Assembly (NCBI GenBank): GCA_001563335.1
Contig: LRSL01000044.1
Location: 1 to 56,662 of the forward strand
Origin: Candidatus Thorarchaeota archaeon SMTZ1-45
GTDB taxonomy: Archaea > Asgardarchaeota > Thorarchaeia > Thorarchaeales > Thorarchaeaceae
Length of the DNA stretch: 56,662 bases
Direction: 5' to 3'
This document shows, piece by piece, positions 1-56,662 of this stretch. Position numbers and translations under genes: made by a program. Below the pieces are notes generated by a model. The model saw only the letters and a program-made list of their open reading frames with translations, ran no database searches and was not told the DNA's origin. Position 1 is the stretch's first letter. Each line of letters opens with the position of its first letter.

Positions 1-1
1 A

Positions 2-1465
2 CCTGAGGCTATGGCTGGCCCAACCTCTGTTTCTGCTCTGATTCATGCTGCAACCATGGTGAAAGCGGGAGTCTACATAACAGCACGATTCTTGGTGACA
101 ATCGTCAGTGCGTCTGGTGTTCATGCAGAGATAGGTCCTGGTGACCCAGGATTCACAGCGGCTCAAGCTATTGGATTTGAGGCTGCCTTAACCTTCTTCA
201 TTATCGTAGCAATAATCGGAGCAATCACCGCCCTGATGACAGCAACGATGGGTATGGTTTCGAATGAGCTCAAACAGATCTTGGCTTTCTCAACACTCTC
301 ACAGCTTGGCTACATGATTCTAGCACTGGGAGTTGGTGGTCTCATGCAGGCCAATCACCTTCACTACGATCATGCCTATCTAAGCGGTGTCTTACATGTT
401 GTTTCGCATGGTGCCTTCAAGGCACTCTTGTTTCTAGCATCAGGTGGTGTGATACATGCTGTGCACACGAAGTATATCTCAAAGATGGGAGGTCTCGGTA
501 AGTACATGCGGAAGACACTCATCGTTATGTGGATCGGTGTTCTCGCCTTAGCTGGTATACCCCCGTTCTCTGGGTTCTGGTCAAAGGACTCCATCATTGA
601 ATATACCTATGAGCTAGCTGCTCACTGGACAAACCCACTTGGATGGCTTCTGTTCTTCTTCTCAGTACTAGCTGCAGCATGCACTATCTTCTACAGTTTC
701 AGACTGATGGGTATAACATTCTATGGGCCATCAGAGTACGACACTCATGACTCCCACAGTTCTCACGAAGATGAGAGTGAGGAGCACACTGAGGAAGAGT
801 ATCATGATGAGCATCATCAGATGCCTCATGATCCTGGTCCAGCAATGATGATTCCGTTGTACATCTTGGCTGCATTCACGATCATCGCTTTTGTGGTGTT
901 CCCATTCATCCAACAGATTGCCATAGGAGACACTCATAGTTGGGGTGAGATCATGGCTGAGATGATTGCTGTGAAGTTCAGTCCAGAAGGACTTCCACCA
1001 TTCCTTATCACACTTGGAGCACTTGCTGTTGGAGGTATTCCAGGTTACATCATCTACATTAAGAATGCTGACAAGCAGAATTCCATCATCGGTGAAACCG
1101 GATTAAGTCGAAAGGTCTACAATTTCCTAAAGCACCGTTGGTACATCAATGAGGGCTATCACTGGATATTGGGCAAGTTCCTTAACTTTGCAGCTATGTA
1201 TCGTATTCAAGTAGATGACAAAATAATCGATGGAATTGACTTCAAGTCTGCAGATGCAGCGATTTCAATTTCCACGAAAGTGCGTTGGTTCGATGATAAT
1301 GTTGTTGATGGATTTGCAGAAGGAATATCTACAGAGAGTGTCAGAGCATCTGAGATTGGTCTAGCTGAAACTCAGACGGGACGTATTAACGACTATGTCA
1401 GCGTTGTGATGTTTGGTATTGGGATACTTATCCTTCTCGCATTAGTTACATTGGGAGTGATATAA
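2..1465 (+). CDS. nuoL: NADH-quinone/F420H2 dehydrogenase-type subunit L (NuoL), 5' truncated by window edge
   Basis: This is the largest antiporter-like membrane subunit of a complex I-type oxidoreductase, coupling electron transfer to ion pumping. The reading frame is open to the first base of the window and starts inside the family motif PEAMAGPTSVSALIHAATMV, so the true start lies upstream; the ATG at 11 is internal. About 487 codons are present, against roughly 600-660 for the family. A later conserved motif, PPFSGFWSKDS, lies near 560-595. The C-terminus keeps the long tail and last membrane helix typical of NuoL. An unusual loop at about 734-834 is packed with His, Asp and Glu. The stop is separated from nuoM by one base, so these are co-transcribed. 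Whether the electron donor is NADH, F420H2 or ferredoxin cannot be told from this subunit. Confidence 0.93.
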   Translation, partial: PEAMAGPTSVSALIHAATMVKAGVYITARFLVTIVSASGVHAEIGPGDPGFTAAQAIGFEAALTFFIIVAIIGAITALMTATMGMVSNELKQILAFSTLSQLGYMILALGVGGLMQANHLHYDHAYLSGVLHVVSHGAFKALLFLASGGVIHAVHTKYISKMGGLGKYMRKTLIVMWIGVLALAGIPPFSGFWSKDSIIEYTYELAAHWTNPLGWLLFFFSVLAAACTIFYSFRLMGITFYGPSEYDTHDSHSSHEDESEEHTEEEYHDEHHQMPHDPGPAMMIPLYILAAFTIIAFVVFPFIQQIAIGDTHSWGEIMAEMIAVKFSPEGLPPFLITLGALAVGGIPGYIIYIKNADKQNSIIGETGLSRKVYNFLKHRWYINEGYHWILGKFLNFAAMYRIQVDDKIIDGIDFKSADAAISISTKVRWFDDNVVDGFAEGISTESVRASEIGLAETQTGRINDYVSVVMFGIGILILLALVTLGVI

Positions 1466-1466
1466 A

Positions 1467-3083
1467 ATGCAATTAGACTTCGCCATAAACATCCTGAACT
1501 CATTGCCTTTTGGAGCATTAGGATTCATGCTAATCCTACCACTTGTGGCTGCTTTGGTTGCATACTTTACAGGAAAAGGAGCTCGTGTGATTGCACTACT
1601 GGTCACGACCATTGAACTTGCATTATCCCTTCTTCTGGTTCTCGCTGTGGACACCAGTGAAATATTATCTACTGCCACTGATGCGGGAATGGATTTCGTC
1701 GCTAGCTTTGTGTTGGGTACACTGCCAATTAGCACACCTGAAACACTTTTCCAGTTCATCGTGGGAGTTGATGGGCTCTCAGCCATAATGATTCTACTAT
1801 CCAATCTTGTGGTCTTCATCGCAGCAATCAGCTCGAATCACATTCATAAATCTGAAGGATTCTATTACTCGTTGTTCCTACTCCTTCAGACTGGTCTAAT
1901 GGGTGTATTCATGTCACTCGATTTGATCGGATTCTTCATTTTCTGGGAGCTTGTTCTTATCCCTATGTTCTTCATCATAGGAAGATGGGGTGAAGAGGGA
2001 TGTGAACATGCAGCTGTGAAGTTCTTCATCTATACTCATCTTGGCTCAGCCGTGATGCTCGTTGCGTTCTTTATGATGTACCTAATTGCTGGCCAAGAAA
2101 AAGGAATCTACACCTTTGCATTGATCGAAGTTGCAGGTGGAACTGAAGGTCTTAGAACAATATTATCTGATTTGGCTCCAATGATTCAGATTGGTTTTGC
2201 ACTTGCAATCTTCATGGGTGCAGGAGTGAAGTTACCTGTTTGGCCACTTCACAACTGGCTTCCATGGGCTCACGTTAAAGCTCCTACACCAGGTTCAGTC
2301 ATACTAGCTGGTATCTTGCTTAAGATGGGCGGATACACATTCATACGTCTTGGACTTTGGTTAGTCCCTAGTGCTTTTACTAGATTAAGCATCCCATTCG
2401 CAGCACTAGCTATCTTCACATGTATATATGCAGCATTCACTGCAATGGCTCAGACTGATTTGAAGAGTTTAGTTGCGTATACTTCAATCAATCATATGTC
2501 TTGGGTATTGTTGGGTGTAGCAGTGGCTGCATATGCAATTGGGCTTGACCCTCTTATTGCAGAAAATGTTGGCTACATCAATGCAGCCAATCTAGCACTT
2601 CAAGGTGCTATATTCATGATGTTCAGTCACGGAACCATAATCTCCATCATGTTTATCATGGCTGGACAACTCAAATACTCCGCAGGCACGCGTGAGCTTC
2701 CCGACATTAAGGGCTTAATGACAAAAGCGCCGAAACTCTCAGCCATCTTGATTCTTGCATCCTTTGCAGCTTTTGGTCTGCCAGGATTTAGTGGTTTCAT
2801 AGCAGAAGCACTTGTCATTTTTGGTTCCGTTGTAGTCTACCTCTGGTCAGCTATCATCACATTTGGTATCTTTGTAACAGTAGGCTATATGCTCTGGATG
2901 TTGAATCGAATAGTGTTCAGCGAACCAGATGAAGAGAAAGAAGTCACAGAGGCTCCTTGGAGTGACTTAATTGCTCCAATCCTAATGCTGATTCCAGTGA
3001 TTCTCTTGGGTGTATGGCCCGACCTTGTTCTCAACTTCACCCAATCTGTTGTAACATTCATCATTGGAGGTGTTGGACCTTGA
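1467..3083 (+). CDS. nuoM: Complex I-type subunit M (NuoM)
   Basis: Antiporter-like proton/ion-translocating membrane subunit, 538 residues, full length for the family, with about 13-14 predicted membrane helices. Diagnostic motifs are the stretch KLPVWPLHNWLPWAH (near 2230-2275), followed by KAPTPGSVILAGILLKMGGY, and a discharge-helix region AAFGLPGFSGF near 2770-2800. The start ATG follows the nuoL stop by one base. Its stop overlaps the nuoN start in TGATG at 3081-3085, which indicates translational coupling within the nuo/fpo operon. No unusual residues were noticed. Confidence 0.95.
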   Translation: MQLDFAINILNSLPFGALGFMLILPLVAALVAYFTGKGARVIALLVTTIELALSLLLVLAVDTSEILSTATDAGMDFVASFVLGTLPISTPETLFQFIVGVDGLSAIMILLSNLVVFIAAISSNHIHKSEGFYYSLFLLLQTGLMGVFMSLDLIGFFIFWELVLIPMFFIIGRWGEEGCEHAAVKFFIYTHLGSAVMLVAFFMMYLIAGQEKGIYTFALIEVAGGTEGLRTILSDLAPMIQIGFALAIFMGAGVKLPVWPLHNWLPWAHVKAPTPGSVILAGILLKMGGYTFIRLGLWLVPSAFTRLSIPFAALAIFTCIYAAFTAMAQTDLKSLVAYTSINHMSWVLLGVAVAAYAIGLDPLIAENVGYINAANLALQGAIFMMFSHGTIISIMFIMAGQLKYSAGTRELPDIKGLMTKAPKLSAILILASFAAFGLPGFSGFIAEALVIFGSVVVYLWSAIITFGIFVTVGYMLWMLNRIVFSEPDEEKEVTEAPWSDLIAPILMLIPVILLGVWPDLVLNFTQSVVTFIIGGVGP

Positions 3084-4630
3084 TGTTACTTCAACTAGAC
3101 CAAATAGCAGATGCACTTCGTGGAATCTTTCTACCTATCAGAAATTTCCTGCTTTCTATTATCCCTCCAGGTTGGATTATGTCTCTTCCAGCTCTGACCT
3201 TGATCCTCTTTGCAATCATTGCCCTAGTTGTAGGTATGCGGTATAATCCCCTTGGTCTGAGTTTTATTGGTATTTTGCTTGCTGGAATTCAAATGGTGAT
3301 TCTCGATCCTAATGACCCAGCACTCACAGCCCTTATTGGTGAAGGTGGTGTATCATTTGGACAGTTTGTTCGAGACCCTATGGCTGATTTCTTCATCTAT
3401 ATTATACTCATTGTTGCCTTTCTTGTTCTAATGTCTTCCACCCTCTATGGCGGTGATAAAGGGCCGTACAATTTCCTACTACTGATCTCATTCGCAGGTG
3501 CAATCTGGGTAGTGATGGCAACTGATCTTATTGGTCTATTTCTAGCATGGGAACTCATGTCAACACCAACCTACATACTTGTTGCTCTAGGACCTGCTAG
3601 AGAAGCAATTGATGGTGCTACCAAGTACTTTGTGATGGGACTTCTAGCTACTATGTTGATGATTTTTGGAATTGCACTTGTATATGGAGTCATTGGTACA
3701 ACTAATCTTGTTGAAGTTGCTTCAGCTGTTGATAATATTTGGAATATGTTCGCAACAACCCCCAATGCTGCATATACAATTGTATTAGCTGTGGTTCTTT
3801 TCGTAGTTTCCTTTGGTTTCAAGGTAGGAGTGTTTCCTGGCTGGCAATGGGTGCCAGATGCTTATGCTAGTGCTGATGGAAGTGTAACTGCATACCTTGC
3901 AGGAGGTTCCAAGAAAACAGGTGTAGGCGCATTGATGAGGATTCTTGTTATAGGGTTCGTCGCAGCACAAACCCAATGGACGTTTCTTATTGTAGGAGTT
4001 GCCATTCTTACAATGGTCATTGGTAATGTCTTAGCACTTGCGCAAAGGGATATCATGCGGATGTTGGCTTACAGTAGTGTTGCGATGATGGGCTATCTCT
4101 TCATAGGAGTTGCAGCAGCTAATCCAGACATTCCAATCGCCTATAGTCTGGGTATCGGGGCTGCACTCTTCCATGCTTTTACTCATGCATTAATGAAGAC
4201 CTCCGCCTTCATCCTTGTATGGGCACTCTCAATCAGATTGGCAAAGAGAATAACCTACGACGACCTTGCAGGACTCAGTAAACGTGCACCTGTGGCTGCC
4301 GGACTATTCGCAATCCTTATGCTATCACTTGCTGGAATGCCCTTAACAGTTGGATTCTGGTCCAAGTTAGTTCTTTTCCAAAGTGCTGTCGTTGCAGGAA
4401 TGTGGTGGCTCGCGCTCATTGGATTGCTTAACTCGGTATTCTCGCTCGGTTACTACTTGCGAGTCCTGAGGTATTCATATATGATGGATGCTCCTGACGA
4501 CTCGAGAATCAACTTGCCATCTATCCCCTTTGCCGCAGTTGTGATTTGTGTTGTCGCAGTGATTGCGCTCTTTATCTTCCCGTATCTCATTCTAGACTAC
4601 GCATTTGCAGCAGTGCCCTTATTGCCTTAA
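3083..4630 (+). CDS. nuoN: Complex I-type subunit N (NuoN)
   Basis: Third antiporter-like membrane subunit of the same complex; 515 residues from the ATG at 3083. I chose this start because it overlaps the nuoM stop (TGATG). A longer open frame from 3014 would run far into nuoM and adds a non-family N-terminus. Family motifs include FKVGVFPGWQWVPDAY near 3820-3865, followed by the YLAGGSKKTG segment, and an AGMPLTVGFWSK motif near 4330-4370. About 14 hydrophobic helices are predicted. It is the last gene of the operon: the next gene is convergent and begins 25 bases later. L-M-N order at the 3' end is the usual order of nuo/fpo operons. Confidence 0.94.
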   Translation: MLLQLDQIADALRGIFLPIRNFLLSIIPPGWIMSLPALTLILFAIIALVVGMRYNPLGLSFIGILLAGIQMVILDPNDPALTALIGEGGVSFGQFVRDPMADFFIYIILIVAFLVLMSSTLYGGDKGPYNFLLLISFAGAIWVVMATDLIGLFLAWELMSTPTYILVALGPAREAIDGATKYFVMGLLATMLMIFGIALVYGVIGTTNLVEVASAVDNIWNMFATTPNAAYTIVLAVVLFVVSFGFKVGVFPGWQWVPDAYASADGSVTAYLAGGSKKTGVGALMRILVIGFVAAQTQWTFLIVGVAILTMVIGNVLALAQRDIMRMLAYSSVAMMGYLFIGVAAANPDIPIAYSLGIGAALFHAFTHALMKTSAFILVWALSIRLAKRITYDDLAGLSKRAPVAAGLFAILMLSLAGMPLTVGFWSKLVLFQSAVVAGMWWLALIGLLNSVFSLGYYLRVLRYSYMMDAPDDSRINLPSIPFAAVVICVVAVIALFIFPYLILDYAFAAVPLLP

Positions 4631-4655
4631 GAACTTCAAAATCAAATAGACTTGG

Positions 4656-5216
4656 CTATATTTCATGGCCAAGTCGTTCCTCTTCTTTTCGAATGGCTGT
4701 TTCAACACACTTTGTAAACATCATCTCAACATTCTCTCCAGTTTTTGCAGAGGTTTCTATATACTCAATATTTCTCCAGCGACTAAACATCTCTCCTGCC
4801 TCTGGAGGAACCATTCTATCTTCTCTGTCTACCTTGTTGGCAACGAGAATTACAACAGCATCAGGAGAAACACTGACGAAATTATCATACCAATCTGCCA
4901 CATTGAGGAATGTTGGTGGTCGTGTTACATCATATACAATGAATGCAATCGCTGCCCCTACCATATACCTTGAACGAAGATCTCTGTATGTGGGTTGTCC
5001 TGCTAGATCCCATAGGACAATCTGAGCAGAAGATACCTCGCCTGGATGAAGCTCAATCTCGACATTTTTCACTGCGATGTTAGTTCCAATTGTTGCTTTA
5101 TATGACTCCCCAAAACTATTCTCTGTATACCTCATGATGCAACTTGTTTTACCTACGGCCCCGTCACCTAGTGCAACCATTTTCAATACGTAACTGGGAC
5201 CTTCTTCTTCCAACAA
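4656..5216 (-). CDS. Ras-superfamily small GTPase (Rab/Arf-like)
   Basis: Molecular switch with all five G motifs visible: G1 GDGAVGKTS at about residues 17-25, G2 threonine near residue 42 (KATIG), G3 WDLAGQ at 69-74, G4 NKVD at 127-130 and G5 ETSAK at 154-158. The 186-residue length is normal for the family. The likely start is TTG at 5216 (or the adjacent TTG at 5213): the only ATG nearby, at 5180, would cut off most of the first beta strand (YVLKMVALG). The C-terminus (ERLGHEI) has no cysteine, so no prenylation or palmitoylation site is seen and the protein is probably cytosolic or held by a partner. Convergent with nuoN. Such eukaryote-like GTPases are abundant in Asgard archaea; the partner is unknown. 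Confidence 0.92.
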   Translation of the reverse strand: MLEEEGPSYVLKMVALGDGAVGKTSCIMRYTENSFGESYKATIGTNIAVKNVEIELHPGEVSSAQIVLWDLAGQPTYRDLRSRYMVGAAIAFIVYDVTRPPTFLNVADWYDNFVSVSPDAVVILVANKVDREDRMVPPEAGEMFSRWRNIEYIETSAKTGENVEMMFTKCVETAIRKEEERLGHEI

Positions 5217-5406
5217 ATACCCTTCCTGTGTCTGGTGATGGTGAGTATTCCATTAATTTAACCATTCTGGGAATATAGTCATTGGATTTTTTTAATGAAA
5301 TTATGTTGTTTAGCATCCATTAGGTGGTCTAACAATAAATCGAGTTCCCTTCGAAAAATCCCCTTTCACACGATCCTCCACCTGAATACTTCCTCTATAC
5401 TAATAG

Positions 5407-5492
5407 GTACAAAGAGTACAATACAATTCAGGAATATTTATTGAATGTACATTTTAGTACATTAATGAACATTTATGCACAATGTTTATAAG
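5407..5492 (+). promoter_or_regulatory. TRP-box-like operators and TATA promoter before trpB2
   Basis: Three inverted repeats stack upstream of and on a TATA element. GTAC-n5-GTAC lies at 5407-5419. A perfect 7-bp palindrome AATGTAC-n6-GTACATT lies at 5444-5463. AACATT-n7-AATGTT lies at 5468-5486 and overlaps the TATA-like TTTATAAG at 5485-5492. The TGTACA core resembles the TRP box bound by the archaeal repressor TrpY in Methanothermobacter, where it also controls trpB2. That the same logic operates here is inference; no TrpY gene is in this window. Predicted transcription start is near 5515, leaving a leader of about 235 nt. Confidence 0.6.
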
Positions 5493-5514
5493 AGTCTTTG
5501 AACCGACGATTTCA

Positions 5515-5748
5515 ACCGTTTCTGGATGTGGAAACATGATACGAGTGTGCCTTGGCCAATGGCTTCTGGGTCCCGATGCGGGGCCCGTTTAGTATGTTCA
5601 CCATATGGCACATTCTCTTTACCATTTTCTCTTACTGAACTTGTCAAGACCTGCCTGTTTCATTATAAAATGCTCCACAAATCTACTCTTGATTATGGTT
5701 TAGTAGATATTCCACATTCAGATCCGGTACTTATACGGAGAAAATAAC
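5515..5748 (+). other. Long structured 5' leader region of trpB2
   Basis: This stretch lies between the predicted transcription start and the trpB2 ATG. It contains a GC-rich hairpin at 5568-5586 (GGGTCCC, 5-nt loop GATGC, GGGGCCC with one G-U pair), a second inverted repeat ATCTACT/AGTAGAT at 5681-5687 and 5702-5708, and a second TATA-like element TTATAAAA near 5663-5670 that could drive a short transcript. A GGAG ribosome site sits at about 5736-5739. A 73-codon open frame (5526-5747) starting MWKHDTSVPWP with two early Trp codons ends one base before trpB2. Its composition is unconvincing as a protein, so I do not call it a gene. The rest of the 5217-5515 gap holds only the GTPase upstream region and the operators. 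Confidence 0.4.
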
Positions 5749-7110
5749 ATGAAACAAGAACATGCAAGAATTCAGTTGGATATCGACGACACACCAAGAG
5801 AATATCTTAACATCCTACCGCACTTGAAAAATCCACTCCCTCCACCTATCAATCCGGCAACAGAGGAGCCAGTTAATCCTGAAATGCTTCTCGCATTATT
5901 TCCAGAAGAGTGTGTGAAGCAAGAAGTTTCAATGGAGAAAACCATTGCAATTCCCACCGAAGTGCGAGAAATTTTGATGAGGTCAGGTCGACCAACCCCA
6001 TTACAAAGAGCAATAGGACTCGAACGGGCTCTAAAGACTCCATGTCGCATATATTACAAAAGGGAAGATGTTTCACCAACTGGTAGCCATAAGTTGAACA
6101 CTGCAGCTGCACAAGCCTACTATGCTCAGAAAGAGGGTATTGAACGAATGGCTACTGAAACTGGTGCAGGACAATGGGGAAGTGCAGTGGCACTTGCTTG
6201 CGCTTATTTCGAGCTTGAAGCTATGGTATACATGGTCCGTATAAGCTACGAGCAGAAACAATATCGTGGTACATTAATGAGGACCTACGGTGCAACGATA
6301 GTACCAAGTCCGTCCGACTTGACTGAATTTGGTCGCAAAATAAACAAGGAACAACCAAACCACCCTGGAACTCTTGGTATTGCTATCAGTGAGGCACTTG
6401 AAGATACCATAAATAATGAGAATACGAAGTACACACTTGGTTCTGTTCTAAATTTTGTCATGTTACATCAGTCTGTGATAGGACAGGAAGCTATTGCACA
6501 GCTAGATGTAATTGACCTATCACCTGACTATGTCATTGGTTGTGTTGGTGGTGGTAGCAACTTTGCAGGAATCGCCTTTCCTTTCCTTGTAAACGATCGT
6601 TTCCGTGATACAAAGTTCATTGCTGCTGAACCTACAGCTTGTCCATCTCTCACAAAAGGCGAATATTGCTATGACTTTGGAGACACAGCAGGCCTTACTC
6701 CAAAATTAAAAATGCACTCCTTGGGCGCTGACTTTACTCCCCCGAAGATTCACGCAGGAGGTCTTAGATATCATGGAGTTGCTCCCACAGTCAGCGCCCT
6801 TACTCTAGAAGGGCGAATAACTCCGCAAGCATTTAATCAGATTGATGTTTTGAATGCAGGAGTTCTGTTTGCAAAAACAGAGGGTATCATACCCGCTCCA
6901 GAATCAGCTCACGCAATAAAATCTGCAATTGACATAGCTTTGGAAGCTAAGAAAAAGAATGAATCATGTACATTAGTCTTCAATCTTTCAGGACATGGCC
7001 ATTTCGATATGGCAGCTTATGCAGCGTTAATGAATGGTACTCTGAATGGTGATGAACCAATCGGGATTCCCCAAGCCACAGGTGATCTCCTCACTGTGCA
7101 GGGTAAGTGA
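5749..7110 (+). CDS. trpB2: Tryptophan synthase beta chain, TrpB2 type
   Basis: PLP enzyme that condenses indole with serine to make tryptophan (in TrpB2 forms possibly with other serine-type donors). The 453-residue length and long N-terminus fit the TrpB2 class and not the roughly 400-residue TrpB1. Key sites are the PLP lysine in GSHKLNTA (Lys115), the catalytic glutamate in ETGAGQWG (Glu137; TrpB1 has QHG here) and the glycine-rich phosphate loop GGGSNFAG near 6550-6570. The C-terminal NLSGHGHFD is also typical. No trpA or other trp gene is adjacent, as is common for stand-alone TrpB2. The start is ATG 5749 with GGAG nine bases upstream. TRP-box-like palindromes upstream suggest tryptophan-dependent repression. 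Confidence 0.93.
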   Translation: MKQEHARIQLDIDDTPREYLNILPHLKNPLPPPINPATEEPVNPEMLLALFPEECVKQEVSMEKTIAIPTEVREILMRSGRPTPLQRAIGLERALKTPCRIYYKREDVSPTGSHKLNTAAAQAYYAQKEGIERMATETGAGQWGSAVALACAYFELEAMVYMVRISYEQKQYRGTLMRTYGATIVPSPSDLTEFGRKINKEQPNHPGTLGIAISEALEDTINNENTKYTLGSVLNFVMLHQSVIGQEAIAQLDVIDLSPDYVIGCVGGGSNFAGIAFPFLVNDRFRDTKFIAAEPTACPSLTKGEYCYDFGDTAGLTPKLKMHSLGADFTPPKIHAGGLRYHGVAPTVSALTLEGRITPQAFNQIDVLNAGVLFAKTEGIIPAPESAHAIKSAIDIALEAKKKNESCTLVFNLSGHGHFDMAAYAALMNGTLNGDEPIGIPQATGDLLTVQGK

Positions 7111-7116
7111 TGCAAC

Positions 7117-7151
7117 AACCGCTGCCCTGCGCAGCGGTTTCTTTTTTTTTC
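7117..7151 (+). terminator. Terminator of trpB2
   Basis: Perfect 9-bp stem AACCGCTGC / GCAGCGGTT (7117-7125 and 7131-7139) with a 5-nt loop, followed by a run of T with one C. It begins six bases after the trpB2 stop. Because the flanking acdA-like gene converges from the other side, it may insulate both transcripts. Confidence 0.8.
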
Positions 7152-7155
7152 CTAA

Positions 7156-8544
7156 TTATTTTGAGAGTTTCAACATGTTAGCAAGAGCTTGAGCTGCTCT
7201 TTGAGGGCTTGAGAAGAAAGGAATCCCAGCTGCCTCCAATATATCATGACCGGGAGGTTTTCTTGTTACTGGCGAGGCAAGAATACTAACTACTGGTTTA
7301 GAGCCCTTTTGAGTTGCCTTAACAATCTCATCGATTGGAACGCCGCCTCCAATCCCCTCCTGATAATTTGGAGAGAACACAATCATAACCGCATCGAACC
7401 GCTCTTCATTTAGAATTAATTTGAAGGCTTCTGAAAATATCCTAGGATTCGCCCAGCCTTGAGCAAGAAGGTCAATAGGATTCTTGATAGGCACTTCAAC
7501 AGGCATGTTCAGCATTGATTGAATTTTATGAGCTACAGTAGGTGAAGGAGGTGGAAGCTGAATTCCATTTAATTCGAGGGTTTGTGCAGCCACCAATGCA
7601 ATGCCCAGTGTATGAGTTACAATAGCAACTCTCTGTCCTTTGGAGTGGTGTTTACATGTTGTAATGACATGTGCTGTGTCTATCATCTCGCCAACTCCTG
7701 TCACTTCAATAGCTCCTGCTTGTCTTATCGCAGCACTATAGAGATCAGAATTTCCAGCAAGACTACCAGTATGGCTCAATGCTGCGTTTCTAGATGCAGG
7801 CGTTTTTCCCACTTTGAACACAATAACTGGTTTCTTTGGAGTTGTCTTTTTTATCTCCTCAGTCATTTCTCTTGCATACTCAGTACCTTCAACAAAAAGA
7901 CAAATTGCATCAGTTTCAGAATCCTCTCGGAGATATCTTAACATATCATGAAAATCGATATTCACTCGATTTCCAACGCTAGCAAATTTTGAAACTCCAA
8001 GATCTGAATCAGCTGCTTGGTAAATCATAAGTCCTGTAACTCCTCCACTTTGACTCACCAGCGCAACTGATCCCTCTTTTAATGGTGTAGGGTGTGGAAA
8101 GAAGGTCGCGTTCAAACCTATTTTGCAGTTACCTGCACCCAGACAGTTAGGTCCAATAACAGCTATTTGTCCTGAATCTGCCATTTCTTTTACTTTGCGT
8201 TGATGTTGTTCTCCAATTCCTCCTAGTTCCTTGAAACCAGCTGAAAAGATAATTGCCCCTCTTACTCCAGCTTCTTTGCATTCAGAAAGTGCTTGCAGAA
8301 TGAATTGTGGACCAAGAGCAATCATAGCGAGGTCTACTTGAGTGTCAATATCGCCAATTGATGAATAGCACTTTGCATTACCTATAGTCTTGATCCGAGG
8401 ATTTACTGGGTAAACATCTCCTCTATAATCTTGAAGCGCTAATAGAGTAAGCGCTCCAAGTTTGTCTGGTTTGTCCGATGCTCCTACTACCGCTATTGCT
8501 TTTGGATTGAATAGCTTGTCAAGAGATTCATTTTTCCACATCAT
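7156..8544 (-). CDS. acdA: Acyl-CoA synthetase (ADP-forming) alpha subunit
   Basis: Alpha chain of the archaeal ADP-forming acetate/acyl-CoA ligase, which converts acyl-CoA, ADP and phosphate to acid, ATP and CoA. The 462 residues carry the CoA-binding Rossmann domain (AIAVVGAS near residues 17-23), the succinyl-CoA-synthetase-like ligase domains and the phosphohistidine motif SHTGSLAG, with His258 matching the known phosphorylated His257 of the Pyrococcus enzyme. No beta (ATP-grasp) subunit is encoded beside it, so the partner must lie elsewhere. Its start overlaps the stop of the upstream kinase-like gene (ATGATG), so it is the last gene of a four-gene operon. It would conserve energy from acyl-CoA made during amino-acid fermentation. 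Confidence 0.9.
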   Translation of the reverse strand: MMWKNESLDKLFNPKAIAVVGASDKPDKLGALTLLALQDYRGDVYPVNPRIKTIGNAKCYSSIGDIDTQVDLAMIALGPQFILQALSECKEAGVRGAIIFSAGFKELGGIGEQHQRKVKEMADSGQIAVIGPNCLGAGNCKIGLNATFFPHPTPLKEGSVALVSQSGGVTGLMIYQAADSDLGVSKFASVGNRVNIDFHDMLRYLREDSETDAICLFVEGTEYAREMTEEIKKTTPKKPVIVFKVGKTPASRNAALSHTGSLAGNSDLYSAAIRQAGAIEVTGVGEMIDTAHVITTCKHHSKGQRVAIVTHTLGIALVAAQTLELNGIQLPPPSPTVAHKIQSMLNMPVEVPIKNPIDLLAQGWANPRIFSEAFKLILNEERFDAVMIVFSPNYQEGIGGGVPIDEIVKATQKGSKPVVSILASPVTRKPPGHDILEAAGIPFFSSPQRAAQALANMLKLSK

Positions 8545-9446
8545 AACTTGACCGCCTCTTCATCAGAGGTATTTAGAAGCTTCCTAACCCTTGATATTAC
8601 TAGTGCTGAAACTGACTTTCGAGCCTCATCATAACTTGTAAATGGAATTATTGATACATCTGTTTTCTCTGCTTCAGACATCATATACTCCTGTATTAGT
8701 CGCGTAGCTTCGAACTCTCTGTTTCTAACAATAGTATCATCAGTAACTGTTCTGAGTTTTCCAATAGCATGTTTGCTAGCAAACATCGCCTTATGTGTTT
8801 CAAAATCTGGATTAATTAGGACTTCAATAACACCTGGACATAGACCTTGAATTGAACCAGGTTGAATATGAACCCCCTCCACAACAGCAATAGCGCCTTC
8901 AGAAACTATTCTCTTCGTCATTGTTTCAACATGAGGTGTTATGATTTCACACTGTGCCAAAAACCCTCTTACTATTGGTTCCAAATTAGGGGATCCTGAT
9001 TGTCGATGGATATATGCTTGATATGTGTGGCAAAATAACTCTGGATATTTCTCCTCACTAAATATTCCACGAAGAACCTGACGAACTGAGTCAGTGCTAA
9101 TGAATCTGGTAGCAGTGAGATCGTGCATTAGTTCAAGTGCTATCAAAGACTTGCCTGTTGCTGACGCTCCTTCAATGACAACCACAAGTGCTGGTATTTC
9201 TATTGAATCTCCTCGAAGACTCTCGTATCTTGTTAGGATATCAAAATTAGTACGAATCGAAGGCTGGTATGCACCTAGAGATTCGCGGATTTGATTGAGG
9301 AGCTCGCCCTCTGTTTCAATCTGTTGAATCTTTGAATCGTGCATGATTCTTGAAATATCATTATCTGATAGACCACTCAATCTAAGCCGTCCCTTGATCG
9401 TAAAGATTGGAAAAGGAACCATATTATCTCCGATTCGTAGTTTCAT
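8541..9446 (-). CDS. 2-phosphoglycerate kinase-family P-loop protein
   Basis: The 301-residue protein resembles archaeal 2-phosphoglycerate kinase, which makes 2,3-bisphosphoglycerate on the way to cyclic 2,3-diphosphoglycerate in some methanogens. It has a short N-terminal ATP-cone-like helical region (about 1-75), a P-loop GASATGKS at 93-100, and the family signatures ISTDSVRQVLRG and VEGVHIQPGSI. No cyclic-2,3-diphosphoglycerate synthetase is adjacent, so the substrate here is uncertain; the P-loop fold is also shared with zeta-toxin-like kinases. Its TGA stop overlaps the ATG of the downstream acdA (ATGA), and 25 bases separate it from the upstream OB-fold gene. Confidence 0.78.
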   Translation of the reverse strand: MKLRIGDNMVPFPIFTIKGRLRLSGLSDNDISRIMHDSKIQQIETEGELLNQIRESLGAYQPSIRTNFDILTRYESLRGDSIEIPALVVVIEGASATGKSLIALELMHDLTATRFISTDSVRQVLRGIFSEEKYPELFCHTYQAYIHRQSGSPNLEPIVRGFLAQCEIITPHVETMTKRIVSEGAIAVVEGVHIQPGSIQGLCPGVIEVLINPDFETHKAMFASKHAIGKLRTVTDDTIVRNREFEATRLIQEYMMSEAEKTDVSIIPFTSYDEARKSVSALVISRVRKLLNTSDEEAVKL

Positions 9447-9471
9447 AGCAAAGTTTCATGCCAGAACAACC

Positions 9472-10020
9472 TCAAAAGCCCTTCCGTGAACAGTAACCTT
9501 TCGTTTCTCTTCCCGGAGTTCCCTGAAAAGAACGACCTGTTGGAGACCTCTTTTTTCTCTTGCGTATAGGTCTGCCCATAAATGGCCTGCTCATATCAAT
9601 AGATCCATCAACTTGAATAATACTTGAAGAGGCTTCCCGGATAATGCCCCACCTACCTTTTGCCAGACTCATACTCTCATCATAGATGCTGATGTATCCA
9701 TTCAGCAACTCGTATGACTTTCCAATATCTATTTCATCTACATCCTCATTCCACAAATTTAGACTGATTATTGCAGATTTATCACCAACTATGCATTCTC
9801 TGATGAGATGACGTTTCCCACTAGCGTTTGCTGTGACGAGTCGTGTTTGTCCTTTCTTGATCACACTGAATCTCACATTTACTGATTTTGATTCGACTGT
9901 CAGCCTGGAAATTGGAGTCCAATCCTCTTTTCGATTTTCTCTTGATTCTTCTGCATCCTGCAAGTAAACGCATCCGAATATGGGTGTCGATGAATAATAA
10001 AGAACTCCACACTTTTTCAT
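9472..10020 (-). CDS. OB-fold nucleic-acid-binding protein (SSB/SOSS-B-like)
   Basis: 182 residues. The central part (about residues 35-140) reads as an RPA/SOSS-B type OB fold: ISRLTVESKSVNVRFSV, then an IVGDKSAIISLNLWNED strand-loop and a GYISIYDESMSLAKGRWG segment. The C-terminal tail of about 40 residues is rich in Arg, Lys, Gly and Ser, as in many single-strand DNA or RNA binders. The start ATG at 10020 overlaps the aminotransferase stop (ATGA). The first 30 residues look atypical, so a later non-ATG start is possible. Its presence in an operon of metabolic enzymes is unexplained. Confidence 0.72.
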   Translation of the reverse strand: MKKCGVLYYSSTPIFGCVYLQDAEESRENRKEDWTPISRLTVESKSVNVRFSVIKKGQTRLVTANASGKRHLIRECIVGDKSAIISLNLWNEDVDEIDIGKSYELLNGYISIYDESMSLAKGRWGIIREASSSIIQVDGSIDMSRPFMGRPIRKRKKRSPTGRSFQGTPGRETKGYCSRKGF

Positions 10021-11105
10021 GAGTGAATCTCTATCAGAGCTTTTCGTAGCTGTTCAAGACCCATTATTAGTTCCTCATGTTCACCACCAAACCCAAGCCG
10101 GAAATGCCCATCAAGCTCCATTCGAGAACCTGGGACTGTAAAAGTTCTGTATTTCTTCACAAGAAGCTCACAGAGTTCATCAGTACTCCCACCTCGCTTT
10201 AGTCTTGGAGCACAAACAACTCCACTTTTTGGTTCAACCCACTCAAGCCAATCTTGAGACCCCATCCATTCCTCTACAACCTTATAATTTGAGAGCACTG
10301 CTTTCCTGATTACTGGGAGAATCTCGTGTCTTTTATGAAGCACCTCTTTTGCAATTACTTCTCCAAGTGACGAGTTGCATATTGTTACCTGTTCTCTTAC
10401 AGCTCTTATTGCTTCGACAATAGGTCTGTCTGCAACAGCCCAACCAATGCGAATACCTGGCAGTCCCCATGTTTTAGACATGCTTGTCAAGCTAATTGCG
10501 ATGGGACTCAGTGACGCAGCGAGAGGTGGTGGTGGATCGAACATGAGGTCTCTGTACGTTTCATCGACCATAAGATGTGCACCTGCTTCCTCTGCTATTT
10601 CGATTGCCTCTTTGAGCTCATCTTTGGATATTACAGAACCTGTTGGATTGTTTGGGTGAGTCAGAGTAATCAGCTTGGTATTGGGTTTGACCAGCTTTCT
10701 CAGTTTATCCATCCTAGGTCTAAATCCATCATTCCAATCGAGTTTGAGGAGAGTTAAGTTTCTTCTAAGAGATCGTGCCACCTGATAGAGTGAGGGATAT
10801 GTTGGATGTTCAACAATTATATTATCTTTAGGTCCAACTAAATGGGCAATAATCGCAAAGTTTGCTTCACTCGCTCCAGTTGTCACTGCTACATTGTCAA
10901 GAGAATTACCTTTGTATTGTTTTGCAATTTCCTTTCTTAAACTTGGATGACCTAAATGGTACCCATATCGTAATTCAACTTCATTAAGGTCTATTTCAAG
11001 TTCTTTAACTGTCAAGAACTTTGTACCGCTCTCACCAATATCATAATCTACCTCGAACTGATGGTCGTCAAACCAAATTTCCAACGGCATTCTCTCAAAT
11101 GTCAA
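10017..11105 (-). CDS. PLP-dependent class I/II aminotransferase
   Basis: Fold-type I aminotransferase of 362 residues. The PLP lysine is in SMSKTWGLPGIRIGW, the pyridine-binding aspartate/tyrosine is in MVDETYRDL and the LTHPNNPTG loop is intact. The N-terminus is slightly short, as in archaeal aminotransferases that also include capreomycidine-synthase-like members, so the amino donor is not predictable. It is the first gene of the minus-strand operon leading to acdA. The product 2-oxo acids could feed ferredoxin-dependent oxidation and then the ADP-forming ligase, but that link is inferred from gene order. The start at 11105 gives MTFERM; the ATG six codons in is an alternative. Confidence 0.88.
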   Translation of the reverse strand: MTFERMPLEIWFDDHQFEVDYDIGESGTKFLTVKELEIDLNEVELRYGYHLGHPSLRKEIAKQYKGNSLDNVAVTTGASEANFAIIAHLVGPKDNIIVEHPTYPSLYQVARSLRRNLTLLKLDWNDGFRPRMDKLRKLVKPNTKLITLTHPNNPTGSVISKDELKEAIEIAEEAGAHLMVDETYRDLMFDPPPPLAASLSPIAISLTSMSKTWGLPGIRIGWAVADRPIVEAIRAVREQVTICNSSLGEVIAKEVLHKRHEILPVIRKAVLSNYKVVEEWMGSQDWLEWVEPKSGVVCAPRLKRGGSTDELCELLVKKYRTFTVPGSRMELDGHFRLGFGGEHEELIMGLEQLRKALIEIHS

Positions 11106-11234
11106 ATTTCAATCCTCAGTTGGAAAGAAATACGGTCTGAGATAAATAGGTTCGTGAAAAAAGCTTTCAGCAATATAACACACGATTATTAAGCCACACA
11201 AAACTAATTCATTGTTAAGTAATCTTAAGCAGGG

Positions 11235-11654
11235 ATGCACATGACCTTCAAAATTCTAGTAGTTGATGATGAACCTGCTATTCATGAGGTCCTCCATGTG
11301 TATCTCAAACGATTTTTAGATGACTTTGTGCTCTTTGTTGCTTCTACTGGACAAGAAGCGATTGACAAAGTTACTCAAATGATGGCAAATGGGCAATCTC
11401 TTGATATCGTTTTAATGGATATGAAAATGCCTTCAATGGATGGTATTGAATGCACGCGAAAGCTCTCAAAGCTCGGAATCAAGAATATTCATCTTCTTAC
11501 AGCTTATTTTGATCCTGAATCTGCGAAACAAGCAGCAGAAGTTGGCGCAAAAGGCGTAATGAAAAAGAGCGAAGGATTCGTTTCTGTGGCTAGAAAGGTT
11601 GCAGATATGATACGAGGAACACGGGCACCAACCACATCAGCAGGTCCTAACTAG
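11235..11654 (+). CDS. Stand-alone CheY-like response regulator receiver
   Basis: 139-residue single receiver domain. The acidic pair is DD at residues 11-12, the phospho-acceptor is Asp62 in VLMDMKMPSMDG, the switch threonine is Thr89 and the conserved lysine is Lys110. No output domain follows; the tail is a short Ala/Thr/Pro-rich stretch. No histidine kinase lies in the window. The start ATG 11235 is preceded by an A/G-rich site (AAGCAGGG); ATG 11241 is possible. It is in the same direction as the membrane protein at 11727, but a 72-base gap leaves co-transcription unproven. Confidence 0.9.
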   Translation: MHMTFKILVVDDEPAIHEVLHVYLKRFLDDFVLFVASTGQEAIDKVTQMMANGQSLDIVLMDMKMPSMDGIECTRKLSKLGIKNIHLLTAYFDPESAKQAAEVGAKGVMKKSEGFVSVARKVADMIRGTRAPTTSAGPN

Positions 11655-11726
11655 GTCACAAATACCCTTTTCAGTTCTGAAACCTCAATCGAATTCTAAC
11701 ATTGCTATTGGAGATGAAATGGTACT

Positions 11727-13256
11727 ATGCGCTGTTCCCTTTCACGTTTATTATTCATAGGATTCATGGCTTTGTTCCTAGTGATACTGGTTGGCAATAT
11801 CACAACAACTGATGCTCAAGAATATCCTGACGACTTCATACATGATGATAGACTGTATGTCTATGTTGCCTTAGATGGAATGAATCTCAAGGATTACTCC
11901 TTGGGTGTACCTCTCCCAATAAATATGGAAGCTCCTATGGATCTATCTTTTCAAATGAATGCGAGTGGATTGCAAACTCTAAATGTTAGTGGTTCAATTA
12001 CATTCTGGTATCAAGGATATCCGTTATTCCCTATCCAGATTGTAGATGCATATTATAATACCTGGTTTACAGTTGATCCATCTACACCAATCCCGCCGGT
12101 CACAGCACCTATGAACTTTTCAAGAATGATGTCAGTACTAGGGCCTCTCAAACTAGCAACTGGTATTTTCGAAGCTAGCGTTGACTTTCGTTATTATGTT
12201 GATGGAAACTCGACTCTGAATATTTTACAACACCAGTTTTCATTCATCCTTCCATCAACTCCACTCGATATCATCACATCCGTTACAGGTATCGCAACGA
12301 GTGTTGCTACTGTGGGTGCTGTATATGGAATGGCTACTGGTTTTAACAGTCTGTGGGAGGGGTTAAAGACTGCTTACAAGCTGAGGGGTATCCACAAGAA
12401 AGCATCTGAAATCCGATCGCTCCCTAATCTTACAGTACTGGGTGCCCTACCACTTCTTTTCTCACTCCTTGATAACATGAAAAAAGGGAAGAAAGAAGGA
12501 CGAGAGGACAGTGGTGTTAGTGAATACATTGTTCGACAGCGCCTTAGGGAAGTCGCTCCTGACGCTTGGCAGGCAGACAAATGTCCACAATGTAAAAGGA
12601 ATTGGAACAAGAAGTTAGACATGTGCAAGAAATGCAACATTGGTCCGGACGAAGCTAAAATTGCATATGCAGAGCTTCTCGTTTCAAGGGTTCCAGCAGC
12701 TCTTAGATGGATGGGTAAGAAGAAATCCACTGATGTTAGAACCTTAGCAAAGAAGACAAAATCGACTCAATATAATGCAGGTGTAATTGCTGCTTCAATG
12801 GTTGACACAAATGTTACTGAGATTACCAAAGTCGGGACACCTCTCCGATCCTTTGTCATGAATATTGCAGGTCTAGCATTTCTCGTTGTTACCTGGCAGC
12901 AATTGCTTGGTGACAATACAAGTGCATGGCAGACTACTATCACATTTGTAGGTGCAGCTCTCTCCTTGGCTGTTATCATTGCTCTTTATATATCTAGAAA
13001 GACTCAGATTGCTAAATTTGTTGCTGAGCAAGAAGCTGGTCTTAAGATTCTTCCAACCCAAGCGGAATCTGCTGCAGTAAAAGAGGAGGCTGAAGTCGCA
13101 GAAGAGCCAGAGATGGAAGAAGAACCTCAATCAGATGCAGAAGCCGATTATATGCACGATGAAGAAGGCGAAGAAGAAAGATCAATGGACGCTGATGAAG
13201 AAGAAGACCTATCTAATGAATTTGGAGAAGACAGTGAACTCTCAGATGAGGTTTAG
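11727..13256 (+). CDS. Membrane protein with zinc ribbon and acidic tail, function unknown
   Basis: 509 residues I cannot assign to a named family. It has an N-terminal signal peptide or anchor (about 8-30), a secreted beta-rich region (about 31-180), a hydrophobic segment near residues 185-210, and a basic cytosolic-looking part. Next come a zinc-ribbon-like Cys cluster CPQCKRNWNKKLDMCKKC (about 288-305), two further membrane helices (about 375-395 and 405-430) and a roughly 70-residue tail that is mostly Glu and Asp. The mixture of an outside domain, inside zinc ribbon and acidic tail suggests a sensor or scaffold, but this is a guess. The preceding gene is a receiver domain. Confidence 0.75.
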   Translation: MRCSLSRLLFIGFMALFLVILVGNITTTDAQEYPDDFIHDDRLYVYVALDGMNLKDYSLGVPLPINMEAPMDLSFQMNASGLQTLNVSGSITFWYQGYPLFPIQIVDAYYNTWFTVDPSTPIPPVTAPMNFSRMMSVLGPLKLATGIFEASVDFRYYVDGNSTLNILQHQFSFILPSTPLDIITSVTGIATSVATVGAVYGMATGFNSLWEGLKTAYKLRGIHKKASEIRSLPNLTVLGALPLLFSLLDNMKKGKKEGREDSGVSEYIVRQRLREVAPDAWQADKCPQCKRNWNKKLDMCKKCNIGPDEAKIAYAELLVSRVPAALRWMGKKKSTDVRTLAKKTKSTQYNAGVIAASMVDTNVTEITKVGTPLRSFVMNIAGLAFLVVTWQQLLGDNTSAWQTTITFVGAALSLAVIIALYISRKTQIAKFVAEQEAGLKILPTQAESAAVKEEAEVAEEPEMEEEPQSDAEADYMHDEEGEEERSMDADEEEDLSNEFGEDSELSDEV

Positions 13257-13284
13257 ACGAATACTGAAAACAAAATAGGGGGAT

Positions 13285-13322
13285 GCGGCCCTCAACTTGG
13301 GCCGCTCTTCTCCTCAAGTTGA
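13285..13322. terminator. Hairpin with possible pseudoknot between convergent genes
   Basis: GCGGCCC (13285-13291), loop TCAACTT (13292-13298) and GGGCCGC (13299-13305) form a perfect 7-bp stem. The whole loop is complementary to AAGTTGA at 13316-13322, so an H-type pseudoknot with a 10-nt second loop is possible in the plus-strand RNA. It lies between the stops of two convergent genes and probably marks transcript ends, with pyrimidine-rich sequence in between. Confidence 0.6.
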
Positions 13323-16300
13323 TTATACATCTACTGGTGCTGACGGAATCTTTCCTCTGGACATTTTGGCGAATAACTGGATTATTTTTGATGAAATGAA
13401 TGGAATTACAACAAGGAATGCAACTGGTAATAGGACAATGACTCCAAGCTCCCAGCTTGCCAAAAAGTCCATGCTCATGACTGTTGTTGCTCCCACAACT
13501 ACTAAGAACATCAAGAACTTGATTCTTACAGAGGAACTAAATCTGCTAACCATAGATGTTTTTTCATCTTCGACAATGGATAGAGGTGTTCCTGCATCCT
13601 CCATCTTGACAATCTTTTTGAGACCCTTACTTACCTCTCTGTAGAGGTTCACAACAACAACCAGTATCGACGATACATAAGCTACGAAGATAGTAGTCAT
13701 TATTGATGGTACAGTAATTGTGCCAATTGTTAATGATTGATCAATTACATACGCCTTAAACCAATCTATCTCCACACCATAAAGAAGAATGAGGAATATT
13801 ACGACTGGAACGAAGACCAAATGCCAAAGCCCAAGAACCATTCTTTTCTTGCTGAGGGAGCCCCTAACGAGTACTGCAGCGGTTGCATCACGATACAACC
13901 AAAGTCCGTAAAGAAGGACCGAACATCCAAGAAGTGCAACTGTAAGTATCAGAGCAACACCATAGTTGCCAGATGTGTATGATGAATATGATGCTACAAG
14001 ACCAGCTCCACTTCCCAACACAATCAATAGGTATAACATGTCCATATTCCTGATTGATTTCTTACGACCTTCTAGTGATTTGTCTTCAACTCTCATCGAA
14101 GATGCAATTTTGAAGTATATCACCATTCCAATTAGACTCAGAACAAATGATGCTCCTGCGCCAATTGAGAGCGAGATGGTTGACATAGAAAAGTCCGGAG
14201 TTGCCGGAGCAACTGTTATTGTATTTGAAGAGTCTACTGACTCTCCCACATATTCACCTATTGCAGTCACTGTGAGAGTGAAATCTCCATAACCCATGTT
14301 TGTAGGTATGTGAGGAATAAGTGCGACATACTCACCAATTTGGTCTGTTGGATATGCTGCCACTGGTGGTAATCCCATCAGCTCAACTATCACTTCAAGA
14401 CCGGGAACTGGATTCCCATATCCATCAATGATATTGATTAAAATAGCAAGCTCTTGTCCCTGTGTTGGCGTTTCTCGACTATATGATACAAAGAATTCCA
14501 AATCACCCATCACACTGATATTACCCACTATTGGGTCACCTTCTTCAACGTCTGGATGATCCACAGAAACCACGTATTCATAATCTCCAGGTAACCATCC
14601 AGCTGTGGAAATCACTGCTGAATATATACCTGCATCACTCTCAATCAAGCTATAGGAAAGTGCTTTGACAAAGAACGTAACTGTTGCTCCAGAAATAGGT
14701 CTGTGCCCCCAATCCATGAAATGAAGTTCAATTATAGGTTGATCTCCTTGAGTGACTATCCATCCCATTGATGAAAATACCTCTGATGATGTTGATGCTT
14801 CAGAAAAAGCTCTGATTGAAAAATCATTCATCCACGGACTGGCATATGTTGAATTTATGAAGACCAAAAAGATGTTTTCTCCAAGCAAGAAATCAGCAGT
14901 CACCCAAAGACTACACTCGGCCAAACCAACACTTGTAGATGGAAACGTAGAATATCTAGTACCATTAATCTCAACTTGAACTGAAGTCCAATTGAAAATT
15001 GGACCATACTTATCTTTAATGAATACGCTTACTTCGAAATCCGTGCCACCTTCAACCCTGGGAATATAGAATATGTTTGGGTGAAGTTCTCCAAACACAT
15101 CAAATGATACTTCCATAGCTGGAGGTCCCACGATATTGGGTCTCTGTACATTTAGTTCGAAGATTTGACTACCAATACCTAGCGTGATATTGTGCGAGAA
15201 AATATAGCAACCCACTACGGGACTTTCTACTAATGGGAACGATCTAGGACCACTCTTAAGGGATACAGATGCTCCAACTACTGGGTATCCATATGTATCT
15301 GTAATATTGAACCATGCTGTAACTAATTCATCCTGATCGACTGATGCTGGAAAGTCAGTACTTACAATTAGATTTGTTGTGATGATCTGAACAGCGAATG
15401 CTTTCTCACCTGCACCTATCCCAGTAGCATGTGGATGAAATGCTATTGCAGAAATTGAATGAATCCCTGCTGCAAGCTGCACCTCCGGAATCTTAACAAC
15501 ATAAAATGGACCAGTCTGAATGGCTGGTAGATTTAGACCTTCTAAAGTAATCTCAACTGTCGCATCATCAACAGGTCCACCAAGATTATCATTCACCCAG
15601 ACTGAGATATTCATAGCATCTCCCTGATTTACCAAATCTGGAGCTTGTACTTGGATATGGAGGTCACTTCGTATTGTGATCGCATCAACAAGAATCCGTT
15701 CGTAGGGGTGATAGAATCCATTATCAATGGTGACACTTAGGTTTGCTATTCCGATTGGCCATGTCGCATCTGTAATCGCATGGTATTTCATCCAACCATC
15801 AGCATAATAGAATCCAAATGAGTTGACTGCAGGTCCTTCAGGAGTCGCAAAGTGTGCACTCATGTATATAGTTGCGTCGTCCACGATTTCACCATATATA
15901 TTAGCTACAGTTATGTTTACTTCAAAAGCATCGCCTTGAATGATGTCAGAGGATGAAAATTCAATAAAGGCATTTAGAAGGTAATTACTATCAAGGTTTC
16001 TAACAGCACCCAAAGAATAAGTTGTATATTTGGCAAATGGATATGCTGCAATTTCCTCACCCGGTGTAAGGTCAATATCCCCTAGCAGTAAAGGATTATA
16101 GACTTCTCCAACTTCAACTGTCCACTCAACTTCTCCTCCAAATGATATCTGAGTTAGAAGCTCATCTTGATCAGTGAATAATAGAAAATCCTCCTCTCCA
16201 TCACCATCAAAATCTGCAATTATTGAGCTGAGTGGAGTAGCACCAGTTACTGATGTGGACCAAATAGTTGATAGAGTTGCTCCCAATTGAGCTAATTTCA

Positions 16301-18869
16301 ACTCTCCTGTTGAAAGAACGAGAAACAACTCATCTGATTGGTCACCAAAAGCATCCGCAGGATACAAGTATGTGAGGTCCTGATGCAAGAGTTCATAGAC
16401 AGGTGTATTGTTAACATTGGTTGTCGTACTGTCAAAAACATAAACTCGACCTGTTGGGTCCGTTGCATTCCAGTAGTTGAAACCAGCCACAAATTGCTCT
16501 GCTCCAGTGGTTGCATTGTATATGGTTTCAATGCCAACTGATTGCGTATTGGAATACCCACTCATGTCAATATCCAGAGAATGTGAGAATACTAGATTTG
16601 TAGTGTAAATGTCTATTCGTGTGTTTCCTCTAATGACTGCAACATAGCCATATGGGCTACCACTTGTAACAGAAAACCCTCTTATTCCGATTTCTTCAGG
16701 AAAATTCACTGCTGACCAACTAAGATCGGAATCCATTTTTAGTATAGATTCCGGACTTGTTTCTGATACTAAAAACAGCTCCTCATTGCCATCTCCATCA
16801 TCATCAAAAACTCCGATATGTGTGAAACTTTTGTATGGATATGGAACATTTCCTTCATCCATCAAGGTGAATGTGCTACCATGGTAGGCATGATAACGAA
16901 ATAATGAATCTTTCAAAACACTATCGTAGTAGTAATCTAAAACTATGATGTCGAGTATATTATCTCCATCTAGCATCGCTGAATAGACTTCGAAATTATC
17001 GAATCTGTCACCTGAAGGTATGGTGACATTGAGCGAGTCATCAATACCACCACTTGAAGAATATTTTGTGAGTACTAGATTTTCAACACCCATAGGTCTC
17101 TCGATTGTATAGATTACTTTACTTCCATCTGATGTATTTCCAATATCTGACTGATGGTATCTCTTATACACGTAATCTGTCCCTGCTTTTTCTATCTTCC
17201 AGACAAAATTACCAGAGACTGTAAATCTCAATGGATGAGTGAAATTTCCTAAATTGCCAAGATTCAGATAGCTGTCTTGAACTGTGATATAATATTCATA
17301 TTCACCTGGCTGAAGGTTTCCAATGAATGCATAATAGTAACCTTCTCTGTGAGATGCGTACATCTCTTCTTGCGGCTGAATCCATGATACACTTCCAGGT
17401 AATCTCATCCAAATGTCAATGTGCTCAACTGTTGAAGTTTCAATAACATTTACTCTTACTGTAACATAATCATCTATGATTGTTGGATGGAGTGGGTCAA
17501 TGGGGATTGGCATTAAATTAGGAGGCGTTGTATCACTAAGAATTATGTAGACATCACCCTCGATTCTGACCACAACATCCTCTTTGGCATTACCAATGAT
17601 ATCATAGCTTATGATTTGGTGCCCTCCAAGTCTAACATCAACAAGGTACTCGAGATTTGCGAAAGACCCATCCACACCTCGTATTATGCCTAGTCCACCA
17701 TAGGTAGTTCCAGTAGCCAAGTCATCCATCGAATCTTGATCCATTTTTCCTACACCAAGTTGTCTGGATGAGTAGGTGTAGATTTCCTCTAACTCCCTTA
17801 TTGGTGTGAAATCAAATCCATCTATGAAAAATGCCTTCTTCTGAGTCCTACTTATCACGACTAAATCATCTTGTGGGTTTCCGCTAAAATCGCCTGTTTC
17901 TATATATCTAGTTGTACTTGGTAACCCATCAACTAGTTGAGTATATGCTTCTCCTGGTATATTTCCCCAATAAACAACAACGTCGCCATCACTCTCTATA
18001 GTAGCAATCTCCTCCAATCCTCCGAAGTAGTCAAACTTCACCATATCTTGAATACTTGTACTAAGAAGGATTGAATAAACCTGAGTACCATTAGCTTCAA
18101 CCACTGTCAGGTTTCTCTGACCGACGGTTCCCATTTGATTTGAAAATGCTATCGAGTCCTGAGTTCCACTTGTAAATCTACCAATCACTGGTCCAAAATA
18201 TGCATAGTCAGCTAAGAACGTTCCAAGTGTTGTGTTTGTGATCAAATCAAGTGTGAGAAAATTATCGCGATTATTCACATTTTGAACTAACAAGTCCGGG
18301 TAGGAATCTCCATTGAATATACCAAATCCCATGGGGGCTGGGTAGATGAAGGGCATTGGATACTCTGATACTGTTGCGTCATCAATGTCGACCATTAGAA
18401 TATAGTATATAGAATTGACATAATTGCGAAGGAAAAACTCAGTGTTACCATCCAAATCAACATCATAACCAGTTAGATAGTTACCACTATTCTTAACTCC
18501 GCTAGGAAGTGCAATGTCCATCATAACATCTTGAATCACATCAACGAAATACAATCTACTTTCTTCCTCAATGACGTATGCAAAACCACGATGACCAGAA
18601 ATTTCTCCAACTGCAATTTGGATATTAATGTCAGGAAGACTGTAATGGTATAACGTTTCTGTTTGAGCTTGTATTGCTACATTCTCCGATTGCGAAACAG
18701 CAATAGTTGGTGCTAAACTAGTAGTAATTGGTACAATAAAAATGAAAACAAAAAGGGTAACTACAAGTATCTTGACAACATCAGCAGCGTCTGGATTCAT
18801 TGTCTTTGTAACTGGTCGAAATGGACTTGCTCTCCTCTTTGTATCTCTTATTGTTCTTGATGACAACAT
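13323..18869 (-). CDS. Giant cell-surface protein: FG-GAP/propeller repeats, Ig-like repeats, C-terminal membrane domain
   Basis: 1848 residues. An N-terminal membrane segment or signal lies at about 31-55. The first propeller-like half (about 65-470) has calcium-type DxDxDG motifs such as DVDLDG near 135. An Ig-like insert (about 470-580) is followed by a second propeller (about 580-965) with DDDGDGNEE near 690 and DFDGDGEEDF near 885, as in integrin-type FG-GAP repeats. Then come six tandem Ig/invasin-like domains of about 100 residues (about 970-1550), each with a pattern like D.YG.PV..A.V, and at least six membrane helices (about 1555-1840). A strong site AGGAGTGG precedes ATG 18869. It probably acts outside the cell in adhesion or surface structure; the multi-helix C-terminus is unusual for such a protein. 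Confidence 0.85.
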   Translation of the reverse strand: MLSSRTIRDTKRRASPFRPVTKTMNPDAADVVKILVVTLFVFIFIVPITTSLAPTIAVSQSENVAIQAQTETLYHYSLPDINIQIAVGEISGHRGFAYVIEEESRLYFVDVIQDVMMDIALPSGVKNSGNYLTGYDVDLDGNTEFFLRNYVNSIYYILMVDIDDATVSEYPMPFIYPAPMGFGIFNGDSYPDLLVQNVNNRDNFLTLDLITNTTLGTFLADYAYFGPVIGRFTSGTQDSIAFSNQMGTVGQRNLTVVEANGTQVYSILLSTSIQDMVKFDYFGGLEEIATIESDGDVVVYWGNIPGEAYTQLVDGLPSTTRYIETGDFSGNPQDDLVVISRTQKKAFFIDGFDFTPIRELEEIYTYSSRQLGVGKMDQDSMDDLATGTTYGGLGIIRGVDGSFANLEYLVDVRLGGHQIISYDIIGNAKEDVVVRIEGDVYIILSDTTPPNLMPIPIDPLHPTIIDDYVTVRVNVIETSTVEHIDIWMRLPGSVSWIQPQEEMYASHREGYYYAFIGNLQPGEYEYYITVQDSYLNLGNLGNFTHPLRFTVSGNFVWKIEKAGTDYVYKRYHQSDIGNTSDGSKVIYTIERPMGVENLVLTKYSSSGGIDDSLNVTIPSGDRFDNFEVYSAMLDGDNILDIIVLDYYYDSVLKDSLFRYHAYHGSTFTLMDEGNVPYPYKSFTHIGVFDDDGDGNEELFLVSETSPESILKMDSDLSWSAVNFPEEIGIRGFSVTSGSPYGYVAVIRGNTRIDIYTTNLVFSHSLDIDMSGYSNTQSVGIETIYNATTGAEQFVAGFNYWNATDPTGRVYVFDSTTTNVNNTPVYELLHQDLTYLYPADAFGDQSDELFLVLSTGELKLAQLGATLSTIWSTSVTGATPLSSIIADFDGDGEEDFLLFTDQDELLTQISFGGEVEWTVEVGEVYNPLLLGDIDLTPGEEIAAYPFAKYTTYSLGAVRNLDSNYLLNAFIEFSSSDIIQGDAFEVNITVANIYGEIVDDATIYMSAHFATPEGPAVNSFGFYYADGWMKYHAITDATWPIGIANLSVTIDNGFYHPYERILVDAITIRSDLHIQVQAPDLVNQGDAMNISVWVNDNLGGPVDDATVEITLEGLNLPAIQTGPFYVVKIPEVQLAAGIHSISAIAFHPHATGIGAGEKAFAVQIITTNLIVSTDFPASVDQDELVTAWFNITDTYGYPVVGASVSLKSGPRSFPLVESPVVGCYIFSHNITLGIGSQIFELNVQRPNIVGPPAMEVSFDVFGELHPNIFYIPRVEGGTDFEVSVFIKDKYGPIFNWTSVQVEINGTRYSTFPSTSVGLAECSLWVTADFLLGENIFLVFINSTYASPWMNDFSIRAFSEASTSSEVFSSMGWIVTQGDQPIIELHFMDWGHRPISGATVTFFVKALSYSLIESDAGIYSAVISTAGWLPGDYEYVVSVDHPDVEEGDPIVGNISVMGDLEFFVSYSRETPTQGQELAILINIIDGYGNPVPGLEVIVELMGLPPVAAYPTDQIGEYVALIPHIPTNMGYGDFTLTVTAIGEYVGESVDSSNTITVAPATPDFSMSTISLSIGAGASFVLSLIGMVIYFKIASSMRVEDKSLEGRKKSIRNMDMLYLLIVLGSGAGLVASYSSYTSGNYGVALILTVALLGCSVLLYGLWLYRDATAAVLVRGSLSKKRMVLGLWHLVFVPVVIFLILLYGVEIDWFKAYVIDQSLTIGTITVPSIMTTIFVAYVSSILVVVVNLYREVSKGLKKIVKMEDAGTPLSIVEDEKTSMVSRFSSSVRIKFLMFLVVVGATTVMSMDFLASWELGVIVLLPVAFLVVIPFISSKIIQLFAKMSRGKIPSAPVDV

Positions 18870-19049
18870 TTTCTAACCACTCCTAATTGATAACGCATTT
18901 CTCCCTCTATTCTTGAGGTTGGAATTTTTGGCGTTTAGGCTATAATGATTAATTCGCACCCTTTTATTGATTCTGGGCAACAAATCTACCGATAGGCTAA
19001 AGTCGAGGAAATGCAATCGGAAAAGTTGTATTTTCGGGGTTTGAACACA

Positions 19050-20411
19050 ATGGTTGAGCAGATTGCTGTGATTGGTTGCGGAGCAGCTGGTGCTACTGCA
19101 GCACTGCAAGCACGGAAATTCAATAGAAGCGTTGAGATATCAATATTCAATTCAGAGCCTTACTCACAATATTCTAGGTGTGGCTTACCATATACCATCT
19201 CTGGAAAAGTTGGTGCATTCGAAGACCTAGTTCTGATGCCTCCAGATAACTGGGGCGCCTTGAAGATTGACACCAAGCTCGGTGTTACAGTCACAGATAT
19301 CGATCATAAGTCTAAGGAGATTATTTTTTCAGGTGAAGGTGGTGCGAGTAGACAAAATTATGATGCCTTGATTTTCGCTACTGGAGCAGAGAATGCTGAT
19401 CCTCCTATCAAAGGACTTGATAAGAAACGAGTCTATGGTCTACGAACACTTGATGACGCAAAAGCGCTCTCTTTAGAGGTTGATATGGCTAAAACCGCTG
19501 TTATTATTGGGGGCGGTCTTGTCGGAATGGAGGCTGCCGAAGCTTTTCATGAACGAGGGCTTGATGTTACAGTTGTTGAGTTCCTCCCCCATATACTACT
19601 AGCAATGGTTGATCCAGATATGGCTGCAATTGTTGAGGAACATTGTATCGAACATGGTCTGAAGATTCTAAATAATACTGCAGCTCAACAGATTACTGGC
19701 AAGGAAACTCCAGAAACAGTTGTGGTCAAGAATCGTGAAACTGAACAAGTATCAGAGATACCTGCGGATTTTGTTGTTGTTGCCACAGGAGTACGACCAG
19801 TCACTGGGCTTGCTGAGAAAATGGGTGTGAAGATTGGAACAACTCGAGGGATTATGACCAATGAAAAGATGATGACAAATATTGACCAAGTCTATGCGTG
19901 CGGAGACTGCGCAGAGAATTTCGAGTTCATAACACGCAAACCAATGGCAGGAGGCTTAGGCACAGTTGCAGTCAGACAAGCTCGAGTTTCGGGGATTAAT
20001 GCAGCTGGTGGTGATGTTACATTCCCAGGTATCGTTGGAGCAAAGGTCACAAAGCTCTTTGGTCTTGAGATTGCTAGCACTGGATTCACAGAAGATATGG
20101 CAAATCGGTTTGAGATTCCCATAGTTAAAGGGTCAATGAAGGGCAGCACAAAACCTCCTTACTATATCGGAGGCAAAGAGCTTAAGCTTAAGACTTTCTA
20201 TAATAAAGAAACAGGCAAGCTCGTGGGTGGTCAACTTGTTGGAGAGGAGGATGCAGCAATGCGTCTTAATGTTTTAACATTAGGAATACAACAAGATATC
20301 GACGCAGCTGAACTATTTGACTTTGAGAATTGCTATGCTCCAGCAATCTGCGATACATGGGATCCATTGGTTTCATCTGCAGATGCAGCTCGTCGAAGAC
20401 TCAAGATATAG
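19050..20411 (+). CDS. FAD/NAD(P)-dependent oxidoreductase, CoA-disulfide reductase / NADH oxidase family
   Basis: Flavoenzyme of the single-cysteine branch of pyridine-nucleotide-disulfide oxidoreductases. The FAD loop GCGAAG is at residues 9-14, the redox cysteine is Cys44 in SRCGLPY (matching Cys43 of CoA-disulfide reductase), the second dinucleotide loop is GGGLVGMEAAEA, and the FAD-contacting YACGDCAE motif is near 19893-19917. I start at ATG 19050 because the family begins directly with the FAD strand; ATG 19011 adds 13 non-family residues but has a GAGG nearby. Activity could be CoA-disulfide, polysulfide or oxygen reduction. Its 3' end overlaps the convergent gene at 20401 by 11 bases. 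Confidence 0.88.
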   Translation: MVEQIAVIGCGAAGATAALQARKFNRSVEISIFNSEPYSQYSRCGLPYTISGKVGAFEDLVLMPPDNWGALKIDTKLGVTVTDIDHKSKEIIFSGEGGASRQNYDALIFATGAENADPPIKGLDKKRVYGLRTLDDAKALSLEVDMAKTAVIIGGGLVGMEAAEAFHERGLDVTVVEFLPHILLAMVDPDMAAIVEEHCIEHGLKILNNTAAQQITGKETPETVVVKNRETEQVSEIPADFVVVATGVRPVTGLAEKMGVKIGTTRGIMTNEKMMTNIDQVYACGDCAENFEFITRKPMAGGLGTVAVRQARVSGINAAGGDVTFPGIVGAKVTKLFGLEIASTGFTEDMANRFEIPIVKGSMKGSTKPPYYIGGKELKLKTFYNKETGKLVGGQLVGEEDAAMRLNVLTLGIQQDIDAAELFDFENCYAPAICDTWDPLVSSADAARRRLKI

Positions 20412-20889
20412 CTCGCTCGTTTGATATTGTTTTTATGTTATTCAATGCAAACTGAAAAGAGCTTAGCTGAATTGGTGAACTTGCGACAAGTAAAATTTTG
20501 TTAAGATCACAAACTGTCTTCGAATGACTCGCAATTGCTCTTACAATTTCCTCAGCAACTTCCCAGCTTGGAATTCTTGAAACCTCAAGCCCCATAGTAA
20601 AGAATCCAACCTTTCTGGCCTTTAAGCCAATTGCTGTTTCCATAGCCCATAAAGCTGTAGAGTAAATGACTGCGCGACGGTCTGGATTCTTCAAAGAGAT
20701 GCCTGGCCAGTAAAGGACTTCTTTAGCGTTACTGTTCTCTCTAACAGTTATGGTTGCTTTTTCTCTTTCGAGTTCAATATCTTTCGCTTTTACTACTACA
20801 TCAATGTCTGAATCGTCTTTATACCCAAGCTCAACTTTGACAATGAGGTTTCCTAGAGACCATCCTTCCAAGACTATTATTCCTCGCAT
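20401..20889 (-). CDS. Degenerate macrodomain-like protein
   Basis: 162 residues with no direct family motif, but the pattern follows the macrodomain encoded just upstream. A segment VKVELGYKDDSDIDVVVKA lines up with VKTYIGDITDLAVDAIANA. Later, VGFFTMG matches LAFPAIG, the helix EVAEEIVRAIASH matches EQSAKAIIEGIIHY, and KILLVAS matches EITLVGF. The ADP-ribose contacts are gone: the NAAN tetrad is replaced and the GAGVGG loop reads GLEVSR. It may be a non-catalytic partner or have a new ligand. The start ATG 20889 lies inside the upstream macrodomain gene (13-base overlap), so the two are translationally coupled. The macrodomain assignment is my alignment by eye, not a search. Confidence 0.65.
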   Translation of the reverse strand: MRGIIVLEGWSLGNLIVKVELGYKDDSDIDVVVKAKDIELEREKATITVRENSNAKEVLYWPGISLKNPDRRAVIYSTALWAMETAIGLKARKVGFFTMGLEVSRIPSWEVAEEIVRAIASHSKTVCDLNKILLVASSPIQLSSFQFALNNIKTISNERAIS

Positions 20890-21404
20890 TCATTAATTGC
20901 ATTATTGAAACAGTCACAAGTATATTCGTTAAAACCTACAAGGGTAATTTCCTTCACTGAACCCGGTCTACGAACATAGTGGATAATTCCTTCAATGATT
21001 GCTTTTGCAGATTGTTCCTCAGTTAAACCGCCTACTCCAGCACCAATTGCGGGAAATGCTAATGAAGTCAGATTATGGTTTGATGCTATGCTGAGAGCAG
21101 CTTGAACTGATGACAACACTTTCCAATAGGTTGCTCTCCCACCTGGAGGCATTCCGGCACAATGAATCACATATTTTGATGGAAGTGCCCCAGCTGTGGT
21201 CATTACTGCCTCACCTGGTCTGATTGGACCCATAGATAGAGCTTCATCTTCTATCTGCTGACCACCTTTTGATTTGATGGCTCCTGCAACACCTGACCCC
21301 ATCCAGAGATCAGAATTAGCGGCATTGGCAATAGCATCAACGGCTAGGTCAGTAATATCCCCAATGTAGGTTTTGACTAAAATATCACCTACTTTTTTCT
21401 CCAT
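20877..21404 (-). CDS. Macrodomain protein (ADP-ribose / O-acetyl-ADP-ribose binding or hydrolase)
   Basis: 175 residues from ATG 21404. Macrodomain motifs are GDITDLAVDAIANAAN (residues 15-30), the glycine-rich GSGVAGAI loop (36-43), a VIHCAGMP strand and the phosphate loop AIGAGVGG (near 21038-21061). These bind ADP-ribose and in some members hydrolyse O-acetyl-ADP-ribose or ADP-ribosyl-protein. The frame is open up to 21485, but that extension is not family-like. A TATA element on this strand (CATATATC near 21433-21440) sits about 30 bases before ATG 21404, giving a nearly leaderless mRNA, so I use the shorter form. It is coupled to the macrodomain-like gene downstream and divergent from the Nudix gene. 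Confidence 0.88.
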   Translation of the reverse strand: MEKKVGDILVKTYIGDITDLAVDAIANAANSDLWMGSGVAGAIKSKGGQQIEDEALSMGPIRPGEAVMTTAGALPSKYVIHCAGMPPGGRATYWKVLSSVQAALSIASNHNLTSLAFPAIGAGVGGLTEEQSAKAIIEGIIHYVRRPGSVKEITLVGFNEYTCDCFNNAINECEE

Positions 21405-21432
21405 GAACCACAACCCCATTTGGAGTATAAGA

Positions 21433-21480
21433 TATATGGAATCATTTTCGTAAAAGGTTGTTGTCCCACAACCTTTATGC
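21433..21480. promoter_or_regulatory. Divergent promoters with a perfect 9-bp palindromic operator
   Basis: AAAGGTTGT (21453-21461), a 6-base spacer and ACAACCTTT (21468-21476) form a perfect inverted repeat. On the minus strand a TATA-like CATATATC lies at 21433-21440, ahead of the macrodomain. On the plus strand TTTATGCTT begins at 21474, about 28 bases ahead of the Nudix ATG 21502. The palindrome sits upstream of one TATA and runs into the other, so one bound regulator could control both genes. The regulator is unknown. Confidence 0.6.
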
Positions 21481-21501
21481 TTCATATTCCTTCATTTTCT
21501 G

Positions 21502-22092
21502 ATGGCGAGTCTTCTGAACGATATCAATAATGATGAGTTGGTAACTCTAATAGAGAAATATGGCCAACCTAAGGCAAATGAGTTTACCACAGATTTTCTT
21601 GATTTTGAGTGCGCCCTCGTGAAACGTACAGAGTCAAAGGGCCGACTGCATGATATTACGTGCTTCATTCGACAAGATGATGGAAATTATGTAGTAATTC
21701 AGAAACCACAATACGCAAGAACAGGAATCTATAGGGCTCCATCTGGAGGTGCATCTATCGGTGAATCTCTCGAAAATGCTGCTATCCGAGAGATGCATGA
21801 AGAAACTGGTTTAACAATTCAACTGACCCATTTTGTTTTAGACTTACGACTTAATGTTGTCTGCAAAGATCGTACAATTCCTTGGAGGTCTTTTGTATTT
21901 CTCGCAAAGCCAATAGACGGTGAAATGAGACCAGTAGATACGAGAGAGATCTTTGATGTAACTACAATGACCCGTGAACAACTAGAGGGAAATGTGACAA
22001 AGCTCATGGAAGACTCAGGATGGGGTGGATTTAAGTATCGCGCTTTCTTAACACGTGAATTCTTTAAACGACTTGATGAGCTGAATATCTGA
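21502..22092 (+). CDS. Nudix hydrolase
   Basis: 196 residues with a perfect Nudix box: Gly82-x5-Glu88-x7-Arg96-Glu97-x2-Glu100-Glu101-x-Gly103, the metal and pyrophosphate site. The family splits nucleoside diphosphates linked to another group, such as ADP-ribose, NADH or Ap4A. The exact substrate cannot be read from the box. Divergent gene order with a macrodomain under a shared palindrome favours an ADP-ribose-type substrate, but this is inference. The plus-strand TATA at about 21474 places transcription almost on the ATG, so the mRNA is probably leaderless. The 40-residue N-terminal helical extension before the Nudix core is not typical. Confidence 0.9.
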   Translation: MASLLNDINNDELVTLIEKYGQPKANEFTTDFLDFECALVKRTESKGRLHDITCFIRQDDGNYVVIQKPQYARTGIYRAPSGGASIGESLENAAIREMHEETGLTIQLTHFVLDLRLNVVCKDRTIPWRSFVFLAKPIDGEMRPVDTREIFDVTTMTREQLEGNVTKLMEDSGWGGFKYRAFLTREFFKRLDELNI

Positions 22093-22339
22093 CCTTGTGT
22101 TACTCGATTCCATATTTTACTTTGTACACGAGGAATCTCAGAGCAGAGACACTCCGACAGATTGAGTTTCCCAGAATAATACAAAAAAAAACTCAACACT
22201 TTAACTTATTACCCCACGATCCCTGGCGGCGGACTCTGCTCGTTTACTAATTCGATTCTCTAGGAACACTAAGTTATCATCATTCAACCGCGTGTCCTAC
22301 CCACGAAAGAGCAATCGTAAGGATGTAGGTCAGAGTTGC

Positions 22340-22942
22340 CTAATCACTAGAAAGTTTAGTGATTAACTCCTCGCAGAATTGTTCTACTATCAGGGTTACC
22401 CTATCTTTACTTTCTTCTGTGCCAAAGAGCGAAGTCAGCAGATTGAGCAGAGCCAGATTATGCAACATCGAAACAGAAAATTCATTCTTGGAGTAGAAGT
22501 CAGAGATTCGATCATCTACTATTTTAGCAGCATCATCTCTTCCAAGACGCTGTATCGCTTCATTTCTGATCTCATACATACATGCTTCGAACTCTCTTGT
22601 CTGAAGAGATTGTCTAATTGGTCCAATCAGGAAATTTGCAGATAGCTCATCAGTGAGATTGTGACTTCCGAGTTCACGCACACTATCATTGAATTGTAGA
22701 AGAACTGGTTCAACCTCAAATGGTATTTTCTTAGCTATTTCTTGGAGAAATAAGCGAAATTCTTTCCTACGAATCAAGTGAAGGTGGCGTTTGAATTCAT
22801 CTTCAAAAGCGGCTACTACAGGACCAATTCCCTTTATTGATAAGCGGTGTTTCTTGTCACGACTGTATAAAACACCTTCCTCTTCAGAGTAGAACTGCAA
22901 GTGAACCAGATATTTCACCATGAGTTCTAATTGGTCTGTCAT
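22340..22942 (-). CDS. Hypothetical helical protein
   Basis: 200 residues, not recognised. It is soluble and mostly helical, with mixed charge; no signal peptide, metal motif or nucleotide-binding motif is seen. The start ATG 22942 has AGAG nearby and the frame is full length. A perfect inverted repeat TAATCACTA / TAGTGATTA (22341-22365) spans its last codons and stop. The next gene downstream is the Nudix gene, convergent, 247 bases away. That gap contains a T9 run on this strand near 22185-22193 that may be the transcript end, and nothing else I can name. Confidence 0.6.
   Translation of the reverse strand: MTDQLELMVKYLVHLQFYSEEEGVLYSRDKKHRLSIKGIGPVVAAFEDEFKRHLHLIRRKEFRLFLQEIAKKIPFEVEPVLLQFNDSVRELGSHNLTDELSANFLIGPIRQSLQTREFEACMYEIRNEAIQRLGRDDAAKIVDDRISDFYSKNEFSVSMLHNLALLNLLTSLFGTEESKDRVTLIVEQFCEELITKLSSD
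22341..22365 (-). terminator. Inverted repeat across the stop codon
   Basis: TAATCACTA, 7-base loop, TAGTGATTA: a perfect 9-bp stem in the last eight codons and stop of the 200-residue gene. No T-run follows directly, so termination here is uncertain. It could instead protect the transcript end; a T9 run lies about 150 bases further on. Confidence 0.3.
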
Positions 22943-23049
22943 CTCTCAACAACACTGTCCAACGCAGCAATTCAACATATATCCCTACCTAGGAGATTTG
23001 TGAAATTAAAAAGATAAATGGGTGGGGTGACCCCCAGCCCGTTTTCGAA

Positions 23050-24096
23050 TTATCGCATTGTCAACGCCATTACAGCTTTTTGAGCATGTAGTCGGTTTTC
23101 AGCCTGGTCAAAGGCTATTGATTGAGGTCCATCAATTACCGAGTTAGAAACCTCAAATCCTCGATCACAAGGTAAGCAGTGCATGTATGCTGCCTTTGGT
23201 CCTGCGATTTTCATCATGTCATCATCGCAAATCCAATGCTTGTTCTCATCGAACACTTCCTGTGACTTTTCAAGTTCAGGCTTGTCATTAAATGGCGGAA
23301 TGAATTCCTTGCAAGTCCAAGCTTTTGGATAGACAACATGAGCTCCCTCGAAGGCTTCCTCCATATCGTTCACGATTTCGAAGCTTGATTCATTCTCTTC
23401 TGAAAACTCTCTGCACTTATCGAGGATTCTGTCATCAAGCTCCATTCCTTTTGGATGCGCCAGGACAGTGTCAGCACCCATTTTTGTAGCTGCGATTATT
23501 GCACTTTGAGGGACCGCAAGTGGTTTGTGAACGGATGGAGAGTATGCCCAACTCATGACGAACTTGACACCCTTAAAAGTACCAAATTTCTCCTTGATAG
23601 TCATAATATCAGCTAATCCCTGACAGGGATGGTAAATATCATCCTCCATGTTAATAATTGGAATATGACTCCAGTGGGCAAAGTTATTGATAATCTCGTT
23701 CGCACGACCATAAATCCAGCCAACAGGGTCTCCATAGCATCTGATTGCGATTCCATGACCCATTCTTGCAAGAACTCGCGCTACATCTGAAACACGTTCC
23801 GTCGAATAGGCTTTCTCGTCACCTTCAAGAGCTGGAGCATATATCTTACCGGGGTCAAGAAAGTGTGCATGTCCACCTAACTGCGTCATTCCTGCTTCGA
23901 ATGAGTTCCGAGTTCGCAAGCTCTGGTTATAGAAAATCATGAACAATGTCTTTGCATCGAGAAGCTTATGAGGTTCACCCATCGCGAATTTACGCTTCAG
24001 ATCAAATGCAACCTCAAGGAGGGTCTCGATCTCCTCCTTCGTATAATCGAGTAAGGTTATGAAGTCCTTACCACGAAAGGTTTCCGTCTTAACCAT
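23050..24096 (-). CDS. Ornithine/aspartate-carbamoyltransferase superfamily enzyme, YgeW/N-acylornithine-like (copy 1)
   Basis: 348 residues. The carbamoyl-phosphate site SLRTR is at 59-63, HPCQGLAD is in the middle and HCLP near the C-terminus, so the transferase chemistry appears intact. The canonical ornithine loop (SMG) is not seen. Instead VVYPKAW, the form found in knotted transcarbamylases (YgeW and N-acetyl- or N-succinylornithine types), suggests another amine acceptor. The length is slightly above catabolic OTC. No arginine-pathway gene is near. A paralogue of similar length lies at 34635-35666. Start ATG 24096 with GAGGT upstream. Substrate unknown. Confidence 0.82.
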   Translation of the reverse strand: MVKTETFRGKDFITLLDYTKEEIETLLEVAFDLKRKFAMGEPHKLLDAKTLFMIFYNQSLRTRNSFEAGMTQLGGHAHFLDPGKIYAPALEGDEKAYSTERVSDVARVLARMGHGIAIRCYGDPVGWIYGRANEIINNFAHWSHIPIINMEDDIYHPCQGLADIMTIKEKFGTFKGVKFVMSWAYSPSVHKPLAVPQSAIIAATKMGADTVLAHPKGMELDDRILDKCREFSEENESSFEIVNDMEEAFEGAHVVYPKAWTCKEFIPPFNDKPELEKSQEVFDENKHWICDDDMMKIAGPKAAYMHCLPCDRGFEVSNSVIDGPQSIAFDQAENRLHAQKAVMALTMR

Positions 24097-24229
24097 GATT
24101 GGTCACAACCTCTTTAGTCGCATTGCAGCATATAGAAAAAGTTTGTCACTCGTTCAAATGGCGATGTGTGTATTCACTAACACAGACTCTTTTTTAACCG
24201 AGTTATGTTTATTCGCATTGGGGTTGTGA

Positions 24230-24556
24230 ATGGATATCATATTTGGACCAACCATTATGGTTCTTGTATTATTCTACACTGTTTGCTTCATATTCTGGAT
24301 AATAGTAAGAAGGGATAAGAAAAAGGTGAATCGTCTGAGGAAAATGGTTGGGGTTTTTCTAGTTTGGTTCATCATCAATTGGCTCTTCATCATGAATCTT
24401 CTCATGACCCCAGTTTCGTATGAACCTAGTCCAGTCGTTCCCAGCAATTTTGCCCTCTCCTATCTCCCTGTTTTTTTTGTGATATCGATTCCATTCATCA
24501 TTGACGTTTTAGATCAGTCTGGTAAGCCTGATAGAGAAATATCGCTTGTAGAATGA
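24230..24556 (+). CDS. Small membrane protein, unknown
   Basis: 108 residues with three hydrophobic helices (about 5-25, 38-60 and 78-95) separated by a basic loop RRDKKKVNRLRK that should face the cytosol. No family recognised. A TATA-like TGTTTATTC near 24204-24213 lies about 20-25 bases before the ATG, fitting a leaderless or very short leader mRNA. Divergent from the carbamoyltransferase. The 145 bases that follow contain no other gene. Confidence 0.6.
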   Translation: MDIIFGPTIMVLVLFYTVCFIFWIIVRRDKKKVNRLRKMVGVFLVWFIINWLFIMNLLMTPVSYEPSPVVPSNFALSYLPVFFVISIPFIIDVLDQSGKPDREISLVE

Positions 24557-24701
24557 TATTAAATCAGGGACTATGTGTTTTCAATGAAGTACTCGACAAC
24601 TACAGTGTAAATATCACAACATTGCAGTTAATAGAATGAATTCAAACACTAAATTATTGTAAAAAGGAAAGCAGAAGTCAGTCAGTTATATGTAGAATAA
24701 T

Positions 24702-25033
24702 ATGCAAACATATCCTCATCCACCACCGAATCCACCATTTTGACTCCTGACTTGGGGGCTTTTATTATCAGTATCTATGGATATGTTCGATTAACAAGCG
24801 AAGGCGAAGCTCGATTTGATGGCTCTAAAAAGGTATTAGCAATTGAAATGCTTGGAATAGCAATTGTTGCATTTCTTGAATCTTTGAATTATTGGAACTG
24901 GACATTACAGACTGAGGGACCCGAAACTGCCAATCTAATGCTAGTATGGACCGTATCAATGATGATTACCATTCCAACACTCATTGTCCCAATGATTGAT
25001 CTTTCTCTACAATGGAATCATCTAAGAAGATAG
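24702..25033 (+). pseudogene. Small two-helix membrane protein, apparently frameshifted near its start
   Basis: ATG 24702 encodes MQTYPHPPPNPPF then a TGA at 24741. The next frame, open from 24740 (TTG), continues with LTPDLGAFIISIYGYV and runs to 25033 with two hydrophobic helices. Pro-rich starts of this kind often precede a membrane helix, and one extra T in the TTTT run at 24738-24741 would join the two parts into a 110-residue protein. So either the gene has a one-base deletion, the sequence has an error in the T run, or translation begins at the TTG. I see no good slippery heptamer. The family is unknown. Confidence 0.5.
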
Positions 25034-25124
25034 GATCAAGAAGCTAGTGTCGACATTTCATTTATCTACAATTACATCAAATAATATCTATTCGTAAGTT
25101 TTGCTTGATATGAGTGGATAATGG

Positions 25125-25682
25125 ATGAAAAGCTCATTCGGAATTCGAACTGTGTATATTGACTGTTATGACGCTCTTGGGTTCTTTGAAGAGAATTGCA
25201 AAAGAGTCAAGATTGTTATGTCTGCTATTGGTGGATCCAATTATCTTAAGAGAGAGTGGGTTTCTGGTCGCGCAGGGGGCGGAAGCTGGGCTAGAACCCT
25301 TCGGTGCGTCTTTGAGACTGACTTAGACCCAATCCATGTGAAGACCATGATGCTCGGTCTCCAGTATTTAGATCCAAAGGATGTTCCTGATATATTGCCA
25401 AGAGATGCGGATACTGGATTATTCAGATTTGCAAATTTTGATGTGTTTGATGTTCAGGAAGGAAGCGAAGAAAGTAAAGGTCGATTTAGTCGATTACTAA
25501 AGCAAACTGCAAAGAAAATCGAAATGGCTGAAGTGAAGTTCATTGGCGACCTTTCAGATTTCCTAGTAGCATGCAGAACACGTTTGATTGAAACTCTAGA
25601 CTCCGCCCCCCGTCAGATGCTACTCGAAATTGAGCAGCAGATTCTCGAAAGGCTAGAGGCTGAAGAGAGTGTGAGGACTTGA
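25125..25682 (+). CDS. Hypothetical protein
   Basis: 185 residues, not recognised. It is soluble, with an N-terminal alpha/beta part (about 1-120) and a helical, charged C-terminal part (about 120-185) that could form a coiled coil. There are no obvious catalytic clusters; one Gly-rich segment RAGGGSW occurs near residue 49. ATG 25125 is preceded by ATG 25121 in another frame, which gives only a short peptide, so 25125 is preferred. No clear ribosome site, which may mean a leaderless transcript. Confidence 0.6.
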   Translation: MKSSFGIRTVYIDCYDALGFFEENCKRVKIVMSAIGGSNYLKREWVSGRAGGGSWARTLRCVFETDLDPIHVKTMMLGLQYLDPKDVPDILPRDADTGLFRFANFDVFDVQEGSEESKGRFSRLLKQTAKKIEMAEVKFIGDLSDFLVACRTRLIETLDSAPRQMLLEIEQQILERLEAEESVRT

Positions 25683-25749
25683 CTGGATTTCTTTTCTGGA
25701 TGGTCTTTTAAGGAGCTATAATCTTTGTGGAGTTTAGTAAGTGGTATCA

Positions 25750-26190
25750 ATGGATTCGATTATCGCTATGATTGAAGAGATTGTAAACAGAGAAACCAAG
25801 GCATGGGATACGCAAGATGTTGACTTATTGATGACTGTCTTTCACCATGATATGGTCTGGCCTTGGCCTCCCCATTCAAAGGCTCATGATCCGATGGATT
25901 GGGTCATTACTTGGGGTCGATACCATCCTGAACGGTGGCGACAGGGATGGCAAGACCTCTTTGACACCCACGAACTTATTCATAACATCCGAACAATCAA
26001 GAAGATAGAGGTTTCCAAAGAAGGAGACGGTGCATTCGCAGTTATTGACATAGATACTCTCTGGCGCGATGAAGTAGGAAATAACCGCCACTGGATTGGT
26101 CGAACATGCAAAATCTATTCCAAGGTTGAAAACGAATGGAAAATGACCGCGCAGATTGGTGTCCTAGATTATCATGATGTCATGATATAG
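25750..26190 (+). CDS. NTF2-like / SnoaL-type cone-fold protein
   Basis: 146 residues from ATG 25750. The order of a long helix (IVNRETKAWDTQDVDLLMTVF), an aromatic-rich stretch with HHDMVWPWPP, and a curved sheet ending in VENEWKMTAQIGVLDY is typical of the NTF2-like/SnoaL superfamily, whose members bind small hydrophobic ligands or act as isomerases and hydrolases. No function can be fixed from sequence. A TATA element GCTATAATC at about 25715-25723 puts transcription near the ATG, implying a leaderless mRNA; a GTG at 25741 is a less likely start. Confidence 0.72.
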   Translation: MDSIIAMIEEIVNRETKAWDTQDVDLLMTVFHHDMVWPWPPHSKAHDPMDWVITWGRYHPERWRQGWQDLFDTHELIHNIRTIKKIEVSKEGDGAFAVIDIDTLWRDEVGNNRHWIGRTCKIYSKVENEWKMTAQIGVLDYHDVMI

Positions 26191-26277
26191 CAGAACTTTG
26201 ATTTTCAATTTCTCCGAATGCTTAAAGGGAGCATTGAATATCTGATTCTAATTGAATTAACGAGAGTTGGAGAGAAG

Positions 26278-28860
26278 ATGAAAAGAAAGGTTGTGAACCT
26301 CGCTCTCTCATTCATCGGCCCAATAGCACTGATTGTTATTTTGACAATGCCTATTGGCCCACTGACTGGAGGGCTTGGTATCATCCAACCCATTGGTGGA
26401 ATTTTCGACAATGGTGCTCCGGAGCCTGGGGATCAAAGAATTGCTCTCCCTGGACTCAATGCCGAGGTTGAAGTGATAATCGACCATTTGGGAGTTCCCC
26501 ACATCTATGCTGAATCTACCTATGATGCCATGATGGCACTTGGGTATATGCATGCAAAAGATAGGCTGTTTCAAGTTGTGATGCAAAATGCCTTTGCAGC
26601 GGGACGAATCAGCGAGATAGTGGGTAGTGCGAGAGCGGGTGCTGTGAGCTCAGATATGTACTTTCGAGCAATAGGTCTGGCACGTTCAGCACAGGACACA
26701 CTTGACTGGTTTGAGGCAAATGCGGCTTCTGACCCAGACATTCAAGAAGGACTAGATAACATCTATGCGGAAGTTGAAGGCGCGAATGCATACATTAACT
26801 CCCTGACAAGTGCGACAATGCCAATTGAGTTTAAGATCCTAGGATATACCCCAGAACTTTGGACACCTGTCGACTGTTTCATCAATGCTAAAATGCTAGC
26901 TTGGGGTCTTGCTGGAGGATTGGCAGACTTCAATCGGCAATGGATTCGACAAACACTCGAGAATGATACCCTATACAATGATCTATTTCCTGATGTTATG
27001 CCCTACACAGTTCCGATAATACAGGAGCAGGTCAACCTCAGTCTTGCTGAGTATCCACTTGGTCCTGGTAAGATACCAGTAGCAGCTATTCCTGAACAGT
27101 CCTCTAGCATCACATTGGCTGAGGAAGCAATAATCTCTCAAGACAAGTTGGAGGCGGTGATCAGGATGATGACTGAGGTCGTCAAGCCATTTGGCGATAT
27201 GGAATTCGTTGGTAGCAATAATTGGGCAATCAACGGTTCTAAGTCATCGACAGGAATGCCCATTGTGGCCGGGGACCCACATCTCGAACATCAAGCACCA
27301 TCAGTCTGGTATGAAGCGCACATCGTTGTACCAGGGATTCTTGATGTGACTGGAACAACATTTCCAGGACTTCCCGCAGTTCTCATCGGTCACAATGACC
27401 ACATAGCATATAGCTTCACCAATGTTGGTGCTGATGTCAACGATGTCTTCGTTGAGCAACTTAATCCTGCGAATTCTGACCAATACATGTACAATGGAGA
27501 GTGGAGAAACTTCACCATCCATCAAGAGAACATTCACACAAAGGAGGGTGATGTCATTCCATTCACCGTTAAGGAATCAATCCACGGACCTTGCATCGAT
27601 TCTGTTTGGAACACCTACGGTTCAGATGCTGAATCGGAGCCAAACTTAGCGATGAACTGGACGATATCAGGTGTTACACATGAGATGATTGCAACAGCTC
27701 TACTGATGAAAGCTGATAATATCTCTGATGCTATAGATGCATTATACTGGTGGGACACAGCGGCTCAGAATTGTGTGCTTGGTGATGACTCTGGTAATAT
27801 CGGTATGCTAGTGGTTGGGCGTTTTCCAATACGAGCTGGATATACTGGTGAATACCCTGTGACTGCTCTCAATGACTCGGTTGGAATGGTGAGTTATGTC
27901 CCATATGCGCACAACCCTCGAGAAGTGAATCCCTCTCGAGGATTTGTCTCGTCAGCCAACCAGCGTACAATCGCTCCAGGAAATTATGCCTATGACATAC
28001 TTGGTCCACAAGCTGATGGATATCGAGGTAGGCGGATTTATCATCTCTTGGACGTGAATGATGACATTTCAGTAGATGACATGAAACGATTTCAGGCTGA
28101 TGTTGTAGAGGTCCGAGCAGAAGTCATAGTTCCCTACGTTGTTGATGCTTGGGATGCTGCGGGTGATGGAAATACAACCATTGCCAATGCAGTTGACCTG
28201 CTCCGAGTCTGGGAATATGACATGGAACCTGACTTAGTTGCGCCTACTATCTGGATGTATCTCATTAATGCATTGCACTATGAAATATTCGACGAGATTA
28301 GGACCATTGATAGTTCGGTTCCACTGTCGAGGAATCCAATCTTGGAGGAGCTCATTGTGACTGACAATGTTTGGTACTTAGATGACCATACTTCAGTGCC
28401 TGTTGAATCTCGTGACGAGATTCTTGTACGAGCATTAATTTCTGCTATCAATCAACTCACAGCAGAGTGGATTGATGAGCCTAATTGGGAATATGGAAAT
28501 CGTCATGTCATTGAAATTGACCATCTGGCTGGTTTCACTACTATTGGAGGCGAGAGACCTCTCCGTGGTCAAAAAACACTCAATGTGGCGGGAGGTTGGA
28601 GACCTGGGAGTGGTCCATCAACAAGACTGATTGCTGATATGAGTAACATCCAAATGTCGTACATGGCTTACCCAGGTGGACAGAGTGGGAATATCTTTAG
28701 TCCTCACTTTGCTGACATCTTTGAAATCTGGTACTCATTTGACGAGGTCACTGAGCATCATGGATATCATATTCTGTACTTCTACTCGACAGCAGATGCG
28801 TTTAGAGCTGCAGACACAGATGATACTCTCATCGAGAGAACCATCACCTTTGTACCATAG
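26278..28860 (+). CDS. Penicillin acylase-family Ntn-hydrolase (S45), secreted or membrane anchored
   Basis: 860 residues from ATG 26278, chosen for the GGAG five bases upstream; ATG 26218 adds 20 residues without a ribosome site. A hydrophobic signal or anchor lies at about 7-30. The alpha region carries the FGDMEFVGSNNWAI junction. Ser313 in GSNNWAI is the expected N-terminal nucleophile after autocatalytic cleavage, leaving a beta chain of about 548 residues, with GDPHLEHQAPSVWYE following as in penicillin amidases and acyl-homoserine-lactone acylases. It hydrolyses amide bonds of small acylated compounds outside the membrane; the natural substrate is unknown. The next gene follows 11 bases later and is probably in the same transcript. 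Confidence 0.9.
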   Translation: MKRKVVNLALSFIGPIALIVILTMPIGPLTGGLGIIQPIGGIFDNGAPEPGDQRIALPGLNAEVEVIIDHLGVPHIYAESTYDAMMALGYMHAKDRLFQVVMQNAFAAGRISEIVGSARAGAVSSDMYFRAIGLARSAQDTLDWFEANAASDPDIQEGLDNIYAEVEGANAYINSLTSATMPIEFKILGYTPELWTPVDCFINAKMLAWGLAGGLADFNRQWIRQTLENDTLYNDLFPDVMPYTVPIIQEQVNLSLAEYPLGPGKIPVAAIPEQSSSITLAEEAIISQDKLEAVIRMMTEVVKPFGDMEFVGSNNWAINGSKSSTGMPIVAGDPHLEHQAPSVWYEAHIVVPGILDVTGTTFPGLPAVLIGHNDHIAYSFTNVGADVNDVFVEQLNPANSDQYMYNGEWRNFTIHQENIHTKEGDVIPFTVKESIHGPCIDSVWNTYGSDAESEPNLAMNWTISGVTHEMIATALLMKADNISDAIDALYWWDTAAQNCVLGDDSGNIGMLVVGRFPIRAGYTGEYPVTALNDSVGMVSYVPYAHNPREVNPSRGFVSSANQRTIAPGNYAYDILGPQADGYRGRRIYHLLDVNDDISVDDMKRFQADVVEVRAEVIVPYVVDAWDAAGDGNTTIANAVDLLRVWEYDMEPDLVAPTIWMYLINALHYEIFDEIRTIDSSVPLSRNPILEELIVTDNVWYLDDHTSVPVESRDEILVRALISAINQLTAEWIDEPNWEYGNRHVIEIDHLAGFTTIGGERPLRGQKTLNVAGGWRPGSGPSTRLIADMSNIQMSYMAYPGGQSGNIFSPHFADIFEIWYSFDEVTEHHGYHILYFYSTADAFRAADTDDTLIERTITFVP

Positions 28861-28871
28861 GAGGTTATGAA

Positions 28872-29336
28872 ATGGGAAAAATCGATGATACCATTCCTGA
28901 ACTTGCATTCCTCCCTGCCATAGTGATCACCATTGTTTTTGGCTTGGTGTTTCAGCTTGCTGGTGATTGGAAACTGATGTTGATCGCTGGAGCACTGGGC
29001 GCTCTATTTGTGAGAAGAATCCGTAGAGCCTTCTTAGTTGGATTTCTAGGTATAGGTCTTGCGTGGAGCATCCTCTTTGTCTATCTGTCAGTGACTGCTC
29101 AAGCAATGGCAGTTGCTAATATCTTCATAGGACTTCTCGGTCTGGAAGGACTTGGGATTGTTGTGATAGTGATTAGCGTCCTCATAGGTGCGTTACTTGG
29201 TGGCTTTGGAGGGATGTTAGGACGAGCTCTATATGAATTCATAGATGAGTTTCTCCCATCCGGTTCTGGAGGTAAACAAACTCCTCCACCCACGCCAGAG
29301 TCTATGAAAGAAGAAGCTATAACTGAAGAACAATAA
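28872..29336 (+). CDS. Membrane protein with four helices and Pro-rich tail, unknown
   Basis: 154 residues: hydrophobic helices at about 10-28, 33-50, 55-75 and 85-115, then a cytosolic-looking tail rich in Pro, Glu and Thr. AGGAGG eight bases before ATG 28872 is a strong ribosome site, and the gap to the acylase stop is 11 bases, so they are probably co-expressed. I do not recognise the family. Repeated Gly in the last helix suggests packing against other helices. Confidence 0.65.
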   Translation: MGKIDDTIPELAFLPAIVITIVFGLVFQLAGDWKLMLIAGALGALFVRRIRRAFLVGFLGIGLAWSILFVYLSVTAQAMAVANIFIGLLGLEGLGIVVIVISVLIGALLGGFGGMLGRALYEFIDEFLPSGSGGKQTPPPTPESMKEEAITEEQ

Positions 29337-29344
29337 TCAAAATT

Positions 29345-29367
29345 GCTGTGGCACTCGTTGCCACAGC
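29345..29367. terminator. Terminator between convergent genes
   Basis: GCTGTGGC (29345-29352), 7-base loop, GCCACAGC (29360-29367), perfect 8-bp stem followed by TTTCTCACTTTTTC on the plus strand. It starts nine bases after the plus-strand gene stop and five bases before the minus-strand gene stop. Confidence 0.75.
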
Positions 29368-29371
29368 TTTC

Positions 29372-29914
29372 TCACTTTTTCTTCCAAATGATTAGAGTCA
29401 AAGATAGAAGTGCGGCTAATCCTACCAAGACAATCAATAAACTGAACTGGTCAATCTGTCCGGAACGGATTATGCTTCCTTTTATCTCTTTCATATAAAT
29501 AGAGTCATTGGAATAAACGACATACCATACATCGCTGTTGGGAATTTCGATACTCCAAGTGAGTTCCACGAGACCTCGTTTCTCTTGTATTGGAGTCGCA
29601 GATGAATCCTCAACCCATAGGTCATAGTTCTCCTCATTAAAGACAAAGAAGTCGATCCCTCCGAGTAACCAGTTGTCATACTCTGTCTGGTCTCCAGGGA
29701 AGAGCTCTCCATTATGCACTATTAGGAATTCTCCTGAAAGCGTGTCACCCGTGTGACAATGTATGGAAAATGACTCCCAAGAATGTGCATCAATCACGAT
29801 ATTGTGTGTTGCCTTGGTATTTAGTGAATGGTTTGAATTTGATTCTTTAGCGTAGGCAATAGGAGTAATGACCATAACGAATATCATGATAATTAAAATA
29901 GTTCTACTCTTCAC
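29372..29914 (-). CDS. GOLD/emp24-like surface protein with C-terminal anchor
   Basis: 180 residues. A signal peptide (about 3-22) is followed by a beta-sandwich region (about 35-145) with the pattern DTLSGEFLIVHNGE, then IDFFVFNEENYDLW, then VWYVVYSN, as seen in GOLD/emp24-type domains of archaeal surface proteins. A single C-terminal helix (about 155-176) ends with KKK, so the tail is cytosolic. The function is unknown; in eukaryotes p24 proteins are cargo receptors, but such a role here is speculation. It follows the ThiS-like gene by seven bases and is the last gene of the AOR operon. Confidence 0.62.
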   Translation of the reverse strand: MKSRTILIIMIFVMVITPIAYAKESNSNHSLNTKATHNIVIDAHSWESFSIHCHTGDTLSGEFLIVHNGELFPGDQTEYDNWLLGGIDFFVFNEENYDLWVEDSSATPIQEKRGLVELTWSIEIPNSDVWYVVYSNDSIYMKEIKGSIIRSGQIDQFSLLIVLVGLAALLSLTLIIWKKK

Positions 29915-29920
29915 AGTTCT

Positions 29921-30163
29921 TCATCCTCCACCCACCGGAGGGAATATCACAATGGTGTCATTAGGAGATAAATTGTGATTATAATCAGTGATGCGTATTC
30001 CATTAACCATGATGATTTTAGCTTGTTCTGCACTAATACCTAAACTCTTGAGAACTCCATTGATTGTTGGCGTGTCAATCTCCACTAGGAAAGTTCCACC
30101 TAGCTCCACATCATCAGGTGCAAATCTTCTGAGAGTAGCATAGAGTTTGACAAATACATTCAT
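29921..30163 (-). CDS. MoaD/ThiS-like ubiquitin-fold sulfur carrier
   Basis: 80 residues with a beta-grasp pattern (VFVKLYATLRRFAP, then IIMVNG, then DTIVIFPPVGGG) ending in the Gly-Gly tail that is adenylated and thiocarboxylated in sulfur carriers. In an operon with AOR it probably delivers sulfur for the tungstopterin cofactor. ATG 30163 is used; GTG 30172 overlaps the upstream stop by one base and is equally possible. Similar MoaD-like genes flank aor genes in other archaea. Confidence 0.82.
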   Translation of the reverse strand: MNVFVKLYATLRRFAPDDVELGGTFLVEIDTPTINGVLKSLGISAEQAKIIMVNGIRITDYNHNLSPNDTIVIFPPVGGG

Positions 30164-30171
30164 TCGAATCA

Positions 30172-30492
30172 CTAGTAATAATCTACATCAACATCGTTGC
30201 GTGTATAGCCATGCCCTTTGAGATGCTGTCCCCCACAAAGCAATACCATGTTGAATGGGAAAAGTCCCACACGAGCTCCTTGTGGAATTATATCTTCTGG
30301 CTTTGCGAGTGTGCCATTGAGAAAGCAGTCACCGAGGTCTGACTGTTTCAGGCTTAGTCTTCTGATTAGTTCCCTGAAGGCTTCATTCTCTATGAAATCG
30401 AGTCTAAGAATAGTGTCCTCATCAGGACGACTATCCTTCACAAGATTTCGAAGACGACCATAGAGATGTATCTCGAGTGAATCTGAACTCAA
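30172..30492 (-). CDS. MoaD/Mut7-C-like ubiquitin-fold protein without Gly-Gly tail
   Basis: 106 residues. The first 85 match the beta-grasp order of MoaD/ThiS or the Mut7-C-associated ubiquitin fold (LEIHLYGRLRNLV, FLNGTLA, GARVGLFPFNMVLLCGG). It carries a unique 20-residue tail with two histidines and ends DVDYY. The missing terminal Gly-Gly argues against a sulfur-carrier role, so it may be a structural or binding partner of the neighbouring carrier or of AOR. A hairpin terminator candidate lies between AOR and this gene. Confidence 0.65.
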   Translation of the reverse strand: MSSDSLEIHLYGRLRNLVKDSRPDEDTILRLDFIENEAFRELIRRLSLKQSDLGDCFLNGTLAKPEDIIPQGARVGLFPFNMVLLCGGQHLKGHGYTRNDVDVDYY

Positions 30493-30544
30493 TGTTAATC
30501 AGCTAGAGGTTATGGAATTGGGTTGATAATCCTAGTGGTATGAA

Positions 30545-30574
30545 GGAAAATTAAGGGGGAATAAATTCCTCCTT
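30545..30574 (-). terminator. Hairpin between AOR and downstream genes (attenuator candidate)
   Basis: On the minus strand, AAGGAGGAAT (30574-30565) pairs with ATTCCCCCTT (30562-30553) with one mismatch and a 2-base loop, followed by AATTTTCC. It may reduce readthrough from the AOR gene to the small genes. T-run is short, so confidence is moderate. Confidence 0.4.
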
Positions 30575-30580
30575 CGGGCT

Positions 30581-32371
30581 TCACATATCTTTGTAGACAG
30601 CGTCTAATTCCTCATCTGGGACATCGAACACCACATTGTGTGGTGGTAAGGGCTCTGTCCTGAAGAACTCTGGGAGTCTGTCGTCAATGACTGTGAATCC
30701 TGCCTCTTTGTTGAACTTTCTCTCCTTCCGAAGTATATCTTTACCATAACCTGTGACATCAATATCTTGTCCCAAGAATGAGTCAACTGTATCCTTCATA
30801 GCATTGAAACCATCGTCATCATCGAGGACACAAAATGCAATGAATAAGCAGTAACCTGTTGAGTCAATATATGCTGTAGTTGCCTGGAATGCTTGAGAGA
30901 GCTCCGCCTTCTTTAGATCTCGCGGGTCTGTGACCTTTCCCTTGATACCTAGGATTTCTGCAGCAATTGTGTATCCTGCTGTGTGGTCTGCACCCATTGT
31001 CGTAGTTGCGTATGTCACGCCAATACCCTTGATCGGTCTCGGGTCATACGCTGGAAGTGCCTGACCCTTCACGACTGGTATTCTTGTGACACCAAGTGCC
31101 TCCCCCGCTGTCAGAGCACCTGAGCAGACGAGTTTTCCATCGACTGATTTCTCATCATAGGCTTTCTTCAATAGTTCAATAGCCTTTGGACCGTTTCCGT
31201 AGGGAATGACTCCAGCTTCCATAAACATGGCAATAGTATTCCCAGCCTCAATCGTGTCAAGTCCAAGATCGTTGCAGAGTCTATTTAGTTCGGCAACATC
31301 ATGCAACACTCCGATGTCAAGGTTAGCACCAAGAGACCATGCTGACTCATACTCGAGAGGTGATACATGATGCTTACCAGTGTTCTCATATGGAACAACA
31401 TTGGAACATGCCATGACACATCCTGGATGGCAAGAATGCGCATACTTGCCCTCGGCTTTGTCACCAAACTTATTCTTTGTTTTATCTACAAGATCGTGAA
31501 CAGCCTCTCCTGATATCTTTGCAGCTTTATCAAAGCGACCTGAGCTGAATCCTCTCGTTGGAAGACCTCCAGCCTCACTCAGAATGTTCTGAAGGATGTT
31601 TGTACCGTAGTTCTTGAGACCCCCGTAAGGTTCTCCTTTGTCGTCTTTCAACTTTCCTGTAACCGCATGAGCATTTAGCGACTTTACGAAAACCTTTCTT
31701 GCTGCATCAAACTTCTCTTGATCTTTCGCTTCAGGTCTTGTCCCACCAGCCCCATCACTGATTATTGCTACGATTCTCTTAGAACCAAAGACTGCACCTA
31801 GTCCACCTCTACCAGCATATCTGCCTGGATCTGAGTTCTCAATGTTATTGCCAAAGACACCAGCACACTTCAACAACCTTTGTCCAGCTATTCCTGCACC
31901 AATGACTCCTGGTTTTGTGGGATAGTCCTTCCAAACCTTCCCTATGAGCTCATAGAGACCGATTCCTGCATACTCATTTGTCTTGATTATCTCACATTTG
32001 TCTTTACCAACAAGTATGCTATACCAATCCTTCGAATCTGGTGGAGCCCCTTTGATTACTATTCCTCTCACGCCAATACTCCCAAGTCTTGTACCAGTCA
32101 ATCCGCCTGCATTCGCTTCCTTGATTCCACCGGTTAGTGGTGATTTGGCACCCACACTCAACCTTCCTGAGGAAGGAGCAAGTGTCCCTGCAAGTAAGCC
32201 TGGTGATACAACTATCTTGTTGTTCTCTCGAAGAGGGTGGCATGTTGGATCTACCTCTTCTGAAAGAATAGTCGATGTGAATGCGCGTCCGGCAAATGTC
32301 TGATGCTCTGGTTTCACGTTCTCCCACTTGTGTGAGAGATCATTCATATTGATACGAAGTACCTTAGTCAC
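30581..32371 (-). CDS. aor: Aldehyde ferredoxin oxidoreductase (tungstopterin, Fe-S)
   Basis: 596 residues, full length for the AOR family. The enzyme oxidises aldehydes to acids with ferredoxin as acceptor, using a tungsten-bis-pterin and one [4Fe-4S] cluster. Conserved sites: the pterin-binding region with TGTRLGSIGVRGIVIKG, the cluster motif CHPGCVMAC (Cys314, 318, 322), which has three residues between the first two cysteines where the best-known AORs have two, and a fourth cysteine in DSTGYC (Cys508). The GTG start at 32371 is supported by AGGAGG seven bases upstream. It leads the operon with two MoaD/ThiS-like proteins and a GOLD-like protein. The substrate aldehyde is unknown, probably from amino acids. 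Confidence 0.93.
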   Translation of the reverse strand: MTKVLRINMNDLSHKWENVKPEHQTFAGRAFTSTILSEEVDPTCHPLRENNKIVVSPGLLAGTLAPSSGRLSVGAKSPLTGGIKEANAGGLTGTRLGSIGVRGIVIKGAPPDSKDWYSILVGKDKCEIIKTNEYAGIGLYELIGKVWKDYPTKPGVIGAGIAGQRLLKCAGVFGNNIENSDPGRYAGRGGLGAVFGSKRIVAIISDGAGGTRPEAKDQEKFDAARKVFVKSLNAHAVTGKLKDDKGEPYGGLKNYGTNILQNILSEAGGLPTRGFSSGRFDKAAKISGEAVHDLVDKTKNKFGDKAEGKYAHSCHPGCVMACSNVVPYENTGKHHVSPLEYESAWSLGANLDIGVLHDVAELNRLCNDLGLDTIEAGNTIAMFMEAGVIPYGNGPKAIELLKKAYDEKSVDGKLVCSGALTAGEALGVTRIPVVKGQALPAYDPRPIKGIGVTYATTTMGADHTAGYTIAAEILGIKGKVTDPRDLKKAELSQAFQATTAYIDSTGYCLFIAFCVLDDDDGFNAMKDTVDSFLGQDIDVTGYGKDILRKERKFNKEAGFTVIDDRLPEFFRTEPLPPHNVVFDVPDEELDAVYKDM

Positions 32372-32411
32372 TGTAACTCCTCCTTAACTGTTATATTAAT
32401 GTGCAAAATTG

Positions 32412-32449
32412 CTTATATGCGATAGGTCATTCTTGTTCATATCGATATG
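32412..32449 (-). promoter_or_regulatory. AOR promoter with palindrome upstream
   Basis: On the minus strand CATATAAG (32419-32412) is a TATA element giving a start near 32388 and a leader of about 17 nt that carries the AGGAGGAG ribosome site (32384-32377). A perfect 12-bp palindrome CATATCGATATG at 32438-32449 lies just upstream of the TATA and may be a regulator site for the AOR operon. Confidence 0.45.
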
Positions 32450-32634
32450 TTAGATGATGCATAACGGTAGTAACAAATGTCCTAGCACGTCTTTCAGAGC
32501 TCATGCAGGCTGGTTATGGACTCGAATGAAAAGTTTTAACTATGGTTAATGATTTTATCTAAAATGTCCAAGGAAGTTCTTTTAACACGCCCCAAAATCG
32601 GAAAGAAAGAAACCAAGGACGAAAGGTGAACGAA

Positions 32635-33819
32635 ATGTATACAGAAATGGATAGGGGTGTCTATTATGTTGGCGTCGATGATCATCACACAGAACTATTT
32701 GAGAACCTGTGGAAGTTGCCATTTGGAGTTTCCTACAATAGCTATCTGATAGTGGACGAGAAGATTACACTCATCGAGACTGTCAAAGGACCTTGGTCTG
32801 GAGAATGGTTGGATAACATCCGTGAGATCATTGACCCAGCAAAGATAGACTATATTATACTAAATCACATGGAACCAGACCACACAAGCTCTCTTCCTGA
32901 TATTGCTAAAATTGCGACCAATGCCACAATGGTCTATACCAGCAAGGCGGCTGACATGCAGAAGTCATTCTATGACATTTCCCTAAAAGAAAAGACGGTT
33001 GATGACCTAGAAGAGCTCTCCCTAGGGAAAAAGACACTCAAGTTTGTGCATGCACCTTTTCTCCATTGGCCAGAAACAATGATGACCTACATTGTTGAGG
33101 ACGAGATTCTCTTCTCATGTGATGCCTTCGGTGCATTCGGAGCACTCAATGGAAAGGTCTTCGATGATGAGATTGACCTGAGAATGGTCGAATCTGAGAG
33201 CAGACGATACCTCTCGGGTATTATCACCTCCTACTTCAAGTTTGTACAGAGAGGAATAGCAAAGGTCAAAGAACTTGGAATTGGTATCAAGATGATTGCT
33301 CCCAGTCATGGTCCAATTTATCGAGAGAATCCTATGTGGATTATTAACAAGTACGATGAATGGACAAAACCTGAACTTGAGAAATATGCAACCATTGTCT
33401 ATGGAACAATGTATGGATACACTCACCGATTAGCACTTAAATTAAAGAAGGAACTGGTTCAATTAGGTGTAGAAGTAAAGCTTCACAACATTTCCTACAG
33501 TGAGATGAGTAGAGTTCTTGTTGATTCGGTAAGGGCTAGTGTTCTGGTTGTAGGTTCTCCAACTTATGATGCTTTTCCATTTCCAAAGATTTGGGCATTT
33601 GTGAATGAAGTGCAAGGGAAACGTTTCCCTGTGAAGACAGTGGCTCTCTTTGGAACCTATGGATGGGGTGGTGGTGGTGTCAAGAAGCTTCAACAAATGT
33701 TTGAGGACATGAGGTTTGAAATTCTTGAACCCGTGATCAGAGTGAAGGCAAGACCCTCTGATGAGGAAACTGAACAGATCAAACTTTTGGCGAAGACCAT
33801 TGCTGAACATGTAAAATAA
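32635..33819 (+). CDS. fprA: Flavodiiron protein (A-type flavoprotein, FprA-like)
   Basis: Cytosolic O2 (or NO) reductase of 394 residues. The metallo-beta-lactamase-like diiron domain shows HMEPDH (His78-x-Glu80-x-Asp82-His83), the HWPETM region, FSCDAFG and the SHGPIYR histidine. The flavodoxin domain begins near residue 248 with TIVYGTMYGYTHR. No rubredoxin tail is fused. I use ATG 32635 because AGGTGA, a perfect Shine-Dalgarno match, ends five bases before it; GTG 32626 lies within the same stretch. Rubrerythrin follows 120 bases later, making an oxidative-stress pair. In archaea the donor may be F420H2 or rubredoxin. Confidence 0.93.
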   Translation: MYTEMDRGVYYVGVDDHHTELFENLWKLPFGVSYNSYLIVDEKITLIETVKGPWSGEWLDNIREIIDPAKIDYIILNHMEPDHTSSLPDIAKIATNATMVYTSKAADMQKSFYDISLKEKTVDDLEELSLGKKTLKFVHAPFLHWPETMMTYIVEDEILFSCDAFGAFGALNGKVFDDEIDLRMVESESRRYLSGIITSYFKFVQRGIAKVKELGIGIKMIAPSHGPIYRENPMWIINKYDEWTKPELEKYATIVYGTMYGYTHRLALKLKKELVQLGVEVKLHNISYSEMSRVLVDSVRASVLVVGSPTYDAFPFPKIWAFVNEVQGKRFPVKTVALFGTYGWGGGGVKKLQQMFEDMRFEILEPVIRVKARPSDEETEQIKLLAKTIAEHVK

Positions 33820-33902
33820 AAGAAATTGAAGTTAGTCTTGTCTAACCGCACTCTTATTAATAATGTACAAAATAATCCTGTTATCTCGCGTAAGCGAAAT
33901 AG

Positions 33903-33922
33903 AGTGGAGGATATACTCCACT
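33903..33922 (+). promoter_or_regulatory. Hairpin in the rubrerythrin leader
   Basis: AGTGGAG, 6-base loop GATATA, CTCCACT: a perfect 7-bp stem 16 bases before the rubrerythrin ATG. It hides a GGAGG that is too far from the start to be the ribosome site. It may be an mRNA stabiliser or regulatory stem between fprA and the rubrerythrin gene; no T-run follows, so it is not a typical terminator. Confidence 0.35.
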
Positions 33923-33938
33923 GAGAGAGTTGAGAGAA

Positions 33939-34526
33939 ATGAATCTTAAGGGAACTAAAACCGAGAAGAACTTACTTACTTCTTTTGCAGGAGAGTCTCA
34001 AGCACGTAATAGATACACAATTGCTGCTAAAACTGCTAAGAAAGAAGGTTATCCTCATATTGCAGCAATCTTTGAAGAAACTGCAGGTCATGAACTCGAA
34101 CATGCAAAGAGGTTCTTCACAGCGTTAAAGGAAGGTGGAGCCACAGAGGCAATCAAGGTGGAATGGGATTTCCCAACCAGTGGTGGGTATGAGAGTACTG
34201 AATCGCTCCTCAGGCATGCTGCTGCTGGTGAGAAATTTGAATTTACCGAAATGTATCCTGGTTATGCTGACATTGCTGAAAAGGAGGGCTTCAAGAGTAT
34301 CGCACATATGTGGCGAATGATTGCGAAGGCTGAATCTTGGCACCATGAGCGCTACCTCGCCTTAGCTGAGCAAATCAAAAATGGTAGCATCTTCAAGAAG
34401 AAACAGAAGGTCAAGTGGAGATGTGATAACTGCGGATATATTCATGAAGGTGAAAGTCCACCTGACAAATGCCCTGCATGTCAACATGATAAAGGTTACT
34501 TCATGCTTCACTTTTCTGAGTACTAG
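33939..34526 (+). CDS. Rubrerythrin (diiron peroxidase with rubredoxin domain)
   Basis: 195 residues from ATG 33939. The ferritin-like four-helix domain carries the diiron ligand motifs (EESQ-type start in FAGESQARNRYT, EETAGHELEH and AESWHHERY). The C-terminal rubredoxin-like knuckles are CDNCGYIHEG and CPACQ, with the usual Cys pairs. It reduces hydrogen peroxide using electrons from rubredoxin or a reductase. Next to fprA, it completes an O2/H2O2 detoxification pair. A TTG at 33930 is an upstream alternative. A strong hairpin terminator follows. Confidence 0.93.
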   Translation: MNLKGTKTEKNLLTSFAGESQARNRYTIAAKTAKKEGYPHIAAIFEETAGHELEHAKRFFTALKEGGATEAIKVEWDFPTSGGYESTESLLRHAAAGEKFEFTEMYPGYADIAEKEGFKSIAHMWRMIAKAESWHHERYLALAEQIKNGSIFKKKQKVKWRCDNCGYIHEGESPPDKCPACQHDKGYFMLHFSEY

Positions 34527-34534
34527 AAAAATTA

Positions 34535-34585
34535 AAGGGACCCATGGCATCGAGTCATTGGGTCATCTCCCTTCTTTTTCTTTTT
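34535..34585 (+). terminator. Terminator of the fprA-rubrerythrin unit
   Basis: AAGGGA and GACCC-ATG pair with CAT-GGGTC and TCCCTT (34535-34573) in an extended stem, followed by CTTCTTTTTCTTTTT. The stem has one bulged base and a 9-base loop. Confidence 0.7.
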
Positions 34586-34634
34586 GTGCGATAGACTCAA
34601 ATCCAAAATGTAGTCAGATTGCCGCGTGACTACA

Positions 34635-35666
34635 ATGAAAAGTCTGTATGGACGCGATTTGATTACAACACAAGAATGGAGTGTTGAAGAGCTTGAGAAG
34701 ACTTTGAATCTCTCATTTGAGTTCAAGGCTAATCGATATGATCATCCACTGAACAACTGTCTTGATAGAAGGACTTTCTTCATGTTCTTCTATAACCCAA
34801 GTGTTAGGACACGACAGTCTTTTGAAGCCGCTGCAACTGAGCTTGGTGGTCATGCGCAATTCTTAGAACCAAAGACGATGAGACTCAAGACTGGTAAGTC
34901 AGCTGGTGAAACTGTTGAAGATGCAGCTCAAGTAATGAGTAGATATGCGGTTGGACTTGGAATTAGAATTCTGGAAACTGGCATAGAGTACTATGGCCAG
35001 GGCGATGAGCTCCTGAGACAATATGCGGATAATGCAAGCATCCCAATTGTTTCAATGGCTCATGATAAGTTCCATCCCTGTCAGGGACTTGCAGATGTCA
35101 TGGGTTATCAGCAACATGTTGGTAAGAATCTCAAGGGAAAGAAGATTTTGCAAGTCTGGGGTAAAGGCGCACTTGTGCGGTCATGGTGTAGTGTTCAAGA
35201 GAGTATTTTGATTAATACACGTCTTGGTATGGATGTGACACTAGCCCATCCTCCTGGTTATGACTTAGATCCTGAGGTCATCAAGTGGTGTGAGGATAAT
35301 GCTGAAGCTGCAGATAGCACATTTGAGATTGTCCACGATCTTGAAGAAGGTTACAAGAATGCAAACATTGTCTATTCAAGAAACTGGATGACAGATGGTT
35401 TCTATGATGATATGATGAAACGTGGCGTTGACGAGGCGAAGAAGAAAGAGATTGAGATTGCAGCAAAATTTGACGACTGGATTACAACAAAAGAATGGAT
35501 GTCGCACACAAATAATGCCTTCTTTACCCATTGTGGTCCAGTAGATCGCAATGCAGAGGTCACAGATGAGGTCTGCGACAGTTCTAAATCAATTGTTTAT
35601 GACGTAGCTGAGAACAGACTGCACGTTCAGAAAGCTATTATGGCATTGACCATGGGTAAACAGTAA
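34635..35666 (+). CDS. Ornithine/aspartate-carbamoyltransferase superfamily enzyme, N-acylornithine-like (copy 2)
   Basis: 343 residues. It has the carbamoyl-phosphate motif SVRTR, HPCQGLAD and, in place of HCLP, HCGPVDRN. The position that usually carries a leucine backbone contact is Gly, so the acceptor pocket differs from copy 1 (23050-24096). NIVYSRNW matches the VYARNW-type segment of N-acetyl/N-succinylornithine transcarbamylases. GTG 34626 is an alternative start. The two copies share layout and end (VQKAIMALTM and AQKAVMALTM), pointing to an old duplication. No arginine genes are near, so a role outside arginine synthesis is likely. Confidence 0.8.
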   Translation: MKSLYGRDLITTQEWSVEELEKTLNLSFEFKANRYDHPLNNCLDRRTFFMFFYNPSVRTRQSFEAAATELGGHAQFLEPKTMRLKTGKSAGETVEDAAQVMSRYAVGLGIRILETGIEYYGQGDELLRQYADNASIPIVSMAHDKFHPCQGLADVMGYQQHVGKNLKGKKILQVWGKGALVRSWCSVQESILINTRLGMDVTLAHPPGYDLDPEVIKWCEDNAEAADSTFEIVHDLEEGYKNANIVYSRNWMTDGFYDDMMKRGVDEAKKKEIEIAAKFDDWITTKEWMSHTNNAFFTHCGPVDRNAEVTDEVCDSSKSIVYDVAENRLHVQKAIMALTMGKQ

Positions 35667-35674
35667 GATATGTC

Positions 35675-35701
35675 AAGCCCCCTACTAAAAACTGGGGGCT
35701 T
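35675..35701 (+). terminator. Terminator-like hairpin after carbamoyltransferase 2
   Basis: AAGCCCCC (35675-35682), 11-base loop, GGGGGCTT (35694-35701): perfect 8-bp stem nine bases after the stop. T-richness after the stem is weak (TCCTTACTC). Confidence 0.55.
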
Positions 35702-35959
35702 CCTTACTCAAGGATGAGTAAAACTAATTTTATTCTGAAGCTTGCACTCTCAGAATGCATTCTGTTGAGCTTGTTGCTTATTTCTAAGAGGCGGAAGAAT
35801 ATTATTTGAGTGTTGCAAGTCATGAATATAACTCGTCAGAGCTGGGAGGACAGAATAAGGAAGAAGGATGCGGGACTGAATAGATGGTTGCTACATTAGC
35901 ACCTGAATTTCAAATTATATGGTACCCATCGACGCTCGGACTTGAAATAGGAAAACTCC
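35702..35959. other. Gene-free gap with a perfect palindrome
   Basis: About 260 bases with no ORF I trust. It holds the 14-bp palindrome CAGAATGCATTCTG at 35751-35764, without a clear promoter next to it, and scattered A/T-rich stretches. I see no tRNA or other named RNA here. Confidence 0.4.
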
Positions 35960-35981
35960 GTGGGTGCCCATTGGCGCCCAC
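35960..35981 (-). terminator. Hairpin at the end of the minus-strand ABC ATPase gene
   Basis: GTGGGTGCC (35960-35968), 4-base loop and GGCGCCCAC (35973-35981) pair with one G-U wobble. On the minus strand it begins three bases after the stop and is followed by GGAGTTTTCC. Confidence 0.55.
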
Positions 35982-35984
35982 ACA

Positions 35985-37070
35985 TTATTCTTTCTCGATA
36001 TCTCCCCATCGGTGACATCGAATAAAATAATCTGGCTTAACCTCTCTGTACTCTGGTACTTCCGTTTTACAGATATCAACTACATACTGGCATCGTGGAT
36101 GAAATGCACATCCACTTGGGATGTCAGTGAGGTCTGGAGGGTCTCCAGGGATGCCTCTTAATCTTGGCTTCTTTCCAGCCCGCATCTGCATCATCGCAAT
36201 CGTTGGAAAGCTTGACATCAGCCCCTGTGTGTATGGGTGTTTAGGCTCGTGAAATATGTCTATTGCATTTGCATATTCAACTATCTTCCCAGCATACATG
36301 ACCGCAACTCTATCTGCCATCTCAGCAACCACACCAGCATCATGACTAATGAGTAGTAATGAAACATCGAAATCATCGCGAATCATTTTTAGGACATTCA
36401 TAATCTGTCGTTGGACAGTCACATCAAGAGCTGAGGTTGGCTCATCTGCAATAACCAAATAGGGTCCTGCAATTAGAGCCATAGCAATGAGGATTCTCTG
36501 GGACTCTCCACCACTAAAACTTCCAGGGTCCAACACAAAACGCAAATTGGCATCAGCAAGCTGTACAAGACCCAGATACTCTAGGACCTTCCTCTTTAGT
36601 TCAATGAGTCTAAAGTTTTCATCATGCACTTCAATAGGTTCAGCAGTTTGGTGTCCAATGCTATGCTGAGGGTTCAACGCATGACCAAGTCCTTGGGGAA
36701 TCAATGAAAGTTCGCGTCCCCGAATCGCAATGAGTTCTTCCTGCGCGAGAGTTGTCAAATCCTTTCCCCTGAAAATTATCTTGCCTCTAACACCCGGGAG
36801 GTCTGTAGAACCAGGTAACCCCTTCGAGAATGCTCTTCGTAATTCAGGGTCGTTTGAAGAGCCTGCGCTGAAACGCGCTACTTTGTCGAAAAGACCCATT
36901 ATTGCAATTGCCATGCTACTTTTTCCAGAACCGCTCTCCCCAAGAAGTCCGACGCATTCCCCCTCTCTCACCTCAAGAGATACATCATCAACTGCTCGAA
37001 CCAGTCCCTTCTTTGAAGGATAGTACGCTCTGAGGTTCTTAAGAACGAGTAATGGGTCTCCTTTAGCCAT
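35985..37070 (-). CDS. Oligopeptide ABC transporter ATP-binding protein (OppD/DppD type)
   Basis: 361 residues. Walker A GESGSGKS, Q-loop IPQGLG, signature FSGGESQR, Walker B LVIADEP, D-loop SALD and H-loop LLISHD are all intact. The C-terminal Cys cluster (GCAFHPRCQYVVDIC...C) is the region that binds an Fe-S cluster in some archaeal and mycobacterial DppD/OppD proteins. It probably energises peptide import. It is separate from the oppBCDF operon downstream on the plus strand, so it may serve as an alternative subunit. Closely related to the degenerate copy at 51104-52141. Confidence 0.9.
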   Translation of the reverse strand: MAKGDPLLVLKNLRAYYPSKKGLVRAVDDVSLEVREGECVGLLGESGSGKSSMAIAIMGLFDKVARFSAGSSNDPELRRAFSKGLPGSTDLPGVRGKIIFRGKDLTTLAQEELIAIRGRELSLIPQGLGHALNPQHSIGHQTAEPIEVHDENFRLIELKRKVLEYLGLVQLADANLRFVLDPGSFSGGESQRILIAMALIAGPYLVIADEPTSALDVTVQRQIMNVLKMIRDDFDVSLLLISHDAGVVAEMADRVAVMYAGKIVEYANAIDIFHEPKHPYTQGLMSSFPTIAMMQMRAGKKPRLRGIPGDPPDLTDIPSGCAFHPRCQYVVDICKTEVPEYREVKPDYFIRCHRWGDIEKE

Positions 37071-37182
37071 AGACGCACCATCTCGTGTTTATTCTAATTC
37101 GTTAATAAAGCGTATCAAAGAAGCACAGATGCTTGAATGAAAATCGAAATCGTACCAATAAGCTCTGATTCCACAATTTCGA

Positions 37183-38019
37183 CTACCAAGCCCCTTCTGA
37201 TGTTGTAAATGCTTTCAACATGAAGTACATCATTAGGGAGATGAGAATAATGATTGTCACGAACCCTGCAATAAATGATTGACTTGCAACAGTATTCCAG
37301 TAAAAGCTATCGCCGAACAAATCATTCCAGGCTAAACCACCAGTCAAATTTCCAACAGCAATTAGTACAAATGGAGTACTTACAAAAACCATAATGACCA
37401 TCGATAGATATCCTGCACGTTTTAGCATTACTAATTTTGATGAAGTTATTGGCTCTATCTCAGGTACTGACTCTTCAACATCCTCCTCTTCCTTCTCTTC
37501 TCTCTTCAATCCTCTCGTGATAAGTCTGTCATGAATACGATCATACTTCGCTCTCCAATATCTTTTGAATCCAGCCACACTAATATCGGATTCTCGCGAC
37601 AATAGTTTATTCACCATAAAATAGGTAATTATGGTTCCAAGGGTTGCCCAGAAGATTGGATAAGGGTCTAAATAGAACGAGAAAATGTTATACACAACTG
37701 CACCAACACGTACAGATACGAGCAAAGACAACCAACCGACTTGGTTTCCAAAAATGCTTCTTCGTGTATGAACATAGTAAGAACCTGCAATCATCGCAAA
37801 GAATACAAATGAAACTATATCAACGATAATCCATACAAACCACCAATCACTAGTCAGGGCTAGTTTCACGATGGGATTGTACTCGAACTCTGGACCATGA
37901 GCCTGGAACAAGAGGAATGTGAACAATGCATCAACAAGCCCTATAGGCGACAGGGCAAAAACCAATCCTCGGACCCATCTCTCTTTCCACCATAAAGAAA
38001 ACATCTCGGTCACGCTCAT
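37183..38019 (-). CDS. Multi-pass membrane protein, DUF5658-like N-terminus
   Basis: 278 residues from ATG 38019 (a TTG at 38055 would add 12). About six membrane helices in two groups: one N-terminal set with a D-x3-T...E-x-NP pattern (VDALFTF, then FEYNPIV) reminiscent of DUF5658, and two more after a charged loop EEKEEEDVEE. The function is unknown. It lies between the oppA gene and an OppD-type ATPase on the same strand, so it could be an accessory to peptide transport, but this is only positional. Confidence 0.65.
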   Translation of the reverse strand: MSVTEMFSLWWKERWVRGLVFALSPIGLVDALFTFLLFQAHGPEFEYNPIVKLALTSDWWFVWIIVDIVSFVFFAMIAGSYYVHTRRSIFGNQVGWLSLLVSVRVGAVVYNIFSFYLDPYPIFWATLGTIITYFMVNKLLSRESDISVAGFKRYWRAKYDRIHDRLITRGLKREEKEEEDVEESVPEIEPITSSKLVMLKRAGYLSMVIMVFVSTPFVLIAVGNLTGGLAWNDLFGDSFYWNTVASQSFIAGFVTIIILISLMMYFMLKAFTTSEGAW

Positions 38020-38127
38020 GGTTACTAGTGATGTTCGGGTCCTTTCAGATTTCAATCAGTCACCAACCTTCCTTAGAAGACAAATGATTCTCTTTAAAGT
38101 CTGTGATATGAGTAAGATAACCTTACG

Positions 38128-38182
38128 TCAAAAACGAGAAAAGAAAAAGAAAAGAGAAAGAAGAGAGACATGCTCTCTTCTT
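38128..38182 (-). terminator. Terminator of oppA
   Basis: AAGAAGAGAG (38158-38167), 5-base loop, CTCTCTTCTT (38173-38182): a perfect 10-bp stem. On the minus strand it is followed by a long T-rich tract (complement of the A-rich run 38128-38157). The oppA stop is at 38197. Confidence 0.75.
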
Positions 38183-38196
38183 CCAATCCACTTGAA

Positions 38197-40071
38197 CTAC
38201 TCACTCTTGTACATGTGGAAGAAGTAGTATCCGTTCATTGGGTGACAATTATATTGAGCGTTGAATACACTCGCTCCAGTCACAGTGAGTGTCGCATATT
38301 GGTAACACCAGATGAATGCCGCGTGGTCGATGATGAGATCCTGAATCTCTCCATAAATTTCGATTCTTTCTGCCTCATCTGTGCTTCGTGCCGCATCCAC
38401 GATTAACCCATCAACATATTCCTCATCCCAATCCGCTGATTCACCTATCCTTGCCCACCAGCCATAGGCACCAGTGCTCTTGACATAGACCATGTAGTTG
38501 TCAGGGTCTGCATAGTCTGGAATCCAACCGATCATCCAGCAGCCCATCTCCTGACGACGTGCATGGCCAAGATAGGTAGACCACTCAAAGCCTTGGACAT
38601 CGATAGTAAGACCACCAGTTGGTTGTGTCGTACCAGGCAGAGCAAGCATAGCTGTAAGACCATCTTTGAGGAGCAGCTGTGTCTTTCGACGAACCTCATT
38701 TCCAGTGTTGTAGTAGAAGATCAACCTGTTTGTGTTGTTCGTCAAGATATCATCGAGTCCATCGGTAGCCATTGCTGCTTCCCAATAGGTCTTTGCCATC
38801 TCAAGGTCATATTCATATTGATATGCAGTTTCGTTGTACCCAAACATACCACTCGGTATTGGTCCTTTATTTCGAACACCAATATTATTGTTAATATCCT
38901 CGATTACAGTATCGTAGTCCAACAAGTAGCTGAGGCATTTCCTGAAGTTCTTCAGTGCGTATGGATTCTCAACTACATCTCCAATTGTCGTTTCATTCAA
39001 CGTGGGAGTCATAGTGAAGTGAATCGACGCAATGGTGAATAGCGGATACTGGGCCCAGACCTTGTAGGTTGTAGGATCAAGGCTCTGTGTCGTTCCATCG
39101 TTCAGAGCAAATGCAGGTGGGGATGCATTATTGTAGACCAATGGTGCTGCTGTTGGATTGACAGTGACTATGTCTGCTGTTCCCGCCTTTAGGTTGAGGA
39201 TTCTGCTATTCTCATCTTCATTGATCTTGATGATCACTTCCTCAACTGCACCAGAATATGGGAATAGAGCCTTGGAAGCAGAAGTTCTCCAATAGTTGGG
39301 ATTTAGTGTTAGGACAACTCGCTCATCTAAGGTCCATTCATCGAGCATGTACGGTCCAGTACCACAGGTTTCCTCGTCGAGGATCGGGTTATGGGATCCG
39401 ACCGTTATGCCACCGTTAGCCTCAACAAATGTTGGGCTTATCATGGCACCAACCTGGTATGTTATTGCTTGTAAGAATGGTGCAAATACGTATGCTAATT
39501 TGATCGCTACTGTGTAGTCATCTACAACAGTGACTGCACCGGTACCAGCGTCATTGGCAGCACACCACGCGTCCCAGAGTTCCTCGTGAAATGTTTGATT
39601 GTATTCGTCAGCGAAGACAGCATCCTCTATAGCTTGGCCGCCAAGAATGGGTTCTGCTACCATCCAAACGGGACCACTGGGGTCAAAGGTACCAAGCATT
39701 CGCTCAAAGTTGTATTGGACACATGATGCATTGAACGGTGTACCATCATGGAATGTGACTCCCTGTCGTAATGTAAAGGTGTAAGTCAGCCCATTACTGG
39801 ATATTGTCAATCCAGTCGCCAGAAGAGGTGTGTTCACATCAGTTTCTATTTTTCCCCATTCGAACGCATACAATGTTTCGTATATATTAAAGTGTACCAT
39901 GGACCCAAACGACTCATAGTTGTTATGAGGGTCCATATAATCGGGGTTACCATAAGTTTCATAGACAAGTGTTTGCCCTGTTGGAGGTGGTGGAGGCATT
40001 AATAAGAATACTCCTGCACCAGCAACAATAATGATGATAACCACGATCGCGATAGTTTGATTTCTATTCAT
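38197..40071 (-). CDS. oppA: Peptide-type ABC transporter substrate-binding protein
   Basis: 624 residues, family 5 extracellular solute-binding protein. An N-terminal membrane anchor (about 6-26) is followed by a Pro-rich linker (LLMPPPPPTG) and the start YETYGNPDYMDPHNNY, typical of OppA/DppA; there is no lipobox Cys, so it is anchored by its helix. Later motifs include WTLDERVVLTLNPNYW and AYGWWARIGE-type regions. Divergent from oppB, with a palindromic operator between them. It probably delivers oligopeptides to the permease; the ligand may differ. Confidence 0.92.
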   Translation of the reverse strand: MNRNQTIAIVVIIIIVAGAGVFLLMPPPPPTGQTLVYETYGNPDYMDPHNNYESFGSMVHFNIYETLYAFEWGKIETDVNTPLLATGLTISSNGLTYTFTLRQGVTFHDGTPFNASCVQYNFERMLGTFDPSGPVWMVAEPILGGQAIEDAVFADEYNQTFHEELWDAWCAANDAGTGAVTVVDDYTVAIKLAYVFAPFLQAITYQVGAMISPTFVEANGGITVGSHNPILDEETCGTGPYMLDEWTLDERVVLTLNPNYWRTSASKALFPYSGAVEEVIIKINEDENSRILNLKAGTADIVTVNPTAAPLVYNNASPPAFALNDGTTQSLDPTTYKVWAQYPLFTIASIHFTMTPTLNETTIGDVVENPYALKNFRKCLSYLLDYDTVIEDINNNIGVRNKGPIPSGMFGYNETAYQYEYDLEMAKTYWEAAMATDGLDDILTNNTNRLIFYYNTGNEVRRKTQLLLKDGLTAMLALPGTTQPTGGLTIDVQGFEWSTYLGHARRQEMGCWMIGWIPDYADPDNYMVYVKSTGAYGWWARIGESADWDEEYVDGLIVDAARSTDEAERIEIYGEIQDLIIDHAAFIWCYQYATLTVTGASVFNAQYNCHPMNGYYFFHMYKSE

Positions 40072-40104
40072 TGCTTTCGCCTTCTCGTATTCATCGCGCT
40101 ATGG

Positions 40105-40138
40105 AATTAGTTTTATTCGCGGTCCGCGAACTGCGAAT
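40105..40138. promoter_or_regulatory. Palindromic operator between oppA and oppB
   Basis: TTCGCGG (40116-40122), centre T, CCGCGAA (40124-40130) make a 15-bp perfect palindrome. ATTCGC (40115-40120) and GCGAAT (40133-40138) add an overlapping pair. On the minus strand a TATA-like AATAAAAC (40105-40112) for oppA lies next to it, so binding here would affect oppA most directly. Regulator unknown. Confidence 0.55.
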
Positions 40139-40270
40139 AGTCACCATAAAAAACGGGAGTCTAATATAGCTTGCGGAAGATGGAACGAGAGGTTAAAACC
40201 AAAGCCTTAAGTAGACAATTAAAACAACAGGCCTTCGATTTCATTATCCTGAAAACACAGAGGCTTTCAA

Positions 40271-41314
40271 ATGAAGCTACGGGATTTCATATTAAGAAGA
40301 ATATTACTTGCCATTCCAGTTATATTTGGAGTTTTAACAATTACTTGGTTTCTTGCATATGTAATTGGAGATCCTGTATCCATATACATCAATGAAAATA
40401 CTCCTGTAGGTGCAATCCCTGCTATTAGGGCTGCACATGGATTTGATGAACCTTTACATATTCAGTATTTTCTATACATCTCAAGCTTATTGCAGGGCGA
40501 CTGGGGAATCAGCCCTTCAAGCAGCTTCCGACCTGTTCTTGAAGTACTTTCAGTCAAGTTCCCTGCTACGATTGAGCTGTCAATCGTCGCTATGATTATT
40601 GCCATTATACTTGGCATACCATTGGGTATTATTTCTGCTACTAGGAAAGATCAAAAGATTGACCACTTCACACGAGTATTCTCGTTAGCTGGGGTTTCTA
40701 TGCCTATTTTTTGGTTTGCTCTTATGTTAAAATATGTATTCTTCTATCAATTCACAATTGCGGGACCTCCCTTATCCCTTATTGCTCTACCTGGTGGCGA
40801 ACGATATAATTTTACTACATTTGGAAGCTTTGATTACATTACAGGCTTTTTATTAATTGATTCTCTTCTTGTTGGAAACATCAGACTCTTTGTAGATGCT
40901 GTTCTTCATCTAGTGATGCCAGGCTTTTGCCTTGGCTATCTAACTCTTGCTATAATAACAAGAATGATGAGATCCAGCATGTTGGAAGTCTTGAAGGAGG
41001 ACTATATCACCCTAGCGAGATCCAAGGGATTGACGGAACGTATTGTGATCTACCGACATGCCCTGAGGAATGCACTTATACCCACTGTGACGGTCATCGG
41101 TCTAGCTTTTGGAAGTCTAATAACAGGAGCAGTACTAACAGAAACCATATTCAATTGGCCTGGACTCGGAAGATGGGCTGTAAGAGCAATCTTTTGGTCA
41201 GACATCGCAGCAATTACGGGCTTCACATTACTTGTAGCACTAGTCTTTGTGTCAGCAAATCTTATTGTAGATTTAATATATGGGGTGTTAGATCCTCGGA
41301 TACGATTTGGGTAG
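40271..41314 (+). CDS. oppB: Oligopeptide ABC transporter permease (OppB/DppB)
   Basis: 347 residues, six or seven helices. The start MKLRDFILRRILLAIPVIFGV is typical of DppB. The EAA-type loop RSKGLTERIVIYRHALRNAL contacts the ATPase. It is followed by oppC 12 bases after its stop. Transcribed away from oppA through the operator region; a TATA-like TCTAATATAGC lies near 40160-40170. Confidence 0.92.
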   Translation: MKLRDFILRRILLAIPVIFGVLTITWFLAYVIGDPVSIYINENTPVGAIPAIRAAHGFDEPLHIQYFLYISSLLQGDWGISPSSSFRPVLEVLSVKFPATIELSIVAMIIAIILGIPLGIISATRKDQKIDHFTRVFSLAGVSMPIFWFALMLKYVFFYQFTIAGPPLSLIALPGGERYNFTTFGSFDYITGFLLIDSLLVGNIRLFVDAVLHLVMPGFCLGYLTLAIITRMMRSSMLEVLKEDYITLARSKGLTERIVIYRHALRNALIPTVTVIGLAFGSLITGAVLTETIFNWPGLGRWAVRAIFWSDIAAITGFTLLVALVFVSANLIVDLIYGVLDPRIRFG

Positions 41315-41326
41315 GAGACGAGTGAT

Positions 41327-42712
41327 ATGCAAGAAGTAATAACCTATGATAATGGTGAAGTAATCACAAGCAAAACAAGGTTTAATGTAGTCGCTTACCT
41401 TCAAATCATTGTTTCTTTGTTCGCAATCGCCAGTGGAGTATATATTACTCTTGGCAATGTGTTACTTTGGATTCAATCGATCTTTGATGTAACATGGATA
41501 GTTCTACCTGCAGGAATTGCATTTTATTTTATTCAAGGACTCGCCTCATTGGTGATAGGCTATTTGGCATTTCGCATTGGAATCGCAGTACGCAATTTGG
41601 AGATGTGGGCTTTTTCAGCACTTCTATATAGCAACATCCTACTAGAGGTTTTACTACTCACTTCAACATTAGGTATGGCAACCAGTTTCCTTGTACTTGA
41701 AGGAATTCGTTGGTCCAATATTCTTCTAATCGCATTTTCCCCATGCTTGATTCTTATACCACTTCTTCCGATTTTTACTCTTTTTCAACCTGATGTTGAA
41801 TTGTACTGGTACCCCAACTTCAGAGAAGACATGACACCACGAATGAAGGAATTGAGATTTAGCTTAACTCTTATACGAAAGAGTCCTCTGGTTGTGGTTG
41901 GTATTGTTATCATTGTTACCTTTGTGGCACTCGCGCTTCTTGCTCCATTCATCACAACCTATGGACCTGAGCAGAGAATCTGGGCGGATTCAAATCTTCC
42001 TCCTGGTTCTCCAAGCAACCAAGCAGGAATGCCTGATCATTTATGGGGCACAGATGACTCAGGGGGAGACATATACAGCAGAATATTGTGGTCCGCACAG
42101 GTTGATTTGAGAATTTCAATAACCATCGTACTGGTTGCATTGGTATTTGGTACTATAATTGGTGCAGTTGCAGGCTACTATGGTGGCAAGATCGATGAAT
42201 TAGTCATGCGCGTGACTGATGTGTTCTTCGCTTTTCCAGGTCTTATCTTAGCAATGGCTATTGTAATGGCTTTGGGTGAGAGAAGTATGGATAACATCTC
42301 AATCGCATTAATGGTGACTTGGTGGCCGCAGTACGCACGTCTTGTACGCGGTCAAGTCCTTACAGAGCGAGAGAAGTTGTATGTTGAGGCTGCGAGGTCT
42401 TTGGGGGCAAGTGACATCCGTATTCTCACAGTTCACATCATTCCAAACACTATTCAACCCCTTATCGTGCAAGCTACCATGGATACTGGGTCTGTTCTAC
42501 TTGTTGCTGCAGGTCTTGCATTCATCGGTTTTGGACCCCCAGCCGGCGTTGCAGAATGGGGACTAATGATTGCAATAGGTCAGATTTACTTCATGATAGC
42601 TCCATGGGCTGTGTTCTTCCCTGGATTTGCTATCCTATTCACGGCCCTCGCCTTTAATCTCGTGGGTGATGGAATCCGTGATATCATGGATCCGAAACTC
42701 AGGAGGAGATAA
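41327..42712 (+). CDS. oppC: Oligopeptide ABC transporter permease (OppC/DppC) with N-terminal membrane extension
   Basis: 461 residues, about 150 longer than usual. Residues about 1-165 add four membrane helices of no known family. The normal DppC part begins near residue 170 (RFSLTLIRKSPLVVVG), with the EAARSLGASDIRIL loop in the last third. The extra helices could bind the small membrane proteins coded at the end of the operon or a substrate-binding partner. The stop is four bases before the next gene's GTG, with AGGAGG in the last codons. Confidence 0.9.
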   Translation: MQEVITYDNGEVITSKTRFNVVAYLQIIVSLFAIASGVYITLGNVLLWIQSIFDVTWIVLPAGIAFYFIQGLASLVIGYLAFRIGIAVRNLEMWAFSALLYSNILLEVLLLTSTLGMATSFLVLEGIRWSNILLIAFSPCLILIPLLPIFTLFQPDVELYWYPNFREDMTPRMKELRFSLTLIRKSPLVVVGIVIIVTFVALALLAPFITTYGPEQRIWADSNLPPGSPSNQAGMPDHLWGTDDSGGDIYSRILWSAQVDLRISITIVLVALVFGTIIGAVAGYYGGKIDELVMRVTDVFFAFPGLILAMAIVMALGERSMDNISIALMVTWWPQYARLVRGQVLTEREKLYVEAARSLGASDIRILTVHIIPNTIQPLIVQATMDTGSVLLVAAGLAFIGFGPPAGVAEWGLMIAIGQIYFMIAPWAVFFPGFAILFTALAFNLVGDGIRDIMDPKLRRR

Positions 42713-42716
42713 TCCA

Positions 42717-43871
42717 GTGTCAGATACACAAGACATAGTTCTAGAAATACACGGATTAAAAACTAACTTCTATACCTACGAAGGTGTTGTAAAAGCTCTT
42801 GATGGAGTCGAACTATTCCTTCGCAGGGGTGATACAATGGGTCTAGTTGGTGAAACGGGTTGCGGGAAGTCAGTCACAGCTCGATCGATTTTGCGCCTTG
42901 TTGAGCCGCCTGGAAAGATTGACGAGGGTCAGATTCTATTTCATAAATTCAACCAAGAAACAAGGGAAATAGAAACAGTAGATATTCTGGAGATGAGTGA
43001 CCAGGAAGTCTTGGCAACACGTGGAGCAAGTATCGCTATCGTCTTCCAAGACCCAGCTACATATCCCAACCCTGTGTTTAGAGTTGGTGACCAGATAGCT
43101 GAAGTCATTATGCTTCATCAAGATCTCCGTACAGATGTGTTAGACCTAAAGATAGAGCTGTTGGAAGATTCACTAAAAGAGAATGTCGCCCCTGAGAAAC
43201 GCAGTGCGATTGAAGAGAAGATCTCTTACTACAAATCACTATACGATGATCCTCCGGAACCAGATGAGAAGGATGCAAAAGCTGCAGCTCTAAGACGAGC
43301 CATCAGTATGCTCTCCATGGTAAAGATGCCAGCTGCTGCTTCTGTTGCTAGTCAATATCCTCATGAACTTTCAGGAGGGATGCGGCAGAGAGCACTCATC
43401 GCCATGGCTCTAGCTTGCAATCCTGAGATACTGATTTGTGATGAAGCAACAACAGCTCTTGATGTCACTGTGCAAGCTCAGGTGTTGAATCTACTTAACC
43501 AGCTTAAGAAGAAAATTGGCACGTCCATCATGATAATCACTCATGATATGGGCGTTGTAGCAGAAACATGCAATTGGGTTAATGTTATGTATGCAGGTAC
43601 GACTGCTGAGTCTTGTGCAACTGCTGAGCTCTTTAAGAATCCACTTCACCCTTATACTGCAGGACTTTTGACAGCAGTACCTAAGCTTCATGAAAATAGG
43701 GATCGCTTGCCACAAATCAGGGGAAGTGTGCCTAATCTTATCTACCCTCCAACAGGGTGCAGATTCCATCCGAGATGTGATTACGCTACGGAAACTTGTA
43801 AACAAGAAAAACCATTGTTGGAGGAAAAGCAGCCTGGTCACTGGGTAGCTTGCCACAATCCTTTGGGATAG
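42717..43871 (+). CDS. oppD: Oligopeptide ABC transporter ATP-binding protein (OppD) with helical insert
   Basis: 384 residues. The GTG at 42717 is the start: AGGAGG sits 10 bases upstream and the family N-terminus follows directly, while the open frame from 42627 lies inside oppC. Walker A GETGCGKS, signature LSGGMRQR, Walker B LICDEA and H-loop ITHD are intact. Between the Q-loop and the signature, an insert of about 60 residues rich in Leu, Glu and Lys (43120-43300) probably forms a helical hairpin. The C-terminus has the OppD Cys cluster ([15 protein letters not shown]). It pairs with OppF, next gene. Confidence 0.92.
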   Translation: MSDTQDIVLEIHGLKTNFYTYEGVVKALDGVELFLRRGDTMGLVGETGCGKSVTARSILRLVEPPGKIDEGQILFHKFNQETREIETVDILEMSDQEVLATRGASIAIVFQDPATYPNPVFRVGDQIAEVIMLHQDLRTDVLDLKIELLEDSLKENVAPEKRSAIEEKISYYKSLYDDPPEPDEKDAKAAALRRAISMLSMVKMPAAASVASQYPHELSGGMRQRALIAMALACNPEILICDEATTALDVTVQAQVLNLLNQLKKKIGTSIMIITHDMGVVAETCNWVNVMYAGTTAESCATAELFKNPLHPYTAGLLTAVPKLHENRDRLPQIRGSVPNLIYPPTGCRFHPRCDYATETCKQEKPLLEEKQPGHWVACHNPLG

Positions 43872-43881
43872 GTGATAACTA

Positions 43882-44907
43882 ATGTCTGAACGAATACTGG
43901 TCAAAGTACGGGGTCTCAAGAAGCATTTCCCTCTAACGGGAGGTGTCTTTAGGAAAGTCATTGGAAAAGTGCATGCTGTTGATGGCGTCGATCTAGACAT
44001 TCACCAAGGCGAAACTGTGGGTGTCGTGGGCGAAAGCGGCTGTGGCAAGACTACATTAGGACGCACTATTCTTCGATTACTTGAACCTACTGCAGGTACA
44101 ATAGAGTTTGATGGAGAGGACATCACAGAGATTAAAGGTGGAGATTTGCGTGATGTTCGTAGGCAGATGCAGATTGTCTTTCAAGATCCAATGGCATCGC
44201 TTAATCCCCGCATCACAATAAAGAATTCTGTGGGCGAGCCACTAGTTGTTAATGGTATTGCAAGAGGACCAAAGATGCGCAGTATGGTTCTTGAACTTCT
44301 ACAGAAGGTTGGCCTTTCTGAGGACCATCTCAATAGATTCCCCCACGAGTTTAGTGGTGGCCAACGACAAAGAATCTGCATTGCTCGAGCTCTTGCATTG
44401 AACCCAAAGTTCGTAGTCATGGATGAACCAACTTCCAGTACAGACGTATCTGTTCAGGCCCAAACACTAAATCTAATGAAGGACCTTCAGAAGGATTTGG
44501 ACCTTACCTATATGTTCATCTCCCATGACCTCAGCATTGTAAAGCATATGAGTGATCGAGTGGCTGTTATGTATCTCGGGCAAATTGTCGAGTTAACGCC
44601 ACGGGACATTTTCAGAGAAGCACTTCATCCGTATACATTTGCATTAGTTTCAGCAGTACCAATTCCAGACCCAAGATTTACAGGAAAGGCTCAAATTCTT
44701 GCCGGAGAAGTACCAAGTCCAATTAGCCCGCCCATTGGTTGCCGGTTCCACCCAAGATGCATCTTTGCTCAGGATATTTGCTCTCAAGAAATTCCTAAGC
44801 TCAGAGATACTGGTGATGGTCATCTGGTTGCCTGTCATTTTGCAGGAGAGCTTGACTTTGGAACTAGTTCGCAAAAGGATTATGCTGCAGCAGTTGGTGT
44901 CGATTGA
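43882..44907 (+). CDS. oppF: Oligopeptide ABC transporter ATP-binding protein (OppF)
   Basis: 341 residues. Walker [10 protein letters not shown]-loop VFQDPMAS, signature FSGGQRQR, Walker [13 protein letters not shown] and H-loop ISHDLS are intact, and the C-terminal HPRC...C Cys region is present. It follows oppD with 10 bases between, and should form the ATPase heterodimer of the transporter. The C-terminus ends in a short non-conserved tail. Confidence 0.93.
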
Positions 44908-44953
44908 CCTTATCATACTAGTCTGATCCTGCAATTCAAAGGAGAAAAAAAGG

Positions 44954-45178
44954 ATGAGTGATTATTACGAAGAACCATCGCATGAAAATGAGGAAATGGA
45001 TGAACCTGAATGGGATGAATATCGAGCTTATGTGGACGTAACACAAGAGCAAGTCAAATTAGACCGAAAAGACTACGTGGCCCTATTCATAGCCTCGTTA
45101 CAAACAATCTTTCTTCCCTTCATAATTATGATGATAGTATTTTTTGCAATAGGAATAATTCTCTTTATAATCGCGTAG
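44954..45178 (+). CDS. Small acidic single-helix membrane protein in opp operon
   Basis: 74 residues: an acidic N-terminal half (about 1-30; EEPSHENEEMDEPEWDEY) and one C-terminal membrane helix (about 48-72). GGAG nine bases before ATG 44954. No family recognised. It lies 46 bases after oppF and 13 before another small membrane protein; both may be accessory subunits of the transporter. Confidence 0.65.
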   Translation: MSDYYEEPSHENEEMDEPEWDEYRAYVDVTQEQVKLDRKDYVALFIASLQTIFLPFIIMMIVFFAIGIILFIIA

Positions 45179-45191
45179 GGGTGTTTGGAGT

Positions 45192-45530
45192 TTGCCAATA
45201 CATATCCGGAGTGTTCTGGAGCCTCTAAGTGTAGCGAGTATAATAGCAATCATTGATTTGTTCATTGCCATGTTACTCACAATAGTGGATCCCACAGTAT
45301 CTCTTTTTTTGACTGCATCTGCTTACCTCTTCCTCGAGTTTGGTGTAATGCTTATCCTTGGAGCCTGTTTCATGTCTCGGCAGCCTCTGGATGTGGATAA
45401 AAGATTTGACAAGGAAGGTTTACCAGTTCGTTCTTGGATTTGGGCTATACGTGGGAAGAAAGTCCTTGTTGCATCTGTCTTTGTCTTGATGTTTGCTTTT
45501 TTCATTAGCAGTCTTGGGATGTTATTCTAA
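45192..45530 (+). CDS. Small membrane protein, unknown, end of opp operon
   Basis: 112 residues with three hydrophobic helices (about 12-30, 36-58 and 88-110). The likely start is TTG 45192, since no ATG exists before residue 28; GGAG stands directly before it, so the start assignment is weak. Function unknown; probably co-transcribed with oppF and the preceding small protein. Confidence 0.55.
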   Translation: MPIHIRSVLEPLSVASIIAIIDLFIAMLLTIVDPTVSLFLTASAYLFLEFGVMLILGACFMSRQPLDVDKRFDKEGLPVRSWIWAIRGKKVLVASVFVLMFAFFISSLGMLF

Positions 45531-45540
45531 AGCCCAGGTA

Positions 45541-46317
45541 TTAGACTTGCAGAGTTGGTTCAACCATTTCTACATTGCTTTTTCGAACCTTTCGTATTCC
45601 AAAAATGAGTGCAAGTATTAATGCTGGCCACGCTGCTATCAAATAGAGAACTGCTATAGGTGCTGAAAATTCTGCTAAGAATATTGTAGGATACCATATC
45701 ATGTATACAGTGATTATTGATACAATCCACCCTACAACAGTAGGTGCAAGTTCTCCCCACGGAGAGAATACAACCATACTACTCCCGACTATAATTGAAA
45801 TAGAAATCCATTTCTTAATTGAACCCAGTGCAATTGATGCATAGGTATAGTCCTGCGTAGATAAATCCTCAATTTTGTGACAATAAAGCGTTGAAAGGAG
45901 ATCTTCAGAAATCTTGACTTCTCCGGATCCAAGAGAAGCGAATGCTCCAATAATGAATATGACCAGAAGAATACCTGCAATCTGTATCGAATAGACAACC
46001 ACAGCTCCAAAGATTAGAACGCCAATGCCCAAGATTAGGCTGAACCAGATAGTAGTGATGAATGTATCATGGAACATAAGATCCTGAAATCGGTTTCCTA
46101 ACCTGCTGTGTTTCTTTCTGATGATATTATTCAATGTCCATGTATGGGAAATGCAATCTGTGTATAAGGTATTCCCAGAAAGATCAATATCATTACATTG
46201 ATATGTATCACAGAGATTGCTTACAAAATTGGAGTATATTCGAAATCTGTAGATTCTCCAAATGGTGAAGGCTAACACAGCTATGCCCGTTACGAAGAAG
46301 GCAATTGAAAGTTCCAT
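45541..46317 (-). CDS. Membrane protein, unknown
   Basis: 258 residues with about five or six hydrophobic helices (near 1-22, 90-115, 117-140, 170-190, 193-215, 220-245) and a Cys-containing soluble loop (about 35-65) with two Cys pairs. No family recognised. Its stop is 10 bases from the convergent opp operon end. The ATG 46317 start has AGGAAAAAAG nearby. Confidence 0.6.
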   Translation of the reverse strand: MELSIAFFVTGIAVLAFTIWRIYRFRIYSNFVSNLCDTYQCNDIDLSGNTLYTDCISHTWTLNNIIRKKHSRLGNRFQDLMFHDTFITTIWFSLILGIGVLIFGAVVVYSIQIAGILLVIFIIGAFASLGSGEVKISEDLLSTLYCHKIEDLSTQDYTYASIALGSIKKWISISIIVGSSMVVFSPWGELAPTVVGWIVSIITVYMIWYPTIFLAEFSAPIAVLYLIAAWPALILALIFGIRKVRKSNVEMVEPTLQV

Positions 46318-46413
46318 GACTTTTTTCCTCTAAACTAAAGACTGATTCATAGTGTACATCAATTCCCAAAAAGAGCTTTGTATTGACCAGATTTTCATGC
46401 AGATTCATGTATC

Positions 46414-47268
46414 TTATTTGAGTAAATTCGAAAGGGCATTCAACCAAACATGATAGAATAATATCTCGTGCCTTGGAGTATCTGAGTCCCAGCGTTTTCC
46501 AAGCAGTAAAAGTACATCGCCATGCAGAGGATGTGCTTTCTTGTTTCCCACTCCGAGCTGGACTTGTAGTCCATCAGATGAAACCGAGAGTCCATGTTCA
46601 TAGAACACCCTCGGATGCTCAGAGAAGGTGTAATCGATTGACTTCAATGGGCTCGGGTATAGATGCGGTCTTAAATTACCAAATTCCATTCTAACCTCTA
46701 TATTTTGAACATCATATTTTGGAACCATTTTCTTTGACCCTGGGAAAGTTGGTGTAATGATGGGTCTAGGTCCAGATTCTTGGTCTACAACCCGTCCTTC
46801 GAGGATACCGCCAAATTCTCCTCCTACTCCCTTTAGTGCAAAATATTTGTGAAGTTCTAATTCTAGATTCAGATTACTATCATGGTCTCTTTTTACACCA
46901 TGAGGATTCTTTGGATTAATAGCAGACTCTTTCCAATAGAATCGAGGAATAGTGACAATTGGAAGCATTGTATTAATTGATTCTGGCTTCTTTTCCATCA
47001 ATTTCCAGAGTGAATCATTAAAGACAAATAGAGACATGGAAAGTGGTTGGAACTGACTGGTGAGATTAGTTACATAATCAGAAATTGGTTCATTTCCTGA
47101 TAGATTTTCAATCATATGAAGCAATTGTTGTTTTGTAAGAGCAATTGCAGTGTTATCTCCCAACATTTCATGTTGTTCTTTTGAAAGGTCAAAAATCTGA
47201 CGATGGATCTGTTCAAATTGCTCTAGATCCTCTTTATAGAATAGATATCTGGTTGACACAACTTCCAT
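46414..47268 (-). CDS. Hypothetical soluble protein
   Basis: 284 residues, not recognised. The N-terminal third is helical and acidic (EQFEQIHRQIFDLSKEQ), the rest beta-rich with repeated Gly and aromatic residues. No signal peptide, helix in the membrane or catalytic motif is seen. Start ATG 47268 follows AAGGGGGATAAG upstream. Divergent from the DUF362 gene. Same strand as the 258-residue membrane protein, with a gap of about 97 bases. Confidence 0.6.
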   Translation of the reverse strand: MEVVSTRYLFYKEDLEQFEQIHRQIFDLSKEQHEMLGDNTAIALTKQQLLHMIENLSGNEPISDYVTNLTSQFQPLSMSLFVFNDSLWKLMEKKPESINTMLPIVTIPRFYWKESAINPKNPHGVKRDHDSNLNLELELHKYFALKGVGGEFGGILEGRVVDQESGPRPIITPTFPGSKKMVPKYDVQNIEVRMEFGNLRPHLYPSPLKSIDYTFSEHPRVFYEHGLSVSSDGLQVQLGVGNKKAHPLHGDVLLLLGKRWDSDTPRHEILFYHVWLNALSNLLK

Positions 47269-47488
47269 CTTATCCCCCTTCTTGTTAATGGTTTTGTTAT
47301 GGTATCAATTATTTTCACATATCAATATAATAATCTAAAAGCAGATGATTTCTATACTGGCCCCTTTTCGATTCGGATAACGAATTCATCGAACTAACTG
47401 ATACAAAACCCGGATGAGGGAATATGATTGTTAAATGCTTAACTGTTATTTAGTGGATTGTCATGCAGGAATTAAGGATTGATGAATA

Positions 47489-48682
47489 TTGACTTCAAAA
47501 GTGTATTTCACAGACAGACAGACTCGAACCGATTATAATATGCTAGATAAATTGGAACACATTTTCAAAGAACTTGGTCTAGACAAAGAAATCAAGCCTG
47601 GGGAGAAGGTCATGGTAAAGACCCACTTTGGTCAATGGGGTAACACTAACTATTTACGTCCTGCATACGCTAGAAAAATTGTTGATCTAATTCGTGCTGC
47701 TGGTGGTGACCCTTTTGTTTCTGAAACAACCGGTTTAGGATATGGAGTTGGAGGTGCATATTCAGGTAGATCCACAATGACTGAGTACTTGGCGATGGCT
47801 ACGCTCCATGGTTATACTGAGGCTTCTATAGGGGCTCCGTTGATAATAGCAGATGGATACTGGGGAACGGATGTCATTGATATTACGGTCGATGGTGAAT
47901 TCATTGATAGTGCAGATGTAGCCACAGGACTGTTCGATTGTGACAAGGTTATTGTCCTGACTCATGCAAAAGGACATGGTCTTGGTGGTATTGGAGGTAC
48001 AATCAAGAATCTAGGAATTGGATTAGTGGGCAAGAAGGGGAAAGCGGCAATGCACTTTATGGGTGACATAAAGATAAATCCTGAGAAGTGTTTAGGCTTG
48101 GAATGTTCGAAGTGTCTTAAGGTCTGTCCTACGAGATGTATCAAAATGGAGGAAAAGGCTGTTGTTGACCTATCGAATTGCATAGCATGTCACCACTGCG
48201 TTGATGTCTGTTCCCGAGTAGGCGCGAAAGCAGCAAAACAGACTTGGCGACCCAATCATACGCAAGGGCCAATCTTTGTAGAAAATGCAGTAGGGGTTGT
48301 CAATTCAATTGGAGCAGACAAATTCTACTACATCAATTTAGCAATTGATATCTCTGACAAATGTGATTGTTGGAATCTAGGAGCTCCTCTTCTGGTTCAT
48401 GATATTGGAATATTTGGCTCAAGAGACCCTCTTGCAATTGATCAAGCAACACTTCAGGCAATCAAAGATGCACCACCAAATCCTGATTCTCCTGTCAGAG
48501 GTATCGAGTGTGGTGCATGCAAGTTTGCAATGGCACATGCTTGCAAGGACCCTGAAAGCGGACATATTCTTGATCTTGCTGAAATCCAATTATCCCATGC
48601 TGAGAAGATGGGTTTGGGAGCTAGAAACTATGAACTAGTAATATTGACAAAAGAACCTCCAAAGAAACTGGATACAAACTAG
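47489..48682 (+). CDS. DUF362-type protein with two [4Fe-4S] ferredoxin motifs
   Basis: 397 residues. The DUF362 part begins with KVYFTD and contains VKTHFGQWGNTNYLRP and LTHAKGHGLGGIGG. Near residues 199-255 are two ferredoxin clusters: a CLGLECSKCLKVCP type with four Cys and CIACHHCVDVC. These proteins are common in anaerobes as electron-transfer or reductase-like proteins of uncertain role. I start at TTG 47489, since the frame has no ATG upstream and MTSKVYFTD fits the family; GTG 47501 is an alternative. A Cys cluster ECGACKFAMAHAC near the C-terminus is additional. The DinB-like gene follows 11 bases later. Confidence 0.88.
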   Translation: MTSKVYFTDRQTRTDYNMLDKLEHIFKELGLDKEIKPGEKVMVKTHFGQWGNTNYLRPAYARKIVDLIRAAGGDPFVSETTGLGYGVGGAYSGRSTMTEYLAMATLHGYTEASIGAPLIIADGYWGTDVIDITVDGEFIDSADVATGLFDCDKVIVLTHAKGHGLGGIGGTIKNLGIGLVGKKGKAAMHFMGDIKINPEKCLGLECSKCLKVCPTRCIKMEEKAVVDLSNCIACHHCVDVCSRVGAKAAKQTWRPNHTQGPIFVENAVGVVNSIGADKFYYINLAIDISDKCDCWNLGAPLLVHDIGIFGSRDPLAIDQATLQAIKDAPPNPDSPVRGIECGACKFAMAHACKDPESGHILDLAEIQLSHAEKMGLGARNYELVILTKEPPKKLDTN

Positions 48683-48693
48683 GAGCGATTTAA

Positions 48694-49209
48694 ATGGAGC
48701 TAAGCTGGTTTAGAGAGAAGCTGATTCAAGCACATGAGAACCAAAGAAAACATCTTCATTATGTATTGACAGACCTAAGTAATGATGAACTGACTAAAAT
48801 TGTTACAAATGAAGAATATTCGAAGTCAATTGCTGGACTCGTTATGCATATTGGTACTGCAGAAACATACTGGTTTCATAAAGCAAACAACTCCATTGGA
48901 CTACCTGTAATTGCAGACTCATTTGAAGAAGTTATGACTCGCATTAAGGAGAATACTGAGAAAATTAACAAGATTGTAAAGGAGTGTCCTGAAGAACAAC
49001 TTCATATCATTCCTCCAAGGGAAGGTGGTCCTTCAATTGCTTGGGCTGTTTTGAGAACATCCCAACATGGAATCTACCATGCTGGACAAATAGCAAAGAT
49101 TCGACGGATGATTGGTGCATCAGATCTTCTTCCAGACTCTGAAGACCTTTGGGGAAAAGCAATTGACTCAACCTTGGAGATCATAAGAGCCTTATTCGAT
49201 GAGAGATGA
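48694..49209 (+). CDS. DinB-like metal-binding four-helix protein
   Basis: 171 residues with the DinB/DUF664 pattern: a histidine in VMHIGTAETYWFHKA near residues 52-60 and a paired His motif QHGIYHAGQIAKIRR near 129-143, three histidines that hold a metal in this fold. Members act as thiol-dependent transferases or are uncharacterised. Probably co-transcribed with the DUF362 protein (11 bases apart). Confidence 0.85.
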   Translation: MELSWFREKLIQAHENQRKHLHYVLTDLSNDELTKIVTNEEYSKSIAGLVMHIGTAETYWFHKANNSIGLPVIADSFEEVMTRIKENTEKINKIVKECPEEQLHIIPPREGGPSIAWAVLRTSQHGIYHAGQIAKIRRMIGASDLLPDSEDLWGKAIDSTLEIIRALFDER

Positions 49210-49378
49210 AACTATTCTTCATCCGACCATCACTCAAAGGTCTTCTTGACTGAGTTAATCTATGCACCTATGGTCAGTTAATGCGTTCGTTTCAATAATT
49301 TTCAGAACTCCATCATAGCTTAACTAAAATGTGTCTTTCTCATAAACGCAAACATTGCTACAAACGGGGACCTGATAG

Positions 49379-50431
49379 ATGCCTATTTTTCCACCTGGCG
49401 ATCTCTTTCGAGACCTCAGTTTGGTCTTGGATAGTGCAGCTGCTTTCTATTCGATTCTGATTGGAGCTGTTCTTCTTCGACAGTGGTACGACCGTCAATA
49501 CCGTCGGATTGTTGACATACGATTAGCTTGGTCCACTTTCTTCATTGGAATGGTCGTAAATCGAGGAGCATTCATTTTTGCAGATTTCTATCTGACTACG
49601 GAACCCTTCAACACAATTTTTGTCAAATTTGGATATATTGGTCTTATTCTTGCTCTATCCGCCTTCTTTTTCGCTTTAGAAGCCATTCTCCCTAATAATA
49701 CTCGACAAATATTCTTCATAGCTGGATTGTTACACATCTTACTTACTATTGTCTTTCCACGAGCATTGTTGGAGATGGTTGCAGCCTCAATCGCTATAGT
49801 GACTTTTGTGGGAGTCATGCTATTCTTGAACTACACAATGCGAAATACTATCGGTGAACTAAAGAGTAGCATTCAAAAGATAGTTGCAGCATTTCTAGCG
49901 GGTTTCCTTGGATTCATCTTAGCAAGCGACCCTGTTTATTACAATTTAGGTCTGTGGCCATATCTTGTTGGAGAAACACTTCTGGTAATTGGTATTACAG
50001 GATTTGGCATTGGGATTATTTACACTCCGACTCTTGATGAGCTAGATTGGAAGCAGCAACTCGTGGAGCTTTTCATAATCCAGGAGGGGGGGCTCTTGGT
50101 CTATCATCACGAATTTGTTGAGAATGCTGAAATAGACCAGGTATTGACAGCCGCGGGAATTTCTGGCGTGCAGTCTTTATTCCAGGAAATAACAAGAAGC
50201 GAAACTGGACTCAATATTGTGACGGTTGGAGAGTTCGCTATTCTCTTTTCACATAGTCTTACTTTCACAACTGTGCTTATTTCACGAGAACCCTATAACG
50301 TGCTTCTTGCGAAATTGAAGGAACTAACTTCGAGCTTTGAGAATATGTTTGGAATGATAATACAGAATTTTGAGGGGAGCTTGAAGGAGTTTAGTTCAGC
50401 TCAAGATCTAGTTAATTCAATATTTCAATAA
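49379..50431 (+). CDS. Seven-helix membrane protein with C-terminal longin/roadblock-like domain
   Basis: 350 residues. Seven hydrophobic helices occupy about 12-215. The soluble C-terminal 130 residues run as ELFIIQEGGLLVYHHEF, then a helix, IVTVGEFAILFSH, TTVLISREP and a long amphipathic helix ending near GSLKEFSSAQDLVNSIF. This strand-helix order is like longin/roadblock-type domains that work with small GTPases in eukaryotes and are common in Asgard genomes. I infer a receptor-like membrane sensor that could contact a GTPase; the match is by pattern only. A decayed copy of the C-terminal domain lies behind it (50479-50667). Confidence 0.72.
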   Translation: MPIFPPGDLFRDLSLVLDSAAAFYSILIGAVLLRQWYDRQYRRIVDIRLAWSTFFIGMVVNRGAFIFADFYLTTEPFNTIFVKFGYIGLILALSAFFFALEAILPNNTRQIFFIAGLLHILLTIVFPRALLEMVAASIAIVTFVGVMLFLNYTMRNTIGELKSSIQKIVAAFLAGFLGFILASDPVYYNLGLWPYLVGETLLVIGITGFGIGIIYTPTLDELDWKQQLVELFIIQEGGLLVYHHEFVENAEIDQVLTAAGISGVQSLFQEITRSETGLNIVTVGEFAILFSHSLTFTTVLISREPYNVLLAKLKELTSSFENMFGMIIQNFEGSLKEFSSAQDLVNSIFQ

Positions 50432-50478
50432 TAGATACCTCTTTCTAGCTAACTATCTGAGGTTAATTAAAATAGGAA

Positions 50479-50667
50479 ATTCTATTCGCACATGGGGCGG
50501 CTTTCACATGTGTCTTAATTGCGAAGAAACCATACATAATATTGCTTGAAAAAGTGCAAGAGTTCACTAATTGGTTCGAGTATGAATTTGGAACAGTGTT
50601 GCAGAAATTTGAGGGTAGTCTGCGAGATTTCCAAACTGCTGAAGAATTAATCCAAATAATCTTCTAG
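50479..50667 (+). pseudogene. Decayed duplicate of the longin-like C-terminal domain
   Basis: Reading from 50479 gives ILFAHGAAFTCVLIAKKPY, then about 40 more codons ending GSLRDFQTAEELIQIIF and a TAG at 50665-50667. The parent at 49379-50431 has AILFSHSLTFTTVLISREPY and ends GSLKEFSSAQDLVNSIF; the two match over about 60 codons. There is an in-frame TAG just upstream (50473-50475), and no start codon or remaining helices. So this is a truncated leftover of a tandem duplication, though a short RNA or peptide cannot be excluded. Confidence 0.75.
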
Positions 50668-50692
50668 GAATCTTAAAACCTATGATGCTCCT

Positions 50693-50986
50693 TTACCATC
50701 TGGAACCTTCTTCTGCAACCCGCCAACCGTAGCATCCTACGACGAAACCGACTACTGTAAGAAATAATCCAATCAACGCAAAGGCGCCTGTTATTGGAGT
50801 GACTCCATATGGCGCAAACATGAGCGGAGGTATGAGAAAAGCCAATCCTAGTCCACAAGTGCATGTAGCAAGACAAGTTGAACCTCCTATTTTGAATATT
50901 GCACCTATGTTCTCATCCTTCACCTCTGGTTTAGGTTGTGATGGTCTAGGACTGTCCGATGGGGGTTCATCAAAAGATGCTGACAT
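50693..50986 (-). CDS. Small two-helix membrane protein with Cys motif
   Basis: 97 residues. A Pro/Ser/Asp-rich cytosolic start (about 1-27) leads to two hydrophobic helices (about 40-60 and 65-85), with a Cys-x3-Cys-x-Cys motif in STCLATCTCG just before or in the first helix. GGGAGG seven bases before ATG 50986 is a clear ribosome site. Function unknown. Confidence 0.6.
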   Translation of the reverse strand: MSASFDEPPSDSPRPSQPKPEVKDENIGAIFKIGGSTCLATCTCGLGLAFLIPPLMFAPYGVTPITGAFALIGLFLTVVGFVVGCYGWRVAEEGSRW

Positions 50987-51103
50987 AGTAATCCTCCCTC
51001 AGTAATAATTGCCTTATTTATGCTTATACCACTTTTTCTCGCTATATCCAGCTTGTATTACTTTTTCTATTTTGCTAACTCTTGATAAAGTATAGATTTA
51101 ATT

Positions 51104-52141
51104 CTACCACTCAGGAAGTTCCTCATATCGATGACAAAGTATCCAATAGTCCTTGTCAATCTCACGATATTCTGGCATTTTTTCTCTGCATATATCCTGC
51201 ACATAATCGCAACGCTCACTAAACGGGCAGCCTCTTGGTGGATTTGATAGATCAGGTGGCTTCCCAGGAATTCCCCTAATCCTGAGCCCCTTTTCCTTTA
51301 TCTTACGGATAAGTTCCATAGAAGGATTACTCATAATGAATGCACGTGTAAAGGGATGACCTGGAGAATTGAGAACCCTTTCTGTGTCACCAAACTCAAC
51401 AATATGCCCTGCTGTCATTACTCCGACTCTGTCGCAGGTCTTTGCTATGGTTCCTTGATTATTACTAATTAGTAACATTGAAAGATCAAGTTCATCCCGC
51501 ACAATCTGGATGGCATCAAGTATTCGGTTTTGGAGCCCCATATCTACAGCGGTAGTTGGCTCATCAGCAATCATCAAGTCTGGATGAGAAACGAGCGCTA
51601 TTGCGATAAGCACGCGCTGGTCTTCACCCACGCTGAATTGTGATGGTTTCATATCTTTACGAATATCGACATCTCCAAGTTCGACAAGGTCAAGAGTCTG
51701 CAAGACTCTTTTCATTACTTGCCACTCTTCTAATTCATCATCTTCATCATGCGCCCATAGAACTTCTGCTGTTTGTTCCTCAATGTTTGAATATGGATTC
51801 AAAGACTTGGTCGTACCCTGTGGAACATATGTGATCTCATTCCCCAAAATTCTCTTGTACTCCTTATCATCTAGTGCTTCGTCTTTGAGTGCCCACAATC
51901 TTTTATTCTCTTCATTTGCCGCTGTTGATGCATAATATCTGGAAAGATTATCGAACATCCCTAGAATTGCGAGTGCTACACTTGTCTTTCCTGCTCCCGA
52001 CTCTCCAAAAAGTCCAACCGACTCGCCCTTTCGAACCTCGAAGCTCACATTGTTTACTGCTTTGACTAGTCCCTTTTTTGAGGTATAATATGCTCTGAGA
52101 TTCTCGACTTTGAGAGTGATTTCATCACTAGTAGCAACCAT
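51104..52141 (-). CDS. OppD-like ABC ATPase with degenerate catalytic motifs
   Basis: 345 residues and clearly related to the OppD-type protein at 35985-37070 (both start NLRAYY.SKKGLV.AV). Walker A GESGAGKT, Q-loop VPQGTT and Walker B MIADEP remain. But the signature is FSVGEDQR where FSGGESQR is expected, and the H-loop is LLISNNQG where LLISHD is expected, so the switch histidine is Asn. This should slow or abolish ATP hydrolysis. The Fe-S-type Cys region (GCPFSERCDYVQDIC...C) is retained. No permease is adjacent. It may be a regulatory partner or be decaying, though the rest is intact and full length. Confidence 0.88.
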   Translation of the reverse strand: MVATSDEITLKVENLRAYYTSKKGLVKAVNNVSFEVRKGESVGLFGESGAGKTSVALAILGMFDNLSRYYASTAANEENKRLWALKDEALDDKEYKRILGNEITYVPQGTTKSLNPYSNIEEQTAEVLWAHDEDDELEEWQVMKRVLQTLDLVELGDVDIRKDMKPSQFSVGEDQRVLIAIALVSHPDLMIADEPTTAVDMGLQNRILDAIQIVRDELDLSMLLISNNQGTIAKTCDRVGVMTAGHIVEFGDTERVLNSPGHPFTRAFIMSNPSMELIRKIKEKGLRIRGIPGKPPDLSNPPRGCPFSERCDYVQDICREKMPEYREIDKDYWILCHRYEELPEW

Positions 52142-52178
52142 GACTTACCCATTGAATCAGGCTTGAAATATTCTATGG

Positions 52179-53354
52179 CTAGAGCATTATACTATCAGTT
52201 TTTGGTTTATTTTTGTAGAGAAATCGGTTCTCCGCTTCGTACCAAATCATACCACCGGTAAATGATACTGCAAGATTAAGGAGATAGAATGGGACATAAA
52301 ACCAAAGAGAAGGCCAGCCAAGTTCAGCTGCGAAGTCAGGAATATAGTGCTCGATAGCTGCTGTTTGAGATATATTCCAATAGACAATAGACATCCAAAA
52401 TATCTGAAATAGGAGGATGTGATATGATGACTTTCCAACTCTTTCTATGATCTTTTGAAATATTCCAGATGCTGTTTGTGGTAGCGAAACCATTGCAAGA
52501 AGAAAGAAGAACCCTGCATAACCATAGAAGAATAGAGTATAATCTCCCCTGATGAATTCCTGAATTATACTCATTTTTTGTCCTATGACACCTGGGAGAG
52601 AACTCACTATTCCCGTAGAGTAATCAAACATGAAGAACAAACTGAATGCAAAATAAGGATAAACAATTAAATTCCGCCTATCTGACATATCAAATCCTTT
52701 TGAGAACCATAGTCCAAGTCCTGCAGCTGGTAGATAGAATATGATATTGACTCGTATCGCAGTTATGATGAATGCATTAAAGGGAATCATGGCTACCGGA
52801 TATAGAAACCACAGAATTGCTTGCATAGCAAGTTCACAGAGAAAGCATAATGCAATGGCCAAAACAGGTTGCTTCAAGAATAACCAGTAAATGATAGGGA
52901 ACACAAGAATGGAACCAAAAAGAAGAGGAATAAACCAATTTCCTGGTCCCCAGAAGGGCAAGAACCCTAACATTAGGTACTCACTTGTACTGAGGTAACC
53001 AAGAGTGATACCAAGAAGTATTGATGCTATATAGAGGATTATGAATGGAAGAATGTATCTCTTTATTTTGCGCTTGAAATATTCCATAGAATAGAGGTCT
53101 AGTAGATTTTTAGCATTTCTATATTTGAACGACATTCCCATATTGAAACCCATGACAATTAGGAAAAATGGTATTGAAAGTCGCTCCCAAAAGACACTTC
53201 CCATTGCACCTTTGATTTCCCAAGTCAAGCTATGATCCATTACGACAAAAGCAATTGCAATTGCCTTCAATACATCTAGCTGAAAATAATAGGGTCTTTT
53301 CGTTGATGGCTCAGTCGAAGTAACTTCACACTCTATGTTTTCTCCCTCAATCAT
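52179..53354 (-). CDS. Acyltransferase-3 family membrane protein
   Basis: 391 residues with about ten hydrophobic helices. The N-terminus RPYYFQLDVLKAIAIAFVVMDHS carries the conserved histidine of the acyltransferase-3 family (O-acetyl or similar modification of surface polymers), with an SIPFFLIVMGF stretch next. Substrate unknown; such enzymes modify lipids, glycans or peptides at the membrane. The start ATG 53354 is followed by a 20-residue hydrophilic lead. Alone, 37 bases downstream of which the degenerate ABC ATPase begins on the same strand. Confidence 0.8.
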   Translation of the reverse strand: MIEGENIECEVTSTEPSTKRPYYFQLDVLKAIAIAFVVMDHSLTWEIKGAMGSVFWERLSIPFFLIVMGFNMGMSFKYRNAKNLLDLYSMEYFKRKIKRYILPFIILYIASILLGITLGYLSTSEYLMLGFLPFWGPGNWFIPLLFGSILVFPIIYWLFLKQPVLAIALCFLCELAMQAILWFLYPVAMIPFNAFIITAIRVNIIFYLPAAGLGLWFSKGFDMSDRRNLIVYPYFAFSLFFMFDYSTGIVSSLPGVIGQKMSIIQEFIRGDYTLFFYGYAGFFFLLAMVSLPQTASGIFQKIIERVGKSSYHILLFQIFWMSIVYWNISQTAAIEHYIPDFAAELGWPSLWFYVPFYLLNLAVSFTGGMIWYEAENRFLYKNKPKTDSIML

Positions 53355-53506
53355 AGTGAATATAGCAAATATAGTCCTTTAAAAATACCATCCGACTTAA
53401 GCATTCAAGGTAGAATATCAACGCTCCTAAGTATTGTGGGAACTTGTATCTTTGGAAAATGCGAAAACAATTTCACTTACAGTTTAGACAATGAAACTTG
53501 ATATGA

Positions 53507-54370
53507 ATGGCTTCCGAGTTACTCTCTATGTCAGATGGTTGCACTGCTGGAGCGAAAATAATTGGAAACCGGTACTACCTTCTGAAAAATCGTGACTTAA
53601 TCTGGGGTGGATTTAGAGATTCAATAGTCTTTGAAAAGGAAGTCTTCTTTGTAACAGGTGTAGATGTTAGTGATGGTGAGTCTTGTGGGGCTTCTTTTGG
53701 CTTCAACAAATTCGGTCTTGCTGGGTGCAACACTACAGTTTTAGTTACTCAAGACAAAGCATATGATATTTTACTTGAAAGGATTCTCCGAGAAACTAAA
53801 ACGATTGATGATGCATTTCAGCTCGTGCAAAATGAACTTGAAAGAGGAAACAGATACCAATGGTGTAACTTTGTGCTTGCATCTCCTCTTGGTGTTGGTG
53901 CAATCGAAATCGGAGATGGAGTTGCAGTCATTGAAAAGGATCCAAGCATAATCACCAGAACAAACCATCATCTCATTTTACCTACCGCTGAAATTCTTCG
54001 AAATGCATCACTAGCTGAACGAGAGGCTGGGGGTCCCTTAGTTACTAGTCAAAGTAGACGACAAGAAGCTGCTAAACTGTTAGCTGAAGCAACCTCATTT
54101 ATGGACATGACGCAACTACTAAGCACTCATAGAGAAGGACGTGGGTTCAATTCTATCTGCAGACACCGTGCACCAAACCCTCGCTTAGAGCCATATCTTG
54201 GAGAAACTGTTTATAGCTATATTACAGAGGTTTCTGGAATCGATTCTGGTTCCCTTGAATTTAGGATCAAGGTGACTGCAGGAAATCCATGTACAAGCAC
54301 TTACGATGAGTTCCTGGTAGATTTTAATTCGCCTGAGAGCAAGTATAATCTTCTAACGCATTTTCCATGA
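53507..54370 (+). CDS. C45-type Ntn-hydrolase (acyl-CoA:6-APA acyltransferase-like)
   Basis: 287 residues. The expected N-terminal nucleophile is Cys12 in SDGCTAGA, matching the Gly-Cys cleavage site of isopenicillin N acyltransferase and relatives. A stop lies directly before ATG 53507, so the propeptide is only 11 residues. KNRDL near residues 28-32 and the WCNFVLASP segment fit the family. It probably cleaves or forms amide bonds of small acylated amines or peptides in the cytosol. Neighbours are a DapA-family lyase and an amidohydrolase. Confidence 0.85.
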   Translation: MASELLSMSDGCTAGAKIIGNRYYLLKNRDLIWGGFRDSIVFEKEVFFVTGVDVSDGESCGASFGFNKFGLAGCNTTVLVTQDKAYDILLERILRETKTIDDAFQLVQNELERGNRYQWCNFVLASPLGVGAIEIGDGVAVIEKDPSIITRTNHHLILPTAEILRNASLAEREAGGPLVTSQSRRQEAAKLLAEATSFMDMTQLLSTHREGRGFNSICRHRAPNPRLEPYLGETVYSYITEVSGIDSGSLEFRIKVTAGNPCTSTYDEFLVDFNSPESKYNLLTHFP

Positions 54371-54508
54371 TTTCATTTAAATTCTAATTTCCGGAGTTAC
54401 TATTCTTCTATGAAAAAATCCAAAGTCAGTGCTTCGGGGTAAATAATCCCGAAACATGATAGTTGAACCAATCACACTTCATGCCTGTAGCTCAATCGAG
54501 TGATATTT

Positions 54509-54545
54509 CAGAACGTGATGTAACATCTCACGTAACTGAGGTGAT
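54509..54545 (+). promoter_or_regulatory. Hairpin next to a strong ribosome binding site
   Basis: CAG (54509-54511) and ACGTGA (54513-54518) pair with TCACGT (54528-54533) and CTG (54536-54538). The last base of the stem is the first base of GAGGTGAT (54538-54545), a perfect Shine-Dalgarno ending three bases before ATG 54549. Folding could tune access to it. Confidence 0.45.
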
Positions 54546-54548
54546 TGA

Positions 54549-55442
54549 ATGAACCATGAGAAATTCAGAGAAGTGCTACTTGGATATTCTGTAACAACTA
54601 CAACTCCATTTAGTTCTGACCTATCGCTGATTGATACTGATGCAATATTCCACAATATCAACTTTCTAATGAAGAACAGAGTTCCTCTTATTATCCCAAA
54701 TGGTAATACTGGCGAATTCTATTCACTGTCAGAAGATGAATGGAAGACAGTGCTTCAAACAACGGTAGAGGCTTCTCAAGGAAGATCAACAATAATGTCT
54801 GGAATTGGTCATTCAATCAAGACAGCTATTTCTCAAATTGACATGGTCCGAGCCCTCGATATTGCTGCAGTAATGATAATGTACCCTCAACATGTTTTCA
54901 GCTCTGAAGAGGGTCTCTTAGGCTATTATCGAACATTGCTTGAAGCAGCAAGAGAACTCAATGTTGTTCTCTATAAGAAAGGACCTCTCCTATCAGATGA
55001 CATGTTGGAGAAACTCATTGTCTATGAAAATCTGATTGGAGTCAAGTATGCTTTTGGTCGTATCATAGACTTTTCCCGGACTGTCTATCGACTTGGGAAT
55101 AAGATTGTATGGTCCTGCGGAACAGCAGAACGTTTTGCTCCGTTTTTCTGGTTGGCTGGGGCTAGAGCTTTTACAAGCGGACTTTGCAACTTTGCACCTC
55201 ACATTTCAAAGAGAATGTTTGATGCATTGAAACTTGGTAACTACCAAGAAGCAATGGAGGTACATAGATTGATAACTCCATTTGAGGACCTTCGTGAAGG
55301 AAGAGGAACTGCAAACAATGTTCCGATTGTTAAGGCTGCTATGGACCATGTTGGGTTGAAAGGAGGTTCATGTAGACCTCCAATTCATCAATTATCAGAG
55401 CAGGAGAAGAAAGAAACCATTGCTGAAATTTCAAAATGGTAG
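54549..55442 (+). CDS. Dihydrodipicolinate synthase/N-acetylneuraminate lyase family aldolase
   Basis: 297 residues, class I aldolase fold. The substrate loop GNTGEF is at 52-57, Tyr142 lies in VVLYKKG, and the Schiff-base lysine is Lys166 in GVKYAFG. The LYKKG segment is more like 5-dehydro-4-deoxyglucarate dehydratase and other sugar-acid lyases than true DapA (YNVP), so lysine synthesis is not implied. Start ATG 54549 with GAGGTGAT. Upstream is the C45 hydrolase; the amidohydrolase converges four bases away. Confidence 0.87.
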   Translation: MNHEKFREVLLGYSVTTTTPFSSDLSLIDTDAIFHNINFLMKNRVPLIIPNGNTGEFYSLSEDEWKTVLQTTVEASQGRSTIMSGIGHSIKTAISQIDMVRALDIAAVMIMYPQHVFSSEEGLLGYYRTLLEAARELNVVLYKKGPLLSDDMLEKLIVYENLIGVKYAFGRIIDFSRTVYRLGNKIVWSCGTAERFAPFFWLAGARAFTSGLCNFAPHISKRMFDALKLGNYQEAMEVHRLITPFEDLREGRGTANNVPIVKAAMDHVGLKGGSCRPPIHQLSEQEKKETIAEISKW

Positions 55443-55445
55443 AAC

Positions 55446-56636
55446 CTATTTTTCTAATGGGATGTTTTTGCCATCTATGAATACTTGTTCAACCTTGCTA
55501 TAGAAATCAAATGGGTCTCCCGACCATATGACAATATCAGCATCTTTCCCTTGTTCCAAGGATCCAACTCTATCATTGATGTTTAGAATCTCGGCTGGAT
55601 TAATCGTGACACATTTTAGAGCATCTTCCTTGCTCATTCCTTCTTTTATCACATTCATTGGAAGTAGTGGGAAGTAGTTCATTGGTGTCAGAGAATCGGT
55701 TTGAAGAGCGACCTTTACACCTGCTTCATTCAGCTCAACCGCAGTTTTGAACCCCCTCTCCTTAGTTTCTGGTTTGCTAGTCCAAAACATTGTTGGACCT
55801 ACAACTGCTGGGAACTTTGATTTTGCAATTGTTTTCTTGATTTTGTGACCTTCTGTACAGTGAATTAGAACGACTCTTATGTCGAACTCTTTTGCTATTC
55901 TAATGACAGTTGCAATATCATCTGCTCTGTGAGCATGTGCATGAATTGGTATCACCCTATTGAGAACCTTGAGGACTGTTTCCAGGCCAATATTTCTTGG
56001 AGGTGGATTAATCGGAGGTGCTTCTCCCCTGCTCTTTGCCTCCTCTGCTTTTTCTAGATACACCTTAGCCTGCATTTTGTAACTGAGTGCATCTGCGAAT
56101 GTCTTTCTAAGCAATGCTGCAACTCCCATGCGTGTGGAAGGTGTTCGTTTTTCAACTCCGTGTATTCTTTTTGGATTTTCACCAAAAGCAACCTTGAGTC
56201 CAGAGGGTGAAAGAAGAATCATGTCATCAACAACAGACGCACCAGTAGGTTTGATAACAAAAGACTCACCCGAAATCACATTTGCTGATCCTGGTCCAGT
56301 ATTCAAACAGGTTACGCCACCTGTTAGCGCTTCTTTCAAAGATGGCTCATCAGGATTGAATGAATCAATACCTCTCATTTCAGGAGTTATCGGATTCGTT
56401 ATTTCATTCCCGTCCATTCCTGCCCATCCTATTGATCCATCAAAGAGTCCTTGATGTGTATGAGCATCGATGAATCCCGGAACAACATACTTTCCTTCAG
56501 CATCAATGATTTTAGCATTTTTTGGAATCTCGATATCCTTTCCAATTTCTCTGATTTTTCCATTAAACAGTACTGCCCCGTTCTTAATGAAACCATTAAC
56601 AGGACAAAGAATTGTAGCATTGATGATTGCTTTCAT
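55446..56636 (-). CDS. Amidohydrolase-superfamily metal-dependent hydrolase
   Basis: 396 residues, complete. The N-terminal beta domain is followed by FIDAHTHQG with the metal motif His59-x-His61, then HAHAHRADD, HCTEGHK and the distal aspartate in LQTDS, as in imidazolonepropionase- and prolidase-like members of the superfamily. The reaction is hydrolysis of a cyclic amide, imine or peptide bond; substrate uncertain. It ends four bases from the DapA-family gene stop. Its promoter lies mostly outside the window. Confidence 0.88.
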   Translation of the reverse strand: MKAIINATILCPVNGFIKNGAVLFNGKIREIGKDIEIPKNAKIIDAEGKYVVPGFIDAHTHQGLFDGSIGWAGMDGNEITNPITPEMRGIDSFNPDEPSLKEALTGGVTCLNTGPGSANVISGESFVIKPTGASVVDDMILLSPSGLKVAFGENPKRIHGVEKRTPSTRMGVAALLRKTFADALSYKMQAKVYLEKAEEAKSRGEAPPINPPPRNIGLETVLKVLNRVIPIHAHAHRADDIATVIRIAKEFDIRVVLIHCTEGHKIKKTIAKSKFPAVVGPTMFWTSKPETKERGFKTAVELNEAGVKVALQTDSLTPMNYFPLLPMNVIKEGMSKEDALKCVTINPAEILNINDRVGSLEQGKDADIVIWSGDPFDFYSKVEQVFIDGKNIPLEK

Positions 56637-56662
56637 TATGCATCAACTGAGTACGTCACACA

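Follow-up and report, generated by a model that had tools for sequence, protein, structure and literature searches.

A remote macrodomain homolog lacking the ADP-ribose motifs accompanies a canonical macrodomain and a Nudix hydrolase in one family of Asgard archaea

Introduction

Macrodomains are among the main readers and erasers of ADP-ribose, and Asgard archaea are the group nearest to eukaryotes. To our knowledge, ADP-ribose chemistry has been little described in this group. In the literature that we searched, no description of a cassette composed of a macrodomain, an altered macrodomain, and a Nudix hydrolase was found, nor any work joining macrodomains, Asgard archaea, and ADP-ribosylation; a search for macro domains in Thorarchaeota returned one match, by its title a phage genome. 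Several described systems nevertheless share individual features with the locus analyzed here. According to the cited part of PMC9503650, O-acetyl-ADP-ribose, ADP-ribose-1''-phosphate, and conjugates are substrates from which macrodomains free ADP-ribose, and Nudix domains attack NAD or ADP-ribose at the central diphosphate. The O-acetyl-ADP-ribose made by sirtuins is a substrate of several macrodomain enzymes, and in SirTM-type sirtuin-macrodomain operons the macrodomain is thought to reverse ADP-ribosylation, according to the cited passages of PMC7050489. A macrodomain re-made without ADP-ribose binding is also already known in kind: in the SUD macrodomains of SARS coronavirus nsp3, the triple glycine is not conserved, and its loss is linked to the loss of ADP-ribose binding (as described in the cited part of PMC2674928). 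These modules, which are domains of a viral polyprotein and bind G-quadruplexes, have the macrodomain fold and are likened to the protein described below by their description, not by their sequence (PMC2674928, same part).

Results

The canonical macrodomain, the Nudix hydrolase, and the region between them

The window, i.e., the whole stretch of 56,662 nucleotides analyzed here, comes from the Candidatus Thorarchaeota archaeon SMTZ1-45. The coordinates, strands, and order of its three cassette genes proved correct as initially annotated. On the reverse strand, positions 20877–21404 encode a canonical macrodomain protein of 175 residues, counted from its MEKK start, and the open frame extends past this start to an ATG at 21485. 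The protein keeps the NAAN, GSGV, and GAGVGG motifs, scores 94.9 bits against the Pfam Macro model (cut-off, 22), and is an ordinary, complete member of the Macro domain family (PF01661); it is the sole Pfam Macro match of the SMTZ1-45 genome at E values up to 0.001. In the alignment of 27 macrodomain sequences, NAAN is invariant and each column of GAGVGG is at least 90% conserved. The nearest solved relative by sequence is 2dx6 (Thermus TTHA0132; E = 4.5e-28), and the protein is thus similar to stand-alone macrodomains of the TTHA0132 type.

The Nudix hydrolase gene starts divergently at position 21502 and ends at 22092 on the forward strand, and 97 bases separate its ATG from that of the macrodomain (21404), as had been noted. 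Its product of 196 residues scores 55.1 bits against Pfam NUDIX. The Nudix box is complete (GGASIGE-SLENAAI-REMHEETGL), every letter fitting the Nudix motif GX5EX7REUXEEXGU. None of the curated ADP-ribose diphosphatase models of NCBIfam matched the protein above its own cut-off, and the nearest solved relative had an E value of only 1.4e-5. The same two domains occur joined in one polypeptide in metagenomic proteins: a Nudix-domain fusion was present in at least 18 related macrodomain proteins among the 120 listed of 229 matches, and the macrodomain half of these fusions was 43–49% identical to the window macrodomain, in alignments that covered roughly half of the joined query. In the one fusion whose Nudix half was compared (P0170, 311 residues; its Pfam listing contains no domain corresponding to the altered macrodomain), the resemblance to the window Nudix was confined to the surroundings of the box (38% over 58 residues), so this fusion does not settle the substrate of the window enzyme.

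Between the macrodomain and Nudix starts, positions 21453–21476 contain a perfect 9-base inverted repeat (AAAGGTTGT-6-ACAACCTTT), of which no second exact copy was found in the genome assembly. A 30-base element around the repeat was recognized at a shuffle p < 0.01 in 21 of 28 intergenic regions, including that of the window, scores that are partly circular because the consensus was drawn from the same sequences. In 20 of these 21 regions, it lay 20–26 bases before the Nudix start. The repeat could serve as an operator, or it could consist of two core promoters that face each other. It was rejected as the mark of a regulon, since the genome contained 17 sites with up to three mismatches, versus 41 for the reversed control.

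A second macrodomain-like gene with its own conserved residues

The third gene of the cassette (20401–20889, reverse strand) lies directly downstream of the macrodomain gene, and SUD modules are likewise encoded near a canonical macrodomain. Its product, which we call the twin, has 162 residues if translation starts at the ATG at 20889. The 13-base overlap with the macrodomain gene in the initial annotation holds with this start, but many relatives of the twin start six residues later, and the alternative start, a TTG at 20871, gives 156 residues and a 5-base gap. When the spacing was read by hand in 24 relative pairs (five further pairs with an unclear start were left out), it ranged from −8 to +6 and was 5 bases in nine of them, so that the window's own value of −13 would be extreme.

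The window twin matched no Pfam family at E values up to 1, and its two NCBIfam matches were weak and far below the cut-offs: one to an O-acetyl-ADP-ribose deacetylase (E = 0.037), and one to the tail of a transporter ATPase (E = 0.0025), which we regard as a chance match. However, Macro was the Pfam family hit by most relatives of the twin, though weakly (best E = 0.0021; 28 of 55 members). One copy, in genome G024, reached 25.2 bits, above the cut-off of 22. The hhalign probability for homology with macrodomains was 97.45. On these grounds, the twin is a remote homolog of the macrodomain. It is also predicted to have kept the macrodomain fold, as fold prediction and structure comparison bear out the pattern noted initially; remote homology and predicted fold are what it has in common with the Macro family and 2dx6.

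The twin differs from this family in its residues. The replacement of NAAN and GAGVGG, noted initially in the window copy, was borne out in 55 aligned rows: K34 stands at the first N of NAAN in 54 rows, the remaining row having T. In the window twin, G-L-E-V-S-R takes the place of the GAGVGG phosphate loop, and E102 and R105 are present in all 55 rows. W61, P62, R71, R72, T98, P107, W109, P139, and Q141 are also invariant in these rows, and 28 positions are conserved at 98% or more. Among 34 twins (33 genomic loci and the window), with pairwise identities down to 24%, W61, E102, P107, and W109 are held in every copy; T98, R71, R72, and P62 are each found in 33, as is Q141, before which the match at locus L059 stops. 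K34 (28 of 34) and R105 (26 of 34) vary in the more distant copies. With residues of its own so strictly kept, the twin was wrongly called "degenerate." According to the predicted structure and the alignment, the window twin also lacks the GSGV helix; some relatives (e.g., P0075) have a glycine-rich insert at this place, which may bind phosphate. Since a glutamate now stands where backbone amides normally hold the phosphates of ADP-ribose, the twin is unlikely to bind ADP-ribose in the ordinary way. The conserved residues were not significantly concentrated in the cleft loops as we assigned them (12/27 vs. 33/116; Fisher p = 0.11), so they do no more than hint at a new site in the former cleft.

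Distribution and gene order

We surveyed 227 genomes of the phylum, 47 of which belong to the window's own family. The twin was present in 40 of these 47 genomes, whereas only weak matches were obtained in 5 of the 180 others (best E = 9.3e-9), and all five coincided with the canonical macrodomain of the genome concerned. A scan with two peptide patterns across species-genome contigs (84,980 species) yielded 32 loci, 28 of them titled Thorarchaeota, two Lokiarchaeota, and two simply archaeon. The Asgard family concerned is mostly Thorarchaeota. The canonical macrodomain is far more widespread (177 of 227 genomes), so the twin looks like an addition made by the window's own lineage. The linkage with the Nudix gene is also local to one lineage, since in another family (f9) the Nudix orthologue and the macrodomain were on different contigs in eight of eight genomes.

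In the window's family, 36 of the 47 genomes contained the macrodomain, and by coordinates the twin was directly downstream in all 36, which represent 12 genera. A Nudix orthologue was found in 40 genomes, 39 of which also had the twin; one genome had only the twin (G222, 67% complete), one only the Nudix (G034), and six neither. The two genes were on one contig within 4 kb in 37 of the 39 genomes, the exceptions being G024 and G223. In four of the 40 genomes with a twin (G008, G021, G033, and G219), the assembly contained no macrodomain match, and the twin lay directly beside the Nudix gene, within about 300 bases. Short remnants of a macrodomain lie between the twin and the Nudix gene in G008, which indicates loss rather than a missing contig; at locus L039 (about 3753–3948), the macrodomain has shrunk to short remnants, with open frames for both the twin and the Nudix. 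Other gene absences among the 47 genomes may reflect incomplete assemblies. Within this family, the dependence thus runs in one direction: every genome with a macrodomain also has a twin, whereas some genomes have a twin and no macrodomain. Genome G036 has two twin copies, one with the macrodomain and the Nudix gene and the other with an oxidoreductase gene only (loci L053 and L059).

This oxidoreductase gene is a constant neighbor. In the window, it occupies 19011–20411 on the forward strand, convergent with the twin, and encodes a FAD/NAD(P)H-dependent disulfide-oxidoreductase-like protein of the CoA-disulfide-reductase family. In the 33 loci that were fetched, the twin frame was always open, and blastp detected the macrodomain in 29, the Nudix in 31, and the oxidoreductase, adjoining the cassette, in 30, which makes it almost as constant as the Nudix. 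The macrodomain, twin, and Nudix occurred together in 28 of the 33 loci; with the 37 genomes in which the twin and Nudix are closely linked, this shows that the three-gene order is kept in relatives. The four gene families that span the largest number of genera (12 or 13 of 13) are those of the macrodomain, the Nudix, the oxidoreductase, and the twin.

A possible ADP-ribose pathway and its alternatives

The initial annotation proposed either one ADP-ribose pathway for the three proteins or a two-subunit macrodomain sensor. The shared pathway is plausible. A sirtuin was found in 44 of the 47 family genomes and KptA in only four, so a sirtuin-derived species is a likelier source of substrate than tRNA repair, whose product we rejected on this ground. 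Unlike in SirTM operons, the cassette itself contains no sirtuin, and the two sirtuin matches in the SMTZ1-45 genome are on other contigs. The known activities of the two domains, the spread of sirtuins, and the natural fusions lead us to read the macrodomain and the Nudix as a recycling pair. Sirtuins would be the source of O-acetyl-ADP-ribose or ADP-ribosyl marks. ADP-ribose would then be set free by the macrodomain and cleaved to AMP and ribose-5-phosphate by the Nudix enzyme. The twin would support this path by sensing or delivery, working as a separate protein and not as a permanent part of the macrodomain, and its former ADP-ribose cleft would bind a different ligand or partner. We tentatively favor this reading, a recycling macrodomain and Nudix with an accessory, re-made twin, and consider its chance to be not far short of even. 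The link of the twin to ADP-ribose rests on its neighboring genes, and the oxidoreductase is not accounted for by this path. A bolder version, which we regard as doubtful, is that the twin is the first member to be described of a new macrodomain-derived family that arose by duplication in one Asgard lineage, that a new ligand site was formed when the NAAN loop was lost and the glycine phosphate loop gave way to one with an invariant glutamate, and that the protein serves as a dedicated sensor or carrier for a product of the macrodomain and Nudix enzymes. A conserved cassette with a macrodomain re-made and strictly kept in this way would show how the fold can give up ADP-ribose in favor of a different ligand, and the conserved residues of the twin would be named candidates for testing.

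The obligate sensor fared less well. Strict adjacency, short spacing, a probable single transcript, and the lack of any macrodomain without a twin would fit two subunits of one sensor or hydrolase, but the twin persists without the macrodomain in four of 40 genomes, beside the Nudix gene in all four (against none of 36 for a macrodomain without a twin). No fusion of the two was seen among the 120 listed of 229 matches, and the mirror-tree analysis gave no signal specific to them, their distance correlation (0.555) being no higher than that of the macrodomain and the Nudix (0.559). A joined model of the pair from locus L056 (pTM 0.64; pLDDT 85.7), built with a short linker and 18 rows and without a control, gave no confident relative placement. 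A structure search with this model says nothing on pairing: it listed mostly single macrodomains, aligned with the half formed by the twin, as well as the PARP14 tandem at an rmsd of 17. A fixed complex is therefore not supported, and we consider the two-subunit explanation improbable. Rather unlikely, in our estimation, is that the twin works independently, as an enzyme or as a binder of some unrelated ligand, and lies beside the macrodomain only because of tandem duplication. The four genomes without a macrodomain, the additional G036 copy without macrodomain and Nudix, the replaced motifs with a conserved set of its own, and the best distance correlation of the twin, which is with the oxidoreductase (0.645), all point that way. 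However, leftover adjacency would not lead us to expect a macrodomain that is never without the twin (36 of 36 genomes, 12 genera) or a Nudix kept in 39 of the 40 twin genomes.

It is quite improbable that the twin regulates the cassette by binding RNA or the palindrome of the macrodomain–Nudix intergenic region, in the manner of the G-quadruplex-binding SUD modules. That the palindrome is perfect, is present in a single exact copy, and is recognizable in most of the regions compared would suit a regulator, and there is a precedent for a macrodomain fold that binds nucleic acid and not ADP-ribose (PMC2674928, in the part cited). Against this, most twins are acidic (median pI 5.1, n = 33, range 4.3–9.6; 7.8 for the window copy), the Pfam and NCBIfam scans of the window copy gave no model above its cut-off, DNA-binding ones included, and the palindrome may simply be two facing promoters. 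The twin does change faster than its neighbors (mean pairwise identity 0.44 vs. 0.60, 0.63, and 0.73), as a decaying duplicate without function would, but with an open frame in all 33 loci, 28 positions conserved at 98% or more in the 55 rows, and retention in 40 of 47 genomes, we regard decay as extremely improbable; a pseudogene is ruled out by the strict conservation.

Other genes near the cassette

Several further genes were noted around the cassette. In the window, positions 22340–22942 encode a protein of 200 residues with a weak match to ZapA, which is also near the cassette in several relatives. Positions 23050–24096 encode a carbamoyltransferase that scores 288.3 against the NCBIfam N-acetylornithine carbamoyltransferase model (cut-off, 288), and 26218–28860 a large protein of the penicillin-amidase family (579.7 bits). 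At locus L056, a TFIIB-like gene, with a zinc-ribbon motif recognized by eye, lies at 9284–10330, and its cluster is represented in 12 of the 33 loci and 10 genera.
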